Shown: piece by piece, positions 1-64,000 of the stretch
Position numbering within the stretch: the stretch's first letter is position 1
Layout of the letters: each line of letters starts with the position of its first letter
From: Euzebya tangerina
GTDB taxonomy: Bacteria; Actinomycetota; Nitriliruptoria; Euzebyales; Euzebyaceae
Assembly (NCBI RefSeq): GCF_003074135.1
Contig: NZ_PPDK01000001.1
Span: 124,001 to 188,000 of the forward strand
Reading direction: 5' to 3'
DNA length: 64,000 nucleotides
Made by a program: the position numbers and the translations under genes
Notes under the pieces: generated by a model
The model's input: only the letters and a program-made list of their open reading frames with translations
Told to the model about the DNA's origin: nothing
The model's database searches: none

Positions 1-1041
1 CGGCTGGATCCCATCGCCCGCGAGTCCGGCCCAGATCAGCAGCCCACCACCGGCGAGGATCAGCAGCAGACGCCACCAGGTCACGTCTCGGCCGACGAAT
101 GCGGTGCCGGCGACGTAGCCGAACAGCACCAGGCTGCTCGCGACCACCATGACCGCGATCCCCTCCGGGTCGAACCCCACCTCGCCCATCCGATAGACCC
201 GGCCAGCACCGAAGACGGCGACGTCCAGGTCGAACCACGGGCTGCAGTTCGCAGCCGGTCGCGTGCAGTCCCGGGCCGCAGCGGCCAGCGATCGGCCGTA
301 CAGCAGCGGCAGCGCCACCGCCACGCCGATGACGGGGATGACCGAGCGGGTCACCAGGCGCAGGAGCAGCACGACGACCGCAGCGATGAAACCGCTGACC
401 CCGATGGTCTGCAGGACTCCGGTGACCCGGATGGTCCCGATGTCCCACGGCTGACCCAGCGCGTTGTAGAGCAGCCCGATGACCACCAGCGCCAGCAGTC
501 GTCGCAGCAAGCGCCTGATGGTCGACAGGCTCACGGATCGTGCTCGGATCCCGCGGCCGACCCGCAGGAGGATGGCCCTCTGGCGCTCCCCCCGTGAGGC
601 CGCGTGGGCCACCGTCACCGCGGCCGGGTCGGGCCGGGGGCCACGCGGACGGATGAGGAACGCCAGGCTCGCACCGCTGGTGACCAGGAAGGCGGGGAAC
701 ACCGCATCCGAGACGGTGAAGCCGTTCCACTCGGCGTGAGCCAGCAGCGGATAGCTGCCGTTCTCACCGGTGATCGGCGTGAGCAGCATGGTGGCCAGGA
801 CAACGCCGCGGAGGACGTCCACGGCACGGACCCGCCGGCGCGCCGCCCCGTCAGACCGAGTCGTCCCCTCCTGCATCGCCGGCGTGGTCTCGGACGCGGT
901 GTCCGAGGCCTCATCGCCGTGATGGTCGGTCGACTCGGTCGGTGGCGATTCCACCGGTTCGATGACGGGCACAGCCGACGTCCCCTCCGCCGTTCCCGGC
1001 GGCGGCGTGTCAGGGGTCGGTGTTGGTGTGGCGGTGGTCAT
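1..1041 (-). CDS. HGSNAT/NagX-like multi-pass membrane protein, partial (3' end outside window)
   Basis: The reading frame stays open from an ATG at 1041 to the left edge (347 codons seen), so the C-terminus is missing. Residues 1-65 are a Pro/Thr/Glu-rich cytoplasmic tail. It is followed by RAVDVLRG and then HAEWNGFTVSDAVFP, the signature of the DUF1624/DUF5009 family that contains heparan-alpha-glucosaminide N-acetyltransferase and bacterial NagX. Several hydrophobic helices follow. The family passes acyl groups across the membrane to sugars, but the bacterial substrates are mostly unknown, so only the family is assigned. It is divergent from the sigma factor gene, with 83 bp between the two starts. 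Confidence 0.8.
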   Translation of the reverse strand, partial: MTTATPTPTPDTPPPGTAEGTSAVPVIEPVESPPTESTDHHGDEASDTASETTPAMQEGTTRSDGAARRRVRAVDVLRGVVLATMLLTPITGENGSYPLLAHAEWNGFTVSDAVFPAFLVTSGASLAFLIRPRGPRPDPAAVTVAHAASRGERQRAILLRVGRGIRARSVSLSTIRRLLRRLLALVVIGLLYNALGQPWDIGTIRVTGVLQTIGVSGFIAAVVVLLLRLVTRSVIPVIGVAVALPLLYGRSLAAAARDCTRPAANCSPWFDLDVAVFGAGRVYRMGEVGFDPEGIAVMVVASSLVLFGYVAGTAFVGRDVTWWRLLLILAGGGLLIWAGLAGDGIQP

Positions 1042-1124
1042 GGATCCCAGCGAGGACGCATCAGGGCCGCCTCAGGTTCACCCGGCGACGAGAAAAGTGT
1101 CGGACGCGAATACAGTCTGGCCCG

Positions 1125-1715
1125 GTGGACACACGCGCTTGGGAGGACAACGTCGCTCTGTCGGCGTTCTGCCAGGCAATCCATCCGAAGATCCGCAGCG
1201 CACTGCTGCTGCAGACCGGTGATGCGGCCCTCGCCGACGACCTGTCCCAGGAGACGCTGTGTCGGGTCATCGAGCGCTGGGACAGCGTCATGATGATGGA
1301 GAGTCCCGAGGGGTGGGCGTTCACCGTGGCCTTCAATCTGTCGCGGTCGTGGTGGCGGAGGGTGGCCTCGCGGCGACGTGCCGTGGATCGGATCACCCGG
1401 GACTCGCGCGAGGTCGACGAACCTGACCCCAGCGTCGTCCCCTGGGTCCGCGACGCAATCGCCGCACTGCCACCCCGGCAACGCGAGGTCATCGTGCTCC
1501 GCTACTACGCGGATCTCGACGTGGCCGAGACCGCCGAGGCCATGGGCTGCGCCCCCGGGACGGTCAAGTCGCTGTCCAGCAAGGCGCGAACAGCCCTGTC
1601 AGCGGCGCTCGCCGTCGAGGACGACCCGCAGCCGTCCCGCGTTCGGGGCCGGGGCTTGACGAGTGGTGGCACAGTGGATGGCGTCGGGACCACCGGGCCC
1701 GGAGGACTGCGATGA
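1125..1715 (+). CDS. ECF-type RNA polymerase sigma factor
   Basis: A 196-residue protein with sigma region 2 (ADDLSQETLCRVIERW, then ESPEGWAFTVAFNLSRSWWRR) and region 4 (LPPRQREVIVLRYYADLDVAETAEAMGCAPGTVKSLSSKART), the classical ECF sigma-70 layout. I chose the GTG at 1125 because family homology starts just after it; a TACAGT -10-like box lies 8 nt upstream at 1111-1116. The stop overlaps the start of the next gene (ATGA at 1712-1715), so the two are translationally coupled. The downstream single-pass protein is then its probable anti-sigma factor. Which genes it controls is not visible here. Confidence 0.9.
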   Translation: MDTRAWEDNVALSAFCQAIHPKIRSALLLQTGDAALADDLSQETLCRVIERWDSVMMMESPEGWAFTVAFNLSRSWWRRVASRRRAVDRITRDSREVDEPDPSVVPWVRDAIAALPPRQREVIVLRYYADLDVAETAEAMGCAPGTVKSLSSKARTALSAALAVEDDPQPSRVRGRGLTSGGTVDGVGTTGPGGLR

Positions 1716-2350
1716 CCAGCGACAGCGAACTGCACGACCTGCTCGTCCGAGCCGTCGACGAGGCGCCACCACTCGACGCCGAGCGTCTGAGCAAGAGGCT
1801 GGGACAGCGCCGTCGCCGTCGTCAGGTCGGTCGGGCGGTCGGGGCGATCGGCAGCGTGGTCGTGCTGGTCGCTGCCGTGGCAACGCTCCTGCCGTGGCTG
1901 GACCGGGACGACGTCCAGTTGGCCGGCCCGGTCGCCGTCGCTGCCTTCGAGGGTGTGCAGGGCGAGGGTGTCCCCACGCTGCTGCCGGAGGCGGCCGTGG
2001 TCTGTCCCCCAGCGGAGCACGCACTCGGGGCCGCGGAAGCGGTCACCGTGGCGGCCGAGGACCCGGCCGTGACGACCACGTGGTTCTGCGCACCCGCGCT
2101 CGACGTCGTGTTGCTGGCCGGTCCCCATGCCTCGCTTCCCGAGACCGGGGATGTCGTGGCTGTGGCTCGACGGGACGGCTTCGTCCAGCAGGAGTCCGGG
2201 ACCATCAGCCTGACCGTGTCCGACGACAACTCCCTGGAGGATGTCCACTATCGCGTCGTGGCCAGCGATCCGGTCGCGATCCAGACCCTGGTGTCGATCA
2301 TGGAGTCCATCCCGGCCATCGAGCAGGCGCCGTTCAACGAGGCCGACTGA
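1712..2350 (+). CDS. Single-pass membrane protein, putative anti-sigma factor
   Basis: 212 residues. The N-terminus (about 1-38) is charged and ends in an RRRRQ cluster; one transmembrane helix follows (about 45-68, VVVLVAAVATLLPWL), then an extracytoplasmic domain of about 145 residues with no family I recognise. The gene overlaps the sigma factor stop by 4 nt. The topology (short cytoplasmic tail, one helix, outside sensor domain) and the coupling to an ECF sigma gene suggest an anti-sigma factor. However, no ZAS zinc motif (HxxxCxxC) is present, so this role is inferred from context only. Confidence 0.6.
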   Translation: MTSDSELHDLLVRAVDEAPPLDAERLSKRLGQRRRRRQVGRAVGAIGSVVVLVAAVATLLPWLDRDDVQLAGPVAVAAFEGVQGEGVPTLLPEAAVVCPPAEHALGAAEAVTVAAEDPAVTTTWFCAPALDVVLLAGPHASLPETGDVVAVARRDGFVQQESGTISLTVSDDNSLEDVHYRVVASDPVAIQTLVSIMESIPAIEQAPFNEAD

Positions 2351-2374
2351 GCGCCTCGGCCGACGAACCCGGGG

Positions 2375-4567
2375 TCAGCTGACGATCACGACGGGCCGGG
2401 TTGAGGCTGACAGGATGTGGTCGACGTGGTGCCCGAAGTGCGCGCGGCCGCTGATGGGTCGTAGCGGCGGTGCCAGCACGATCACATCGACCTCCAGTCG
2501 GGTGGCGGTCTCGAGGACTCCCAGTTCCGGTCGGGTGGCGGACACCACGTGGGTGCGGATGGGCACCCCCGCCGCGTGTGCTTCCTCGGCGATGCTGTGG
2601 AGGAGTCGCTCGCCGATCACGAGGGCATCCTCAGCCGGCAGCCCGCCTCGATCGGCCTCGGTGATGACGTGGAGCACCTCGACCATGCCGTCCGACGCCC
2701 GCGCGAGGGCCATGGCGACCTCGAGGGCATTCGACTCGTGCTCGGTTCCGGCCACCGACAGCAGGACCCGGCGAGGCTCGACGTCGGACACGTCCTCGAC
2801 CGTGCTCGGGTGGCTGACCACGAGGACCGGCCCGGGCGCGCCCTGAACCAACCGGTCCACCAGGCCACCGAAGAGCGGACGGTCCGGTCGTGGGACCGTC
2901 GGCTCCCCACTCGCGCCCATGACCAGCAGGCCGTAGCCGCGGCGGGCTTCCTCCAGGATCTGCGCTCCGACATCGTCCTGTGCTGGACGGATCAGGCGCC
3001 GTCGTTCCGACCGTGGCAGTGAGCGGAGCCCGGCTTCGACGGCGCTGACGGCACGCTCGGCGGGCGCGTCGGCCAGCGTCGCGGCGCCGCCCGTCGGCCG
3101 CGGTCGTGGCTCCATCGCAGCAGTCGCCGGGGCGGTGAGGATCATCGTGGTCACCTCGACATCGGAGCGACCGTCCAGCATCAGGCCCAGCAACCGACCG
3201 GCCAGCTGAGAGTTGCGCCCGCCACGCGTCGGCAGCAGGACCCGTGAGAGGGAGCCGAGGAAGCTGCTGGCCTGCCTCGCCTCCGCGTCCAGCCTGGCCT
3301 GCTCCTCAGCGCCGTAGGGGACCCGCCGGAGCGTGACGCGGAGTATCGGTGGCGCCATCAGAGACGTGGTGATGGCCACCAGCAGGATGATGGTGAAGAT
3401 CTCGATGGTCAGGATCCCGAGGCTGAGACCGATCGTCGCGACGATGATCTCGATGGCGCCTCGTGCGTTCATGCCCGCACCGAGGGACAACGCCTCCCAG
3501 CGGCCCAGCCCACTGATCCGTGCACCCAGCGCGGCGCCCACGAACTTGCCGGCGATCGCGACCGACAGGACCAGCATGCCGACGGCGAAGACCCCCGGAT
3601 CCGCCAGGGCTGCGAGGTCGACCCGAAGACCGGAAGCGGCGAAGAAGATCGGAGCGAAGACACCCACTGTGATGGCTTCGAGGGTGGCACGGGTCCGGTG
3701 GTCGAGCCGCCGTGACTGACCGGCCGTGATGCCGACCAGGAAGGCGCCGAGCACCGCCTCGATACCGAGGAAGTGGGTCAACGAGCCATAGAGCAGCGCG
3801 AGGATCAGCAGCAGCGTCAGCTTGGCCGCCTCGCCGCCGACGCGGTTGTCGACCTCACGGAAGGCAACGGCCACGGCACGTCGACCGGCGGTGAACGCCA
3901 GGCCGACCACCAGCACGACGCTCAGGAGGGACTGCACGACCGACGGAACGTCGACCACCCCGCTCCGCGCGAGACCCGCGACGATCGACAGGAGGATCCA
4001 ACCGATGGTGTCGTCGATCATCCCCGCCGCCAGTGTGATCTGACCGATGTCTCGTCGGATCACCCCCATCTCCATGAGGACCTTCGCGATGACGGGGATG
4101 GCCGAGATGCCCATGGCCGTCCCCAGGAACAGGCTGAACACCAGGCGTTCGGAGCCATCGACCAGGTAGGCCGCGGGCAGGAGTTGCCCCAAGGCGAACC
4201 CGGCTGCGAACGGGACGACGATGCCGCACAGCGAGATCGCTGCGGCCTTGCGGCCCTTGCGGGCGATGAGTTGGAGGTCCGTCTCGAGGCCCGTGACGAT
4301 GAGCAGCAGGACGACGCCGAGCAGGGAGACGACCTCCAGCAGGTGGACCTGGGCAGCATCCTGCGGGAACACCTCGGCGAAGGCGCCCGGCGCGATGGCC
4401 CCGAACAACGAGGGGCCGAGGACCACCCCGGCCAGGAGTTCCCCGACGACCGATGGCAAGCCCAGCCGTGTTGCCAGGACGCCGAGACCACGGGCGACGA
4501 GCAGGAGCAGGCCGAGTTGCAGGAGCAGGAGGACGACCTCGTGCTCTCCCAGCGGCTCGATCACCAT
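2375..4567 (-). CDS. CPA2-type cation/proton antiporter with two C-terminal universal-stress domains
   Basis: 730 residues. Residues 1-420 hold about 12 hydrophobic helices with Na+/H+ exchanger features of the KefB/CPA2 family (LPSVVGELLAGVVLGP near the start; LTLAAGMIDDTIGWILL in the middle). Two Usp domains follow: about 445-590, ending LLVMGASGEPTV..VLVVSHP, and about 600-730, starting RRVLLSVAGTEHES and ending RPVVIVS. The likely role is K+ or Na+/H+ exchange at the plasma membrane, with the Usp pair sensing nucleotides or stress; the ion is not determinable. The 187 bp upstream (4568-4754) carry GC-rich inverted repeats but no clear promoter. Confidence 0.88.
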   Translation of the reverse strand: MVIEPLGEHEVVLLLLQLGLLLLVARGLGVLATRLGLPSVVGELLAGVVLGPSLFGAIAPGAFAEVFPQDAAQVHLLEVVSLLGVVLLLIVTGLETDLQLIARKGRKAAAISLCGIVVPFAAGFALGQLLPAAYLVDGSERLVFSLFLGTAMGISAIPVIAKVLMEMGVIRRDIGQITLAAGMIDDTIGWILLSIVAGLARSGVVDVPSVVQSLLSVVLVVGLAFTAGRRAVAVAFREVDNRVGGEAAKLTLLLILALLYGSLTHFLGIEAVLGAFLVGITAGQSRRLDHRTRATLEAITVGVFAPIFFAASGLRVDLAALADPGVFAVGMLVLSVAIAGKFVGAALGARISGLGRWEALSLGAGMNARGAIEIIVATIGLSLGILTIEIFTIILLVAITTSLMAPPILRVTLRRVPYGAEEQARLDAEARQASSFLGSLSRVLLPTRGGRNSQLAGRLLGLMLDGRSDVEVTTMILTAPATAAMEPRPRPTGGAATLADAPAERAVSAVEAGLRSLPRSERRRLIRPAQDDVGAQILEEARRGYGLLVMGASGEPTVPRPDRPLFGGLVDRLVQGAPGPVLVVSHPSTVEDVSDVEPRRVLLSVAGTEHESNALEVAMALARASDGMVEVLHVITEADRGGLPAEDALVIGERLLHSIAEEAHAAGVPIRTHVVSATRPELGVLETATRLEVDVIVLAPPLRPISGRAHFGHHVDHILSASTRPVVIVS

Positions 4568-4754
4568 CGTGACCGGGCCCGATCACCCCATCCGACTGGA
4601 CCCAACCCGACCTGCACGATGCCGCCGACGAGCCTGACTGAAGAACGAGTCATCGCTCGACGTTCCCCCAGAACGGAGGGCAGCGCAATACGCATCTTCG
4701 GCCAGGTTCCGCCGGTCCATGACCGGCCGGTTCCCCAAGCGGTTCGGGGTGCCG

Positions 4755-5324
4755 TCAGCCGGCCGGGCCGAGGACCGCGTCGATGAGCCGCGGAACCTCC
4801 GTCGGGGGGAAGACGGTGCCGTCGAGCAGCCGCCTGGCGATGATCGCACCGCTGAGCGACCAGGCGGACAACTCGGCGTCCGTCTCGGCTGGGAACTCGC
4901 CGCTCGCCACCCCCTGCTCGATCGCTGTGCACAGCCGCGCCCGGCGGCGCGCGCTGTTGCGATGGTGGACGACAGCGATGCGGGAGTCATGCTCAGCAGC
5001 ACCCACCATCGCCGGCAGGACGCCCGAGGTGAGGTCGTCTTCCATGGCTTCGGCGAGGTGCGCCAGCAACCTGGTCACCGCGTCCCTCGCCGACCCCACG
5101 GCTGCCTCCACGTCGGGCTGACGCGAGCCGTGGTCGAGTGCGTCCGCCAAGAGTTCGTGGACGTCCGACCAGTGCCGGTACAGCGTGCTCTTGGCAATGC
5201 CGGACGAGTGCGCGACCCGTTCCATGGTGATGCCGCCGTACCCGTGGGCCGCCAACTCGGCGAGCACTGCGAGCCGGGCAGACGCTCGGGTTCGTACCAC
5301 GCGCGGATCCTGCTGTCTGACCAT
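4755..5324 (-). CDS. TetR/AcrR family transcriptional regulator
   Basis: 189 residues. The N-terminal helix-turn-helix is GITMERVAHSSGIAKSTLYRHWSDVHELLADAL, the standard TetR motif; the rest is a helical ligand-binding domain without recognised specificity. I placed the start at the ATG at 5324, because upstream codons lie in the divergent promoter and homology begins here. A TACGAT box ends exactly 6 nt before this ATG, suggesting a leaderless mRNA. The divergent neighbour is a VOC-family gene, and a perfect palindrome lies between them. Control of that neighbour and of itself is the obvious hypothesis. Confidence 0.9.
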   Translation of the reverse strand: MVRQQDPRVVRTRASARLAVLAELAAHGYGGITMERVAHSSGIAKSTLYRHWSDVHELLADALDHGSRQPDVEAAVGSARDAVTRLLAHLAEAMEDDLTSGVLPAMVGAAEHDSRIAVVHHRNSARRRARLCTAIEQGVASGEFPAETDAELSAWSLSGAIIARRLLDGTVFPPTEVPRLIDAVLGPAG

Positions 5325-5340
5325 GGTGGGATCGTAATCG

Positions 5341-5352
5341 AACGGTACCGTT
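5341..5352. promoter_or_regulatory. Palindrome AACGGTACCGTT, candidate TetR operator
   Basis: A perfect 12-bp palindrome lies between the divergent tetR and VOC genes and touches the -35 box of the VOC promoter. Position and symmetry suit a TetR-type operator; binding is inferred. Confidence 0.5.
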
Positions 5353-5380
5353 GCGCTATCGGACGCAATCGTTCTATAGT
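5351..5380 (+). promoter_or_regulatory. Promoter of the VOC gene (TTGCGC-N18-TATAGT)
   Basis: The -35-like TTGCGC is at 5351-5356 and the -10 TATAGT at 5375-5380, with an 18-bp spacer. Transcription would start near 5387, leaving a leader of about 26 nt with a GGAG-type ribosome site at 5401-5404. Confidence 0.5.
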
Positions 5381-5412
5381 TGTGGCGACCGACGACCAGT
5401 GGAGACCGAGTG

Positions 5413-5805
5413 ATGACGAACATGACCGCGGACGACACGGTGACCGTGCGGTACATCGCGAGTGACGTACCGCTCACGGCCGACTTCTACGTCGAGCACT
5501 GTGCCTTCGAGCGCATCATCGAGGGTGGCCGGGGCTTTGCCCTCCTGGGTCGCGGCAGGCTCCGCCTGGCCCTCAACGCCCCCGGCGCGGGTGGCGGGGG
5601 AACGGCGGGAGAGGACGCCCCTGAGCCAGGCGGTTGGAATCGCTTTCAGATCACCACTGACGACCTCGACCGGGACGCGTCCAGGCTCACCGGGGTCGGT
5701 GTGCCGTTCCGTGGTCAGATCACGGATGGGACGGGTGGTCGGCAGCTGGTCATCGAGGACCCGTCGGGCAATCCCGTCGAGCTCTTCGAGCCGAACCGGG
5801 GATAG
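5413..5805 (+). CDS. VOC (glyoxalase/bleomycin-resistance) superfamily protein
   Basis: 130 residues, one vicinal-oxygen-chelate module (RYIASDVPLTADFYVEHCAFERI at the start; VIEDPSGNPVELFEP at the end, the family's usual terminal signature). A Gly-rich loop (GAGGGGTAGEDA) interrupts the middle. Such single-module proteins bind or convert small electrophiles; the substrate is unknown. The ATG at 5413 follows GGAGACC. Divergent from a TetR gene across 88 bp, it is probably the regulator's target. Confidence 0.8.
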   Translation: MTNMTADDTVTVRYIASDVPLTADFYVEHCAFERIIEGGRGFALLGRGRLRLALNAPGAGGGGTAGEDAPEPGGWNRFQITTDDLDRDASRLTGVGVPFRGQITDGTGGRQLVIEDPSGNPVELFEPNRG

Positions 5806-5909
5806 GGCGGGACGGCAGCCCTGGTCGGGCGCGAGGACTGCTCCTTCGCGGAGGCCCGGAACCGCCTCAGGGCGTTGAGCGGCAGCCCAGTTCGGGGAGA
5901 CTGGCGGTC

Positions 5910-7739
5910 ATGCCGACACACCCGCAATCGACGGACGCAGCCCTCGCTCACCACGGTGCCCGTGTGGTCGGCGATGACCAGGTGACCTACTGCGTGTGGG
6001 CACCGCTGGCCGAGGGGGTCGAGGTGGCGATCGAGGGCGAGCCTGTACCGATGACTCCGACCGGGCGTGGCTGGTGGAGCCACACCGGCCCCGGACAGGA
6101 CGGCACCCGCTACAGCTACCGGCTGGACGGCGGGGAGCCACTGCCCGACCCGGCTGCCCGGGCTCTGCCGGACGGGGTACACGGCCCGGCGGCCGTCGTC
6201 GATCCCGCCACCTGGGCGTGGACGGACCAGCGCTTCCAGCCGGTTCCCATCGAGGCTGCCGTGATCTATGAGTTGCACGTCGGGACCTTCACCGACGCCG
6301 GCACGTTCGAGGCTGCGACCGCACACCTCGACGGACTGGTCGAGCTCGGCGTCACCCACGTCGAGGTGATGCCGGTCAACGCATTCGACGGCCGCTTCGG
6401 GTGGGGCTACGACGGTGTGGCCTGGTGGGCGGTCCACCAGCCGTACGGTGGTCCGGCTGCGTTCGCGGCGTTCGTGGACGCGTGCCATGCAGCCGGTCTG
6501 GCGGTCATCTTGGACGTCGTCCACAACCACCTGGGTCCCAGCGGCAACTACCTGTCGCGCTTCGGTCCATACCTGCAGAGCACCGCCGAGTCGACCTGGG
6601 GGAAGGTCATCAACCTCGACGGCCCGGACTCCGACCCCGTCCGCCAGTTCCTCACCGGCAACATCGAGATGTGGCTGACCGATTACCACGTCGACGCCTT
6701 GCGACTGGATGCTGTCCACGCGCTGGACGACCGCGGCAGCGCAACCCACATCCTGGCCGAGTTCAGCGACGTCGCGCGGGCGGTATCCACCCGTACGGGC
6801 CGGCGGAAGCAGCTGATCGCCGAGACCGACCGCAACGACCCGGCGACCATCACCCCACGGTCGCAAGGCGGGCTGGGCATGGACGCCCAGTGGGCCGACG
6901 ACCTGCACCACGCCGTACACGTCGCCGTCACCGGCGAGACCGACGGCTACTACACCGACTACGCCGAGGCGCTACCGGCGGTGGCCCGCGCGTTCACCAA
7001 CGGGCTGGTCTACGACGGCATGTGGTGGAGCCCGTTCCGGCGACGGACCATCGGCGCCCCACTGCCATCGGACTGCTCCAGTCGACAGCTGGTCGCCTGC
7101 ATCCAGAATCACGACCAGGTGGGGAACCGTCCGGCCGGGGACCGTCTGACCACGATCGTCCCGGCCGACTTGGTCCGCGTCGCGATCGCACTGCTGTGCG
7201 TCGCGCCCCAGACCCCGATGCTGTTCATGGGCGAGGAGTACGGCGAGACCAACCCGTTCCAGTTCTTCTCCGACATGCCCGGCGAGGAGCTCCGCGACGC
7301 CATCAGGACCGGCAGGCGTCGTGAGTTCGAGTACTTCACGTCGTGGTCCGGCGAGGTGCCCGACCCGCTCGACCCGGCGACCTTCGGACGGTCCAAGTTG
7401 AATCGGTCGGCTGCCGACACCGAGGAGGGCCGGGCCCGGCGCGCGCTGTGGACCGACCTGCTGGCGCTGCGCCGCAGCGTGCCGGCGCTCGGCACCGGCG
7501 ACCGGCGTCTGACGGAGGTGGCGCACCTCGAGGACCAGGAGGTGCTGTCGATCATCCGTCGGGGCCCGGCTCCGCCGGATGAGGCCATCGTGATCACGGC
7601 CAACCTGTCCGACGAGCCGATCACCGTCTCGACCGAGGGCACGGTCCTGCTGTCCACCGCCGACCCGGCCTACGGCGGCACGGGCTCTCCAGACGGTCAG
7701 GTTCCGGCCCGCTCGGTCGTCATCCGGTCTCGTCCATGA
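5910..7739 (+). CDS. treZ: Malto-oligosyltrehalose trehalohydrolase
   Basis: 609 residues, GH13. An N-terminal CBM48-like domain (1-100) is followed by a TIM barrel with VIYELHVGTFT, VILDVVHNH (region I), DALRLDAVHAL (nucleophile D267), IAETDRND (acid/base Glu) and NHDQVGNR (region IV). The AETDRND and GLGMDAQWADDLHHAVHVAVTG segments are typical of TreZ rather than branching enzyme. It releases trehalose from maltooligosyl-trehalose made by TreY, in the cytoplasm. It is the first gene of treZ-treY-glgX, and its stop overlaps the treY start (ATGA, 7736-7739). Confidence 0.95.
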   Translation: MPTHPQSTDAALAHHGARVVGDDQVTYCVWAPLAEGVEVAIEGEPVPMTPTGRGWWSHTGPGQDGTRYSYRLDGGEPLPDPAARALPDGVHGPAAVVDPATWAWTDQRFQPVPIEAAVIYELHVGTFTDAGTFEAATAHLDGLVELGVTHVEVMPVNAFDGRFGWGYDGVAWWAVHQPYGGPAAFAAFVDACHAAGLAVILDVVHNHLGPSGNYLSRFGPYLQSTAESTWGKVINLDGPDSDPVRQFLTGNIEMWLTDYHVDALRLDAVHALDDRGSATHILAEFSDVARAVSTRTGRRKQLIAETDRNDPATITPRSQGGLGMDAQWADDLHHAVHVAVTGETDGYYTDYAEALPAVARAFTNGLVYDGMWWSPFRRRTIGAPLPSDCSSRQLVACIQNHDQVGNRPAGDRLTTIVPADLVRVAIALLCVAPQTPMLFMGEEYGETNPFQFFSDMPGEELRDAIRTGRRREFEYFTSWSGEVPDPLDPATFGRSKLNRSAADTEEGRARRALWTDLLALRRSVPALGTGDRRLTEVAHLEDQEVLSIIRRGPAPPDEAIVITANLSDEPITVSTEGTVLLSTADPAYGGTGSPDGQVPARSVVIRSRP

Positions 7740-10228
7740 CGGCCGCCAACAACAGAGAGCAGCCCATGTCCCGCACCGTCCCGACCTCCACCTACCGTCT
7801 GCACCTGACGGGCGACTTCACCCTCGACGACGCTGCTGACCTGGTCGACCACATCGACGCACTAGGGGTGGACTGGGTCTACCTGAGTCCGATCCAGACC
7901 GTCCCGCGCGGTGCGACGCACGGCTACCACGTCCTGGACCCCGACGAGATCAACCCCGAGCTGGGTGGCGAGGAGGCGCTGGCCCGACTGCGAGCGGCGG
8001 CGGACGAGCATGACCGCGGGATGCTGCTCGACATCGTCCCGAACCACCTGGGAGCCTCGGTGGAGAACCCCTGGTGGCGGGATGTGCTGACCCATGGGGC
8101 AGCCTCTGCCTTCGCGCACTACTTCGACGTGGACTTCGAAGCCGGGCGTGTGGTGCTGCCGGTGCTCGGCGGTTCGGTGGAGGAGGCGATCGCGGAGGGT
8201 GCGATCCGCGTGACCGACGACGGCGTGGGGCTGCAGGTGCACGAGACGCGCTACCCGCTGGCACCCGGGACGGATGTGGCCGCGCCGCTCGCCACGGTGT
8301 TGGAGCAGCAGGCCTATGAGCTGACCATGTGGCGGGAGGGCGAGGCACGACTCAACTGGCGCCGGTTCTTCGCCGTGAACGAGTTGGCCGGTGTGCGCGT
8401 GGAAGATCCCGAGGTCTTCGATGCCGTCCACCGGACGGTGCTGGCGCTGCTGGCGGACGGGACCATCGACGGACTTCGAGTGGACCACATCGACGGTCTC
8501 AGCCTGCCGGGTGAGTACGTCACGCGGCTGCGGGATGCCGTCGGACCGGACACGTGGGTGGTGGTCGAGAAGATCGTGGAACTCGACGGACCCGGGGATG
8601 GCATCGAGACCCTCCCAGCGTCCTGGCCGGTCGCGGGCACGACGGGCTACGAGACCGGTGCGCTGATCCAGTCCTGGTTGACCGACACCGAGGGCCACCG
8701 GCAGCTGGTCGCCGACTTCCGGGCCGACACAGGCCTGACGGCCAGCACCGTCGAGGCGCTGCCCGGCTCGGAGCTCACCGTCACCAGGGAGCTGTTCACC
8801 GGCGAGGTGGCCCGCATCGTGGCCGAGCTGCGCGCGGGCCTGCCCGACCTCGCCACCACGGAGGACGAGTTGGCTGAGGCGGTGATGGAGCTCTCGGCCC
8901 ACTTGGACGGCTATCGCACGTATGCCCCCGTCGATGGCCCGCTGTCCGACGCCGACCAGCGGGCGATCGAACACGCCGCCGAGCGGGCCGGAACCGCGCG
9001 TGCCGCGGACCTCGGTCAGCTGCTGCAAGCGCCGGCTGCCCGACCCGCGCTGCTCCGCTGGCAGCAGCTCACCGGGCCCGCGACCGCCAAGGGGTTCGAG
9101 GATCGGCTGATGTTCCAACACGTCGCGCTGGCCAGTCTCTGCGAGGTCGGCGCCGACGCCCACTACATGGACAGTCCACCGGACGCGGTCACCAGCGCCG
9201 CGCTGCTGGTCGAGCAGGCAACGCACGCCCCCTACGCCGGCATCACCACGTCGACTCACGACGCGAAGCGCAGCGAGGACGTGCGAGCGCGGCTGCTGGT
9301 GCTGGCCGAGGCCCCTGCCGCGTTCCGCGACACCCTCCAGACGGTGACGACGCACCTTGCCGAGGGCCCGACCGTAGACGGGCACGCGCGCTGGCTGATC
9401 CTCCAGGCAGTGATCGGGACGCTCGGACTGGCGCCGGCGGAGAGCCTGGCCGACACGCCCACCGAGCCCTACCGAGCCCGTCTGGCCGCGTGGACCACCA
9501 AGGCACTCCGCGAAGCCGATCTGCGGACCGGCCATCGCGACCCCGATGAGGTCTACGAGGCTGCGGTGCTGGAGTGGCTGGATCGGCTGCTCTCACCCGG
9601 TCCGGCGCTCGCCGCCGTCCAGGACCTGGTGGGGAGCATTGCCCTCGCGGGCGCCACGAACAGCTTGGCCACGGTCGTGCTGAAGATCGCAGCCGCTGGT
9701 GTCCCGGACATCTACCGAGGCTGCGAGATCTGGGACGACAGCCTGACCGATCCGGACAACCGACGACCGCTGCAGGTCGACCGTCTGCGCCAGGTGATGG
9801 CGAGCCTGGACGGGGCGACCCCGACCGAACTCCTTGCCCGTTGGGAGGACGGGGCCGTGAAGATGCACGTCACCCGTGCTGGGCTGCATGCTCGACGAGA
9901 TCTGCCCGAGGTGTTCCTCGGTGGGACGGCCACCACCCCGGAGGTGGCCGGAGCCCGGGCTGACCACGTGTGCGCACTGGCACGGACGGGCGGGGAGGAT
10001 GCCACCTCGGTCGTCGCCGTCACCCCGCGCCGGCCGTTGACGCTCGCCGGCGGGGACTGGGCCACCGGGCTGGTTTGGGACGACACCACGGTCGCGATGC
10101 CGGCGGGCACGGCCGGGGACTCCCACGCCACGGAGCTACTGACCGGACGTCGTGTCCCGATCACGGAGGGTAGAGTTGGGGTCGCGGATGCGTTGACTGA
10201 CCTTCCGGTCGCGCTCCTCCGGGTGTGA
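7736..10228 (+). CDS. treY: Malto-oligosyltrehalose synthase
   Basis: 830 residues, GH13. It begins close to PTSTYRLHLTGDFTLDDAADLVDHIDALGVDWVYLSPI, the TreY hallmark, and carries LDIVPNH, LRVDHIDGL (nucleophile Asp), VVEKIVE (Glu) and STHDAKRSEDVRARL. It rearranges the reducing-end glucose of maltodextrins from alpha-1,4 to alpha-1,1. Two starts are possible: the ATG at 7736 coupled to treZ, or the ATG at 7766 with GAGAGCAG before it. The family homology starts at the latter, giving 820 residues. treZ upstream and glgX downstream complete the pathway. Confidence 0.95.
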   Translation: MTAANNREQPMSRTVPTSTYRLHLTGDFTLDDAADLVDHIDALGVDWVYLSPIQTVPRGATHGYHVLDPDEINPELGGEEALARLRAAADEHDRGMLLDIVPNHLGASVENPWWRDVLTHGAASAFAHYFDVDFEAGRVVLPVLGGSVEEAIAEGAIRVTDDGVGLQVHETRYPLAPGTDVAAPLATVLEQQAYELTMWREGEARLNWRRFFAVNELAGVRVEDPEVFDAVHRTVLALLADGTIDGLRVDHIDGLSLPGEYVTRLRDAVGPDTWVVVEKIVELDGPGDGIETLPASWPVAGTTGYETGALIQSWLTDTEGHRQLVADFRADTGLTASTVEALPGSELTVTRELFTGEVARIVAELRAGLPDLATTEDELAEAVMELSAHLDGYRTYAPVDGPLSDADQRAIEHAAERAGTARAADLGQLLQAPAARPALLRWQQLTGPATAKGFEDRLMFQHVALASLCEVGADAHYMDSPPDAVTSAALLVEQATHAPYAGITTSTHDAKRSEDVRARLLVLAEAPAAFRDTLQTVTTHLAEGPTVDGHARWLILQAVIGTLGLAPAESLADTPTEPYRARLAAWTTKALREADLRTGHRDPDEVYEAAVLEWLDRLLSPGPALAAVQDLVGSIALAGATNSLATVVLKIAAAGVPDIYRGCEIWDDSLTDPDNRRPLQVDRLRQVMASLDGATPTELLARWEDGAVKMHVTRAGLHARRDLPEVFLGGTATTPEVAGARADHVCALARTGGEDATSVVAVTPRRPLTLAGGDWATGLVWDDTTVAMPAGTAGDSHATELLTGRRVPITEGRVGVADALTDLPVALLRV

Positions 10229-10306
10229 TCTGCGAGCAGGGGCGCAGACTGGGGATGTCGAGCCGCCCCAACCCACCCCACCTGTTCCCGACGACAAGAG
10301 AGCACT

Positions 10307-12425
<2,119 letters not shown>

Positions 12426-12442
<17 letters not shown>

Positions 12443-13922
12443 CCGGGAATCCCAGGTCGACCCCGCGGTGCATCGGGTCGGGCCAGCGGCTGATCAGCAC
12501 CTTCTGCTTGGTGTAGAAGTGAACACCCTCGGGGCCGTAGATCCCGTGTGACCCGAAGGCGGAGTTCTTCCAGCCACCGAAGCTGTAGAAGCTGAGCGGC
12601 ACGGGGATGGGCAGGTTGATGCCGACCATCCCGACGCTGATCTGCTGCTGGAAGAGGCGTGACGCGCCACCATCGCTGGTGAAGACGGCCGTGCCGTTGC
12701 CGTAGGGATTGGCATTGACCAGGTCGATGGCCGCCTGGTAGCTGTCGGTCCGCACGACCGACAGCACGGGACCGAAGATCTCGTCGGTGTAGACCGACAT
12801 CCCGGGCGTCACGTGGTCCAGCAGGGTCGGCCCGACGAAGAAGCCGCCCTCGTGTCCCTCGACCACCAGATTGCGGCCGTCAGCGACGACTGTGGCACCC
12901 GCTGTCTCACCCGCATCGACGTATCCGGCCACCCGATCGCGATGCTCGGCAGTGATGAGCGGCCCCATCTCCGAGCCGTCGGCGTCACCTGCGCCGACCC
13001 GGAGGGTCGCGATCCGCTCCTCGACCAGAGGGATCAGACGGTCGGCGGCATCCCCGACGGCCACGACGACGGAGATGGCCATGCAGCGCTCACCGGCGGA
13101 GCCATAGCCGGCGGAGACGGCGGCGTCGGCGGCCAACTCCATGTCCGCATCCGGCAGGACGACCATGTGGTTCTTCGCCCCGCCAAGTGCCTGCACACGC
13201 TTGCCGTTGGTGGAGGCCGTGGTGTGGATGTACCTGGCGATCGGGGTGGATCCGACGAATGACACGGCCTCGACGTCCGGGTGCTCGAGCAGTCGGTCGA
13301 CCGCGACCTTGTCGCCGTGCACCACGTTGAAGACGCCCTCGGGCAGACCTGCTTCGGCGTAGAGCTCGGCCATCAGCAGGGAGACGCTGGGGTCCTTCTC
13401 CGAGGGCTTGAGGACGAAGGTGTTGCCGGTGGCGATCGCCATCGGGTGCATCCAGCAGGGCACCATGATCGGGAAGTTGAACGGGGTGATGCCGGCCACG
13501 ACGCCGAGCGGCTGCCGGATGGACCAGGTGTCCACACCGGTCGAGACCTGCTCGGAGTAATCGCCCTTCAGCAGGTGGGCGATGTTGCAGGCGAACTCGA
13601 TGACCTCGAGGCCACGCTGCACCTCACCGAGGGCGTCGTCGATCGTCTTGCCGTGTTCGGCCGTGATCACCTTGGCCAGGTCGTGGCGACGACGGTCGAC
13701 CAGATCCCGCAGCGCGAACATGATCCCCTGGCGGCGGGTGAGTGGCGAGTGGCGCCAGGTGTCGTACGCGGTAGCAGCGCTGGCCACGGCCCGATCGACG
13801 TCCTCGGTGCTGGCCAGCGCCACACGGTCGGTCTCCGCGCCGGTTGCCGGATTGGTGACCGGAGCGGTCCTCGCCGGCTCGTCGGTGACCAGGTGGCCGT
13901 CGATCCAGTGGTTGATGGTCAT
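12426..13922 (-). CDS. mmsA: Methylmalonate/malonate-semialdehyde dehydrogenase (CoA-acylating)
   Basis: 498 residues, ALDH superfamily. It shows [22 protein letters not shown] (the MMSDH hallmark where other ALDHs carry the general-base Glu) and [11 protein letters not shown] with catalytic C280. In inositol breakdown it converts malonate semialdehyde to acetyl-CoA and CO2 (IolA). Its ATG overlaps the upstream lacI stop by one base (TGATG) and has a strong GAGGAGAAG ribosome site inside lacI. The two genes therefore form a unit under the palindrome at 14954-14967. Valine degradation is the alternative role, but the operator shared with the iol genes favours inositol. Confidence 0.93.
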
Positions 13923-14932
13923 CAGCTTCTCCTCGCGGGTGGTGCGGTGCTGCCGCGTTCGACCAGCGCCGGCTCGACCGTCACGTGCTTGCTGCGTGAT
14001 CGTGTGCCGTCCAGCCGCTCGATCAACAGGTCGACTGCGATCGTGCCCATCTCGTGTCGCGGTTGGTCGATGGTCGTGAGCGAGATCTGGCCGAGGCCGG
14101 TGAACGCCACGTTGTCGTAGCCGACGATGGAGATGTCATCCGGAACGCGCAGACCCGCCTGCTCCAACGTCTGCATGACGCCGACGGCAGAGATGTCATT
14201 GGCGGCGAAGATCGCCGTCGGGAGGTCACCCCCGCGCAGGAGTTCCTCCGCGCCGACGATGCCACCTCGCTCGGTGAAGCCGGCGGCGGCCAGGCGGGGC
14301 TCGAGCCCTCGTGACTCCATCGCCTCGACGAACCCATCGCGACGGGCCGCGGCGCCGGCCCCTGGCAGGCCGTGGAGGTGGACGATTCGGCGGTGTCCCA
14401 GCTCGGTCAGGTGCTGGACGACCAACTCGGCGCCGTGCCGATCATCGTTCATCACCACATCGATGCCGGGGACTGCCGTGTCACGGCCGACGGTCACCAC
14501 CGGCACGGTCTTCGGCAACTGGGCCAACAGGTCGTCGGCAAACCGCGGGGAGCCGAGGATCAGGCCCTCCGTGCGCAGCTCCAGGAGCGTCTCGGTCGCC
14601 ATCGTCTCGCGCTCGGCGATTCGACTGCCGGTATTGAACAGGGCGCGGTACCCCGCCAGCAGGGCGGCCTCCTCGATCCCCTCGAGCATGTCGGAGAAGA
14701 AGGGGTTGCCGAAGTCGCTGACCATGACGCCGATCAGGTGCGTTCGCTGTCGGGCCAGGCTGGCCGCAGCGGCGTTCGGCCGGTACCCCAGCTCATCGGC
14801 TGCCTCGAGCACCGCCTGACGCCGGTCGTCGGAGACGTTCGGCGAGCCCCGCATGACCAGCGACACCAACGACTTGGACACGCCGGCCTTCGCAGCGACG
14901 TCAAGGATCGTGGGAGCACTGCGGTAGGGCAT
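13922..14932 (-). CDS. LacI family regulator, probable repressor of the inositol regulon
   Basis: 336 residues. The N-terminal HTH is TILDVAAKAGVSKSLVSLVMRGSPNVSDDRRQ with the hinge LGYRPNAAAASLA, then a periplasmic-binding-protein-like sensor domain from HLIGVMVSDFGNPFF onward. The ATG at 14932 is preceded by TATCGT 6 nt upstream, implying a leaderless mRNA. The palindrome TTGGAACGTTCCAA overlaps its own -35 box and recurs before the other iol genes, so it likely represses itself and the regulon, with inositol or a catabolite as inducer. This differs from the GntR/DeoR-type IolR of Corynebacterium and Bacillus. Regulator-operator matching is inference. Confidence 0.9.
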   Translation of the reverse strand: MPYRSAPTILDVAAKAGVSKSLVSLVMRGSPNVSDDRRQAVLEAADELGYRPNAAAASLARQRTHLIGVMVSDFGNPFFSDMLEGIEEAALLAGYRALFNTGSRIAERETMATETLLELRTEGLILGSPRFADDLLAQLPKTVPVVTVGRDTAVPGIDVVMNDDRHGAELVVQHLTELGHRRIVHLHGLPGAGAAARRDGFVEAMESRGLEPRLAAAGFTERGGIVGAEELLRGGDLPTAIFAANDISAVGVMQTLEQAGLRVPDDISIVGYDNVAFTGLGQISLTTIDQPRHEMGTIAVDLLIERLDGTRSRSKHVTVEPALVERGSTAPPARRS

Positions 14933-14938
14933 GCCGGA

Positions 14939-14967
14939 ACGATACCGGAAATGTTGGAACGTTCCAA
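14939..14967 (-). promoter_or_regulatory. Promoter of lacI-mmsA (TTGGAA-N17-TATCGT)
   Basis: On the minus strand, TTGGAA (14967-14962) and TATCGT (14944-14939) are 17 bp apart. Transcription would begin at about 14932, the A of the lacI ATG. The -35 box is one arm of the operator palindrome. Confidence 0.65.
14954..14967. promoter_or_regulatory. LacI-type operator TTGGAACGTTCCAA (site 1)
   Basis: A perfect 14-bp palindrome with the central CG typical of LacI-family operators. It is flanked by a second, slightly asymmetric inverted pair, CCGGAA (14945-14950) and TTCCGG (14968-14973). The same sequence recurs at 22148 and in variant form at 23424 and 23436. Confidence 0.8.
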
Positions 14968-14996
14968 TTCCGGATCTTCGTATGGATCCCGTCGGC

Positions 14997-16061
14997 TCAC
15001 GATTGCGCCGGCAGCAGCGCCAGAACGGCGGTCGCGTGCGCCTCCTCCGCGGTCGCCCTGACCGGCTTTCGCGCACGACCGACCGGCCGGGACAGGTCCA
15101 GATCCTGGTCCAGCAGCCAGCGCATCCGAATGGGGTAGTCACGGACGGCTGCCACCTCCAACTCGTCGTACAGCAGCGCAGCGGGTGGTGTCAGCTGATC
15201 GCCCAGTCGCCGGTACCACGGGCCGCCGTGGTCGCGCCCGAGGCCGTACTCCGACAGCAGGATCAGGTGCGCCGGGTCGTCCAACGGCGGCCCGCCCAGA
15301 CCCTTGTTGTACAGGGCCTGCCCGTCGTTGGGATCGGCACCCGCCTCGAGCAGCATCCGGGCCAGTCCCTGGCCGTCGGGGTGGTCCGGTTCGCCCCGCT
15401 CGCCACCACCGATGGCACCAGTCAGCGCGGTGAAGGGCGGTACGAGACCGCGCCAGAGGAAACCCGCGTTCGGGTCGGCTCCCATCTCCAACAGGACCTG
15501 TGCGGTCGTGGTCAGCGACCACGCGGCCGGATCGGCCTGGATCCGTGAGTAGGCCGCGTACAGCAGTGGCGGCCAGCCGTAGGGGCCTGTGCCCCGTCGC
15601 GCCGCGCCGGGGTCGTCGGTCAGCAGACGCCGGACGGTCGCGTGGTCACCCACGGTTGCTGCCGCTGCCAGCGACGCCGTCGCCAGGTCCGGAGCGGCGG
15701 CGAGCAGCTCGTGGGCCCGCTCGATCGCCTGGGCGGGATCCCGCGGGTCGTAGGACAGGCACGCCTGCAGGATGAACGCATCCGCCGGCGTGGCCGACCG
15801 CACGTCGCGGCGGAACCGGTCGACGACCGAGAGATGATTGCGCAGGGCGACCCAGCACGGGAAGCCGTGCAGCCGCGCGATGGTGAGCTGCGCATCGGTC
15901 AGCTTGAGGTTTGCCACGTCAAGTGCGGCTGCTCGCGGGTGGAACTCCTCGACGAGTGCGAGCGAGCCCGAGTCACCTCGCCGCGCCGTGGTTCGGACGA
16001 ACTTGGCCTGATTCTTCAGATGGGCGAGCGACGGGTCTTCAGGAAGTGGAACTGACGGCAT
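14997..16061 (-). CDS. Ankyrin-repeat protein
   Basis: 354 residues. The N-terminus (DPSLAHLKNQAKFVRTTARRG.. LTDAQLTIARLHGFPCWVALRNHL) resembles the helical N-terminal domain of bacterial ankyrin proteins. Ankyrin-like repeats follow: GDHATVRRLLTDDPGAA, LPPLLYAAYSRI-type and LARMLLEAGADPNDGQ. The ATG at 16061 is preceded by AAAGGGG; an alternative GTG lies 21 nt upstream. Partner and role are unknown. It ends 64 bp before the lacI start on the same strand but lies outside the palindrome-controlled unit. The 155 bp upstream (16062-16216) hold short GC inverted repeats and nothing else I can name. Confidence 0.75.
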   Translation of the reverse strand: MPSVPLPEDPSLAHLKNQAKFVRTTARRGDSGSLALVEEFHPRAAALDVANLKLTDAQLTIARLHGFPCWVALRNHLSVVDRFRRDVRSATPADAFILQACLSYDPRDPAQAIERAHELLAAAPDLATASLAAAATVGDHATVRRLLTDDPGAARRGTGPYGWPPLLYAAYSRIQADPAAWSLTTTAQVLLEMGADPNAGFLWRGLVPPFTALTGAIGGGERGEPDHPDGQGLARMLLEAGADPNDGQALYNKGLGGPPLDDPAHLILLSEYGLGRDHGGPWYRRLGDQLTPPAALLYDELEVAAVRDYPIRMRWLLDQDLDLSRPVGRARKPVRATAEEAHATAVLALLPAQS

Positions 16062-16216
16062 TGCGGCCCCTTTCGGTCTCACCCACTGTCCGCACGATGG
16101 GTCGAAAGAGGAGGGTGCACGTGCTCAGCTGTCGGTCGGATGGGCTTGGCCCTTCCCGCGGACTGGGTGCGCTCCGACGCGCTGGCTGCAGCGTACGCGG
16201 TTGCGGGGCCGCGTTG

Positions 16217-17035
16217 CTAGCCCAGCCGGAGGAGCGCCTCCATCCGCGGGACGACGTGCTCCTCGATCGCCGCCTTCCGGGCAGCGGTGTCGGTGGTTGC
16301 GGCCTCCCGCCACACCGCCCGCCCGACGATGTAGCCGACGGCACCCCCATCGATGGCCTCGGCTGCCTGCTGCTCGAACGTCTCGAACGCCGCACCGGCC
16401 GACAGGATCACCCAGGGCCGCTCGGTGATCCTGGCGATCTCCGCGCATGCGTCGGCCGACCCGGGATAGGGCAACTTCAGCAGGTCGGCCGACGTCTCGG
16501 CGTGGTGGCGGACCCAATCGAGCACCCACCCGCCGGTCGGCGGCAGCCCACGTGCCAGCGGCTCGAGGACGAACGGCAGCCCGACGTCGTGGGTCTGGGC
16601 GACCGCCGTCTCGATCATCGCGTCCTGCTCCGTCCAGTGCTCGCCGTCCCACAGCGAGAGCACCTTGCCCATGTCGGCGCCGAGCGCCTTCGCCTGGCTG
16701 GCGTCCCACCCCTCCAGCAGCGTGGTGTGCGTGACCGAGTCGTCGGCCATGTACCCCTGCGCCTCGAGTGCCGCGACGATGCCGACGCCGTCCGGCAGCA
16801 CGTCGAGGACTGGTGGCTGCAGACCGAAGCGCGGATCCAGCATCACCCCCGTGGCGATGCCTGCGGTGATGGCCACGAGGTCCGCCTTGAGCTGGATCAC
16901 CTGATCGTCCGGCGTGTCGAAGCCGTCGGGCAACATCACGCGCAGTGCATCGCGGTGGTCGATCGCCAGGATGCGGAACAGGCCGGCGTCACCGGTCAGG
17001 GCGTCGAAGGAGCCGGCTCGTACCGGTGCGGCCAC
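16217..17035 (-). CDS. LacD/YihT-family class I aldolase, probable DKG-phosphate aldolase of inositol catabolism
   Basis: 272 residues, TIM-barrel fold. Family signs are FRILAIDHRDAL at the start, ATGVMLDPRFG, and LLKLPYPGSAD, where K187 is the likely Schiff-base lysine. It resembles tagatose-1,6-bisphosphate and sulfofructose-phosphate aldolases. It starts with GTG 3 bp after iolB and is the last gene of the minus-strand iol operon, which otherwise lacks the step cleaving 2-deoxy-5-keto-gluconate 6-phosphate to DHAP and malonate semialdehyde. I infer that function (equivalent to IolJ). An isofunctional but different substrate remains possible. Confidence 0.75.
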   Translation of the reverse strand: MAAPVRAGSFDALTGDAGLFRILAIDHRDALRVMLPDGFDTPDDQVIQLKADLVAITAGIATGVMLDPRFGLQPPVLDVLPDGVGIVAALEAQGYMADDSVTHTTLLEGWDASQAKALGADMGKVLSLWDGEHWTEQDAMIETAVAQTHDVGLPFVLEPLARGLPPTGGWVLDWVRHHAETSADLLKLPYPGSADACAEIARITERPWVILSAGAAFETFEQQAAEAIDGGAVGYIVGRAVWREAATTDTAARKAAIEEHVVPRMEALLRLG

Positions 17036-17038
17036 GGG

Positions 17039-17878
17039 TCAGGCCTCCACACGGGGCAGGGACCAGGCGCCCTCGTCCCAGCTGTCGTCGATCCAGGTGT
17101 ACTCGGGCTGGAAGAACGGGGGCCGGGCCCGCTCGTCGTCCTGCAGCTCGCCTGCCAGGTAGTTCAGGAACCACATGTTGTGGCCGGGCGAGGCGGCCGA
17201 GGAGTGGAAGCCCTTCGTGACCAGCACGAGGTCACCGCTGCCGATCGCGAACGTCTCGTCGAAGTCCTCGTCCACTCGGTAGTTGCGGTGCATGGCCCAG
17301 CCGTCGTCCGGGTCGAGCCTGAAGTAGTAGGTCTCCTCGAGGTAGGGGGAGCCCGCGTAGCCGTCGTGGCAGTGCGGCGGCCATCCGGACCACATGCCGC
17401 GCGGCACGTAGACCTCGAACAGGATCAGGCGCTCAGCCTTGAGCGGGTGGGCCAGGACGTTGTTGACCTGGCGTGTGGCTCCGCCGCCGCCGCGGATCAT
17501 GGTCTCCATCTCCGCGGGCCGATTCAGCGCGACCGGGTAGCGACCCTCGGCCGGTGCGCCGCCCAGGGCGAACTCGAACCCCTCCGGCCCTGCCTCCACA
17601 CCGACGTCGGTCCCCGGTGGTGCGTAGAGGATCTCCGGCATGTGGTCGAACGGCGACGGACGACCGATGGTCCCTTCGAGCTCGCCCGCGCTGACCGACG
17701 CCGAGCCCGTGATCGGCGTCAGCGCCATCTCCCGGTCGTCGCCGCGATGGCTCAGCTGCTCCCCCGGGGCCAGCTTGTGCACCGCGAAGCTGAGGTAGCG
17801 CCAGCCGGCGGACTCGGGGGTGACGTCGTGCAGTGGCCCGTCTGAGGCGGGTGTCAGGTGATGGCGTGGTTCGGTCAC
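17039..17878 (-). CDS. iolB: 5-deoxy-glucuronate isomerase
   Basis: 279 residues, double cupin. The metal-binding strip GMWSGWPPHCHD followed by YLEETYYFRL is diagnostic of IolB, as is VTKGFHSSAASPGHNMWFLNYLAG near the C-terminus. It converts 5-deoxy-D-glucuronate to 2-deoxy-5-keto-D-gluconate. The GTG start at 17878 overlaps the iolC stop (GTGA), and the aldolase follows 3 bp later. Length matches the family. Confidence 0.95.
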   Translation of the reverse strand: MTEPRHHLTPASDGPLHDVTPESAGWRYLSFAVHKLAPGEQLSHRGDDREMALTPITGSASVSAGELEGTIGRPSPFDHMPEILYAPPGTDVGVEAGPEGFEFALGGAPAEGRYPVALNRPAEMETMIRGGGGATRQVNNVLAHPLKAERLILFEVYVPRGMWSGWPPHCHDGYAGSPYLEETYYFRLDPDDGWAMHRNYRVDEDFDETFAIGSGDLVLVTKGFHSSAASPGHNMWFLNYLAGELQDDERARPPFFQPEYTWIDDSWDEGAWSLPRVEA

Positions 17879-18903
17879 GGGTGCTCCTTCTGGGCGTTGG
17901 CGTTGATGAATGCGTCGACCTCGTCCCGGGTCGGCAGGGCGGCCGAGCAGCCGTGCCGGGTCACCTCGATCGCGCCGCAGGCGTTGCCGAATCGGACGGC
18001 CTCGGTCCAGCTCCAGCCCTGCAGGTGACCGTGGATGACACCGGAAGCGAAGGCGTCGCCCGCGCCGACGGTGTTGGCGATCTCGACGGAGTAGCCGGGC
18101 ACGTCGGTGGTGCTGCCGGGAGTGCGGACGGTCACGCCGCGCGGCCCTCGCTTGAGGACGGTGATGATCCCGCCCTCGCGAGCGTGCAGGCGGTCGAGCA
18201 GGTGATCCAGATCAGCACGATCCGCCTCCCCCAGCGCAGAGCCGTCGAGCGCCGGGCTGTGCTCTGCCAGGGCCGAGTGGAACTCCTCCTCGGTCCCGAT
18301 CGCCACGTCGACGCTGGGCAGCAACGCCCGCACAGCGACGCCGAATGCCGGCGGATCAGCCCACTGGTCGGGACGGAGGTCGAGGTCCAGCACGACGGTG
18401 GTGTCCAGGGACGCGGCCCGCTGCCCGGCGTGCAGGGTCGCGTGTGCGCAGGTGCCGCGGGACAGCGCCGCACCGGAGAGCTGGAGCACCCGCGTGGTCT
18501 CCAGCGGGAGCGCGTCGACGTCCGCGACGGACAGGTGGATGTCGGCGGGGTTCTCCCGGTAGAAGGTCAGGGGGAAGGTGGAGGGCGGCTGGACGGCCAG
18601 GATGGCCAGCCCCGTCCGTGTGTCGGGGACGGTCCGGATGAAGTCGGTGGCCACGCCCTCATGCGCGAAGCCGGCGCGGACGAAGCGGCCGATCTCGTCC
18701 TCCCCGACGGCGGTGAGGATACCGACGCGGGCTCCGAGGCGGGCGGTGCCGATGGCGATGTTGGAGGGGCTGCCGCCGATCATGGCGTCGAACCCCTCGA
18801 CTTCGGTCATGTCGGCGCCGATCGTCTGGCTGAACAGGTCCATCGAGACCCGGCCCATGGTGATGACGTCAAACTGGTCACGATCGGGGGCTGACCCGCG
18901 CAT
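17875..18903 (-). CDS. iolC: 5-dehydro-2-deoxygluconokinase (PfkB family)
   Basis: 342 residues, ribokinase/PfkB fold: FDVITMGRVSMDLF at the start, GGSPSNIAIGTARLG, and NTVGAGDAFASG with the catalytic Asp near the end. It phosphorylates 2-deoxy-5-keto-gluconate. The family-conserved FDVITMGR requires a start upstream of the ATG at 18858. The only in-frame ATG before it, at 18903, lies in the loop of a 16-bp perfect inverted repeat. Cotranscription with iolD upstream (35 bp gap) and iolB downstream (4-nt overlap) is likely. Translation is probably influenced by the hairpin. Confidence 0.93.
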   Translation of the reverse strand: MRGSAPDRDQFDVITMGRVSMDLFSQTIGADMTEVEGFDAMIGGSPSNIAIGTARLGARVGILTAVGEDEIGRFVRAGFAHEGVATDFIRTVPDTRTGLAILAVQPPSTFPLTFYRENPADIHLSVADVDALPLETTRVLQLSGAALSRGTCAHATLHAGQRAASLDTTVVLDLDLRPDQWADPPAFGVAVRALLPSVDVAIGTEEEFHSALAEHSPALDGSALGEADRADLDHLLDRLHAREGGIITVLKRGPRGVTVRTPGSTTDVPGYSVEIANTVGAGDAFASGVIHGHLQGWSWTEAVRFGNACGAIEVTRHGCSAALPTRDEVDAFINANAQKEHP

Positions 18904-18926
18904 GTGCGGATCAGCCCCCGATCGTG
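18879..18926. repeat. Perfect 16-bp inverted repeat enclosing the iolC start codon
   Basis: Arms CACGATCGGGGGCTGA (18879-18894) and its exact complement (18911-18926) surround a 16-nt loop. The loop itself pairs CCGC with GCGG (18896-18899 and 18906-18909), leaving a GCATGT apex. It starts 11 nt after the iolD stop. No T-tract follows on either strand, so it is not a classic intrinsic terminator. The iolC ATG is at the apex, and the SD-like GGGGG is inside the 5' arm. Confidence 0.85.
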
Positions 18927-18937
18927 TCGAATCCCGG

Positions 18938-20809
18938 TCAGACGCCACGACGCTGGTGCTTCCGCTCGGCGTCCTGCTCCGCCCGCGCCACCCGGACCGC
19001 ATCCCGCTGGCTCACCTCGGGGATGCCGACCTCCCACCAGGTCCCGCCCTCGGTCCAGGCGTACTCGTCGACCTCGATCACGATGACCGTCGACTCCGCC
19101 GCCTCCTTGGCCCGTGTGAAGGCGGCCCTGAACTCCTCGACCGAGCCGACCTTCTCGGCGTTCGCGCCCATCGCCGCCGCGTGGGCGGCGAAGTCGACGC
19201 GGAAGAGCTTCTCGTGCCTCGCCGTCCGCAGCAGGTTGTTGAACTCCTCACCCCCGGTGTTGGTCTGGAGGCGGTTGATGACCGCGAACCCGCCGTTGTC
19301 GCAGAGGATCGTGATGACCTTGTGACCGGTGAACACCTGGGCGTAGATGTCGGAGTTCATCATCATCCACGAGCCGTCGCCGACCCAGCAGATGACGTCG
19401 GCATCGTCGCCAACGGCCATCTTCGCGCCCCAGGCCCCAGCCACCTCGTAGCCCATGCAGGAGTAGCCGTACTCGCAGTCGAAGGAGTGCACCGACTTGG
19501 CGTGCCACCCCATGTTCAGCTCGCCTGGCAAGCCGCCGGCCGCCGCGACCTGGTAGTCGTCGGGGTCGCAGAGGTCATTCACTGCTCGAACCACCTGGGC
19601 GTAGGTGGGCACGTCGGTGTCGGCCGTCGAGAGCCGGTCGAGGTAGCCGTACCACTCCTGCCGGACCTCTGCTGTGCGCTCCAGGCAGGCAGCGGGTGCG
19701 CGGTACTCGCCCAGCGCCTCGTCCAGCGCCGTCAGGCTGACCTCGGCGTCACCGACGACGCTCACCGCCCGGTGCTTGGTGGCGTCGAAGCGGCCGACGT
19801 TGACCGAAACCAGCGTCATGTCCGGGTCGCGGAACAGCGACCACGACCCGGTCGTGAAGTCCTGCAGGCGTGTCCCGACCGCGATGACGACGTCGGCGTC
19901 TTCGGCGATCGCGTTGGCCGAGGTGCTGCCGGTCACGCCGATCGGGCCGGCGAAGTTCGGGTGGTCGGCGAACACCGTGGCCTTCCCGGCGACGGTCTCG
20001 GTGATCGGGATGCCGCGCTCCTCGGCGATCCTGGTCAGCGTGTCGACGGCGCCGGAGTAGTGGACCCCGCCGCCGCTGATGATGACCGGCCGCTGCGCCG
20101 ATCGGATGGCCTGCGCCGCCTGGGCGATCTCGCGCGGATCGGGACCGTGCCTGCGGATGTGGTGCACCCGCGGCTCGAAGAAGACCTCCGGGAAGTCGTA
20201 GGCCTCCGCCGCGATGTCCTGGGGCAGTCCGAGGTAGGCCGGGCCGCAGTCGGCCGGGTCGAGCATCGTCGCCAGGGCCTGGGGCAGTGAGCTCAGCAAC
20301 TGCTCGGGCCGGGTGATCCGGTCCCAGTACCGCGTGACCGGCTTGAAGGTGTCCGACACCGTGATGGTCGGGTCCGCGAAGTGCTCGACCTGCTGGAGCA
20401 CCGGATCGACCAAGCGGTGCTGGAAGCTGTCGCCCGAGATGAGCAGCAGCGGCAGCCGGTTGGCGTGCGCCACCGCGGCGGCCGTCACCATGTTGGTCGA
20501 GCCGGGGCCGACCGACGAGGTCGCCACCATGATCCTGCGCCGCAGCATGGCCTTGGCGTAGGCCACACCGGCCAGCGCCATGGACTGCTCGTTGTGGCCG
20601 CGCCAGGTCGGGAGCTCGTCCTGGACGGGCTCGAGCGCCTCGGCCAGGGCCACGACGTTGCCGTGCCCGAAGATCCCGAAGACGCCGGCGAACACGCGCT
20701 CTTCGGTCTGGAGCGTCGTCACGCGACCGCCGGCCACCCCGTCCGTGGTGTACTGCGCCGTCAGCCAGCGCACGAGGGCCTGGGCCGCGGTCAGTCGTAC
20801 CGTCTTCAT
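18938..20809 (-). CDS. iolD: 3D-(3,5/4)-trihydroxycyclohexane-1,2-dione acylhydrolase (ThDP-dependent)
   Basis: 623 residues with the three-domain ThDP fold. The N-terminal domain has RVFAGVFGIFGHGNVVALAEAL and SVGPGSTNMVTAA. The C-terminal cofactor motif begins WVGDGSWMMMNSDIYAQV and ends at the conserved Asn in CDNGGFAVI. It hydrolyses the inositol-derived dione to 5-deoxy-glucuronate. The ATG at 20809 follows a strong GGAGGAAG (20812-20819) and overlaps the upstream Gfo/Idh stop (ATGA). Homology begins there; the open frame continues upstream only as an antisense-like shadow of the neighbour. Confidence 0.96.
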   Translation of the reverse strand: MKTVRLTAAQALVRWLTAQYTTDGVAGGRVTTLQTEERVFAGVFGIFGHGNVVALAEALEPVQDELPTWRGHNEQSMALAGVAYAKAMLRRRIMVATSSVGPGSTNMVTAAAVAHANRLPLLLISGDSFQHRLVDPVLQQVEHFADPTITVSDTFKPVTRYWDRITRPEQLLSSLPQALATMLDPADCGPAYLGLPQDIAAEAYDFPEVFFEPRVHHIRRHGPDPREIAQAAQAIRSAQRPVIISGGGVHYSGAVDTLTRIAEERGIPITETVAGKATVFADHPNFAGPIGVTGSTSANAIAEDADVVIAVGTRLQDFTTGSWSLFRDPDMTLVSVNVGRFDATKHRAVSVVGDAEVSLTALDEALGEYRAPAACLERTAEVRQEWYGYLDRLSTADTDVPTYAQVVRAVNDLCDPDDYQVAAAGGLPGELNMGWHAKSVHSFDCEYGYSCMGYEVAGAWGAKMAVGDDADVICWVGDGSWMMMNSDIYAQVFTGHKVITILCDNGGFAVINRLQTNTGGEEFNNLLRTARHEKLFRVDFAAHAAAMGANAEKVGSVEEFRAAFTRAKEAAESTVIVIEVDEYAWTEGGTWWEVGIPEVSQRDAVRVARAEQDAERKHQRRGV

Positions 20810-22050
20810 GTGCTTCCTCCATCGCTGTCGTGGCCAGCACCGTCGTGGCCGGCACTGTCGTGGCCGGCACTGTCCTGGCCCGGCTCGGACAGGTCCACGT
20901 CCTCCCAGCCCCCCGAATCGAAGGACCGGATCATGGCGTCGAGGACTCGCGCGACCCGGAGGGCCGCACCGAAGCCGGGTTCGAACGGCCGCCCCTCCGC
21001 GACGGCGGTGCAGAACTCCGCCGCCTCGATGCCCTTGAGGTCCTCGTAGCCCAGCGAGTTGCCGTACCCGGGCACGAAGTTGCCGTGGTGGGGCAACCAG
21101 TCCCCGGCGAGCACGCGCTGGTACCCGTCGGCCGGGCTCTCCTCGGGGAGGTAGAGGTCCATCTGGTTGAGGGTCTCGTGGTCCCAACTGGCCGCACCCC
21201 GCTCACCGTTCAACTCGAAGGCCATCGCGCTCTGCGGGCCGAAGATGCTGCGGTCGACCTCGAGCGTGCCACGGGCGCCACCAGCGAACTCGACCAACGC
21301 TCCGACGTAGTCCTCGTTGGTGACCGGCCCGGTCGGGTCTCCCGGGGCGCCCCGGTCGTAGTGCGTCCCCTCCCCCGGCTTGGGCAACGGTCGCTGCTTG
21401 ACGAAGGTCTCCTTCGTCGCGGTCAGGCGCGTGATCGGACCGGCCAGGTGCAGCGCCATGTCCACGGCGTGGCACATCAGGTCGAGCAGCGAGCCGTAGC
21501 CGGCCTCGTCCTGCTTGAACCGCCAGCTCAGCAGGCCCAACCGGTCTCGTCCGTACATCGAGAAGAAGCGGCCCCGGTAGTGCGTGAGGGCGCCCAACCG
21601 ACCCTCGTCGATGAGGGTCTTCAGGTGCTGGACCAGCGGGGTCCAGCGGTAGTTGTAGCCACACCCGCTGACGACACCGGCCTGGCGTGCCGCCGCCTCG
21701 ATGGCCGCCGTGTCGGCAAGGGTGAGCCCCACGGGCTTCTCGCAGAAGACGTGCTTCCCGCTCTCCGCCGCCGCCACAGCCAGGTCCCGGTGCATGCCGT
21801 TCGGCGCAGTGATGTCAATGATGTCGAGGTCGTCGCGAGCGATCAGGTCCCGCCAATCGGCGTGGGCCTCCGCGAACCCGAAGTTGGCCAGCGCTTCTGC
21901 GCGCCGCTCCTCGACCGGGTCACAGACCGCCGCCAGCACGGGCGTGATGTCCCGGTCCCCGAACCGCGACGGCAGCGCGCGGTAGGACCGGGAGTGGGCC
22001 TGACCCATCCAGCCGAAGCCGATCACGCCGACCCGCAACTCGTGTGACAC
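20806..22050 (-). CDS. Gfo/Idh/MocA family oxidoreductase, probable inositol dehydrogenase paralogue
   Basis: 414 residues. NAD(P)-binding Rossmann start RVGVIGFGWMGQAHSRSY, the conserved FCEKPVGL, and a C-terminal substrate domain with LLDLMCHAVDMALHLAGP. The GTG at 22050 is preceded by GAGGGAGAGAGAAG. It is the first gene of the operon leading into iolD-iolC-iolB-aldolase. It may oxidise another inositol stereoisomer or interconvert keto-inositols, as IolX/IolW do; the substrate is not deducible. The C-terminus carries a DSAGH-type pentapeptide repeat that is not part of the family fold. Confidence 0.88.
   Translation of the reverse strand: MSHELRVGVIGFGWMGQAHSRSYRALPSRFGDRDITPVLAAVCDPVEERRAEALANFGFAEAHADWRDLIARDDLDIIDITAPNGMHRDLAVAAAESGKHVFCEKPVGLTLADTAAIEAAARQAGVVSGCGYNYRWTPLVQHLKTLIDEGRLGALTHYRGRFFSMYGRDRLGLLSWRFKQDEAGYGSLLDLMCHAVDMALHLAGPITRLTATKETFVKQRPLPKPGEGTHYDRGAPGDPTGPVTNEDYVGALVEFAGGARGTLEVDRSIFGPQSAMAFELNGERGAASWDHETLNQMDLYLPEESPADGYQRVLAGDWLPHHGNFVPGYGNSLGYEDLKGIEAAEFCTAVAEGRPFEPGFGAALRVARVLDAMIRSFDSGGWEDVDLSEPGQDSAGHDSAGHDGAGHDSDGGST
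20825..20884. repeat. Four imperfect 15-bp tandem repeats in the 3' end of the oxidoreductase gene
   Basis: Units begin at 20825, 20840, 20855 and 20870 and encode, on the minus strand, DSAGH, DSAGH, DGAGH and a degenerate copy. The reading frame is kept by the 15-bp period. This points to recent slippage expansion of a disordered tail. Confidence 0.85.
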
Positions 22051-22132
22051 GTGCGCTTCTCTCTCCCTCGGGCACGGGTGCCCGTGGCAACTGACCCTTG
22101 AGTCTCCGGCGGCTCCCGGAGAGACTTGGGGG

Positions 22133-22161
22133 ACTATAGCCATAACCTTGGAACGTTCCAA
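22133..22161 (-). promoter_or_regulatory. Promoter of the minus-strand iol operon (TTGGAA-N17-TATAGT)
   Basis: On the minus strand TTGGAA (22161-22156) and TATAGT (22138-22133) are exactly 17 bp apart, the same architecture as the lacI promoter. The start would be near 22126, giving a leader of about 76 nt. The -35 box is an arm of operator site 2, so repressor binding would block polymerase. Confidence 0.7.
22148..22161. promoter_or_regulatory. LacI-type operator TTGGAACGTTCCAA (site 2)
   Basis: Identical in all 14 bases to site 1. It is placed between the minus-strand iol operon and the plus-strand leader peptide/oxidoreductase pair, so one bound repressor could control both directions. 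Confidence 0.8.
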
Positions 22162-22188
22162 CAGCAATCTTGGAGAAGGCGGTTCGCC

Positions 22189-22212
22189 ATGCTCGACGAC
22201 GAACGCTCATGA
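22189..22212 (+). CDS. Putative 7-residue leader peptide coupled to the downstream oxidoreductase
   Basis: ATG at 22189 reads MLDDERS and stops with TGA at 22210-22212, which overlaps the next gene's ATG (22209-22211) by the usual ATGA. A strong ribosome site, GGAGAAGG (22172-22179), sits 9 nt before it, whereas the oxidoreductase ATG has no Shine-Dalgarno of its own. This suggests the small ORF recruits ribosomes and hands them over. Sequence content gives no obvious attenuation codons. Confidence 0.5.
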   Translation: MLDDERS

Positions 22213-23384
22213 ACGCCACACCCCAACCCACGATCCGCATCGGTCTCATCGGAACGAGTTGGTGGGCGGACGCGATGTACCTGCCGGCCTTGAGCTCACT
22301 CTCGGACGTGGCCGTCACGGCCATCGCCGGACGACGCCCTGGGCCGCTGGCTGAGCGGGCCTCGCAGTGGGACATCGCGGCGACCTACGCCGACTGGCGG
22401 GACATGCTGGACAGGGCCGACCTCGACGGTGTGATCATCGCGGCGGCCAACTCGGTCCATCATCCGGCTGCCCTCGCTGCACTGCGACGGGATCTTGCCG
22501 TGCTCTGCGAGAAGCCCTTGGCGGGCACTGCCGGAGAGGCCCATGAGTTGGCCGAGCTGGCCGACCAACGCCAGGCGGTGACGATGGTCCCCTTCACCTA
22601 CGCCTTCATGCCCGGGTTCCGCTGGCTCCGCCGCCTGGTGCGTGAGGGATACGTGGGGCGCGTCCATCACGTCGGACTGCGGTATCACACCGGGTTCGGG
22701 CTCGACCCCGCCTACAACTGGAAGTTCGACGCTCGACGCAACCCGACCGGAGCGCTCGGCGACATCGGGTCCCACTTCATCCACCTCGCCATCGAGCTGG
22801 CCGGGCCGATCAGCCACGTCACCGCCCAGATGGACACCCTGGGTTCTCGCGCGACGACCGACCCCGACGGGCAGTCCTATCCCGCGGCCAGCGACGCTGC
22901 GATCCTCATCCTGGGGTTCGAGGGTGGGGCACAGGGGGTGCTTCACGCCTCTGCCGTCGCACACGAGGGAACCAGCATGGACCAGCGGCACATGATCGAG
23001 GTCCATGGCAGCGCCGGGACGCTGGCCTACAAGATCGACTGGGACGAGGTGCAGATCGTCACGGGCTCCCGGGTCGGGGAGGGGCCCGTTCGGCCGCTTC
23101 CGATTCCGGACGACATCTGGGGCCCGGTCCGTCGCAGTCCAATCCACGACACCTACCGCGACGTCTTCCGAACCACCGATGCCATGGCACGAGGGTGGGC
23201 GCAGGCCATCGCCCCGCGTCGTCAGGTCCGCCCTGACTTCGCCGACGGTGCCGCAGTCCAGCAGGTGCTCGAGGCCGCCCTGGCCTCCTCCACCAGCGGT
23301 CGGCGAGTGGCCCTCGACCCTCCGGCCGGTGAACGACCGTCTGCCCGACCGCGGACGGGGTCACCTGAGATGGAGCCGAAATAG
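22209..23384 (+). CDS. Gfo/Idh/MocA family oxidoreductase
   Basis: 391 residues. Rossmann start IRIGLIGTSWWADAMYLPAL (a variant of GxGxxG lacking the second and third glycines), CEKPLAGTAGEAHELAELA, and GALGDIGSHFIHLAIELAGP in the catalytic domain. The ATG at 22209 overlaps the leader peptide stop. Divergent from the iolD operon and sharing operator site 2, it is probably part of the inositol regulon, perhaps for another cyclitol or a sugar-like side substrate. The altered nucleotide motif is worth noting, though this GT/SWW form occurs in some family members. Confidence 0.85.
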   Translation: MNATPQPTIRIGLIGTSWWADAMYLPALSSLSDVAVTAIAGRRPGPLAERASQWDIAATYADWRDMLDRADLDGVIIAAANSVHHPAALAALRRDLAVLCEKPLAGTAGEAHELAELADQRQAVTMVPFTYAFMPGFRWLRRLVREGYVGRVHHVGLRYHTGFGLDPAYNWKFDARRNPTGALGDIGSHFIHLAIELAGPISHVTAQMDTLGSRATTDPDGQSYPAASDAAILILGFEGGAQGVLHASAVAHEGTSMDQRHMIEVHGSAGTLAYKIDWDEVQIVTGSRVGEGPVRPLPIPDDIWGPVRRSPIHDTYRDVFRTTDAMARGWAQAIAPRRQVRPDFADGAAVQQVLEAALASSTSGRRVALDPPAGERPSARPRTGSPEMEPK

Positions 23385-23387
23385 CCC

Positions 23388-23417
23388 TTGACACGGCGGC
23401 TACTAGCTCTCTAGTTT
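23388..23417 (+). promoter_or_regulatory. Promoter of iolG operon (TTGACA-N18-TAGTTT)
   Basis: A consensus -35 TTGACA at 23388-23393 begins 3 bp after the previous stop codon; TAGTTT at 23412-23417 follows after 18 bp. The start would fall near 23424, exactly at the first base of the tandem operators. Confidence 0.65.
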
Positions 23418-23423
23418 CTGGAT

Positions 23424-23449
23424 TTGGAACGTTCCATGGAGCGTTCCAA
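23424..23449. promoter_or_regulatory. Overlapping double LacI-type operator (sites 3 and 4)
   Basis: TTGGAACGTTCCAT (23424-23437) and ATGGAGCGTTCCAA (23436-23449) share two bases; each differs from the perfect palindrome by one or two positions. Their centres are 12 bp apart, a little over one helical turn, downstream of the iolG promoter. Confidence 0.75.
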
Positions 23450-23487
23450 CCACAACGACCCCTACTCAAGAGCCACCAGGAGGGTGC

Positions 23488-24474
23488 GTGAACGTCGGGC
23501 TGCTCGGTGCGGGACGGATCGGATCCCTGCACGCCGACACACTCGGTCGTGATCCTCGCGTCGATCACGTGCTGGTCAGCGACCCGATCGCCCAGCGCGC
23601 AGCAGACGTCTCCGACCGGGTCGGCGGCACGGTGGTCGAGGAGCCGGCAGAGCTGCTGTCGACGTGCGACGCCGTCGTGATCGCGTCCAGCACAGATCTC
23701 CACGAGCGGCACCTGGTGATGGCGGCCGAGGCCGGGGTTCCCGCCTTCTGCGAGAAGCCCATCGCATTGGATCTGGCGTCGACCGACCGGGCGATCGCCG
23801 CCGTCGAGGCATCCGGCACACCGGTCCAGATGGGATTCAACCGTCGCTTCGACCCCGAGTTCGCCGCCGCACGCGAGGCCGTCCGTGCCGGGGCACTGGG
23901 GCAGGTGCTCCTCGTGATCGGGCAGCACCACGATCACCAGCCGCCTCCCGTCGAGTACGTCGGACCCTCCGGCGGCCAGTTCGCCGACCAACTCATCCAC
24001 GACTTCGATCTGCTCCGCTTCGTCACCGGTCAGGAGGTGGTCGCCGTCAATGCCGCGGGGAGCGACGCCGGGATGGACATGTTCGGACGGCACGGTGATA
24101 CGGCGGTGTCCGTCGTGACGCTGTGGCTGGACGGCGGGACGATGGCAACGCTCTGCGGCGTGCGGATGGACCCGCTGGGCTACGACGTCAGGATGGAGGT
24201 CTTCGGGACCGAGGACTCCATCGCCGTCGGGCTTGACGATCAGACCCCCATCAGACCGGTCAACGCACCCGCTCCGACGTCGCCTCATCGGGAGTGGTTG
24301 CCCCGGTTCGGCGCCAGCTACGCCGCCGAGATGGACGCCTTCCTGCAGGTGGTCCAGGGGACGGCCGAGAGCCCCTGCACCGTTGCCGACGCCCGAGCGG
24401 CCCTGATGATCGCCACGGCCTGCCGCCTGTCGCTGCAGGAGGGGCACCCCGTGGACCTGAAGGACGTCTCGTGA
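23488..24474 (+). CDS. iolG: Inositol 2-dehydrogenase
   Basis: 328 residues, Gfo/Idh/MocA. NVGLLGAGRIGSLHA (GxGxxG NAD site), FCEKPIALDLASTD, MGFNRRFDPEFAAAREAV and GGQFADQLIHDFDLLRFVTG are the typical IolG series. It oxidises myo-inositol to 2-keto-myo-inositol with NAD+. The GTG at 23488 follows AGGAGG (23479-23484). Its stop overlaps the iolE start (GTGA), and the ABC transporter genes lie downstream in the same direction. The TTGACA promoter with the double operator lies immediately upstream. Confidence 0.92.
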   Translation: MNVGLLGAGRIGSLHADTLGRDPRVDHVLVSDPIAQRAADVSDRVGGTVVEEPAELLSTCDAVVIASSTDLHERHLVMAAEAGVPAFCEKPIALDLASTDRAIAAVEASGTPVQMGFNRRFDPEFAAAREAVRAGALGQVLLVIGQHHDHQPPPVEYVGPSGGQFADQLIHDFDLLRFVTGQEVVAVNAAGSDAGMDMFGRHGDTAVSVVTLWLDGGTMATLCGVRMDPLGYDVRMEVFGTEDSIAVGLDDQTPIRPVNAPAPTSPHREWLPRFGASYAAEMDAFLQVVQGTAESPCTVADARAALMIATACRLSLQEGHPVDLKDVS

Positions 24475-25370
24475 GTCTGCTGGACCGCGTCGCTGGCGCC
24501 CCCATCACCTGGGGCGTCGACGGGTCGCCGGGCTGGGGGTATCTGATGCCGCCGGATCGGGTCCTGGCCGAGATGGTCGAGCTGGGCCTGCGGGCGACCG
24601 AGCTCGGCCCGGACGGCTGGCTCGGCGAGACCACCGACCAGGTGCTGGCTCGACTGGACCGCTTCGGCCTCGGTCTGGTGGGCGGCTTCGTACCCGCGGT
24701 CCTGTACCGACAGGACCGGGTGGACCAGGAACTGACGGCCTTTGCGGAGGCGGTCAGGACGTTGCGGGCCGGCGGAGCGGAGATCGCGGTGGTCGGCCCT
24801 GATTCCCACCTCCCCGGCTATGACACCGAGGTGCACCTGACCGACGACGAGTGGGACATCTTCTTCGAGGCGTTCGCACAACTGCAGGAGATCGCGGCCC
24901 AGCACGACATCACGGTCGCGACCCACCCCCACTGGGGCATGGCGGTCCAGGATTCGCGCGACGTCAACCAACTCCTCACCCGCACCAGCTCCCGCCTCTG
25001 CCTCGACACCGGACACCTGGCCTTGGCCGGCGTGGACCAGATGGCCCTGATCACGGCTGCCGCAGACCGCATCCACCACGTCCACCTCAAGGACGTCGAC
25101 CCCGACCTGGCCGCCGCTGTGCGCTCCGGTGAACGGAACTTCCGAGCAGCGGTGATCGACGGCCTGTTCACCGCCCTCGGCGAGGGGGACGTCGACCTTC
25201 GCGGGCTCATCCAAGCGCTCGAGTCCCGAGGATTCAACGGCTGGTACGTCCTCGAACAAGACGTTGCCCTCGCCGAGGAACCCCCGCCGGCAGCGGGCCC
25301 GATCATCGATGCCCGCACCAGCCTCGACTACCTGCACTCGCTGGACGCGGACCTGACGGCACCGGTCTGA
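24471..25370 (+). CDS. iolE: Inosose dehydratase-like sugar phosphate isomerase/epimerase family protein
   Basis: 299 residues, AP-endonuclease-2/xylose isomerase-like barrel. The N-terminal [42 protein letters not shown] is the pattern of actinobacterial IolE proteins. Metal-ligand segments include [11 protein letters not shown] and HHVHLKDVD. It dehydrates 2-keto-myo-inositol to the dione used by IolD. The GTG at 24471 is coupled to iolG by a 4-nt overlap; the gene extends to 59 bp before the binding-protein gene. Confidence 0.88.
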
Positions 25371-25429
25371 GCCACGCAGCCCCCAACCACCCCCTGCAAG
25401 ACCCGATCCCCAACAAGGAGCAATGCACG

Positions 25430-26542
25430 ATGAAATCCAGAGCCTGGCTTGCAATCGCAGCCATCATGTTGCTGATCCTGTCCGCCTGCACCTCCGTCGA
25501 CGACAGTGACGGCGAGACGGCGGACGGCGGCGAAGACACCGACACCGCGGAGACCGACGACGGCGGTGAGGAGGAACCAGCGGACACCGGCGGTGAGGAG
25601 GAGGAACCGGCCGACGACAGCGACGACTCCTCGGATGACAGTGGTGACTCGGGAGATGACGGGGCGGTCGCCCAGCGTGACTACCGCTTCGTCGTGGTCA
25701 GCCATGGCCAGTCATCCGACCCGTTCTGGACCGTGGCAGCGAACGGCGTCAGTGATGCTGGCGACGACATGGGCGTGACTGTCGAGTACCAAGCGCCCGG
25801 CACCTTCGACATGGTCGAGATGAGTCAGATCATCGACGCGGCCGTCGCCTCCGAGCCGGACGGCCTCGTGGTCACACTGCCGGACGCCGAGGCGCTCAGC
25901 GACTCCGTCCAAGCTGCAGTCGACGCCGGCATCCCGGTGATCTCCATGAACTCGGGCTCCGATGACTTCGCGGACCTCGGCGTCCTGGTCCACGTCGGCC
26001 AGACCGAGTTCGAGGCCGGTCTGATCGCCGGTGAGCGGATGGCCGAGGAAGGGGTCACCAACGCCCTGTGCATCAACCAGGAGGTCGGCAACACCGCCCT
26101 GGACGACCGCTGCGGCGGCTTCGAGGAGGGACTCGACGGCACGGTGGACGTCATCCCCGTCGACCTGGCGGACCCCGCTGGGACGCAGTCAACGGTGGAG
26201 GGTGCCCTCAGCGATGAGATCGACGGCATCCTGGCGCTGGGCCCGACCGGCGCCATCCCGACACTGGCTGCCGTGGAGAACGTCGGCTCTGACGTCGCCC
26301 TGGCCACGTTCGACCTCGGACCCGAGGTGCTGACAGCCATCGACGAAGGCCGGATGCTCTTCGCCATCGACCAGGCCCAGTACCTCCAGGGCTACCTGCC
26401 CATCGTGTTCATGACGAAGTTCCTGGACACGGGAGCCCTGCCGCTCGGCAGCGTGGACCGCGTGGTCCTGACCGGTCCCCAGATCGTGGACGCGGAGACG
26501 GCCGCGTCGGTGCTAGAGGCTTCCGAAGCGGGTCTGCGCTAG
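25430..26542 (+). CDS. Sugar/cyclitol ABC transporter substrate-binding lipoprotein
   Basis: 370 residues. Signal peptide with lipobox LSAC (C20), then a linker of about 55 residues made almost wholly of Asp, Glu, Gly and Thr, then a type-1 periplasmic-binding fold ([23 protein letters not shown] .. [12 protein letters not shown] .. [10 protein letters not shown]) like RbsB and inositol binders. Given its place behind iolG-iolE and in front of a permease and ATPase, it probably binds myo-inositol outside the membrane. The start ATG follows AAGGAG. Confidence 0.88.
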
Positions 26543-26561
26543 CAGGCGATGGCCCTTCCGG

Positions 26562-26594
26562 CGGGCTGAGTCGTCTGCGAGACTGCTCAGCCCG
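26562..26594 (+). terminator. Intercistronic hairpin between binding-protein and permease genes
   Basis: CGGGCTGAG (26562-26570) pairs perfectly with CTCAGCCCG (26586-26594), and inside the loop GTCT pairs with AGAC. No T-tract follows. Such hairpins after a binding-protein gene usually trim transcription or stabilise the upstream message so that the binding protein is made in excess. Confidence 0.6.
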
Positions 26595-26627
26595 TCGGGG
26601 GCCATGCTTCACACCCGGAGGGCCGCC

Positions 26628-27716
26628 ATGAGCACACAAACTGCCGAGCCACCCACCACAACGAACAGCGGCGATGGGTCCGACGATGAGCGGGTTCGGT
26701 CGCAGAGCGTCCTCACCCGCCTGCTCACCAGGCCGGAATTCGGCGCGCTCGTCGCCGTCGTCCTGGTCTGGGGGTTCTTCGCCGTCGTGGCGTCGGACAA
26801 CAACTTCATCTCGACGCAGACGACCGCTGCGATCCTCAACCGTGCCGCTCCCCTGGGCATCCTCGCCGTCGCGGTGGCGCTGTTGATGATCGCTGGCGAG
26901 TTCGACCTTTCAGTTGGCTCCGTCATCGGCTTCGCAGGCATGGCCATCATGCTGCTCGTGTCCTCGTCCGATGTCGGCGGGCTGGCATGGCCGCTGCTCC
27001 CCGCACTCGTCGTGGCGCTGGTGATCACGGCGGGGGTTGGGTTTCTCAACGGCATCATGGTGATCACCACGAGGCTGCCGTCGTTCATCATCACGCTGGG
27101 CGCACTCTTCGTCTTCCGTGGACTGGCAACGGCGATCCCGCGGACGGTGACGAACCGGACGCAGCTGGGTGGGTTCGACACGATTCCTGGTGCCGACGCG
27201 ATCGTGTCGCTCTTCGGTCGCAAGATCGATCTGTTCGGAGCCCGGTTCGACATCTCCATCGCCTGGTGGTTGGGGTTGACGCTTCTGGCCTGGTTCGTGC
27301 TGTCGCGTACCCCCATCGGCAACTGGATCTTCGGCGTCGGGGGTGATGACAACGCCTCCCGAAACGTCGGCGTTCCGGTCACACGGCTCAAGATCGGCCT
27401 GTTCATGGTGACGGCCTCGGCCGCGTTCCTCGTCGCGCTCATACAGGTGGCATCGTTTGGTGGTGCCGACTCGTTGCGCGGTGAACTGCAGGAGTTCAAT
27501 GCGATCATCGCCGCCGTCGTCGGCGGGGTGCTGCTGACCGGTGGCTACGGCTCGGTCATCGGAGCCACGCTCGGCGCGCTCATCTTCGCGATGGTGCAGC
27601 AGGGGATCATCGTCACCGGCGTCGACGGCGACTGGTTCAAGGTCTTCGTCGGCGCGATCCTCGTGGTCGCCGTGGTGTTCAACAACTTCATCCGGACCCA
27701 GGCACAGAAGCGGTGA
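26628..27716 (+). CDS. ABC transporter permease, RbsC-like
   Basis: 362 residues with a soluble N-terminus of about 35 residues and about ten hydrophobic helices. Family marks are [21 protein letters not shown] and [27 protein letters not shown], plus [22 protein letters not shown] toward the end. It forms the membrane channel for the cyclitol/sugar bound by the preceding lipoprotein. I chose the ATG at 26628, behind GGAGGG (26617-26622), over the ATG at 26604. The stop overlaps the ATPase start (GTGA). Confidence 0.9.
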
Positions 27717-28624
27717 GTGCAATGACCACGACGATCGACCTCGACCAGCCCATCCTCGAGATCAAGGGCGTCTCCAAGTTCTTCGGCAGCGTCATCGCCC
27801 TGCAGGACATCTCCATGTTCGTCCGGCCCGGGGAGGTCACCTGCCTCCTGGGCGACAACGGCGCCGGCAAGTCCACACTGATCAAGACCCTCTCCGGCGT
27901 GCACGCACCCAGCGAGGGTGAGTACTACTTCGAGGGCGAACCAGTGGAGTTGGCCTCGCCACGCGATGCCTTGAGCATGGGCATCGCCACCGTCTATCAG
28001 GACTTGGCGATGATCCCGCTGATGTCCATCTGGCGGAACTTCTTCCTCGGCTCCGAGCCGACCAAGGGCGTCTGGCCGTTCAGGCGGTTCGATGTCGATC
28101 ATGCCAAGCAGGTCACCCGCGAGGAGATGGCCAAGATGGGGATCGACATCCGGGATCCCGACCAGCCGGTCGGCACCCTCTCGGGCGGCGAGCGCCAATC
28201 CGTTGCGATCGCCCGGGCGGTGTACTTCGGTGCCAAGGTCCTGATCCTGGACGAGCCGACCGCAGCCCTCGGCGTCAAGCAGGCCGGCGTGGTGCTCAAG
28301 TACATCCTGCAGGCCAAGAAGCGGGGCATCGGCGTCATCTTCATCACCCACAACCCACACCACGCCTATCCCGTCGGCGACCACTTCGTCATCCTGCGAC
28401 GTGGCCTCGTCTCCGGCGACTTCGCGAAGGAGGATCTGCCGCTCGAGCAGCTGGTCCAGATGATGGCCGGTGGCGCCGACTTGGAGGCGCTGTCGCACGA
28501 GCTGGCCTCGGCATCCCGTGGGCAGGACTCAGATGACGAGGCTGCTGAACTGGCAGCCGCAGCTGACCAGCTCGCCTCGGAGGCCAAGGGCGCCCCCGAG
28601 TCGACGGGACCGGCGCAGGCGTGA
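27713..28624 (+). CDS. ABC transporter ATP-binding protein, single-domain sugar type
   Basis: 303 residues, one nucleotide-binding domain: Walker [14 protein letters not shown], signature [15 protein letters not shown], Walker [13 protein letters not shown], switch His in FITHNPHH. Unlike RbsA/XylG, which carry two fused domains, there is only one, as in FrcA-type systems, so a homodimer is expected. The C-terminus (about 265-303) is an Ala/Glu-rich tail. GTG at 27713 overlaps the permease stop; an in-frame ATG lies at 27722. Last gene of the iolG transcription unit. Confidence 0.9.
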
Positions 28625-28666
28625 CCCGGTTGTGACGATGGCGGGGGGCGTCGCCGCAAGCGCGCG

Positions 28667-29272
28667 TCAGCCCTCCGCCCAGGTCTGGATGATCCGGAGG
28701 GTCTCGTCCGGCACGACGATCGGCGCTCTCGGGTCATCCTCTTCGAGGACGTAGTGCACGACCGCGGTGGCCCACTGCTCCGACGGCGTCTCGATCCACG
28801 TGGGCCCTTCCGACCAGTCACCGGACGACAGCCCCTGGGCCGCGCTCAGCTCCTCGCGGATCTCCACGTGGGAGGGGCAGGAGAACTCGAGGTGGTGGGC
28901 CAACTCGTGGACCAGCGAGACCCGCAGCTGTGGGGCGGTGGCCGGGATCCGGATCGTCACCTCCTGTGCACCCGGGTCGTATCGGGCCCGGTCGTCCAGC
29001 TCGCGGGCCCCGACCAGTCCGACGGCGCCCAGGCACTCCCGCCGGGACGGGAAGGCCGAGGTGAACGTCGTCATGACCTCGTCGGCCAGGTCCCGAAGAT
29101 CCTGCGGGGTGTCGGCCCCATAGACCCACGCCGGCTCATCACCGGCCCGGGGTACGCCCTCGATCGGCACCGTCGAACAGCTGGTGAGGAGCACAGCCGC
29201 CGCGAGCGGGAGGACGGCAGCGGCAACATGCCACTGCCGTCGATCTCCACAACCGTCGAACCAGGCACGCAC
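28667..29272 (-). CDS. Putative zinc-dependent peptidase-like lipoprotein
   Basis: 201 residues, not assignable to a named family. A lipoprotein signal (LLTSC, C32) implies anchoring on the outer face of the membrane. The motif VHELAHHLEF (H122-E123-H126) is a perfect HExxH zincin site, and a downstream EGPTWIETPSEQWATAVVHYVLEE could supply the third ligand (a Glu). Proteolysis is thus plausible but unproven. It is convergent with the ABC ATPase gene, with 42 bp between the stops. Confidence 0.6.
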   Translation of the reverse strand: MRAWFDGCGDRRQWHVAAAVLPLAAAVLLTSCSTVPIEGVPRAGDEPAWVYGADTPQDLRDLADEVMTTFTSAFPSRRECLGAVGLVGARELDDRARYDPGAQEVTIRIPATAPQLRVSLVHELAHHLEFSCPSHVEIREELSAAQGLSSGDWSEGPTWIETPSEQWATAVVHYVLEEDDPRAPIVVPDETLRIIQTWAEG

Positions 29273-29331
29273 CTGCTGGAGGCTAGCCAGTCCGAATCCG
29301 GGGCGGGTGCGGTCATGTCTGGGTCACCGAC

Positions 29332-30273
29332 TCATGCCGACCCCACCATGACCGGCCCCCCGTGCAGCAGCCCGACGTGCTCGATGTCGGTGCCGCAGCA
29401 GCCCCCGACCGCCACGAGCGACGGCAGTTCGGCAACCAACGCGCGATGGCACGACAGCAGATCCTGTGGGTCACCACGATCCAACTCCACTGCCTCGTCC
29501 AGCTCTTCGTGGCTCGCACGCGAGGCGTTGTAGCGCAGAAGGCCCAGCCGCTCCCACGGACCTGTCTGCTCAAGCGCCCGTGCCATGTGGGTCGGGTGGG
29601 CGCAGTTGATGCCGAAGTAGGCAGCCGCACCATCCGTCAGCTGGTCGACCCGCTCGATGGCCGTCGCCAGACTGGCACCGGACGGGAGGCGACCGTCGGT
29701 CTCGACCGTGAAGGAGATGGCCACGGGCGCCCCGACCTCCGTCGCCGCCTCCACGATCCCCGCCGCCTCGTCGGTGTAGGTCATGGTCAGGGCGCCGATC
29801 TGATCGGCTCCGCCTGCGACGAGCGAGGTGATCTGGGGCCGGTGGTAGGCCGTCGCCTCGGCACGACTCATGGCCCCACCGACGGCGTATCCGTCGACCC
29901 GTGGGCCGACGTTGCCGCTGACCACGACCGGGATGTCGTGGCTGGTCGCGGCCACCTGGTGCAGCAGTTGCACGGCACTTCGGTTGATCTGGTCCAGTTG
30001 GTCCGCGTCGTAGCCGAGGCGGGTGCCCCAGTCGCTGCTGGCTCGCCAGGTCGGCGTCTCGAACACGGCTCCCGTCCCCTGGGCTCGCGCGATCGCCACA
30101 TAGTCCGCGAAGTACGCGGTGAGGCTGGCTCTCCCCGCCATGGTGGTCACCAGCGGGAACGCGGCGAACTCGGGCAGGTCGACCCCGTGGTTGAAGATCA
30201 GATCGGTCTCGAGCCCGCCCTCCGTCAGGAAGGGGCGGGACGCGGAGGTCGGAACGTGGGTCGGTGTGGTCAT
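29332..30273 (-). CDS. Homocysteine S-methyltransferase family protein
   Basis: 313 residues, TIM barrel. FLTEGGLETDLIFNHGVDLPEFAAFPL at the start; zinc-thiolate Cys in GINCAHP (C224) and GGCCGTD (C292, C293), the signature trio of the family. It transfers a methyl group (S-methylmethionine or another donor) to homocysteine in the cytoplasm; the donor cannot be read from sequence. The ATG at 30273 has GAGGAGC upstream. It is divergent from the winged-helix regulator, whose target it might be. Confidence 0.88.
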   Translation of the reverse strand: MTTPTHVPTSASRPFLTEGGLETDLIFNHGVDLPEFAAFPLVTTMAGRASLTAYFADYVAIARAQGTGAVFETPTWRASSDWGTRLGYDADQLDQINRSAVQLLHQVAATSHDIPVVVSGNVGPRVDGYAVGGAMSRAEATAYHRPQITSLVAGGADQIGALTMTYTDEAAGIVEAATEVGAPVAISFTVETDGRLPSGASLATAIERVDQLTDGAAAYFGINCAHPTHMARALEQTGPWERLGLLRYNASRASHEELDEAVELDRGDPQDLLSCHRALVAELPSLVAVGGCCGTDIEHVGLLHGGPVMVGSA

Positions 30274-30405
30274 CGGATGCTCCTCGCGGCGGATGTCGTC
30301 TGACGCCCGTCTTTGACGTCGTGGGCATACGGTGACCGGCGCCGGCCTGAGGAGCTTGGGGACCAGGTGGAGATTGTGTGAGGACCCGGGGACAATGATG
30401 CCGCC

Positions 30406-30609
30406 GTGCTCACCTTCGCCGACGTCGCGATCGACCTCGATGCCCGCGAGGTCATTCGTGACGGGGCCTCGCAGCACCTGGAGCCGCAGGCGTTCGATCT
30501 GCTCCGGTACCTCATCCTCAACCAAGAACGGGTGGTGCCGAAGTCCGAGCTCCTCGACGCCGTCTGGGGGACCACTTCGTCTCCGAGTCGGCGCTCACGA
30601 CCCGGGTGA
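30406..30609 (+). pseudogene. N-terminal half of a frameshifted winged-helix regulator
   Basis: From a GTG at 30406 it encodes an OmpR-type winged-helix start (LTFADVAIDLDAREVIRDGASQHLEPQAFDLLRYLI.. KSELLDAVWG) and then runs into unrelated residues and stops at 30609. In the next frame the expected continuation DHFVSESALTTRVKEARRALGDDG follows directly. The break lies in a run of five G (30566-30570); one lost G explains it. The downstream frame holds the rest of the gene. Confidence 0.8.
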
Positions 30610-32828
30610 AGGAGGCCCGGCGCGCGCTGGGCGATGACGGCACGCGGCAGGAGTGGATCCGGACCGTCCGCGGTCGTGGGTACCGCTTCCTACCGCAACT
30701 GGACGACGGCGCCACATCGCCGGGACCGTCCGACGACGATCTGCTGGGACGCGACGGGGAACTCGAGGACCTTCTGGCGGCGCTGCGCACCCCTGGTGTG
30801 GTGACCGTGGTCGGCCCCGGCGGGGTCGGCAAGACGGCGCTGGCCTCGGCACTGGCTCGGCAGATGAACACGGTGTCGTCCACCGACCCGGTCGTCGTGG
30901 ACCTGGCTGCCATCGCCGATCCCCAGATGGTGGTCCCGGCCATCCGCCGGGCGGCCGGCATCACATCGCCGACCGCGTCCGATCAGCAGTCGGTGATCGC
31001 CATCGCGACCATGGATCGGCTCGTCGTTCTCGACAACTGCGAGCACGTCATCGACACGGTCGCCGAGGTGGTGCGCAGCATCGTCGAGGTCGGCGGCGAT
31101 GTCCGACTGCTGTGCACGAGCCGTGAGCGGCTCGGAGTCCGGACCGAACGGGTGCACGCGATCGCCCCGCTGCCGCTGCCGGTCAGCCGTGCGCTGTTCG
31201 TCTCACGCGCACGACGGGTCAGACCCGAGTGGGAGCCGGACACCCGCGAAGAGGAGGCCCTCGACGCGCTGATCCCGCTGCTGGACGGCCTGCCACTGGC
31301 GATCGAGATGGCGGCGGGTCGTGTGGCCACCATCGGCCTGAGCGACCTGGCCGCCGTCCTGGCGGACCGCCTGGACATCCTCACCAGTGCCGACCGACGG
31401 CCGGTCGAGCGGCATCGGACCATACAGGACCTGGTGGCGTGGTCCTGTGAGCTGCTGACGCCGCACGAGCAGCAGCTCCTTGCCGACTTCACCGTCTTCG
31501 CCGGGCCGGTCGGCCTCGAGGACGCCATCGGCGTGCTCGGCAGCCAGCCGCACGATCCGGACGTCATCGCGGGTCTGTCTGCCCTGGTCGACCGCTCACT
31601 GCTGGTTGTGGACCTGCGCCACACACCGCCGACGTACCGACTGCTGGGGACCACGCGGGCCGTCGTCAGGGGGACGCTCGCCCCCGGTGACGAGCTCGAG
31701 CGCTGCCACGCCGAGTGGTTCGCCGGCGTGGCCGAGCGCTGCGACGCGGCGCTCCGAACGGACGACGAGGGATGGGCCAATGATCGGCTTGGCGGCGTCT
31801 TCGCGGAGATCCGAGCCGCACACGCCTGGGCTCGAGTGCACGACCACGACCTCGCGTGCCAGCTGTCGGATGCGCTCAGCTTCTACGCCCACAGTCGCCT
31901 GCAGGGTGAGCCGGCCACCTGGTCGGCGGCACTGCTGTCCCGACTGTCGCCGGACCATCCCGGCAGGCCGCTGGTGCTGGCGGACCTCGCCGCCGACGCC
32001 ACGCACCGGGCCGATCTTGCGGCCGCTGCCACCTACGCCGATCAGGCCCGAGCGACTGCCACCGCGCCACTGCCCGTGCGGACGCAGGTGTCGCTGCTCG
32101 AGACCGCTGCCGACCTGGCCCTGTACGACGGTGACCTGACGGAGAGCGCGGCGAGGAATCACGCCATGATGACGTTGGGGCGTGACGCAGCCGACCGTCA
32201 TGCCGAGAGCTTCGGCATCGTCGGTCAGGTCCTCGCCGCTACCTACGCCGACGATCTGATGCGGGCCACGTCGCTGCTCGACGGTCACGTCCCATCACCG
32301 GACACCTCGCCGTCGGCGCGCGGGTGGTTGGCGTATGCGCGTGCCGAGATCACGGCAGCGACCGCCCCGACGGATGCGATCGTCAGCTACGAACGGGCAC
32401 TGGCTGCCGCGAGGCCCGTCGGTGCGTCCTTCCTGTCGTCGGTGGCTGAGGTGTCCCTGGCTGCAGCGCTGACCCGTGCTGGCGATACCACTGCGGCCCT
32501 TGCCCGGTTCGCGAGGACACTGCCGCGGCTGCGACGGGACGGCAACCTCAGCCACGGCGTCACCACCCTTCGCAACCTGATCGTGCTGCTTGCTCACATC
32601 GGCGCGGATGAGGCGGCGGTGACCCTCCACGCCGCCCTGTCCGGCGACGCGGGATCGGAGACCTACGGCGAGGAAGAAGCTCGGCTCAGGGACGCGCTGC
32701 GGGTGATCCGCAGCCGACGGCCGGAGGGGGTAATCGAGCAGTGGGATGTGACCGCCCGAGGCCTCGGTGTGGTCTGGGCGTTGGACCATGCCACGGCCGT
32801 GGTCCAGACCCGACTCGCCACGTCCTAG
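30606..32828 (+). CDS. C-terminal part of the frameshifted regulator: winged-helix end, NB-ARC-like ATPase, helical repeats
   Basis: 740 residues in the frame that continues the gene begun at 30406. The first 30 residues complete the DNA-binding domain (EWIRTVRGRGYRFLPQL). Then comes an NTPase: Walker A TVVGPGGVGKTALASALA, Walker B RLVVLDNCEHVID, sensor LLCTSRERLGV and GLPLAIEMAAGR, all as in the NB-ARC/STAND class. The C-terminal 400 residues are helical, TPR-like. Intact relatives are ATP-controlled transcription activators. With one G restored, a protein of about 807 residues results. As it stands the ATPase part would lack the DNA recognition helix. Confidence 0.8.
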   Translation: MKEARRALGDDGTRQEWIRTVRGRGYRFLPQLDDGATSPGPSDDDLLGRDGELEDLLAALRTPGVVTVVGPGGVGKTALASALARQMNTVSSTDPVVVDLAAIADPQMVVPAIRRAAGITSPTASDQQSVIAIATMDRLVVLDNCEHVIDTVAEVVRSIVEVGGDVRLLCTSRERLGVRTERVHAIAPLPLPVSRALFVSRARRVRPEWEPDTREEEALDALIPLLDGLPLAIEMAAGRVATIGLSDLAAVLADRLDILTSADRRPVERHRTIQDLVAWSCELLTPHEQQLLADFTVFAGPVGLEDAIGVLGSQPHDPDVIAGLSALVDRSLLVVDLRHTPPTYRLLGTTRAVVRGTLAPGDELERCHAEWFAGVAERCDAALRTDDEGWANDRLGGVFAEIRAAHAWARVHDHDLACQLSDALSFYAHSRLQGEPATWSAALLSRLSPDHPGRPLVLADLAADATHRADLAAAATYADQARATATAPLPVRTQVSLLETAADLALYDGDLTESAARNHAMMTLGRDAADRHAESFGIVGQVLAATYADDLMRATSLLDGHVPSPDTSPSARGWLAYARAEITAATAPTDAIVSYERALAAARPVGASFLSSVAEVSLAAALTRAGDTTAALARFARTLPRLRRDGNLSHGVTTLRNLIVLLAHIGADEAAVTLHAALSGDAGSETYGEEEARLRDALRVIRSRRPEGVIEQWDVTARGLGVVWALDHATAVVQTRLATS

Positions 32829-33661
32829 TCGGGGATCCAGTTGAACTCGTCGGGGTTCGGACCGCGCCGCCCGTCACGGTCGAGGCTGTGGATCGTGGCC
32901 ATCTCCTCCTCCGACAGCTCGAAGTCGAAGATCTCGAAGTTCTCGGCGATTCGCTCCGGCTTGGTCGACTTGGGGAAGATGATGTCGCCGCGCTGGAGGG
33001 CCCAGCGCAGGGCCACCTGCGCCTCGGACTTGCCGTGCTGCTCGCCGATCTCGACCAGCGTCTCATCCCCGATGACCTCACCCTGCGCGATGGGCGACCA
33101 GGCTTCGGTCACGATGCCGTGCTCGGTGCCGAACTCCCGGACCTCATCGTTGGCGAAGTACGGGTGGACCTCGATCTGGTTGACCACGGGGACGACGTCG
33201 GTCTCGTCCATGAGGCGCTGCAGGTGATGGACCTGGAAGTTGGAGACCCCGATCGAGCGGGCGCCACCCGACGCATAGATCGCCTCCAAGGCCTTCCACG
33301 TCTCCACGTAGTCGAGGACCTCCGGCAGGGGCCAGTGGATGAGGAAGAGGTCGACGTAGTCGAACCCCATCCGCTCCAGTGAGCTCTCGAACTCCTTCGT
33401 CGCGACCTCGGGGTCGTGATAGCCGTTGTTCAGCTTCGTGGTGACGAAGACCTCCGAGCGGTCGAGGCCGGACGCTTGGACGGCAGCCCCCACGCCCGCC
33501 TCGTTGCGGTACATCTGCGCGGTGTCGATGTGCCGGTAACCGGTTTGGAGGGCGGTGAGGGTGACCTCCTTGGTCTCCTCCGGCTCGATCTGGAAGGTCC
33601 CGAACCCCAGCTGGGGGATCGTGACGTCGTTGTTGAGCGTGATCTGCGGTACAGCGGTCAT
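32825..33661 (-). CDS. Aldo/keto reductase
   Basis: 278 residues, full-length AKR barrel. The catalytic tetrad is complete: D46 and Y51 in YRHIDTAQMYRNE, K76 in VTTKLNN, H109 in LFLIHWPLP. The NADPH site IFPKSTKPERIAEN follows near the end. It reduces aldehydes or ketones such as 2,5-diketo-gluconate or methylglyoxal; the natural substrate is not evident. It shares its stop tetranucleotide (CTAG) with the convergent regulator gene and lies 9 bp downstream of an UlaG-like gene end. Confidence 0.92.
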   Translation of the reverse strand: MTAVPQITLNNDVTIPQLGFGTFQIEPEETKEVTLTALQTGYRHIDTAQMYRNEAGVGAAVQASGLDRSEVFVTTKLNNGYHDPEVATKEFESSLERMGFDYVDLFLIHWPLPEVLDYVETWKALEAIYASGGARSIGVSNFQVHHLQRLMDETDVVPVVNQIEVHPYFANDEVREFGTEHGIVTEAWSPIAQGEVIGDETLVEIGEQHGKSEAQVALRWALQRGDIIFPKSTKPERIAENFEIFDFELSEEEMATIHSLDRDGRRGPNPDEFNWIPD

Positions 33662-33670
33662 GGAGCAGTC

Positions 33671-34336
33671 CTAACCACTGATCGAGGTCGGTACTCCCCG
33701 ATGCGGGTCGAGGATCTCCGCGCGGCCGAGTTCGGCCACCTGGCCCAGGTAGATCCCCCGCGCCTCGGGACGCAGAAGGTGGTCGTGGACGGGGACGACC
33801 ATGCGTGGCTTGACGGCCCGGGCGAACTCGATGGTCTCCGCCAGCTTGGCCCAGGGGGCGTTGAGCGGCAGGGCCAGCACGTCGATGTGGTCCGGCACCG
33901 TGGTGTAGGCATCGCCCGGGTGGAACAGGCGCGTCTCGCCGTCGTCCACGATCAGGCCGAGGTTCCCGATGCCGGGGATGTCGGGGTGGATCACGGCGTG
34001 GTCGCTGCCCACGGCTTCGACGCGCAGCGCACCGAAGCTGCCCGTCCAGCCGGTTTCGATGGCCGTAGCCGTGATCCCACCCTCAGCCGCGACGGCGGCC
34101 GCCCCGGCCTCGGCCAGCACCGGCACGTCAGCGGCGTCGAGGACCTGGCCGAGCACGGTCGGATCGATGTGATCGGGGTGCCGATGGGTGATGAGGACGG
34201 CGTCGATGCCGTCGACCGCGCTGGGGGCCGAGGGCGAGAAGACGCCGGGGTCGATCAGGACGGCACCTGGCCGGTCACCCGGTCCGTCGCCGGCGTCGAT
34301 GCGGATGCAGGCATGGCCGAGGAGGGTGATGTGCAT
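33671..34336 (-). CDS. Metallo-beta-lactamase-fold hydrolase, UlaG-like
   Basis: 221 residues. MHITLLGHACIRIDAGDG at the start and the metal site LITHRHPDHIDPTV (HxHxDH) place it with the YfdR/UlaG metal-dependent hydrolases; DHAVIHPDIPGIGNLG and LFHPGDAYT give further ligands. Reaction unknown (lactone or phosphodiester hydrolysis in relatives). Start at the ATG at 34336, where the family begins. Divergent from the SulP gene with 61 bp between them. Confidence 0.85.
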   Translation of the reverse strand: MHITLLGHACIRIDAGDGPGDRPGAVLIDPGVFSPSAPSAVDGIDAVLITHRHPDHIDPTVLGQVLDAADVPVLAEAGAAAVAAEGGITATAIETGWTGSFGALRVEAVGSDHAVIHPDIPGIGNLGLIVDDGETRLFHPGDAYTTVPDHIDVLALPLNAPWAKLAETIEFARAVKPRMVVPVHDHLLRPEARGIYLGQVAELGRAEILDPHRGVPTSISG

Positions 34337-34397
34337 GGGTGTAGGTGTAACCCATCGAGGCGTGCTCGACAGCACCCGACCGTATCCTTCGAAGGCA

Positions 34398-35945
34398 GTG
34401 CCGGACCTCGCCCCCATCGCGACGCTGAAGCGCTCGTCGTTGTGGCGTCAGCCGTCGACGGGAGACCTGGTCGCGGGCGTGTCCGTCGCACTCGTCCTGG
34501 TGCCCCAGTCCGTCGCCTACGCGGTCTTGGCCGGCATCCCGCCCGAGCGGGGGATGGTGGTCGGTGTCGTCGCCACGATCGCCGCCGCCCCCTTCCTCGC
34601 CTCCCCCTACCTGCAGAGCGGCCCGACCGCGATCACGTCGCTGCTCACGCTCGGCACCCTCTCCACCCTGGCCAGTCCCATGAGCGAGAGCTACGTCGCC
34701 CTCGCCGCGCTCCTCGCGCTGATGGTCGGCGCGATCCGGCTCGGGATCGCGCTCAGCCAGGCTGGCGAACTTGCCTACTTCCTCTCCTCCCCCGTCCTGG
34801 CGGGCTTCACCTCGGCTGCGGCGGTGGTCATCGTCGCCTCGCAGCTTCCCACGCTGACCGGGGCCCCGGCCGACGCCGACAGCGTTCTGGTCCAGACCGG
34901 GCAGGTCATGGCGAACGTGGGCGAGTGGAACCCGGTGGCCGTCGCCATCGGCCTCGGAACGGTGGCGGTGGTCCTCCTCGCTCGGCGGCTCAGCCCACTC
35001 GTGCCGGGGGTCCTGATCGCCATCGTCGCCGGCGTGCTGATCGGGCAGGCCACCGCAACCGGTGACGTCGCGGCCGAGACACTCGGCGAGCTCCCCGCAG
35101 CGACCCCCGTCGTGTCGCTCGCCCTTCCGTGGTCCCGGGTGACCGACCTGCTCGTCCCCGCGCTGATCATCGCCGTGATCGGCTTCAGCGAGGCAGCGGC
35201 CATCGCCCGCAAGTTCGCTGCCGAGGAGCGGTTCGCGTGGGATCCGGACCGCGAGTTCGCGAGCCAGGGCGTGTCCAACCTGGCCGCAGGCCTGGTCGGC
35301 GGGTTCCCGGCTGGCGCCTCGTTCAGTCGCAGTGCGCTGAACCACATGGCCGGGGCCACATCGGCGTGGAGCGGGCTGGTGACCGGCCTGCTGATGGTGG
35401 GCGCCCTTCCCCTGGTCGGTCTGCTGGCCGACCTTCCGCGTGCGGTGCTCTCGGGGATCATCGTCGCTGCCGTCGGCCGACTGGCCGACCCGGGGCCGGT
35501 CTTCGCGCTGCGCACCGAGTCCCGCCAGCAGTTCACCATCGCCCTCGTGACGGCACTGGCCACGCTCCTCCTCGCCCCGCAGGTCCACTGGGCCATCCTC
35601 ATCGGGATCGCCCTGTCGATCGCCGCCCACCTGCGTCGCGAGCGGTACATCACCACCGAGCACTGGGTGGAGGACGGACACCTGCACCTTCGCCCCACGG
35701 GGGTGCTCTGGTTCGGCTCGGCGCCACGGTTCGAGGAGCAGGCCACCACGTTGATCACCGGTCAGGAGGTCACCGCGATGACCATCCACCTCCAACGACT
35801 GGGGCGCACGGACGTCAGCGGGGCGTACGCGCTGCGCCGAATCGTCGAGCTGGCGCGCGACCGCGGCGTGACCGTCGACCTGACCGACCCGACGGAAGCC
35901 AGCCGGCTGATCATCGAACGGGTGATGCGCACGACCGGTTCCTGA
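34398..35945 (+). CDS. SulP/SLC26 family anion transporter with STAS domain
   Basis: 515 residues. About 12 membrane helices starting LVAGVSVALVLVPQSVAYAVLAG (the conserved SulP entry signature), then LSSPVLAGFTSAAAVVI and FPAGASFSRSALN. The C-terminal 90 residues are a cytoplasmic STAS-like domain. The GTG at 34398 is chosen because SulP homology starts there; a TATCCT box lies 10 nt upstream. Transported anion (sulfate, bicarbonate or other) is not predictable. Confidence 0.9.
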   Translation: MPDLAPIATLKRSSLWRQPSTGDLVAGVSVALVLVPQSVAYAVLAGIPPERGMVVGVVATIAAAPFLASPYLQSGPTAITSLLTLGTLSTLASPMSESYVALAALLALMVGAIRLGIALSQAGELAYFLSSPVLAGFTSAAAVVIVASQLPTLTGAPADADSVLVQTGQVMANVGEWNPVAVAIGLGTVAVVLLARRLSPLVPGVLIAIVAGVLIGQATATGDVAAETLGELPAATPVVSLALPWSRVTDLLVPALIIAVIGFSEAAAIARKFAAEERFAWDPDREFASQGVSNLAAGLVGGFPAGASFSRSALNHMAGATSAWSGLVTGLLMVGALPLVGLLADLPRAVLSGIIVAAVGRLADPGPVFALRTESRQQFTIALVTALATLLLAPQVHWAILIGIALSIAAHLRRERYITTEHWVEDGHLHLRPTGVLWFGSAPRFEEQATTLITGQEVTAMTIHLQRLGRTDVSGAYALRRIVELARDRGVTVDLTDPTEASRLIIERVMRTTGS

Positions 35946-36006
35946 TCGTCGCGTGCACGTCATGGCCGATGGATCGAATCGGCCACGGACCGGACAGGCC
36001 GCGACC

Positions 36007-36012
36007 TATGAT
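36007..36012 (+). promoter_or_regulatory. Candidate -10 box (TATGAT) for the acyl-CoA carboxylase gene
   Basis: TATGAT lies 28 bp before the GTG at 36041 in a 95-bp intergenic gap. No good -35 is seen 16-19 bp upstream, so confidence is low. Confidence 0.35.
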
Positions 36013-36040
36013 GCCGACACGCTGAACTGGAGCCGCGTTT

Positions 36041-39000
36041 GTGACTGAGCCCGTGACCCACCTGCCATTCAAGCGAATCGCCATCGTCAACCGTGGCGAG
36101 TCCGCCGTCCGCCTGATCCACGCCGTCGCCGAGTGGAACGTCCAGCACGGTGACGAGGTGGCCACCATTGCACTGCACACCCACGCCGAGCGCACCGCGA
36201 TGCATGCGCGCATGGCCGACGAGGCCCACCTGATCGAGTCAGTTGGCACCGCCTTCCTGGACTACGACGTCCTTGAGCAGGCCCTGGTCGACACACAGGC
36301 CGACGCGGTCTGGGTGGGCTGGGGGTTCGTCGCCGAGCACCCTGAGTTCGCCGACCTCTGTGACCGTCTCGGCCTGACGTTCATCGGCCCCTCAGGCGAC
36401 GTCATGCGACGACTGGGCGACAAGATCGGTGCCAAGAAGCTGGCGGAGGAGGTGGGTGTCCCGGTCGCACCGTGGAGCAACGGACCGGTCGAGTCGGTCG
36501 AGGAAGCGGAGGGGCAAGCCGAGTCAATCGGCTACCCGTTGCTGATCAAGGCGACGGCCGGTGGTGGCGGCCGGGGCATCCGTCGCGTGGACTCGCCCGA
36601 GGATCTGCACACCGCCTATCAGCGCGCCTGCGACGAGGCAGGCAAGGCCTTCGGGAATCCGGTCGTCTTCATGGAGCACCTGGTGACGGGCGCCCGCCAC
36701 GTCGAGGTGCAGGCTGCCGGGGATGGCCAGGGCGGCGGCTGGGCGCTGGGGGTCCGTGACTGCTCGATCCAACGTCGGAACCAGAAGATCATCGAGGAGT
36801 CGGCCTCCCCGGTCCTGTCCGATGAGCACAACCGGATGCTCGGCAAGGTGGCCGTCGACCTGATCGTGGCGGCGAAGTACCAGGGCGTCGGGACCGTCGA
36901 GTTCCTCTACGACACGACCACTGACACCTTCGCCTTCCTCGAGGTGAACACGCGCCTGCAGGTCGAGCACCCGATCACGGAGCTGACCACCGGCGTGGAC
37001 ATCGTCAAGCTGCAGCTCGAGATCGCTGCCGGTCGCACCCTGGAGGGCGACCCCCCGCCGATCACCGGCCACGCCATCGAGGTGCGGCTGAACGCCGAGG
37101 ACCCCTCCGCCGGCTTCGCCCCCGCGGCCGGCCGGATCACCGCCCTCAACTTTCCCTCCGGACCGGGGATCCGAGTCGACACCGGAGTAGCCGAGGGTGA
37201 CTCGATCCAGTCGGAGTACGACGCCATGGTCGCCAAGATCATGGCCTGGGGCTCGGACCGTGCCGAGGCCCGAGGACGGCTGGTCCATGCCCTCGAGGAG
37301 ACGGTGGTGTCCATCGAGGGCGGGGCGACCAACAAGTCGTTCCTGCTGCACCTCCTGGGCCTCGAGGAGGTCATCAGCGGGTCGGCGCACACCTCCTGGC
37401 TGGACAGCTACACCGCCGAGGGACGACACCTGGTCAGCGACCACGCCGGCGTGGCTGTCCTCGTGACCGGCGCCGAGGCGTACCTGCAGGCGGCGGTGTA
37501 CGAGCGCAACGAGTTCTTCGCCTCCGCCGGCCGAGGACGTCCGCGGCTGACCCACGAGCCGGTCACGACGGTGGACGCGTCGCTGCGCGGCGAGCAGTAC
37601 CGCATGGCCGTCCAGCGCATCAACCCGACGACCTACCGGATCGAGGTCGACGACGCCGTGGTGACCCTCGAGATGACGGACGTCAGCGAGTTCGAGTCCC
37701 GCGCACGCATCGGCGACCGCACCTACCGGATCATGTCGACCACCCAGGGCGGCGACCACCTGATCGAGGTCGACCACATCACCCACCGCGTCAGTCGTGA
37801 CGACGCCGGCACGATCCGCTCACCATCCCCGTCGCTGGTCATCGCCACCAGCGTTGAGCCGGGCGACGCCGTCGCCCAGGGCGACCTGCTGGTCGTGCTC
37901 GAGGCCATGAAGATGGAGACGCAGATCACGGCGCCCTTCGACGGCACCATCGTCGAGGTCCCCGTCGGACCCAGCACCCAGGTGGATGCCGGCACACCGC
38001 TGGTCATCATGGAGGCGGCCAGCGACGGTGAGGAGGAAGCTGACGGGACGAATCGGATCGACTTCGCCGATCTGGCCGACACCGCCGACGACACGCCCAC
38101 GGAGCGCGAACGCCTGCTGGCCTGCCTGGACGCGATCCGCTGGACCGTCATGGGGTTCGACACCAAGGAGGGTGTCGTTGCGGAACTGACGGCGCAGCTG
38201 AGCGACGCCCGCGACGACGCGCTCGCCCACGACGACGAGGCCATCGCGGCGTCTCTGGAGATCCTGCAGGTCTTCAGCGACATCGGCTCACTGGCCCGCA
38301 ACCGTCGTGCCGGCGAGCTGAGCGAGGCGGAGGACCACAACGCCCAGGAGTTCCTCCACCACTGGTTGCGGTCGCTCGACGTCGAGGCCGAAGGTCTGCC
38401 GGAGTCATTCCAGGCCAAGCTCTCCAAGGCGTTCGCCCACTACGGGGTGGGCGATCTGGAGCAGGGCGTCGACCTCGAACGCGCCGCCTTCCGCCTCTTC
38501 AACGCCCAGGAGGAGGCGGCCTCGCACGAACGGTTGCTCGCGGCTGTGCTGAACGGCCTGCGGCTGGACCCGACGCGGCTGGACGCCGACGAGACCGAGC
38601 AGATCCAGGCGGTCCTGGGCGAGTTCATCATCGCGACCGAGTTGCGATTCCCGGACCTCGGGAACCTGGCTCGCAGCGTCCGCTACGAGACCTTCGACCA
38701 GCCAGCCATCGCCTTCCGGCAGTCCTCCGTGCTGTGGGAGATGGGTGATCACCTCGATGCGCTGCGGGCAGGCACACCGGAGGCACTGGGTGAGACCCGC
38801 GCTGAGGAGCGCATCGGGGCGCTGGTCAACTGCCCGGAGACCGTCATCGAGTTGCTGGGTGAGTCACCCGGGGACCTGACCGGGGATCCGATGCTCGGCG
38901 TGATGTTCGAGCGCCTCTACCGCGTCAAGCAGCTGCACGACGTCCAGATCAACCAGGACCTGCACTCGGCCGGCTACTACACCGACGTCTCGGACGGCTC

Positions 39001-41605
39001 GGGGGGCATGGCACCCCAGCTTCGCTACGTCGTGGCCACGATCACCGACATGAGCGACGCCGAGGCGGCCTTGGCGCGGGCACTCGAGCACGGCACCGGC
39101 GTGACAACCTCCGCTCCGCTGTCCATCGACCTGTACCTGCGGTGGGACGGTCAGCTGGCCTCGGCAGCCGAGGTGGCCCCGTGGGCCGAAGCGTTGGCGC
39201 GCGCCGCCGACCGCCCCGACAACCTGCGGCGCATCAGCATCAGCGGTGCCGACCCCGACGGTGAGGTGTTCCATCTCACCTACCGCGCCGTCTCTGGCGA
39301 TGACGGCCAGGTCGAGCTGGTCGAGGACACCGTCATCCGGAACTTCCACCCGATGATCGCGGGGCGCCTGCAGCTGGGCCGGTTCGTGGAGAACTTCCAC
39401 ATCGAGCGGCTGCCGTCGCGACCGGACATCTACCTCTTCAAGCTGGTGGGCCGGGCCAACAAGCGGGACAGCCGGCTCTTCGCAGCGGCAGAGGTCCGGG
39501 ACCTGACGCCGAACCTGGACCGGGACGGGACCGTCATCGGCCTACCGGCGGTCGAGCGTGTCGTCTCGGCCTGCGCCGACGCCATCCGGGTCGCGCAGAC
39601 CGAACACGACCCCAAGCGCCGGATGGCCACGAACCGGATCACCCTCTACGTCTGGCCGCCGTTCGACCTGCCGGTCAGCGCCCTCGACACCATCGGGGAA
39701 CGGCTGACCACGCCCACAGCCGGGCTTGGGTTGGAGGGCGTCGAGGCGATCGGCACCATCATCGATCGTGCGGCCATCGAGGGCGGAGCCAGCGAGGAGG
39801 AGGCGACCCACGACGTCGTCGTCAAGTTCGGCTTCGACGCGGAGCGTGGCCGTGAGTTCTCGATCGAGCAGCCCACCACCTCTTCGGTCCCGGGGCTCGA
39901 CCCCTACCGACAGAACGTGATCCTGTCCCGCCAGCGCGGGTCGATCTATCCCTACGAACTCGTGGAGAAGCTGACCCGCGGGGGCGGTACCTTCACCGAG
40001 TACGCCGTCGGGGCGGACGGCTCCTTCGACGTCGTTGATCGGCCGCCCGGCACCAACCAGGCCGGCTTCGTGTCCGGGGTCCTGACCACGCCGACCGACC
40101 GGCACCCGGACGGCATCACCCGGGTGCTGCTGATGGGGGATCCGACCAAGGGACTGGCATCGATCGCCGAGGCGGAGAGCCGGACCGTGATCGCCGCGCT
40201 CGACCTGGCCGCCTCGCTCGGCGTGCCGGTCGAGTGGTACGCCGTCTCGGCCGGTGCCCGGATCGCCATGGACACCGGGACGGAGAACATGGACTGGGTC
40301 TCCCGTGCCCTCCGCCGGATCATCGAGTTCACCCAGGACGGCGGAATCATCAACATCGTCGTGACCGGGATCAACGTCGGCGCCCAGCCCTACTGGAACG
40401 CCGAAGCCACCATGCTGATGCACACCAAGGGCATCCTGATCATGACGCCGGACAGCGCCATGGTGCTGACGGGGAAGCAGTCGCTGGACTACTCCGGGGG
40501 GGTCTCGGCCGAGGACAACTTCGGCATCGGCGGCTACGACCGCATCATGGGCCCGAACGGCGAGGCGCAGTACTGGGCGCCGGACCTCGACGCCGCGCTC
40601 GAGCTGATGCGGCGGCACAACGAGCTGACCTTCGTCGTACCCGGTGAGCGGTTCCCACGGCAGCGGCCGACCTCGGACGACCCAGAGCGCGACGTCGGCA
40701 GCTCGCCCCACGACGGGCAGGAGTTCGCCACGGTGGGGGAGATCTTCAGCCCGGAGACCAACCCGGGACGGAAGAAGCCGTTCGACATCCGCTCGATCAT
40801 GCGGGCCGTCAGCGACACCGACGTCGAGCCGATGGAGCGGTGGCTCGACATGCGCGACGCCGAGACGGGGGTGGTGTTCGAGACCCGCGTGGACGGGCAG
40901 GCGGTCACCATGGTCGGGATCTCATCCCGTTCGCTGCCCCGCACCGGTGTCCTGCCGGCGGACGGGCCCAGCACCTGGACGTCGGGGACGCTGTTCCCGA
41001 TGTCATCCAAGAAGATCGCGAGGGGCATCAACGCCGCCAGCGGCAACCGGCCGCTGATCGTGTTGGCCAACCTCTCCGGCTTCGACGGCAGCCCCGAGTC
41101 GCTGCGGAAGTGGCAGCTCGAGTTCGGTGCCGAGATCGGTCGGGCCATGACCAACTTCGACGGCCCGATCGTGTTCTGCCTGGTGGGGCGCTACCACGGC
41201 GGTGCCTTCGTGGTGTTCAGCAAGGTCCTCAACGACAACACGATCGCGCTGGCGGTCGAGGGGACGTTCGCCTCGGTGCTCGGTGGTGCACCGGCCGCGG
41301 CCGTGGTGTTCACCCGTGAGGTGGACCAGCGGACCGATGCCGACCCGCGCATCACCGACCTGCGCGAGCGGATCGCCGCGGCGTCGGGGGCGGAGCGCAG
41401 TGACCTCGAAGTCGAGCTGAGCGAACTCCGACCCGTGGTCCGGGCTGAGAAGCTCGGCGAGAAGGCCGCCGAGTTCGACGCCGTCCACACGGTGGAGCGG
41501 GCCAGGGACATGGGCTCGGTCGACGCCATCATCCCGCCGCATCGGCTGCGCCCGGCCATCATCCAGGCGCTGAGCGAAGGGATGGCTCGGGCGACCCGGG
41601 GGTAG
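36041..41605 (+). CDS. Single-chain multidomain acyl-CoA carboxylase (eukaryotic ACC-like layout)
   Basis: 1854 residues. Biotin carboxylase, about 5-460: KRIAIVNRGESAVRLIH, ATP-grasp IKATAGGGGRGIRRV, EVNTRLQVEHPITELTTG. Biotin carrier, about 590-665: EAMKMETQ with biotinyl K624. A central region of about 600 residues without catalytic motifs. Carboxyltransferase N and C halves, about 1280-1850: INVGAQPYWNAEATMLMHT, DYSGGVSAEDNFGIGGYD, then NLSGFDGSPESLRKWQLEFG. It would make malonyl-CoA or carboxylate another acyl-CoA. Most bacteria split this into separate subunits. GTG at 36041 follows GGAG at 36029-36032. The acyl substrate is not certain. Confidence 0.9.
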   Translation: MTEPVTHLPFKRIAIVNRGESAVRLIHAVAEWNVQHGDEVATIALHTHAERTAMHARMADEAHLIESVGTAFLDYDVLEQALVDTQADAVWVGWGFVAEHPEFADLCDRLGLTFIGPSGDVMRRLGDKIGAKKLAEEVGVPVAPWSNGPVESVEEAEGQAESIGYPLLIKATAGGGGRGIRRVDSPEDLHTAYQRACDEAGKAFGNPVVFMEHLVTGARHVEVQAAGDGQGGGWALGVRDCSIQRRNQKIIEESASPVLSDEHNRMLGKVAVDLIVAAKYQGVGTVEFLYDTTTDTFAFLEVNTRLQVEHPITELTTGVDIVKLQLEIAAGRTLEGDPPPITGHAIEVRLNAEDPSAGFAPAAGRITALNFPSGPGIRVDTGVAEGDSIQSEYDAMVAKIMAWGSDRAEARGRLVHALEETVVSIEGGATNKSFLLHLLGLEEVISGSAHTSWLDSYTAEGRHLVSDHAGVAVLVTGAEAYLQAAVYERNEFFASAGRGRPRLTHEPVTTVDASLRGEQYRMAVQRINPTTYRIEVDDAVVTLEMTDVSEFESRARIGDRTYRIMSTTQGGDHLIEVDHITHRVSRDDAGTIRSPSPSLVIATSVEPGDAVAQGDLLVVLEAMKMETQITAPFDGTIVEVPVGPSTQVDAGTPLVIMEAASDGEEEADGTNRIDFADLADTADDTPTERERLLACLDAIRWTVMGFDTKEGVVAELTAQLSDARDDALAHDDEAIAASLEILQVFSDIGSLARNRRAGELSEAEDHNAQEFLHHWLRSLDVEAEGLPESFQAKLSKAFAHYGVGDLEQGVDLERAAFRLFNAQEEAASHERLLAAVLNGLRLDPTRLDADETEQIQAVLGEFIIATELRFPDLGNLARSVRYETFDQPAIAFRQSSVLWEMGDHLDALRAGTPEALGETRAEERIGALVNCPETVIELLGESPGDLTGDPMLGVMFERLYRVKQLHDVQINQDLHSAGYYTDVSDGSGGMAPQLRYVVATITDMSDAEAALARALEHGTGVTTSAPLSIDLYLRWDGQLASAAEVAPWAEALARAADRPDNLRRISISGADPDGEVFHLTYRAVSGDDGQVELVEDTVIRNFHPMIAGRLQLGRFVENFHIERLPSRPDIYLFKLVGRANKRDSRLFAAAEVRDLTPNLDRDGTVIGLPAVERVVSACADAIRVAQTEHDPKRRMATNRITLYVWPPFDLPVSALDTIGERLTTPTAGLGLEGVEAIGTIIDRAAIEGGASEEEATHDVVVKFGFDAERGREFSIEQPTTSSVPGLDPYRQNVILSRQRGSIYPYELVEKLTRGGGTFTEYAVGADGSFDVVDRPPGTNQAGFVSGVLTTPTDRHPDGITRVLLMGDPTKGLASIAEAESRTVIAALDLAASLGVPVEWYAVSAGARIAMDTGTENMDWVSRALRRIIEFTQDGGIINIVVTGINVGAQPYWNAEATMLMHTKGILIMTPDSAMVLTGKQSLDYSGGVSAEDNFGIGGYDRIMGPNGEAQYWAPDLDAALELMRRHNELTFVVPGERFPRQRPTSDDPERDVGSSPHDGQEFATVGEIFSPETNPGRKKPFDIRSIMRAVSDTDVEPMERWLDMRDAETGVVFETRVDGQAVTMVGISSRSLPRTGVLPADGPSTWTSGTLFPMSSKKIARGINAASGNRPLIVLANLSGFDGSPESLRKWQLEFGAEIGRAMTNFDGPIVFCLVGRYHGGAFVVFSKVLNDNTIALAVEGTFASVLGGAPAAAVVFTREVDQRTDADPRITDLRERIAAASGAERSDLEVELSELRPVVRAEKLGEKAAEFDAVHTVERARDMGSVDAIIPPHRLRPAIIQALSEGMARATRG

Positions 41606-41613
41606 GTCCTCGG

Positions 41614-42432
41614 TCAGCCGTCAGCGACCGGACCCTCCAGCCAGGGGTCGTCGGCCGCTGCTGGCCAGCCGTCGCGGGCAGACAGTCGCCGCGCGATCGA
41701 GGCGAGGAGCACGCCGTACACGACCTTCGAGCCGACATCGGCGAAGGTGAAGAGGAGCTGCCGTCCGACCACCCACTCCGGACCATCACCCAGGGCCATC
41801 AGGTAGGCCACGGGGTACGCGCCCCAGGTCGCGGCGAACAGGTACGTGATGTTGCGAAGCGTCGTCGCGGCCTTGGCCGGCAGCGCCTGCAGCGTGGGGC
41901 CGAGATGACGCATCAGCAGCAGGACGAGGACGACGAACGGGACCGTCGAGACGGCACCCCACACCAGCAGCGCGCTGGTGCTGGTGACCTCGTACAGCTG
42001 TCCGATGTAGCCCGTCACGATCATCGCGACACCCATCACGACGAGCGACAGGCGCAGGCGGTAGAGCCGTTCCCGGGAGAGCTCGAACAGATAGGTCAGC
42101 TGCACCAGAAGGAGTGGGATGGTGATCAGCCAGGAGATGTACCGGAAGCCGTTCTCGAAGGTCCGGTCGCCAGGTACCCACATGCCGCCGTCACCGATGG
42201 TGCCCTCGAAGACGAACGCCCCTCGCCACGAGTTGCTGAGCTGCAGGAAGTGCCACCCGGCGACCAGCATGACCAGGATTGAGAGATAGGTGATCGGACG
42301 CCAGCGAGGAGAGATCTTGGGCAGGTTCATCAGGAACCAGCCGAGTCCGGCCAGCGCCGCCGCGAACGCGCCACTGAACAGCAGCGCAACGGCAGCGTGC
42401 TGCCCCGGCGAGTAGGTGAAGAGGTTCTCCAT
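41614..42432 (-). CDS. Microbial rhodopsin, sodium/chloride-pump (KR2-like) clade with S-T-Q triad
   Basis: 272 residues, seven hydrophobic helices. Helix C reads FRYISWLITIPLLLVQ: R97 conserved, and the positions of KR2 N112/D116/Q123 are S100/T104/Q111. Further clade marks: MIVTGYIGQLYEV after helix D, LLVWGAVS, WGAYPVAYL (W203, Y206, P207), and helix G TFADVGSKVVYGVLL with retinal Schiff-base K236 and counterion D232. Lack of the helix C carboxylate excludes a normal outward proton or sodium pump and points to anion transport, since NTQ relatives pump chloride. ATG at 42432; no Shine-Dalgarno seen. Convergent with the carboxylase gene, divergent from proS. No retinal synthesis gene is nearby. 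Confidence 0.92.
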   Translation of the reverse strand: MENLFTYSPGQHAAVALLFSGAFAAALAGLGWFLMNLPKISPRWRPITYLSILVMLVAGWHFLQLSNSWRGAFVFEGTIGDGGMWVPGDRTFENGFRYISWLITIPLLLVQLTYLFELSRERLYRLRLSLVVMGVAMIVTGYIGQLYEVTSTSALLVWGAVSTVPFVVLVLLLMRHLGPTLQALPAKAATTLRNITYLFAATWGAYPVAYLMALGDGPEWVVGRQLLFTFADVGSKVVYGVLLASIARRLSARDGWPAAADDPWLEGPVADG

Positions 42433-42546
42433 GTCGTGGTTTGTGACCGAATCTGACGGAGTTCTAACCACGACCGCCACCAGGGTTTCCGAACCCAGTA
42501 CATCGGTCCAGTACGGCGGGGCGGCGTCGGCCGTCTCGCCAGGCGC

Positions 42547-42552
42547 TACCGT
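42547..42552 (+). promoter_or_regulatory. -10 box (TACCGT) 6 nt before the proS start
   Basis: TACCGT followed by CCCCCC and then ATG at 42559 would place transcription start on the A of the initiation codon. The same 6-nt gap is seen at lacI and tetR. No clear -35 box is visible. Confidence 0.45.
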
Positions 42553-42558
42553 CCCCCC

Positions 42559-44355
42559 ATGCTCAGACTGTCCTCCCTCTTCCTGCGCACCCTGCGCGAA
42601 GACCCCGCCGACGCCGAGGTTCCGTCCCACAAGCTGCTCATCCGTGCCGGCTACATCCGCCGCGCCGGGCCGGGCGCCTTCACCTGGCTGCCGCTCGGCT
42701 GGATCGTGTACCGCAAGGTCGAGGGGATCATTCGAGCGGAGATGGACGCTGCCGGGTTCCAGGAGGTCCACTTCCCGGCGCTCCTCCCCCGGGAGCCCTA
42801 CGAGACCTCGGGCCGGTGGACCGAGTACGGACCGCTGCTGTTCCGCTTGAAGGATCGCCGTGAGAACGACATGCTCCTCGCCCCGACCCACGAGGAGATG
42901 TTCACGCTGGCCGTGAAGGATCTGTACAGCTCCTACAAGGACCTGCCGCTGTCGATCTACCAGATCCAGACGAAGTACCGAGACGAGGCGAGGCCACGAG
43001 CCGGCCTGCTCCGAGGTCGCGAGTTCGTGATGAAGGACTCCTACTCCTTCGACATCGATCAGGCAGGTCTGCAGGCCTCCTACGACGCCCACCGGTCCGC
43101 CTACATCGCCACGTTCGACCGGCTCGGGATCCCCTACACGATCGTGTCGGCCATGTCGGGGGCCATGGGCGGCTCCTCGTCGGAGGAGTTCCTGGCTCCG
43201 GTCGCGGTGGGCGAAGACACCTTCGTCCGCTGCTCCAACTGCGACTACTCCGCCAACGTCGAAGCCGTCGAGGTCCAGCCACCCCCAGCCCTTCCCATCG
43301 AGGGGCTGCCCGAGGCGCAGGAGGCGGACACCCCCGACACGCCGACGATCGACACCCTGGTCGCCCTGTTCAACGAGCGCGACAACCTGCGGCACCCTGA
43401 CCGGGAGTGGACGGCGGCCGACACGCTGAAGAACGTCGTGCTGACCCTCCAGCACCCCGACGGCACGACGGAGCCGCTGGCCATCGGTGTGCCCGGTGAC
43501 CGGGATGTCGACCTGGTGCGGGTCGAGGCGCAGCTCGCCCCTGCCATCCCCGTGCCCTTCACCGACGAGGACTTCGCGGCCAACACAGCCCTGTCGAAGG
43601 GGTACATCGGACCGGGCGCCCTGGGCGAGGAGAACGCCTCGGGGATCCGGTACCTGGTCGACCCGCGTGTCGCCGACGGCACCTCGTGGATCACCGGGGC
43701 CGACAAGCCGGGCCGGCACGTGGCCAACCTGGTCGCCGGTCGGGACTTCACCCCCGATGGGATCATCCACGCGGCGCAGGTCTTCGACGGTGACCCCTGC
43801 CCTCGGTGTGGTGGCGCCCTGGAGACGGCTCGAGGCGTCGAGATCGGTCACATCTTCCAACTCGGCACGAAGTACGCCGAGGCGTTCGACCTGACGGTGC
43901 TGGACGAGAACGGCAAGAGCCGGATCGTGACGATGGGCTCCTACGGCATCGGGGTCTCCCGCGCCGTCGCGGTGCTGGCGGAGACCAACCACGATGACGA
44001 CGGGCTGATCTGGCCCCGCAACGTCGCGCCGGCCGACGTGCACCTGATCGTGGCCGGGAAGAAGAACGGCCCGCAGCCGGTCGTGGCCGAGCACCTGGCC
44101 GAGCAACTGGAGGCCGCCGGCCTGGAGGTCATGCTGGACGACCGGACCAACGTCTCCGTGGGTGTGAAGTTCAACGACGCCGAACTGATCGGCGTCCCGA
44201 CCATCGTCGTGGTCGGTCGCGGTGCGGACCTGGACGGGGACACGCCCTCGGGCACGGTCGAGGTGAAGGACCGTCGCTCGGGTGAGCGGGAGGACATCGA
44301 CGTGACCGGGGCCGTGGACGCCCTGGTCCGGATCTGCGCCGGGACGCACCCGTGA
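42559..44355 (+). CDS. proS: Prolyl-tRNA synthetase
   Basis: 598 residues, bacterial type. Class II motifs: [27 protein letters not shown] near the start, [41 protein letters not shown] (motif 2) and [18 protein letters not shown] (motif 3). The inserted editing domain is about 225-390, and the C-terminal anticodon-binding domain begins near [10 protein letters not shown]. It charges tRNA-Pro in the cytoplasm. The start seems leaderless. Its stop overlaps the next gene by 4 nt (GTGA). Confidence 0.97.
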
Positions 44356-44756
44356 GGCAGAGCGGCAGGGCGCCCGAGCAGGATGCGCTGGCGGTCGGAC
44401 TTGGTGTCGTGGCCGCATTCCAGTTGGCGCTGGCGGCAGGGGCTCCTTGGGGAGTCGCGGCGTGGGGCGGCGCGAATCCTGGTGTCCTCCCGCCGACGCT
44501 GCGACGGAGCTCAGCCGTGGCCGCCGTGGCCTGGGGAGCTGCAGCGGCTGCCATCGCCCGGCCGTCCAGCGACACCTCCCTCCGCCAGGTGACCTTGCTG
44601 AAGGTGCTGGCCGGACTCTCGGGGATCGGCGCGGCCATGAACCTCGCCTCGCGCAGTCACGTGGAGCGAGCGATCTGGTCCCCGTTCACGGCAGGGCTCA
44701 CCTGGCTGTCGTGGCGCTCACTCCGCGGTCATCCCGCCGCCGCCTCGCAGCACTGA
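44352..44756 (+). CDS. Small membrane protein of unknown function
   Basis: 134 residues, no family recognised. Three or four Ala-rich hydrophobic stretches ([55 protein letters not shown]) suggest a small integral membrane protein. The GTG at 44352 is coupled to proS by a GTGA overlap. It ends next to the stop codon of the convergent GlxA-type gene with no spacer. Confidence 0.65.
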
Positions 44757-45776
44757 TCAGGCGGCCGACTGGCTTCGAGCGAACCGGCGGCGGTAGGCCG
44801 TCGGCGTCACGCCGACGCACTCGCGCAGCCGCGTCCGCAGGTTGGCGGAGGACCCGAGACCGGACGCCGAGGCAACCCGGTCGATCGGCAGGTCGGTTGT
44901 CTCCAGCAGCCGCCGGGCCTGGTCCACACGACGGTCGGTCAGCCACTGGTGCGGCGTCGTCCCGGTCGCGGCCTTGAAGTGCCGGGCGAAGCTGCGCGGG
45001 CTCATCGCCGCCCGACCGGCCAGCACCTCGACCGGGAGATCCTGGTCCAGGTGCTCGAGCGCCCACTCCAAGAGTTCCGCAAACGAGGTGTCCATCACCT
45101 CAGGCTCCGGGACGCGCACGTACTGGGCCTGCCCACCCTCGCGGTGCGGGGGCACGACCAACCGTCGGGCGATCATGTCGGCCGCTTCCGCGCCGTGCTG
45201 CTTGCGCATCCAGTGCAGCGTGAGGTCGATGCCGGAGGCCGACCCGGCCGATGTGAGGATGTCGCCGTCGTCCACGTACAGCACGTCCTCGACGAACTGA
45301 ACCGCAGGGAACTGCCGCCGGAACGTCTCGGCGTAGCGCCAGTGCGTGGTGGCCGGACGCCGGTCCAGCAGTCCCGCCTGAGCGAAGGCGAACGAACCGG
45401 AGCAGTAGCTCATCAGCGTGGCACCGCGGTCCGACGCCGTCCGGATCGCGTCGATGATCGCTGGTGGCACCGGCTCGGGATCGATCATTCCGCTTGCGCG
45501 CGTCTCTCGTTCGGCGCCCTTCGGACACATCGGCACCACGACGACGTCCGCCGAGGCGATCGTCTCCGGTCCGTGCTCGACCACGATCTTGGCCCCGCCC
45601 AACGTCTCGATCGCCTGACCCGCCTGGGCACCGGCGATCCGATAGTCGTACCAGTCGTCGGTCCCGAGGTGGCGGAGCACTTCACCACGACGGATCCCGA
45701 AGAACTCCGATGCGATGGACAACTCGAACGGGTTGGCACCCGTCAGGGCGACGGCGGCGACGAGGGGCTCGGGCAC
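44757..45776 (-). CDS. GlxA-family AraC-type transcriptional regulator (DJ-1/PfpI + AraC HTH)
   Basis: 339 residues. An N-terminal DJ-1/PfpI-like domain (ANPFELSIASEFFG .. LMSYCSGSFAFAQAGLLDRRPATTHW) precedes a C-terminal AraC DNA-binding domain with both helix-turn-helix parts (MSPRSFARHFKAATGTTPHQWL and GLGSSANLRTRLRECVGVTPTAYRRRF). The layout is that of GlxA/ArgR-like regulators. I prefer the GTG at 45776, behind AGAAGGAT; an ATG at 45824 would add 16 residues. The palindrome GCAATATTGC lies just upstream. Target genes are unknown; the small divergent gene is the nearest candidate. Confidence 0.85.
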   Translation of the reverse strand: MPEPLVAAVALTGANPFELSIASEFFGIRRGEVLRHLGTDDWYDYRIAGAQAGQAIETLGGAKIVVEHGPETIASADVVVVPMCPKGAERETRASGMIDPEPVPPAIIDAIRTASDRGATLMSYCSGSFAFAQAGLLDRRPATTHWRYAETFRRQFPAVQFVEDVLYVDDGDILTSAGSASGIDLTLHWMRKQHGAEAADMIARRLVVPPHREGGQAQYVRVPEPEVMDTSFAELLEWALEHLDQDLPVEVLAGRAAMSPRSFARHFKAATGTTPHQWLTDRRVDQARRLLETTDLPIDRVASASGLGSSANLRTRLRECVGVTPTAYRRRFARSQSAA

Positions 45777-45793
45777 AACAGATCCTTCTGGCA

Positions 45794-45803
45794 GCAATAT
45801 TGC
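45794..45803. promoter_or_regulatory. Palindrome GCAATATTGC between divergent genes
   Basis: A perfect 10-bp AT-centred palindrome in a GC-rich genome, between the GlxA-type regulator and the 116-residue gene. A regulatory site is plausible but unproven. Confidence 0.35.
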
Positions 45804-45904
45804 GATATGTGTCAATCCTGCCACTCACCGAGCACACGGTCAAGCCCGACTCTGTGGACACAGCACCGAAGACGGTGACCACCTCAGGAGAGAGGACCAC
45901 GATC

Positions 45905-46255
45905 ATGCACACCTCAACCGCCACCACCGGCGCCAGGACACGCCGCACTCCCGGAACACTCAGCCCCGCGGCATTCACCCTGATCGGACGGATCCACGCC
46001 CTCACCGATGGCCAGCGCGTCGCCAGCCCCGGCCTTCGTGAGGCGGTCGCGGTGCTGACTGCGGCGGCGGAGCCCGACCGGGCTGAGCGCCTTCACCCCC
46101 GATCGGGCGAGCCTCCCGCGCTGGTGGCCCGACTGGCTGTCTGGGCCGCGCGCCGAGTGGACGACACCACCGTGCTGCGCGCCTCGGCGATCCTGGACCA
46201 GAGCCGGGACACCGCACTCACGGAGTTGCTGGAGGGCCGCACGGCGCGCTGCTGA
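45905..46255 (+). CDS. Hypothetical protein, 116 residues
   Basis: No family recognised. A Thr/Arg-rich N-terminus (1-20) is followed by a probably helical Ala/Leu/Arg-rich body (SPAAFTLIGRIHALTDG .. RLAVWAARRVDDTTVLRASAILDQSR). A good ribosome site, AGGAGAGAGG, precedes the ATG at 45905. It lies 33 bp ahead of the Coq4-like gene, so the two may be cotranscribed. Confidence 0.6.
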   Translation: MHTSTATTGARTRRTPGTLSPAAFTLIGRIHALTDGQRVASPGLREAVAVLTAAAEPDRAERLHPRSGEPPALVARLAVWAARRVDDTTVLRASAILDQSRDTALTELLEGRTARC

Positions 46256-46288
46256 GGAGAACGACGCCGGTGTGGGTACGACTGGCCT

Positions 46289-47425
46289 ATGCCCACGCCA
46301 CTGCCCACCGCATCCGAGACGTTGCTCGGACCACCCTCACGCGACGAGGTTCAGTTCATCGCCCGCGGCCTCGTCTCGGCCTGCCGGCCCCACACCGGTC
46401 TGACGGACCTCCAGACCGTCGTCATCGAGGCCATCACGAAGTCGATGACCGGTGTGGAGGTCGACACCACCACACTCGAACCACTGGCACCCGACGCCTT
46501 CGCGGAGGGCCTGCGACGACGTGACCAGGCCTTCCGAACACGACTCGTCCAGATCATGGAGCTCGGCAACATGATCCTCACCCCACCGGACCCGGCCGTC
46601 GCAGAGCAGGTCGAGACGTTTGCGGTGGAACTGAACGCCGACCACGAGTGCATCCGGATCGCGCGCGAGGTGGCTGAGGGCTCGAGGCGGCTAGCTGCCA
46701 TCGACTTCGACCGGAACAGGTACCTGTCTTCCATCGCGGATGATGCGGTGACGGCCGCACACACGACGGGTGGGCTCGAGGACACCTGGAGCGGCTCCGT
46801 CATCGATGCCGACCTCGCCGCCCGCTGGCAGAGCCTGTCCGAACTGGCCCCTGACTCGATCGGCCGGAAGGTTCACAACTTCTATGTGGCACGAGGCTTT
46901 GCGTTCCCCGGCGAGGAGGGGTCGGCACCGCCACTGCTGGCCCAGCACGACTGGGTCCACGTGCTGGCCGACTTCGGGACCACGGTGGAGTCGGAGCTCG
47001 AGGTCTTCGGCTTCATCTCCCGCGCGTCGGACGACCCGGAGGCATTCGCGCTGCTGGCCATGGTGATCAACCTGTTCGAGACCGGCCAGCTGGATCACGC
47101 GGCGGGGATCTTCGAAGCCGATGCAGGACACCTGTCAGCCTGCGGCGTGCCCTGGCGGTTGGCTGACTCACTGCGGCGAGGAGCCCTGACCGATGGCAGC
47201 GTCGACTTCCTGGCAGTGGACTGGTTCGACCTGGCCGAGCAGACTCCCGAGCAGTTGCGTGACCACTTCGGCGTTCGTCCCAAGGCTGAAGAGGCCGTGC
47301 GCGCCGGCAGCGTCGGCCCCTGGGACCCGGGGGGCATCAGCCCGTTCCAGGTCAGGGCCGGCCGGGCTCTGGCCGACGACCGTGGCCGGGAGTACCGCAG
47401 CTTCGGGGCAACGCCGACCAGCTGA
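46289..47425 (+). CDS. Coq4-like domain protein
   Basis: 378 residues. The middle holds HDWVHVLADFGTTVESE, an exact HDxxH-x11-E pattern (H220, D221, H224, E236), the metal motif of COQ4. Flanking residues agree: DSIGRKVHNFYVARGF before, and VFGFISRA..FALLAMVINLFETG after. An N-terminal helical segment (about 20-130) precedes it. In eukaryotes COQ4 serves ubiquinone synthesis, yet actinobacteria generally use menaquinone, so the role here is open. The C-terminal 100 residues are not recognised. ATG at 46289, no strong ribosome site. Confidence 0.7.
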   Translation: MPTPLPTASETLLGPPSRDEVQFIARGLVSACRPHTGLTDLQTVVIEAITKSMTGVEVDTTTLEPLAPDAFAEGLRRRDQAFRTRLVQIMELGNMILTPPDPAVAEQVETFAVELNADHECIRIAREVAEGSRRLAAIDFDRNRYLSSIADDAVTAAHTTGGLEDTWSGSVIDADLAARWQSLSELAPDSIGRKVHNFYVARGFAFPGEEGSAPPLLAQHDWVHVLADFGTTVESELEVFGFISRASDDPEAFALLAMVINLFETGQLDHAAGIFEADAGHLSACGVPWRLADSLRRGALTDGSVDFLAVDWFDLAEQTPEQLRDHFGVRPKAEEAVRAGSVGPWDPGGISPFQVRAGRALADDRGREYRSFGATPTS

Positions 47426-47503
47426 CCAGGCCCGATCGACATCGGATGACCCTGGCCACGGTGGGCTGTCGCACCTCCATCGTAGGCTTGATCGGTTGTG
47501 CCA

Positions 47504-47524
47504 AACTTCGATCATGCCGAAGTT
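47504..47524. repeat. Inverted repeat around the ATPase start codon
   Basis: AACTTCG (47504-47510) and CGAAGTT (47518-47524) flank the 7-nt loop ATCATGC, which contains the initiator ATG at 47514. It may be an operator for autoregulation or an RNA hairpin that limits initiation. Confidence 0.5.
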
Positions 47525-48830
47525 CGTCAACCGTGAACAAGAGCTGATCGCACTGGAGCGAGCCTGCTCACCCGGCATGGCGGTCGTCAGTGGACGGCGC
47601 CGTGTGGGCAAGACAGCCTTGCTCGACCACTTCGCGGAGCGGCGGCGGGCGATCTTCCTGCCGGGGACCCGAGCACCGGTTGCCGAAGCCATGCGTCGAC
47701 TCGAGGAGCGGATCCGGCAGATCGCCCCGCCAGCTCCCGGCGATCTGCTGGACCTGGGACACCTCGAGTCGTGGGATGCGGCACTGGGGTACCTGATCGC
47801 CCGGGCTGCCGAGCAGCCGCTGTTGCTGGTGCTCGACGAGTTCCCCTACCTCTGCGAGTCCGACCCGTCGTTGCCGTCGACGCTGCAGGCCCGGTGGGAC
47901 CACCGTGGCGACAGCCAGTTGTCGGTTGTCCTGGCCGGCAGCCACGTCGGCATGATGGAGGAGTTGGTGGCCTCGGATGCCCCGTTGTTCGGACGCCCGG
48001 ACATGCACCTTCGCCTGCAGCCCTTCACGTGGCGGCACGCGCCTCTGCTGGTGGACTCCACTGACCCGGAGGTGTGGCTGGAGGCCTTCGTGACCGTCGG
48101 CGGGATGCCCCGCTACCTCTCCCTGTGGGACGGACGGCACGACGCCGCAACCAATCTCACCCACCTGCTCGACGGCCCCGGAGCGCCGCTCGGCGATGAG
48201 GGGACCGTGGTGCTCCAGGAGCTGACCCCCGGCTCCGCGGCCGCACGGGTACTCGAGTTGGTGGCGCTGGGGGCGGTCAGCTTCACCGAGATCCGCGATC
48301 GTGCCGGGACGGCCCCGGCGACGACGAGCGAGGCCCTCTCGTCCCTGGAACGGTTGGGGTTGCTCGATCGTCTGACCCCGGCGGGCGAGGACCCCCGGCG
48401 GACCAAGCGGGTCCGCTATCAGGTGCGCGATCCCTTCCTCCGGCTCTGGCTGGGTGTGGTCCTCCCCCACCGCGACAGCTTCGAGCTCGGCAGGGGCCAG
48501 GCCGTCCTACGACGGGCCGCCGACCGGATCGCCGCATCGCAGGCGGCCGCCCTGCGGGGCGTCGTGTCCGACTGGATGGCCGCCGACATCGGCGTGACGT
48601 GTGGCGAGTGGTGGGGCGGACCGGGCGAGGACGTCGTCGACGTCATCGCGGTCGACGGTCCCCACGTGCTCAAGGCAGCCAGCTGCCACTGGGCTGCCGG
48701 CGTGGACGGCGGTGTGTGGCGCGAGCGGGTGAGGCGGGAGATGGGCGACCGGCCTGGGGAGGTCGACGTCATCGCACGGACCGGCACGTCGGTCACCACG
48801 CCGGCGGCCCTCTATGACCGTGTCGCATAG
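47514..48830 (+). CDS. AAA ATPase of the archaeal-type ATPase_2 family with DUF234-like C-terminus
   Basis: 438 residues. FVNREQELIALERA, Walker A VVSGRRRVGKTALL, Walker B LLLVLDEFPYL and sensor VVLAGSHVGMMEEL are typical of the prokaryotic ATPase_2 family. A winged-helix segment (LGAVSFTEIRDRAGTAPATTSEALSSLERLGLLDRL) and a nuclease-like DUF234 domain (YQVRDPFLRLWLGVVLPHRD) follow. Function of the family is not established; stress and defence links have been suggested. The start codon sits in the loop of the 7-bp inverted repeat at 47504-47524. Confidence 0.8.
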   Translation: MPKFVNREQELIALERACSPGMAVVSGRRRVGKTALLDHFAERRRAIFLPGTRAPVAEAMRRLEERIRQIAPPAPGDLLDLGHLESWDAALGYLIARAAEQPLLLVLDEFPYLCESDPSLPSTLQARWDHRGDSQLSVVLAGSHVGMMEELVASDAPLFGRPDMHLRLQPFTWRHAPLLVDSTDPEVWLEAFVTVGGMPRYLSLWDGRHDAATNLTHLLDGPGAPLGDEGTVVLQELTPGSAAARVLELVALGAVSFTEIRDRAGTAPATTSEALSSLERLGLLDRLTPAGEDPRRTKRVRYQVRDPFLRLWLGVVLPHRDSFELGRGQAVLRRAADRIAASQAAALRGVVSDWMAADIGVTCGEWWGGPGEDVVDVIAVDGPHVLKAASCHWAAGVDGGVWRERVRREMGDRPGEVDVIARTGTSVTTPAALYDRVA

Positions 48831-48844
48831 ACTCCCCTCTTGAC

Positions 48845-49099
48845 ATGGGATTCGTGACCGGTGACCGGAAGAAGGGCGACGAGCAGCAGCCCGGCGGCGG
48901 CTCTGGGCTGACGATGGACCTCGAGATGCGGGCCTGCCCCGCGTGCCGCCGCGAGGTGCACGCCTGGCAGGACAACTGCCCCGACTGCGGCGTGCAGGCT
49001 GTGGACCGGACATCGCTGGCCAGCGGGATGCCGGCCATTCCGGCGCACCTGCTGGAGGACGAGCCGGACGCGGCGGAGGACGCCGACCTCGACGAGTGA
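48845..49099 (+). CDS. Small zinc-ribbon protein
   Basis: 84 residues. Two CxxC knuckles (CPAC and CPDC) 11 residues apart form a zinc ribbon in the middle; the N-terminus is Gly/Lys-rich and the C-terminus very acidic (DEPDAAEDADLDE). No enzyme domain. It starts 14 bp after the ATPase stop, on the same strand, so cotranscription is likely. Function unknown. Confidence 0.65.
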   Translation: MGFVTGDRKKGDEQQPGGGSGLTMDLEMRACPACRREVHAWQDNCPDCGVQAVDRTSLASGMPAIPAHLLEDEPDAAEDADLDE

Positions 49100-49267
49100 G
49101 TGTGTGCCGAGGGTCCCTCCATCAGGGGTGAGGGTGGGACGGCCGAGGGTGCGAGCCCTGGTGGGTCGTTGATGACCTTGTTACCGTTCGCCCACTGAGC
49201 AGCTCCCAGCGGGCCTGACCTGATCGCCCCGGCTGCGACTGCGCCCAATCGCACCAGTGGAGGATCC

Positions 49268-50275
49268 ATGCTGTCCAGAACCGTCAACGTCGCCGCCGTG
49301 CAGGCCGAGCCCATTTGGTTCGACATGGACGCCACGACCGACAAGGTCGTCTCACTCATCGGGGAAGCCGCCCGCAACGGCGCCGAGCTGATCGCCTTCC
49401 CCGAGACCTTCATCCCCGGCTACCCATGGCACATCTGGCTCGACAGCCCTGCAGCCGGCATGGCCCACGTGCCGACGTACCTGGCCAACTCCCCCACCAT
49501 CGACGGGCCCCAGATGGCCAAGGTCGCCGACGCCGCGCGATCAGGCGAGATCACCGTCGTCCTGGGCCACAGCGAGCGCGACGGCGGCAGTGTCTACATG
49601 GGGCAGGCTGTGTTCGACCCCTCGGGCGCGATGATCAAGGCGCGCCGCAAGTTGAAGCCGACTCACGTGGAGCGGTCCGTGTTCGGCGAGGGGGACGGCT
49701 CGGACCTCGACGTCGTCGACATGGAGTACGGCAAGGTGGGTGCACTGTGCTGCTGGGAGCATCTGCAGCCGCTCTCGAAGTACGCCATGTACAGCATGGG
49801 TGAGGACATCCACTGCGCGGCGTGGCCCTCGTTCTCGCTGTACCGGGGTGCTGCTCAGGCACTCGGGCCAGAGGTGAACAACGCCGCCAGCCTGATGTAC
49901 GCCGTCGAGGGCCAGTGCTTCGTGGTCGCTCCCTGCGCCGTGGTGCTGGACGCTGGGCAGGAGCTGTTCTGCGACACCGAGACCAAGAAGGCCTTGCTCG
50001 GGCGTGGCGGTGGCTTCGCACGGATCTACGGTCCGGAGGGGACGATGTTGGCCGAGCCGCTGGCGGAGGACGAGGAGGGGATCCTCTACGCCGACTGTGA
50101 TCCGGCGCTGCAGGCCATCGCCAAGTCCGCGGCTGATCCGATCGGCCACTACAGCCGGCCCGACGTGACCCAGCTGCTGTTGAACCGGGAGCCGCAGCGC
50201 CCGGTCGTCGCCGAGGCACCGCCAGCGGCGGACGTCACCGTGGTCGATGTGACCGAGGAGTCGGTGGAGGCCTGA
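49268..50275 (+). CDS. Nitrilase
   Basis: 335 residues, carbon-nitrogen hydrolase superfamily. The catalytic triad is visible: E46 in FPETFIPGYP, K130 in RKLKPTHVER, and C162 in ALCCWEH; GYPWHIW and CCWEHLQPLSKYAMYS are typical of true nitrilases rather than amidases. It hydrolyses nitriles to acids and ammonia in the cytoplasm. ATG at 49268 behind GTGGAGG. It stands alone: no nitrile hydratase or amidase neighbours. The upstream 168 bp (49100-49267) show no confident promoter; a terminator follows. Confidence 0.92.
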   Translation: MLSRTVNVAAVQAEPIWFDMDATTDKVVSLIGEAARNGAELIAFPETFIPGYPWHIWLDSPAAGMAHVPTYLANSPTIDGPQMAKVADAARSGEITVVLGHSERDGGSVYMGQAVFDPSGAMIKARRKLKPTHVERSVFGEGDGSDLDVVDMEYGKVGALCCWEHLQPLSKYAMYSMGEDIHCAAWPSFSLYRGAAQALGPEVNNAASLMYAVEGQCFVVAPCAVVLDAGQELFCDTETKKALLGRGGGFARIYGPEGTMLAEPLAEDEEGILYADCDPALQAIAKSAADPIGHYSRPDVTQLLLNREPQRPVVAEAPPAADVTVVDVTEESVEA

Positions 50276-50287
50276 GCGGAAAGAGTG

Positions 50288-50319
50288 ACGGGTCGGTCCG
50301 CACCTGCGAACCGACCCGT
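50288..50319 (+). terminator. Terminator-like hairpin after the nitrilase gene
   Basis: ACGGGTCGGT (50288-50297) and its exact complement (50310-50319) form a 10-bp stem with a 12-nt loop. It sits 12 nt after the stop and between convergent genes, so it could serve both. No T-tract. Confidence 0.65.
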
Positions 50320-50342
50320 CTCAGGACGTGTGGTGCCGAGGC

Positions 50343-51233
50343 TCAGTCGGAGCGGACCCGCACCTCTATCTCGACCGAGCCATCCTCGATCTCTGCCTCG
50401 AAGTCGACGCGGGTGGTGCCGTCGGTGAAGCTGACTTCGACCTCGTCCTCGTCATCCTCGTCGTCGTCCGGTCGGATCTGCCAGCCGTCGTTCGGCACGG
50501 CGTCGACCAGGACCAGACCGTCTGCCGTTCGGCTGATGGTCACCGTTCCGGCGATGTTGGCCTCGAACGTCCCGGTCTCGCCGACGGCCAAGTCGACGTA
50601 CTGCTCCTCGACGACGCGATCGTCCTCATCGCCGGGATCCGTGTCGTTGCCCGTGTCGACATACGGCGGGCGAACGCTTGCGGCGGCCACCGCCTGACGG
50701 ACGATGGCATCACAGATCGCGTCCGGACCACCCAGGGCGACCACCTTGTGCGGCCGCAATCGGTTGACCTCGCGGGCCACGACCGGCGGCAGATCGCCGC
50801 AGTTGGGGACCAGCAGGACGGGACCTCGGCGGAGCGAGCCAGCTGCGACCGCGTCGACGAAGTTCCTGGCCTGGGCCAGGTAGACCTCACGGGAACCGCG
50901 GGGGAACTCGTACCTGCTGATCGCAACGGAGGTGGAGATCCGGTCGGGACCGAACACGCGCGCAGCCGTCACGTTGGGGTGGCCTGGACGATCATCGTCG
51001 TCGTGATCATCGTCGTCGCGATCGTCGTCGCCATCGTCTCCCTCCTCGTGATCGTCGTCGTCACCATCGTCGTCATCGTCGTCGTGCTCGCCTGGGTCCT
51101 CGGTTCGGCCCTCGTCGGGCCGTTCGTCCTCACCTCCGGAGTCACCTTGCGCGGTGGCGACCGATGAGAGCCCGATGACGAGCCCGATGAGCAGGACCAG
51201 GATCAGCCCGGTCGATTTGAGGGATTGCAGCAT
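50343..51233 (-). CDS. Secreted acidic protein with cell-wall-binding repeat (CWB2-like)
   Basis: 296 residues. A Sec signal peptide (1-28, cut near ATA-QG) leads into an Asp-rich tract (about 40-82) and then RVFGPDRISTSVAISRYEFP .. VYLAQARNFVDAVAAGSLRRGPVLLVP .. KVVALGGPDAI, the pattern of the cell-wall-binding repeat 2 family. A C-terminal acidic beta-rich region (VEVSFTDGTTRVDFEAEIEDG) has no match I know. Likely attached non-covalently to the cell wall. Follows the preceding acidic membrane protein by 44 bp, probably one operon. Confidence 0.78.
   Translation of the reverse strand: MLQSLKSTGLILVLLIGLVIGLSSVATAQGDSGGEDERPDEGRTEDPGEHDDDDDDGDDDDHEEGDDGDDDRDDDDHDDDDRPGHPNVTAARVFGPDRISTSVAISRYEFPRGSREVYLAQARNFVDAVAAGSLRRGPVLLVPNCGDLPPVVAREVNRLRPHKVVALGGPDAICDAIVRQAVAAASVRPPYVDTGNDTDPGDEDDRVVEEQYVDLAVGETGTFEANIAGTVTISRTADGLVLVDAVPNDGWQIRPDDDEDDEDEVEVSFTDGTTRVDFEAEIEDGSVEIEVRVRSD
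50993..51090. repeat. GTC/ATC-rich trinucleotide-like low-complexity tract
   Basis: On the minus strand this is the Asp-coding tract (GAC/GAT with occasional His, Glu and Arg) of the CWB2-like protein. Such tracts slip easily and may vary in length between strains. Confidence 0.8.
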
Positions 51234-51277
51234 GCGTGTTCCTTTCGTGTGAGATGGCGATGCTGGTCTGGTGCAGG

Positions 51278-52201
51278 TCAGCCGTCGTCCGGCTCGTCCC
51301 GTTCTTCGATGTCGTCGGGTTCGTCCGGCTCATCACGCTCGTCCGGCTCATCCCGTTCGTCCGGCGGTTCGCGCTCATCGGCGGAGCCGGGGGCGCTCGA
51401 GTGGCCCTCAGCGGGCCGGTCCGGTCCGTCGGGACGCTCAGCCGGCTCGTCCCGGGACTGCTCAGCGTCCTCGCCGGTCTCTTCCGCCTCCTCGCGGGCC
51501 TCCTCGCGGGCCTCTTCGCGGGCCTCTTCGCGGTCCTCGTCCCGATCGTCGTCGACCGCAGGGCGAATGGGAGGGTCGCGGGGCGGCCCCTCATCGGGCG
51601 CCGGGCGGTCACCGGGGCGGCTGTCCTCGTCGCCGCGATCGTCAGCCTCATCGGCCTCGTCGTCATCGTCACTGGCAGCGGGGCGGGCTGACGGCCTGGC
51701 CGGTCGGTCGGGCGGCCCGGCAGCCGCGTGGCCCGTCGGTGGCGCCGATGCGGTTGTACTGGCCGGGGCTTCAGTGACGGGCGGGGTGGAGGGAGCAGGC
51801 TCGGCCCCACGACCGTCCCGCTCCGAGGGTTCTTCCGAACCGTTGGGCTGCTCGGTCGGCGCAACGGTCGCCTCTGTGGCCGTCGGCGACGGAGGAGACG
51901 AGGGGATTGACGAGGTCGGCGTCGGCCGTTCCGTCCCAGCCAAGATCATCGGCTCCTGCTCGAGCCACAAGCCCTCCCCGGGAGCGGTCACGTCGCCGAC
52001 GACCACCAGTCCGATGATCCGCCCGGCGGCCATCCCCAGCGCCAACATGACGCCGACCAGGAGCAGCCCGCGCAGCAGTCCTTGTGCTGTGAGGCCAGTG
52101 GCCGTGGATGAACCGACGCCGACGAGCGGACGACGTCGTGGGTCGTGCAGGACCACCGTTGGACGGTCGTCGTGCGGCTCGGACGGCTGCATGCGTTGCA
52201 T
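51278..52201 (-). CDS. Single-pass membrane protein with long acidic/repetitive tail
   Basis: 307 residues, no family recognised. One membrane helix (about 42-68, LLRGLLLVGVMLALGMAAG) is followed by a Pro/Thr/Ser-rich region and then highly charged repeats, EEAR copies and EPDERD copies. The outside portion is thus disordered and acidic, like a surface stalk. It precedes the CWB2-like gene by 44 bp, and both are very Asp/Glu-rich, suggesting a joint cell-surface role. The ATG at 52201 lies 84 bp from the divergent histidine kinase start. Confidence 0.65.
   Translation of the reverse strand: MQRMQPSEPHDDRPTVVLHDPRRRPLVGVGSSTATGLTAQGLLRGLLLVGVMLALGMAAGRIIGLVVVGDVTAPGEGLWLEQEPMILAGTERPTPTSSIPSSPPSPTATEATVAPTEQPNGSEEPSERDGRGAEPAPSTPPVTEAPASTTASAPPTGHAAAGPPDRPARPSARPAASDDDDEADEADDRGDEDSRPGDRPAPDEGPPRDPPIRPAVDDDRDEDREEAREEAREEAREEAEETGEDAEQSRDEPAERPDGPDRPAEGHSSAPGSADEREPPDERDEPDERDEPDEPDDIEERDEPDDG
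51487..51534. repeat. Four 12-bp tandem repeats coding EEAR
   Basis: Units start at 51487, 51499, 51511 and 51523; the last ends in a diverged base. On the minus strand each encodes an acidic-basic tetrapeptide of the EEAR type. In-frame and period 12, so expansion would not break the gene. Confidence 0.85.
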
Positions 52202-52285
52202 GGTGTGCTCTGTATCGGCCGCCGTCGATCAGACCTTCGTCGTAGTACCCCCATCCCGTGTGCGTGGGTTCGGCATGATGAGGTC

Positions 52286-53593
52286 GTGGAAGGCGTGGCA
52301 CCCATACCGTCAGTTGCCGCCTTCGTCTGGCGGTTTCTGTTCACCGGTCTGCTGGCACTCACCGTGATCGTCCTCGCCACCGGACAGATAAGTCGCAGTC
52401 TCGGCGAGGAGCAGGCGCTGGGAGAGGCGCGTGCCATCGCACGCCTGACCGGCGTCGGGATCGTCCAGCCACAGCTCGACGCCGCCGTCCTCGCGGGCGA
52501 TCCTGCGGCACTCGACGATCTGAATGCTGTCGTGCGCGACTCCGTCATCTCGGGATCTCTCGTTCGGGTGAAGCTCTGGTCGGCCGACGACGAGATCCTC
52601 TACTCCGATGAGAGTCGGTTGATCGGGCAGTCGTTCGAGGCAGACAGCTCGCGAGCGCAGGCGCTGCAACAAGGTGCGATCGTGAGCGAGATCAGCGACC
52701 TGTCGGAACCGGAGAACCGGTTCGAGCGAGCGGGCGATGCGCTGCTCGAGGTCTACGTCCCGCTCCTCGCCGATGAGACCCCGGTCCTCTACGAGGCCTA
52801 CTTCCAGCTGGATCGCGTGCAGGCCGCCGGGCGTGAGGCGTGGATCGCGTTCGCCCCGTTGGCCATCGGCGCGCTGGTGGTGCTGCAACTGGTCCAGGTC
52901 CCCATCGCCTGGTCGATGGCCCGCCGCATCCGTGACCAGGCGATCCGAAGCCAGACGCTACTGGAACGAGCCTTGACGGCCTCAGCCGTGGAGCGACGTC
53001 GGATCTCCGGCGATCTGCACGACGGGGTGGTCCAAGACCTCACCGGCATCTCCTATGAGCTCAGCGGACTGGCCGCGTCCGATGACATGTCCGAGGTGGC
53101 TGCAGCGGCGACCCGCATCCGCGGGTGCGTCCAACAGCTCCGGTCCCTGCTGGTCGACATCTACCCACCCGATCTGGAGGCGGACGGCCTGGGACCGGCC
53201 CTCCGTGATCTCATCGCCCGTCACGGCGAGCGGGGCATGGCCGTCGAGTTGGAGGCGCCCGACGAGCTCGACCTCCCCGCTGCGCAGTCGGCGTTGCTGT
53301 ACCGCATCGCGCAGGAGGCCTTGCGGAACACCGCCGCGCATGCCAAGGCGTCGGCCGTTCGGGTGGTGCTGACACGCGACGCAGACGGAGGCGTGGTCAT
53401 GGCCATCGATGACGACGGCCTGGGCTTCGACGTCGCCAGCCTGGTGGAGGACGACGGTGCACCAGCCGTCGCCGATCCCCGGCACTTCGGGCTCCGAATC
53501 CTGCGCGACAGCGCCGCCGAGTTGGGCGGACGGCTGACCATCAGCAGCGGGCACGGAGAGGGGACACGCGTCGCCGTGACGATCCCGTCATGA
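52286..53593 (+). CDS. NarL-type sensor histidine kinase
   Basis: 435 residues. Two membrane helices (about 11-31 and 190-215) bracket an extracytoplasmic sensor domain. HisKA_3 box with phospho-accepting H245 in ERRRISGDLHDGVVQDL, then an ATPase domain with RIAQEALRNTAAHAKAS (N box), DDDGLGFD (G1) and GLRILRDSAAELGGRL. The GTG at 52286 is chosen as the start. Its stop overlaps the response regulator start (ATGA). The signal is unknown; the acidic surface genes next door could be targets. Confidence 0.9.
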   Translation: MEGVAPIPSVAAFVWRFLFTGLLALTVIVLATGQISRSLGEEQALGEARAIARLTGVGIVQPQLDAAVLAGDPAALDDLNAVVRDSVISGSLVRVKLWSADDEILYSDESRLIGQSFEADSSRAQALQQGAIVSEISDLSEPENRFERAGDALLEVYVPLLADETPVLYEAYFQLDRVQAAGREAWIAFAPLAIGALVVLQLVQVPIAWSMARRIRDQAIRSQTLLERALTASAVERRRISGDLHDGVVQDLTGISYELSGLAASDDMSEVAAAATRIRGCVQQLRSLLVDIYPPDLEADGLGPALRDLIARHGERGMAVELEAPDELDLPAAQSALLYRIAQEALRNTAAHAKASAVRVVLTRDADGGVVMAIDDDGLGFDVASLVEDDGAPAVADPRHFGLRILRDSAAELGGRLTISSGHGEGTRVAVTIPS

Positions 53594-54309
53594 GTACCCC
53601 GACCGATTCGTCGGGCGTGCCTGGCCCCCAGGCGGAGTCCACGGACGATCACGTGCGCCTCATCATCGTCGATGACCACGCGGTGGTCCGGACCGGTCTC
53701 GAACGGCTGGTCGATGGCTGGGCCGACATCGAGCTGGTCGGCACCGCAGCCGACGGGCAGGAGGCGGTCGACATGGTCGCGCGGCTGGCCGACTCGGGAC
53801 GGAAACCAGACGTGGCACTCATGGACCTGGCGATGCCGGTCCTCGATGGTGTCGCCGCCACCGCGCAGCTGAAGCGGGACCATCCGACGCTCCGCGTGGT
53901 GGTCCTCACCAGCCTCGGCGAACGTTCACAGATCGCTGCAGCGATCGACGCCGGGGCTGATGGGTACCTCTTCAAGCACGCCGAGCCCGACGAGATCGCG
54001 GCTGCCATCCGCAGCGTGGCCGGCGGTGACGCGGTCCTGGATCCCAAGGCGGCACGCGTTCTCCTCGACAGCCGCGGGCCGTCCTCGACACCCCTGGCGG
54101 AGACCCAGAACCCGCTGAGCCAGCGAGAGGAACAGGTCATTCGCCTGGTCCACGAGGGTCTGGCGAACAAGCAGATCGCCCGGCGACTCGGCATCGCGGA
54201 GCGAACGGTCAAGACCCACCTCACCAATGCCTTCAAGCGCCTCGGAGTGGAGGATCGGACGCAGGCTGCTCTGTGGGCACAGACCAACCTGATCGATCGG
54301 TCGAGCTGA
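53590..54309 (+). CDS. NarL/LuxR-type response regulator
   Basis: 239 residues. Receiver domain about 20-140: acidic D28/D29, phosphorylated D79 in VALMDLAMPVLDG, conserved Lys in YLFKHA. C-terminal LuxR-type HTH: NPLSQREEQVIRLVHEGLANKQIARRLGIAERTVKTHLTNAFKRLGV. Partner of the histidine kinase with which it overlaps by 4 nt. It regulates transcription as a DNA-binding dimer; target genes are not visible. Confidence 0.94.
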   Translation: MSTPTDSSGVPGPQAESTDDHVRLIIVDDHAVVRTGLERLVDGWADIELVGTAADGQEAVDMVARLADSGRKPDVALMDLAMPVLDGVAATAQLKRDHPTLRVVVLTSLGERSQIAAAIDAGADGYLFKHAEPDEIAAAIRSVAGGDAVLDPKAARVLLDSRGPSSTPLAETQNPLSQREEQVIRLVHEGLANKQIARRLGIAERTVKTHLTNAFKRLGVEDRTQAALWAQTNLIDRSS

Positions 54310-54364
54310 GGAGCGGGCGCCGGGGTGGTGGAATAACGGCGGAACCGCCGCCATTGCAGCCTGC

Positions 54365-55138
54365 ATGGTGAGCAATCAGGACAGTCGTCCCACGGGCGCG
54401 TCAGCCGCCCCCGGCTACTACCCCACGTCTCCCGTGGAGGTCGGCCACATCGCCCCGGTCCCCCGGCGGATCCGTGCGACCTGGCAGGACCGAGTGGTGC
54501 TCGACACGACCCGCGCCACCTACGTCTGGGAGCACCCCTACTATCCGCAGTTCTACATCCCCTCCGCCGACGTCGACGCGGAACTGCTGGTGGACACCGG
54601 CGAGGTGCAGCAGAGCGATCTTGGACCGGTCACGATCCGCTCGCTCGTGCTCGGGGATCAGCGGGTTGACCGTGCCGCACGGTTCCTCGAGCAGGCGACG
54701 GTCACTGGCCTGGACCACACCTATCGCTTCGAATGGTCAGCCCTGGATCGGTGGTTCGAGGAGGACGAGGAGGTGTTCGGCCATCCGCGAAGCCCGTACG
54801 TCCGGGTGGACGCCCTCCGCTCCCGTCGGCGCGTCCGCGTCGAGAAGGACGGGGTCCTGCTGGCCGAGTCCACCTCACCGGTCGCCGTCTTCGAGACGGG
54901 CCTGCCGACCCGCTGGTACCTGGACCGCACTGCTGTGAACTGGGAGCACCTGGTCGCCACGGACACGCAGACCCGGTGCCCATACAAGGGATTGACATCG
55001 GAGTACTGGTCGGTGGTGACCCCGGAGGGGCAGTACGACGACGTGGTCTGGTCCTACAACTTCCCGACCCGCCACCTGCAGCCGATCGCCGGCCTGGTGG
55101 CGTTCTACAACGAGAAGGTCGACCTCACCGTGGCCTGA
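54365..55138 (+). CDS. Two-module DUF427 protein
   Basis: 257 residues containing two DUF427-type modules (about 35-130 and 150-250), seen from VVLDTTRATYVWEHPYYPQFYIP and then RVEKDGVLLAESTSPVAVFETGLPTRWYL, ending CPYKGLTSEYWSVV and WSYNFPTRHLQPIAGLVAFYNEKVDL. No catalytic role is established for the family. 55 bp after the response regulator, preceded by a short GGCGGAACCGCC hairpin (54338-54349), so it may be a separate transcript. Confidence 0.88.
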   Translation: MVSNQDSRPTGASAAPGYYPTSPVEVGHIAPVPRRIRATWQDRVVLDTTRATYVWEHPYYPQFYIPSADVDAELLVDTGEVQQSDLGPVTIRSLVLGDQRVDRAARFLEQATVTGLDHTYRFEWSALDRWFEEDEEVFGHPRSPYVRVDALRSRRRVRVEKDGVLLAESTSPVAVFETGLPTRWYLDRTAVNWEHLVATDTQTRCPYKGLTSEYWSVVTPEGQYDDVVWSYNFPTRHLQPIAGLVAFYNEKVDLTVA

Positions 55139-55152
55139 CCGCCTGCGGCGAC

Positions 55153-56301
55153 TCAGACGCCGGCGTAGGAGTGCAGACCCACCACGAACAGGTTGACGGC
55201 GTAGTAGGTGATCATCAGGGCCCCGAACCCGATCACTCCGACCCACGCCGCCTTCGGGCCCCGCCAGCCCCGGGTCGAGCGGGCGTGCAGATACGCCGCG
55301 TAGAGCGTCCAGGTGACGAACGACCCGGTCTCCTTGGGGTCCCAGCCCCAGTAGCGCCCCCAAGCCTCCTCGGCCCAGATGGCCCCGCACATGATCCCGA
55401 AGGTGATGAGCGGGAAGGCGAATGCGGTGGTCCGGTAGGCCAGGTTGTCCAACTTGGCCGCCGGCGGGAGGTGCGGGATGGCGTACCAGATCCCAGCGCC
55501 GATGAGCGCGAAGGCCGATGCCGCCAACATGGCGGGGAAGAACGCCCGCCACACGGCCAGGACGAACACCAGCACCACCACGAACGGGACGACGGGGAAC
55601 AGCAGCGGGTTGACGACGTCGCGCTGGGCGGTCGCGGATGCCTCCTCGACCTCGCGCTCCTCACCCTCGGCGACCCGGCCGACGATCTCCTCGGCCCGCG
55701 CATCCGGCGGCGCCAGGTGCGCGGCACCAACCGTCGACCCACCGAACGTGTCGGTCATCGACACCTTGCGCTCGGCCCGGTCCTTGACCAGGTACAGGAC
55801 CGTGAACGTGAACGCCACGATGAACACCGACGAGGAGAACATCATGGCGCTGACGTGGATCTGCAGCCAGTAGGACTCGAGGGCCGGCAGCAGCGGCCCG
55901 GCCTCGGCGAACAGCAGGAGCGAGGTGACCATCATCAGGATGGCGCCGACGGTGACGAAGGCGAGCAGGTTCGGGTACTTCCGTCGGATCAGGAACAGCC
56001 CGGTCCCGACGGCCAGCAGCGCCATGCCCGAGCCGTACTCATACATGTTCCCCAGCGGGAACCGCCCGGTGGCGATGCCGCGTGACAGCCACGAGATCAG
56101 GTGGATGGCGAACCCGCCGGTCAGCAGGACCATGCCGAGCGTGCGCGCCCGCGACCCGGCAACGGTCGACGCCTCCACGCCGTCCGCCTGCACCTTGGTG
56201 AAGGCCAACCCGAAGAACAGCGAGATCATCGCCCCCAGGTAGGTGAACAGCGCGACGGTGAACAGCAGGTTTGACGTCTGGGCCAGTGCGGTATCGGTCA
56301 C
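55153..56301 (-). CDS. ccsB: Cytochrome c biogenesis protein CcsB/ResC
   Basis: 382 residues, about eight membrane helices. The heme-handling signature WGRYWGWDPKETGSF (WWD domain) lies in the C-terminal third, with conserved histidines in ESYWLQIHVSAMM and GLHSYAG. With ResB it forms the System II heme exporter and cytochrome c synthase that acts outside the membrane. GTG at 56301 overlaps the resB stop (GTGA). Homology begins there. A charged insert (about 210-240) is longer than usual. Confidence 0.93.
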   Translation of the reverse strand: MTDTALAQTSNLLFTVALFTYLGAMISLFFGLAFTKVQADGVEASTVAGSRARTLGMVLLTGGFAIHLISWLSRGIATGRFPLGNMYEYGSGMALLAVGTGLFLIRRKYPNLLAFVTVGAILMMVTSLLLFAEAGPLLPALESYWLQIHVSAMMFSSSVFIVAFTFTVLYLVKDRAERKVSMTDTFGGSTVGAAHLAPPDARAEEIVGRVAEGEEREVEEASATAQRDVVNPLLFPVVPFVVVLVFVLAVWRAFFPAMLAASAFALIGAGIWYAIPHLPPAAKLDNLAYRTTAFAFPLITFGIMCGAIWAEEAWGRYWGWDPKETGSFVTWTLYAAYLHARSTRGWRGPKAAWVGVIGFGALMITYYAVNLFVVGLHSYAGV

Positions 56302-58010
56302 AGGTCGCTCCGGTCGGATGATGGCGGGTGGGGGGCTGAACTGGTGGACGCCGGGACGGGGTCGCGGACGCCCAATTCTGCCGGTGCTGACGGTGGCGGG
56401 CCAGTCGCGGCTGGGAGGGCTCCACGGACCCGCGAGACCAGGTCCTCGAACTCCTCCGAGAAGCGGTCCTTGCGGTGCAGGGCGACGCCGGCCACGAGGA
56501 CGTGGTTGTCCTCGACCTGGACCCAGACGCGGCGGCGGTAGGCGTACATCGATGGGATCAGCCCCATCAGCAGCAGTGACGCCGCCGTCAGGATCAACCA
56601 GCGGAAGGGCTGGTGTGAGACCTGCAGGCCGGTCCACATCGTGATCTCGCCGCCGCCGAACTCGACCTCGAAGAGCGAGCCCAGTTCGCCGAGGTCGCCG
56701 ATGCCGGCCGACTCGCCCGGCGTGATCATGGCGCTGCCGAGGATGGCCGACTCCGGCCACTCCAGCTGCGAGACCGGGACGGTGCGGTCGAGGCCGAGGT
56801 CGTCGGCGGAGTAGATCGTCACGGCCATGCGCGGGTTGTTGGGCTCGGGACTGTTGAAGCGGAACCCCTCGTCGGTGATGGAGGCGTCGGGGATGAACAC
56901 GACCTCCATGCCGATCTGCGGCAGGGGTCGCGCCGGATCGTCGGAGCCCTGCGTGATCTTGGCCCGCCCGGTCCAGAACCCGCCGTCGTCTCTGAGGATC
57001 ATGTTGCTCTGGAACAGGTCGCTGCCGTCCAGCCCGCTGCGCACGGTCACCTGCGGCGCGAACCCGAAGGCCCGCTGGTAGTACGTCAGCCCGTCGAAGT
57101 GCACCGGGTGGTTGACCCGGATCTCCTCCGTCCGGGTGGTCCCGTCGGCACCCTCGAACGTGACGGTCGAGACGAACTCGTCAGCCACGAAGCGGTTGTC
57201 CCCGTCGAGGTAGGTGACCTCGAAGTCATCGATGGTGGTGATGGCGCCACGGTGATCCGACTCGTCCCAGAAGGTCCCGGCCGAGCGCGCCTGGTAGCCG
57301 AGCGGGGTGTCGGCGAAGCGCTCACCCTCGGCGATGTCGATCTGGCCGGTGAAGGAGAACGCCGATCCCAGGGCCACGCCGATGAGGAGCAGGTAGAAGC
57401 TGGTGTGGAACACCAGTGAGCCGCCCTCGCGCCAGTGGCCGCGTTCGACCGCCAGCCTGGCCCTTCCGTCCGGCGAGATGACCCGCCGACTTCGGTAGGT
57501 GCGGAAGACGGGCTGGACCGCGTCCAGGACCTCGTCCTCGCTGGCACCTGCGGGCCGCGTCAACTCGATGGAGTGGCTGAGCCGTCGGAGGTTGGCCCCG
57601 GCGTTCGCCGGCATCCTGACGTTGCGGAAGAACACGCGCCAGCGCGGGATGAGGCAGGCCGTCAGGCTGACCAGCAACGCCACGGTCAGGACGGCGAACC
57701 ACCACGACCCGAAGACGTCGAACAGGCTGAGGGCGTCGAGCACCCGGGCGACGCCAGCCCCAGGACCCTCCGTCCCCTCGCGCCAGGCGGACACGGTGCT
57801 GGCGATGACCGGTTCCTGCGGGATGAAGGTCGCCACCAGGGTCGCCGTGGCCAGGATGAAGAGCAGGACGAGGGCGGTCGACATCCGCCGCAGCCGCTTC
57901 CACACCAGGACCGCTGTCTCCCACGGACCTGGGATCAGCGGCAGACGAGATCCGGCCGGGGTCGCCGCATCCTCAGGTCGTGCCGTGTCCGGCGCGCTCG
58001 AGTTGGTCAT
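56298..58010 (-). CDS. resB: Cytochrome c biogenesis protein ResB
   Basis: 570 residues. Three N-terminal membrane helices (about 45-66, 100-125 and 205-225), a large outside domain, and a last helix near 505-525 (WLILTAASLLLMGLIPSMYAYRRRVWV). Motifs VNHPVHFDGLTYYQRAFGFAP are typical. System II partner of CcsB. Start ATG at 58010. Overlaps ccsB by 4 nt; separated from ccdA by 226 bp. Confidence 0.93.
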   Translation of the reverse strand: MTNSSAPDTARPEDAATPAGSRLPLIPGPWETAVLVWKRLRRMSTALVLLFILATATLVATFIPQEPVIASTVSAWREGTEGPGAGVARVLDALSLFDVFGSWWFAVLTVALLVSLTACLIPRWRVFFRNVRMPANAGANLRRLSHSIELTRPAGASEDEVLDAVQPVFRTYRSRRVISPDGRARLAVERGHWREGGSLVFHTSFYLLLIGVALGSAFSFTGQIDIAEGERFADTPLGYQARSAGTFWDESDHRGAITTIDDFEVTYLDGDNRFVADEFVSTVTFEGADGTTRTEEIRVNHPVHFDGLTYYQRAFGFAPQVTVRSGLDGSDLFQSNMILRDDGGFWTGRAKITQGSDDPARPLPQIGMEVVFIPDASITDEGFRFNSPEPNNPRMAVTIYSADDLGLDRTVPVSQLEWPESAILGSAMITPGESAGIGDLGELGSLFEVEFGGGEITMWTGLQVSHQPFRWLILTAASLLLMGLIPSMYAYRRRVWVQVEDNHVLVAGVALHRKDRFSEEFEDLVSRVRGALPAATGPPPSAPAELGVRDPVPASTSSAPHPPSSDRSDL

Positions 58011-58102
58011 GCAGTGGGTTCCAGTATGGCCCGGCGGCCCCTCACTGCCGGTGCCCGGGTCACCGATGCAACCGACTCATCGAACGGCACATACGTCCTT
58101 CA

Positions 58103-58131
58103 TTGACGCACGCAATCTGATGCCGTAGTGT
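58103..58131 (+). promoter_or_regulatory. Orphan promoter-like sequence TTGACG-N17-TAGTGT
   Basis: In the 226-bp gap between resB and ccdA, on the plus strand, TTGACG (58103-58108) and TAGTGT (58126-58131) are spaced 17 bp. A transcript would run antisense into ccdA. GCCGTAGTG occurs twice (58122 and 58146). Confidence 0.35.
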
Positions 58132-58192
58132 TCGCCGGGTCACTAGCCGTAGTGGTCGTCACGCTTGGCTACGACTTATGCGCGAAGAGCAA

Positions 58193-58206
58193 TCCACAGC
58201 TGTGGA
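58193..58206. promoter_or_regulatory. Palindrome TCCACAGCTGTGGA, two inverted DnaA-box-like sequences
   Basis: The minus-strand right half extends to TTGTCCACA, the consensus DnaA box of high-GC actinobacteria; the left half reads AATCCACA. It lies 30 bp from the ccdA stop. With no AT-rich unwinding element or further boxes, it is more likely a titration or regulatory site than an origin. Confidence 0.5.
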
Positions 58207-58236
58207 CAACCTGTGCACTTCTGGTCTCGACCTCGG

Positions 58237-59043
58237 CTAGATCGGAGGCTCGAAGCCGCCGACGAACGGGCGGGTCCAGTCGAGGAAGACGTCCCACAGG
58301 CCGGTTGCGATGGCCAGGCCGACCAGGGCCAGCATGATGCCGCCGCCGACCTGAAGTCGGCCGGCGTTGGACCGCAGGAAGTTGAGCACCCGTCCGAGCC
58401 GGTTGAACAGCAGTCCGAAGAGGATGAACGGCAGCCCGAGCCCGATCGCGTAGACGAACGCCAGTGCCCCGCCGCGAATGGACGAGCCGCCGCCCTGTGC
58501 CGCTGAGAGGGTCAGGATCGCCGCCAGGGCCGGGCCGATGCACGGGGTCCAGCCGACACCGAAGACGAAGCCGAGTGGCAGGGCCCCGAGGACACCCTTG
58601 TCGATCGCGCTGTCGGTGATGCGGGCCTCCCGCTTGAGGAAGTCGAAGGGCAACAGGCCGGTGAAGGCGATCCCGAGGAACACCACCATCAGACCCAGGC
58701 CGATCTGCCACGGCCGGCTCTGCAAGGCGATCGACACCCGACCGCCGATCAAGCCGAGCAGCGTGAACGGGATCGCGAACCCGAAGACGAACAGCAAGCC
58801 GCCGGACAGCACCCGGGCACGTGCACCGAGGCCGCCCTGCCCGTCGCGCAGGTCGGCCCCGGACAGCCCTGTCATGTAGGCCAGGTAGCCGGGGACCAGG
58901 GGGACCACGCAGGGGCTGGCGAAGGACACCAGGCCGGCGATGAACGCCACACCAGCCGCGAGGACCAGGTTGGAGGAGTTGATGGCGTTCTGGGCGCTGG
59001 CGCCGATGTCGCTGACAGCTTGAGCGAGAACGAGGAGATCCAC
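58237..59043 (-). CDS. ccdA: Thiol-disulfide interchange membrane protein CcdA
   Basis: 268 residues, six helices. The redox cysteines are C45 in [19 protein letters not shown] and C168 in [11 protein letters not shown], the CcdA pair. It passes reducing power across the membrane to TlpA/ResA so that apocytochrome CXXCH cysteines stay reduced for heme attachment. It follows the TlpA-like gene by 43 bp on the same strand. Start ATG at 59043. Confidence 0.94.
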
Positions 59044-59086
59044 TGCGTATCGGGTCCAGGTCGTGAGGAGGTGAGTTCGAGCAGCG

Positions 59087-59671
59087 CTACTCAGTGGTCA
59101 ACTGGTCGATGTAGGGGACCAACTGGTCAGCACTCACCCCGCCCAACACACGGAGGGCCACGCGGTGTTCCCGATCGAGCAGGATGGTCGAGGGCAACCC
59201 GATCGGGGCGGTGTCGCGGAACTCGGCCGCGATGACCGCGCCGCGGTCGAACCACGAGGGATAGTCGACGTCCTGGTCTCGTTCGAAGGACCTCGCGTTC
59301 GTGCGGGTGTCCTGATTGTTCACGCCGATGATCTGGATCTGGTCGGCGTAGAGGTCGCCCAGTCCCACGAGTTCGGGGATCTCCCGTGCACACGGGCCAC
59401 ACCACGAGGCCCAGAAGTTCACCAGGACCGGCTTGCCCGCGAACTCCTCGAGGCAGAGCTGCTCCTCCGTCACCGTCTCGCTGCAGACGTCGGGAGCAGG
59501 ATCCCGGTCAGCCTGCGCGATGAGCGGCATCGTCTCGATGTTGACGATCCCGCCGCCGGGGATGTTCTCCTGATTGCCCAGCGTGCACCCGGTCAGGAGG
59601 ACTGCCAGGAGCAGGGCGCAGGCCCGCAGGGTGTGGGCTCGACGGCGGTGGGCCCGAGGGGTGTGGGTCAC
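59087..59671 (-). CDS. resA: TlpA/ResA-like thioredoxin-fold lipoprotein
   Basis: 194 residues. Lipobox LLTGC (C29) anchors it outside. Thioredoxin motif [17 protein letters not shown] (C91, C94), then GVNNQD and the cis-proline segment [10 protein letters not shown]. Electron acceptor from CcdA, reducing apocytochrome c. An extra pair of cysteines (C63, C73) occurs before the active site, as in some secreted thioredoxins. Overlaps the upstream 310-residue gene by 4 nt. Confidence 0.92.
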
Positions 59672-60600
59672 ACACCCACGGTAGCCCGCTCCTCGACCTC
59701 GACCTCCTCGGCCTCGGTCTCCTCGGTTTCGCGCCGCTCGCGCGTCTCGTCGCGAGCCAGCAGCCCCATGTGGAGTGCGAACAGCACCCCCATGATCCCG
59801 ACCATCAGCAGTGACGGGAAGTAGGGCGCACCGGCGTCGAAGAAGGCGAAGAAGGTCTGCTCGTTGCGAAGGCTGTTGCCGTTCTCATCGACCGCGTCCG
59901 CAGGAAGAAGGTCGCCGTTCTCCAGTCCGGCATCTTGGCAGACGTCGGGAAGCACAGGCTCGGCGCCCTCCTCGGCATCGGCCGGGACGGCCAACTCGCA
60001 GGTGTTGCCGAAGGTGACGGCGATCATGGGTCGACCGTTGTCGGCGACGGTGTACAGGGGGTCACCGACCTGCGCCTCGGTGCCGAAGAGGACGTTCTGA
60101 CCGAAGTCGAACTCCTCATTGTCGGCCAGCGATCCGAAGAAGGACTGGATGTTCTGGGCACCGACCTCGACACCTTCGGTGCCGGGCCCATCTTCCTCGT
60201 CCCCGGCCGGCATCAGCTCCGCCGGGGGGTCCTCCCACCCGTCCGGGTAGGCGTTGACCGCACTCGCGTACGGACTGCCTTCCTCGGTCACCACCGCAGC
60301 GTCCTGGGCGAAGGGAACCCAGACTGGCTGGTACTCGTCCAACTCCTGACCGGGCAGGTTCTGCGGCCCCGTGTTGGGCGGCGTGCCGGGTGCGCCGAAC
60401 GCCCAGAAGAGGCTGAGCAGGAACCCGAACCCCCAGAGCGACGCCCCCATGACCAGGTACCCACGACGGGTGCCCAGGTTCGAGCGCATCAGCATGTAGA
60501 CCGAGCCGACGAAGATGAGGATGCCGAGCGGCAGCGCCAGCTGCGACCAGGGGTTCGAGGTCGGGATGCCACCCTCGGTGGCGAGGATCAGGAGCTCCAC
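59668..60600 (-). CDS. Unrecognised membrane protein of the bc-complex locus
   Basis: 310 residues; no family recognised. Two N-terminal helices (about 20-38 and 47-68) and one C-terminal helix (about 262-284) enclose a negatively charged outside domain of about 190 residues that holds two cysteines (in GNTCELAV and VLPDVCQDAG). The C-terminal tail is Glu-rich (TEETEAEEVEVEE). It lies between the cytochrome c gene (3 bp) and tlpA (4-nt overlap), so it is likely expressed with the bc complex as an accessory or assembly subunit. Confidence 0.75.
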   Translation of the reverse strand: MELLILATEGGIPTSNPWSQLALPLGILIFVGSVYMLMRSNLGTRRGYLVMGASLWGFGFLLSLFWAFGAPGTPPNTGPQNLPGQELDEYQPVWVPFAQDAAVVTEEGSPYASAVNAYPDGWEDPPAELMPAGDEEDGPGTEGVEVGAQNIQSFFGSLADNEEFDFGQNVLFGTEAQVGDPLYTVADNGRPMIAVTFGNTCELAVPADAEEGAEPVLPDVCQDAGLENGDLLPADAVDENGNSLRNEQTFFAFFDAGAPYFPSLLMVGIMGVLFALHMGLLARDETRERRETEETEAEEVEVEERATVGV

Positions 60601-60603
60601 GTG

Positions 60604-61689
60604 TTATACCTCCGTCGTTTCGTCGGACTCGGCATCCTCGTCGGATTCGGCGTCGGCGTCGTCTGCCTCGGCCTCACCACCGCCGCCGGTGCTGTCGGGC
60701 TCGCGCCCGAGCTGCTCCTCGAGGCTCTGGTCATCGGCCTCGACCGCCTCGCCCACGTTGGGGGTCTGGTACTGGTTGGCGTCCTCCGGCACGTCCTCGG
60801 CCTGGTTCTCGACCAGGTAGTCGATGATCCGTCCCAGGGCCTCGTCGTCATAGCGGGCATCCGGATACATGTACGCCTCCTGCCAGGGCGGCATGGACAT
60901 GCCGGAGCCGACGATGTTGATGCCGTTCTGGAGGATTCCGAGGATGCCCTCCTCACTATGGCGTTGGAGGACGTTCTGGAGGCTGGGTCCAACGATCCCC
61001 TGGAGTTCAGCGCCGTGGCACTTGGCGCAGTTGGCCAGGTACAGCTCCTCGCCGCTGATGACCTCGCCCTCGTCGTTGATGGCGCCGCTCACCTCCGCCA
61101 CCTCGCCGACCTGGTTGGCCAGGATCCAGTCGGTGATGGCCTCGATCTGGAAGTCGGTCATCGGCCCGTCGAAGGCAGCGCCCCACGCGGGCATCGGCGA
61201 ACCGGGCCGGCCGCGGTACAGCGTCTGCTCGATGTGCTCGCGGACATCCACGATGATGCGGCTGTCGGCGTACCGGGCCGCGATGTTGGTCAGGTTGGGA
61301 GCGGGCCAGGGGTCGCCGCCGTAGGGCGAGGCGGCGTTGCCTCCCGCGGCGTCTGACCCGTGACACTCGGCGCAGTTGGCCTGGTAGAGCTCCTCACCCT
61401 CGGAGAAGTCCCGGGCGAACAGACCCTCCTGCTTGTCCTGGGCACGAATCGGCTCGCGCAGCCAGTACGCAGGCAGGAAGACCGCGAAGAAGAGGGTGAG
61501 CAGCAGCCCCCAGGACATCATCCGCTCGAGGTGCTTGCCCTCGAGTTCCTCGTCGGAGTACCCGGGTCGCATGGCAGGCGGGATCGAGCTGGACAGCTTC
61601 TGCTTCGCGTTGCCACTGGCAAGCAGCAACACGAGGGTGATGATCGCGCCAACGGCGAGGATCACGATCGCGATGATGAGTGGGCTCAC
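60604..61689 (-). CDS. Diheme cytochrome c of the menaquinol:cytochrome c reductase
   Basis: 361 residues. Two membrane-spanning stretches (about 4-24 and 60-77) then two class I cytochrome c domains with heme sites CAECH (C106, C109, H110) and CAKCH (C221, C224, H225); MPAWG and MSMPPWQ may supply the distal Met. The C-terminal tail (about 310-361) is very acidic. It corresponds to the QcrC-type subunit of actinobacterial supercomplexes. GTG at 61689 behind AGAAGG. Follows the Rieske gene by 51 bp. Confidence 0.93.
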   Translation of the reverse strand: MSPLIIAIVILAVGAIITLVLLLASGNAKQKLSSSIPPAMRPGYSDEELEGKHLERMMSWGLLLTLFFAVFLPAYWLREPIRAQDKQEGLFARDFSEGEELYQANCAECHGSDAAGGNAASPYGGDPWPAPNLTNIAARYADSRIIVDVREHIEQTLYRGRPGSPMPAWGAAFDGPMTDFQIEAITDWILANQVGEVAEVSGAINDEGEVISGEELYLANCAKCHGAELQGIVGPSLQNVLQRHSEEGILGILQNGINIVGSGMSMPPWQEAYMYPDARYDDEALGRIIDYLVENQAEDVPEDANQYQTPNVGEAVEADDQSLEEQLGREPDSTGGGGEAEADDADAESDEDAESDETTEV

Positions 61690-61740
61690 GGTGGGAGTTC
61701 TACCTTCTGATCAGAAGAGCGTCGGGCTGCGGCTTCGAGC

Positions 61741-62556
61741 TCAGCCGTTGCAGTTCGGGCCGGCGGCCGGCTCGCCCAGCACACCGCCGGTCTGGGTGGG
61801 ACCGGTGACGATGGTCGAGGTGTCCACGAAGACGTTGCCGTCGGTCAGGGTGACCGGGAAGCGGTCCAGTCCGCGAGGAGCAGGCCCGAACTCGTACTCA
61901 CCCCATCGGTTGTAGCGAGATCCGTGGCAGGGGCACTCGAACCACCGCGAGGACTCGCACCACGGGACACGGCATCCCAGGTGGACGCACTGCTGGTAGA
62001 TCGCCATGACGCTCGCGCCATTGGTGATGTCTTCGTACTGACCGTCGGGGTCGTTCGCCGCGTTGTACTGCACCATGTAGAGGCGGCCGCTGGGGAACTC
62101 GAACCGACCGCCCCCTTCGGCGATGCTCGACAGGACGTCCTCTTCAGGACCGAGGTCGATGTTCGCGCCGAACGCACCGGCGCCGAGTCGGGGCCACAGG
62201 AACCCGAGACTTGCGGCACCGAACGCACCCAGGACGCCGCCCATGCTGAGCAGCCACGAGTTGCGCAGGAAGGCGCGACGGTCCGGGCCGGTCGGCTTCT
62301 TGCGCTTCGGCTTCTTGGGAGCGGCAGGGGCGCTGCCGCCTCCCGAGCCCGAGGCACCCGGTCCCGACGCCGCTGCAGCCATGAGCGTCGCGCCGATGCC
62401 GCAGTCGGGGTCGGCCAGACCCGGCGGGACCGGACGACGCTGCGCCGGCGTCACGGCGAGGTCGGCTGCGACGGCTTGGACGATGGGGCGGAACCACCAC
62501 GCGGCCAGCGTCAGCAGACCGATCGCGGTGGCGGTGAGGATGAGGAGTGTGGTCAT
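61741..62556 (-). CDS. Rieske iron-sulfur protein of the bc complex
   Basis: 271 residues. A first membrane helix (1-22), a linker rich in Gly, Lys and Pro, a Tat-like RRAFLRNSWLL segment with second helix (about 100-125), then the 2Fe-2S sites CVHLGC (C190, H192) and CPCHGS (C208, H211), with disulfide cysteines C195 and C210. Takes electrons from menaquinol to the diheme cytochrome. 10 bp downstream of the cytochrome b C-terminal gene end. Confidence 0.95.
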   Translation of the reverse strand: MTTLLILTATAIGLLTLAAWWFRPIVQAVAADLAVTPAQRRPVPPGLADPDCGIGATLMAAAASGPGASGSGGGSAPAAPKKPKRKKPTGPDRRAFLRNSWLLSMGGVLGAFGAASLGFLWPRLGAGAFGANIDLGPEEDVLSSIAEGGGRFEFPSGRLYMVQYNAANDPDGQYEDITNGASVMAIYQQCVHLGCRVPWCESSRWFECPCHGSRYNRWGEYEFGPAPRGLDRFPVTLTDGNVFVDTSTIVTGPTQTGGVLGEPAAGPNCNG

Positions 62557-62566
62557 GCCGATCCTC

Positions 62567-63418
62567 CTAGATCTCGAAGAACAGCCCGTCGACCCACGGC
62601 CACACCCAGTTGAATCCGGGTCCTCGGAAGAAGGAGCCGACCAGGGTGAGGATCGTGGAGCCGAGCAGGAACATGCTCATCAGCACGGTGGCGAACTTGC
62701 GGTTCTCGGGCTTGACCGAGGGGTTCTTGTCCAGGTACGGGATCGCCATGAGGCCACCCAGGCCGACGATCCCGGGGATGGTCACACCCGCGATCATCGG
62801 GTGGAAGTAGCGCAGCAGCTCCTGCAGACCCAGGAAGTACCAGGGGGCCTTCGACGGGTTCGGCGTCTGGTTGGGATTCGCCAGCTCACGCAGCGGGAAC
62901 GCCGGCGTGATCGAGATGAGCAGCAGCGCAGCGGTCACCGCCAGCAGGCAGACGAGCTCGGAGCTCAGCAGGTGCGGCCAGGTGTAGACCTTGTCCTCCT
63001 GCTTTCCCTTGATCTGCTGGATCCCGCTGGGTGGGACCATCGCGAGCAGGCGGTGCGTGTGCTTCTGCCCGGCCAGCTTCGCCTCGGGCTGCTGCAGGTC
63101 CGCGACCTTGCCCTGCTTGCGCTTGAGCGCCTCGGCAACGCGCTTCTGGCGCTCCTCAGCCGACATCATCCCGCCGGCCTCGGGGGCCTCGGCAACTGCC
63201 GTGGCGGTGCCGCCTCCGCCGCCTGATGCGCCACCACCCGCGGCCTCCGCGGCGGCCTTCTGCTCTTCGAAGGACTTGGGGCCGAGCTCGGCGCCAGCGG
63301 CCTTCTTCTTGGCCCGGACAGCGGCTGCCTTGGCCTTGGCGCGGGCGATCCGCTCGCTCTTGCCGTCGGCGATCAGCTTGTCGTAGACCTCCTGGTCCAT
63401 CTCGACTTCTTCTGCCAT
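62567..63418 (-). CDS. Cytochrome b C-terminal half (subunit IV-like) with charged N-terminal extension
   Basis: 283 residues. Residues 1-135 are cytoplasmic, Lys/Ala/Glu-rich with a Gly run, and not part of the family. The membrane part follows: YTWPHLLSSELVCLLAVTAALL, PSKAPWYFLGLQELLRYFHP (PxWY quinone-site motif) and three helices. With the N-terminal gene this replaces the one-piece cytochrome b. ATG at 63418 follows AAGGAG; 11 bp separates it from the preceding gene. Confidence 0.92.
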   Translation of the reverse strand: MAEEVEMDQEVYDKLIADGKSERIARAKAKAAAVRAKKKAAGAELGPKSFEEQKAAAEAAGGGASGGGGGTATAVAEAPEAGGMMSAEERQKRVAEALKRKQGKVADLQQPEAKLAGQKHTHRLLAMVPPSGIQQIKGKQEDKVYTWPHLLSSELVCLLAVTAALLLISITPAFPLRELANPNQTPNPSKAPWYFLGLQELLRYFHPMIAGVTIPGIVGLGGLMAIPYLDKNPSVKPENRKFATVLMSMFLLGSTILTLVGSFFRGPGFNWVWPWVDGLFFEI

Positions 63419-63429
63419 GAGGGGACTCC

Positions 63430-64000
63430 TTAGAGCGGGCCGGAGATGCCGCCGTCCTTGCGGATCCGCCAGAAGTGGACCGCCAAGAAGAGCGTGGTGA
63501 CGAACGGGAGCGCGAGGACGTGGAGCACGTACCAACGCAGCAGGGTCTCGGGGCCGATCTCGACCCCGCCGAGTAACACGAACTGCACTTGTTGACCGAA
63601 CACCGGCGTGAATCCAGCCATCTGCGTTCCGACGGCGACGGCCCACAGGGCCAACTGGTCCCATGGCAGCAGGTAGCCGGTGAACGCCAGGAGCAGGGTG
63701 AGCAGGAGCAGCACGACGCCGACGACCCAGTTGAACTCACGCGGGGGCTTGTAGGCACCGTGGTAGAAGACGCGGGCCATGTGCAGGAACGTGGTCAGCA
63801 CCATCAGGTGGGCACCCCACCGATGGATGTTTCGCACAAGGTCCCCGAACTGCACCCCTGAGATGATCCGCTGCATGTCGGCGTAGGCCAACTCGTTCCC
63901 CGGTCCGGCGGACGGCCGGTAGAAGAACATCAGGAAGATGCCGGTGATCGTCAGCAGGATGAAGAGGAAGAAGCTGGTCCCGCCCAAGCAGTAGGTGTAG
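63430..64000 (-). CDS. Cytochrome b N-terminal half (b6-like), partial at its 5' end
   Basis: 190 codons in the window; the frame stays open to the right edge ([13 protein letters not shown]), so the N-terminus lies outside. Heme-ligand helices appear as [22 protein letters not shown] and [42 protein letters not shown] is the b6 signature. It ends after helix D, with the remaining helices on the next gene. Quinol-oxidising core of the bc complex. Confidence 0.95.

Follow-up and report, generated by a model that had tools for sequence, protein, structure and literature searches.

The window, the whole 64,000-nt stretch of Euzebya tangerina DNA that we analysed, contains an open reading frame at 41614..42432 on the (-) strand. 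Its translation (MENLFTYSPG...PVADG, 272 aa) is free of stops, and residues 17-248 match the Pfam family PF01036 (Bac_rhodopsin) with 121 bits and an E-value of 7e-35. The product is an intact microbial (type 1) rhodopsin, with the PF01036 domain, seven helices in the structural model and the retinal lysine on helix G; it is called STQ rhodopsin here, after its helix C triad. The gene stands alone, between a carboxylase gene on one side and the divergent proS on the other. The 126-bp gap to proS (42433..42558) should hold the upstream signals; a promoter scan gave no sigma-70-like match in this gap, a terminator scan found nothing, and no Rfam family was matched in the 64,000-nt window. The proS gene, for prolyl-tRNA synthetase, occupies 42559..44355 (+). 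On the other side, a biotin carboxylase/carboxyltransferase fusion (36041..41605 (+)) comes to within 8 bp of the rhodopsin stop codon. It unites biotin carboxylase, biotin carrier and carboxyltransferase domains in a single 1854-aa protein and also matches ACC_central, an arrangement reminiscent of the eukaryote-type acetyl-CoA carboxylase. Two congeners have a close proS (79-80%); the DNA upstream of it differs from this carboxylase and contains no match to STQ rhodopsin, and this synteny is compatible with either insertion or loss of the rhodopsin gene.

STQ rhodopsin was aligned to KR2, whose reference sequence was confirmed letter by letter against the PDB 7q36 chain. Helix C comprises residues 95-117 (42082..42150 (-), limits from the AlphaFold2 model). 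An earlier sequence-only reading of this DNA had set S100, T104 and Q111 against KR2 N112, D116 and Q123, and the alignment gave the same numbering: S100 (TCC, 42133..42135 (-)) stands at the position of KR2 N112, ClR N98 and BR D85, T104 (ACC, 42121..42123 (-)) at that of KR2 D116, ClR T102 and BR T89, and Q111 (CAG, 42100..42102 (-)) at that of KR2 Q123 and ClR Q109. As that reading had also stated, no carboxylate is left at any of the three positions. The counterparts of KR2 R109 (R97, 42142..42144 (-)), D251 (D232, the remaining Schiff-base counterion, 41737..41739 (-)) and K255 (K236, the retinal lysine, 41725..41727 (-)) are all kept, as is R224, and the invariant core is retained throughout (A24, S51, R97, W101, P106, W203, Y206, Y210, D232 and K236). 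Additionally, Q111, Q145, E148 and S235 are of the NDQ/NTQ type, while the KR2 H30, L74 and G263 positions are altered. The T and Q of NTQ are present; with none of the NDQ, NTQ and DTE triads complete, the protein is filed, by its alignment, as neither an NDQ, an NTQ nor a DTE pump. The S100 codon is at least two base changes away from any Asn or Asp codon, so neither a recent point substitution nor one wrongly called base can account for it. Together with the linked differences V57, G59, W60, H61 and L17, this codon argues that the STQ triad is not chance or a local error.

Helix B (residues 42-72, 42217..42309 (-), placed by the AlphaFold2 limits and the alignment) reads VMLVAGWHFLQLSNSW and has a proton-pump-like core, AGWHF. 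V57 (GTC, 42262..42264 (-)) occupies the position of KR2 S70, a Na+ ligand, and H61 (CAC, 42250..42252 (-)) that of KR2 L74, ErNaR E64 and the helix B His of xanthorhodopsin (XR); the xanthorhodopsin-type histidine near the counterion is thus present. All 55 DTE rows of our alignment have H at position 61 and I or V at position 57, all 45 scorable NDQ rows have L and S there, and H61 and V57 are combined with Q111 in STQ rhodopsin only, among 112 aligned rows. A residue at the L74 position is near the Schiff base; in ErNaR, the Glu there serves as an additional counterion (PMC11006869). The Na+ site of KR2 consists of the S70, N112 and D116 side chains and the V67 backbone (PMC7195465); all three side-chain ligands are replaced in STQ rhodopsin. 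In terms of aligned residues, the protein is a DTE-type helix B joined to NDQ/NTQ-type Q111, Q145, E148 and S235. It had been described as aligning with KR2 along nearly its whole length, but that description overlooked helix B. With H61 present on this helix and the NDQ/NTQ serine absent, more than two substitutions separate the protein from a KR2- or ClR-type pump.

In a tree of 47 sequences, the query grouped with the NDQ and NTQ rhodopsins against the DTE pumps with 100/100 support, which agrees with the placement proposed earlier. The full alignment put it on this side but just outside the NDQ+NTQ crown, since NDQ and NTQ sequences formed a group without the query (98/93; 98/94 in a wider set); ClR was the sole NTQ sequence in the tree, and ErNaR and Subgroup 2 were absent from it. 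The terminal branch of STQ rhodopsin is long, about 1.0-1.1. Holding the query with the NDQ rhodopsins of its own class cost 9.3 log units (AU p 0.031) and holding it with ClR cost 15.1 (AU p 0.038). When ClR was left out, the AU p for the query with the class NDQ rhodopsins was 0.063, and when the helix B and triad columns were removed it was 0.32, with support of 89/48. Trees of the N-part and the C-part both put the query on the NDQ/NTQ side, and its position outside the crown was resolved by the N-part only. Membership on the NDQ/NTQ side is thus firm, the first-branch position outside the crown is reasonable but unproven, and without the helix B columns STQ rhodopsin could equally be sister to the NDQ pumps of its own class. 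The part-trees lend no support to recombination that would have joined an XR-like N-terminus to an NDQ-like C-terminus, as both keep the query on the NDQ/NTQ side.

The nearest sequences to STQ rhodopsin are NDQ pumps (42-44% identity); identity is about 32-37% to KR2 and IaNaR and 35% to the NTQ pump ClR. The PDB matches ran from the Na+ pump IaNaR (8jh0, 166 bits) through the NTQ Cl- pump (146) and xanthorhodopsin (144) to KR2 (139). The 112 aligned rows contain 110 other rhodopsins and two entries for the query, one of them from the locus set; the triad was DTE in 55 rows, NDQ in 46, DTD in 9 and STQ in 2. Both STQ rows are this one protein, and none of the 110 other rhodopsins has the triad. 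No second STQ was found among the loci taken, as best matches only, from about 1,270 genomes; the triad may exist elsewhere, because this sampling was partial and only best matches became loci. As near relatives, a genome contig scan returned only three Bacteroidota/Balneolota NDQ rhodopsins (35-37%), two scans of viral contigs returned none, and a plasmid collection gave distant matches only (about 31%). The family, fold and general chemistry are already known; the combination of S-T-Q with this helix B is new to what was searched.

The AlphaFold2 model, for which the window protein was aligned with 25 locus proteins, has seven helices and a mean pLDDT of 91. Its best VIA-align matches were structures of the NTQ Cl- pump ClR (Z 31.3, rmsd 2.0 A, 258 residues), followed by the XR-type Kin4B8 (Z 30.2) and KR2 (Z 29.9). 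The match of the modelled fold to ClR lends weak support to a Cl- pump; the fold discriminates little, because the Z scores of Kin4B8 and KR2 are near that of ClR. Of the three omega aromatics (F15, W72 and Y83 in ClR), W69 is kept, W85 of the BC loop is roughly aligned and the helix A position holds H12. We also looked at the residues of a carotenoid antenna. G159 (41956..41958 (-)) aligns with G171 of KR2 and DDR2 and is the glycine of a possible antenna opening; DDR2, a Na+ pump with G171, binds salinixanthin, and exchange of Thr for Gly at the KR2 T216 position let a Na+ pump bind carotenoid (PMC10026069). Counted from W215/W203, residue 204 of STQ rhodopsin falls at the KR2 T216 position and is a Gly. 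An antenna on this protein is therefore possible in terms of its residues.

The evidence tips modestly toward STQ rhodopsin being a light-driven inward anion (Cl-) pump, and the anion pump that had been thought likely before is kept as the most likely reading, by analogy with related pumps. Without a carboxylate at S100 or T104, only D232 would balance the protonated Schiff base and R97, and possibly H61, which would favour a bound anion. A halide would bind in the dark beside the Schiff base, with S100, T104 and perhaps H61 as its ligands, and photoisomerisation would move it past Q111 toward the cytoplasm; the host's own carotenoid genes and dioxygenase would supply the retinal. In ClR, N98 and T102 directly bind Cl- and T102D abolishes binding (PMC4999514), and the threonine is kept in STQ rhodopsin as T104. 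Halorhodopsin has Thr at the D85 position, and bacteriorhodopsin becomes a Cl- pump by D85T or D85S (PMC4585134). Our preference for the inward anion pump follows from the first two triad residues, which are those of BR D85S (S-T-D). This mutant also qualifies the earlier remark that no characterised pump has STQ: no mention of this triad in a rhodopsin was found in the open-access literature, but D85S is a laboratory precedent. Several points count against anion pumping. ClR N98A, N98D and N98L lose most activity, with N98S not reported (PMC4999514), and Ser at this position is shorter than Asn. The NTQ pump ClR has no counterpart of H61, and only one STQ sequence is among those collected. 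Furthermore, Cl- pumps could not be made from this group's H+ pumps by motif swaps alone (PMC9728251).

ClR, or NM-R3, of Nonlabens marinus (PDB 7cri, 5g28) resembles STQ rhodopsin in its clade, the T and Q of the triad, the R/D/K core, the Q-x-x-E on helix E and the fold, but at about 35% identity it has N98 in place of S100, S and I on helix B in place of V57 and H61, and an H30-equivalent where L17 stands here. KR2, IaNaR and the class NDQ rhodopsins share the clade, Q111, E148, R224 and S235 and differ in N-D versus S-T and in S70 and L74 versus V57 and H61. The ErNaR subgroup 2 NDQ pumps (PMC11006869), which were outside our tree, likewise have a polar residue at the L74 position that points to the Schiff base, although it is Glu rather than His, and STQ rhodopsin lacks the NDQ aspartate to pair with. 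Xanthorhodopsin and Gloeobacter rhodopsin (DTE) share the helix B core A-G-aromatic-H, T104 and the antenna glycines, whereas they have the D and E of their triad in place of S and Q and lie on the opposite side of the tree. Engineered bacteriorhodopsin D85S or D85T similarly has a hydroxyl at the D85 position together with T89, but it is an artificial and distant protein with D96 where STQ has Q. Haloarchaeal halorhodopsin (TSA) also has two hydroxyl residues beside the Schiff base and a helix C without a carboxylate; its kinship is only distant and its origin independent.

STQ rhodopsin might instead be a regulatory photoreceptor or a light sensor, with a slow, non-pumping photocycle caused by the altered active site. 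Its lack of both helix C carboxylates, the unique triad, the DTE rhodopsin already available for energy in the same genome and neighbouring genes with no transport role would all suit a sensor, yet there is no transducer or kinase gene among the neighbours, and Q111, Q145, E148, R224, S235 and a pump-like architecture are kept; we regard a sensor as unlikely. Proton transport, outward or inward, with D232 and/or H61 replacing the helix C acceptor, seems less likely still. D232 is kept and H61 sits where the DTE histidine interacts with the counterion, but the acceptor position has no carboxylate, the donor position is Gln, and the protein groups apart from the DTE pumps. The sequence-only reading had held that neither H+ nor Na+ pumping fits; this stands for Na+, whose ligands are replaced, and goes too far for H+, which by way of D232 or H61 is compatible with the sequence.

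A KR2-like Na+ pump with a rebuilt site is hardly credible. It would agree with the clade, with the retained R97, E148, R224, D232 and S235 and with the NDQ rhodopsins as nearest sequences, and it conflicts with the change of all three side-chain ligands and of H30, L74 and G263. That the gene is a decaying or non-functional copy appears very improbable: the long end branch and the absence of a rhodopsin from the four family relatives searched could be taken as signs of decay, but the frame is intact, the GC3 of 0.87 is coding-like, the invariant core residues are kept and the modelled fold is confident.

It is debated which of the H+, Cl- and Na+ pumps in this group gave rise to which others, and mutational swaps between them succeed in some directions only (PMC9728251). 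STQ rhodopsin is a directly testable candidate intermediate, with the NDQ/NTQ helix C glutamine, a DTE-type helix B and hydroxyls at both ion-site positions. Tentatively, the protein might descend from the earliest split in the Na+/Cl- pump lineage and survive as a natural anion pump of the D85S kind that still has the helix B histidine of the proton pumps; this is possible rather than probable. An early branch that retained the proton-pump helix B would fit the proposed order from H+ pump to Cl- pump to Na+ pump, and helix C anion-pump chemistry would then have preceded both the loss of that histidine and the Na+ site. Should STQ rhodopsin prove to pump anions, the pump code would gain a new motif and optogenetics a new anion-pump scaffold; should it not, this would expose a limit in what the triad code can predict.

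The host is an actinobacterium, probably a marine one. It had been set apart from the marine Bacteroidetes in which the clade was defined, but it is not unlike known carriers, as NDQ rhodopsins occur in 18 further genomes of its class (loci L019-L036); the four family relatives searched have no rhodopsin. In the closest of the class NDQ rhodopsins (L019), L stands in place of KR2 Q78 and D102 is missing. A second rhodopsin in the same genome is of the DTE type and related to xanthorhodopsin and Gloeobacter rhodopsin. It is directly adjoined by a beta-carotene 15,15'-dioxygenase gene (PF15461, 122 bits), the pair lying on the (-) strand at L001:1420-2238 and L001:420-1403 (genome contig C1, near 993950-994618). 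The advice to look for retinal and carotenoid genes was thus rewarded further: another contig holds a cluster of squalene/phytoene synthase, CrtI-family desaturase (488 bits), polyprenyl synthase and IPP isomerase, and the window's own contig a lycopene cyclase (PF05834, 171 bits), while the host genome search yielded no lycopene cyclase of the CrtYcd type. With the dioxygenase and carotenoid genes identified by their sequences, a supply of retinal in the host is plausible. Upstream of the DTE rhodopsin/dioxygenase pair are a HisKA_3 histidine kinase (L135:10550-11980 (-)) and a LuxR-type response regulator (9894-10553 (-)), which could possibly control it. Several NDQ-bearing genomes of the class carry a DTE rhodopsin too, and the DTE rhodopsin match of one class relative (L042, G037:C102:3151-3885) contains a single in-frame TGA within the part that aligned.
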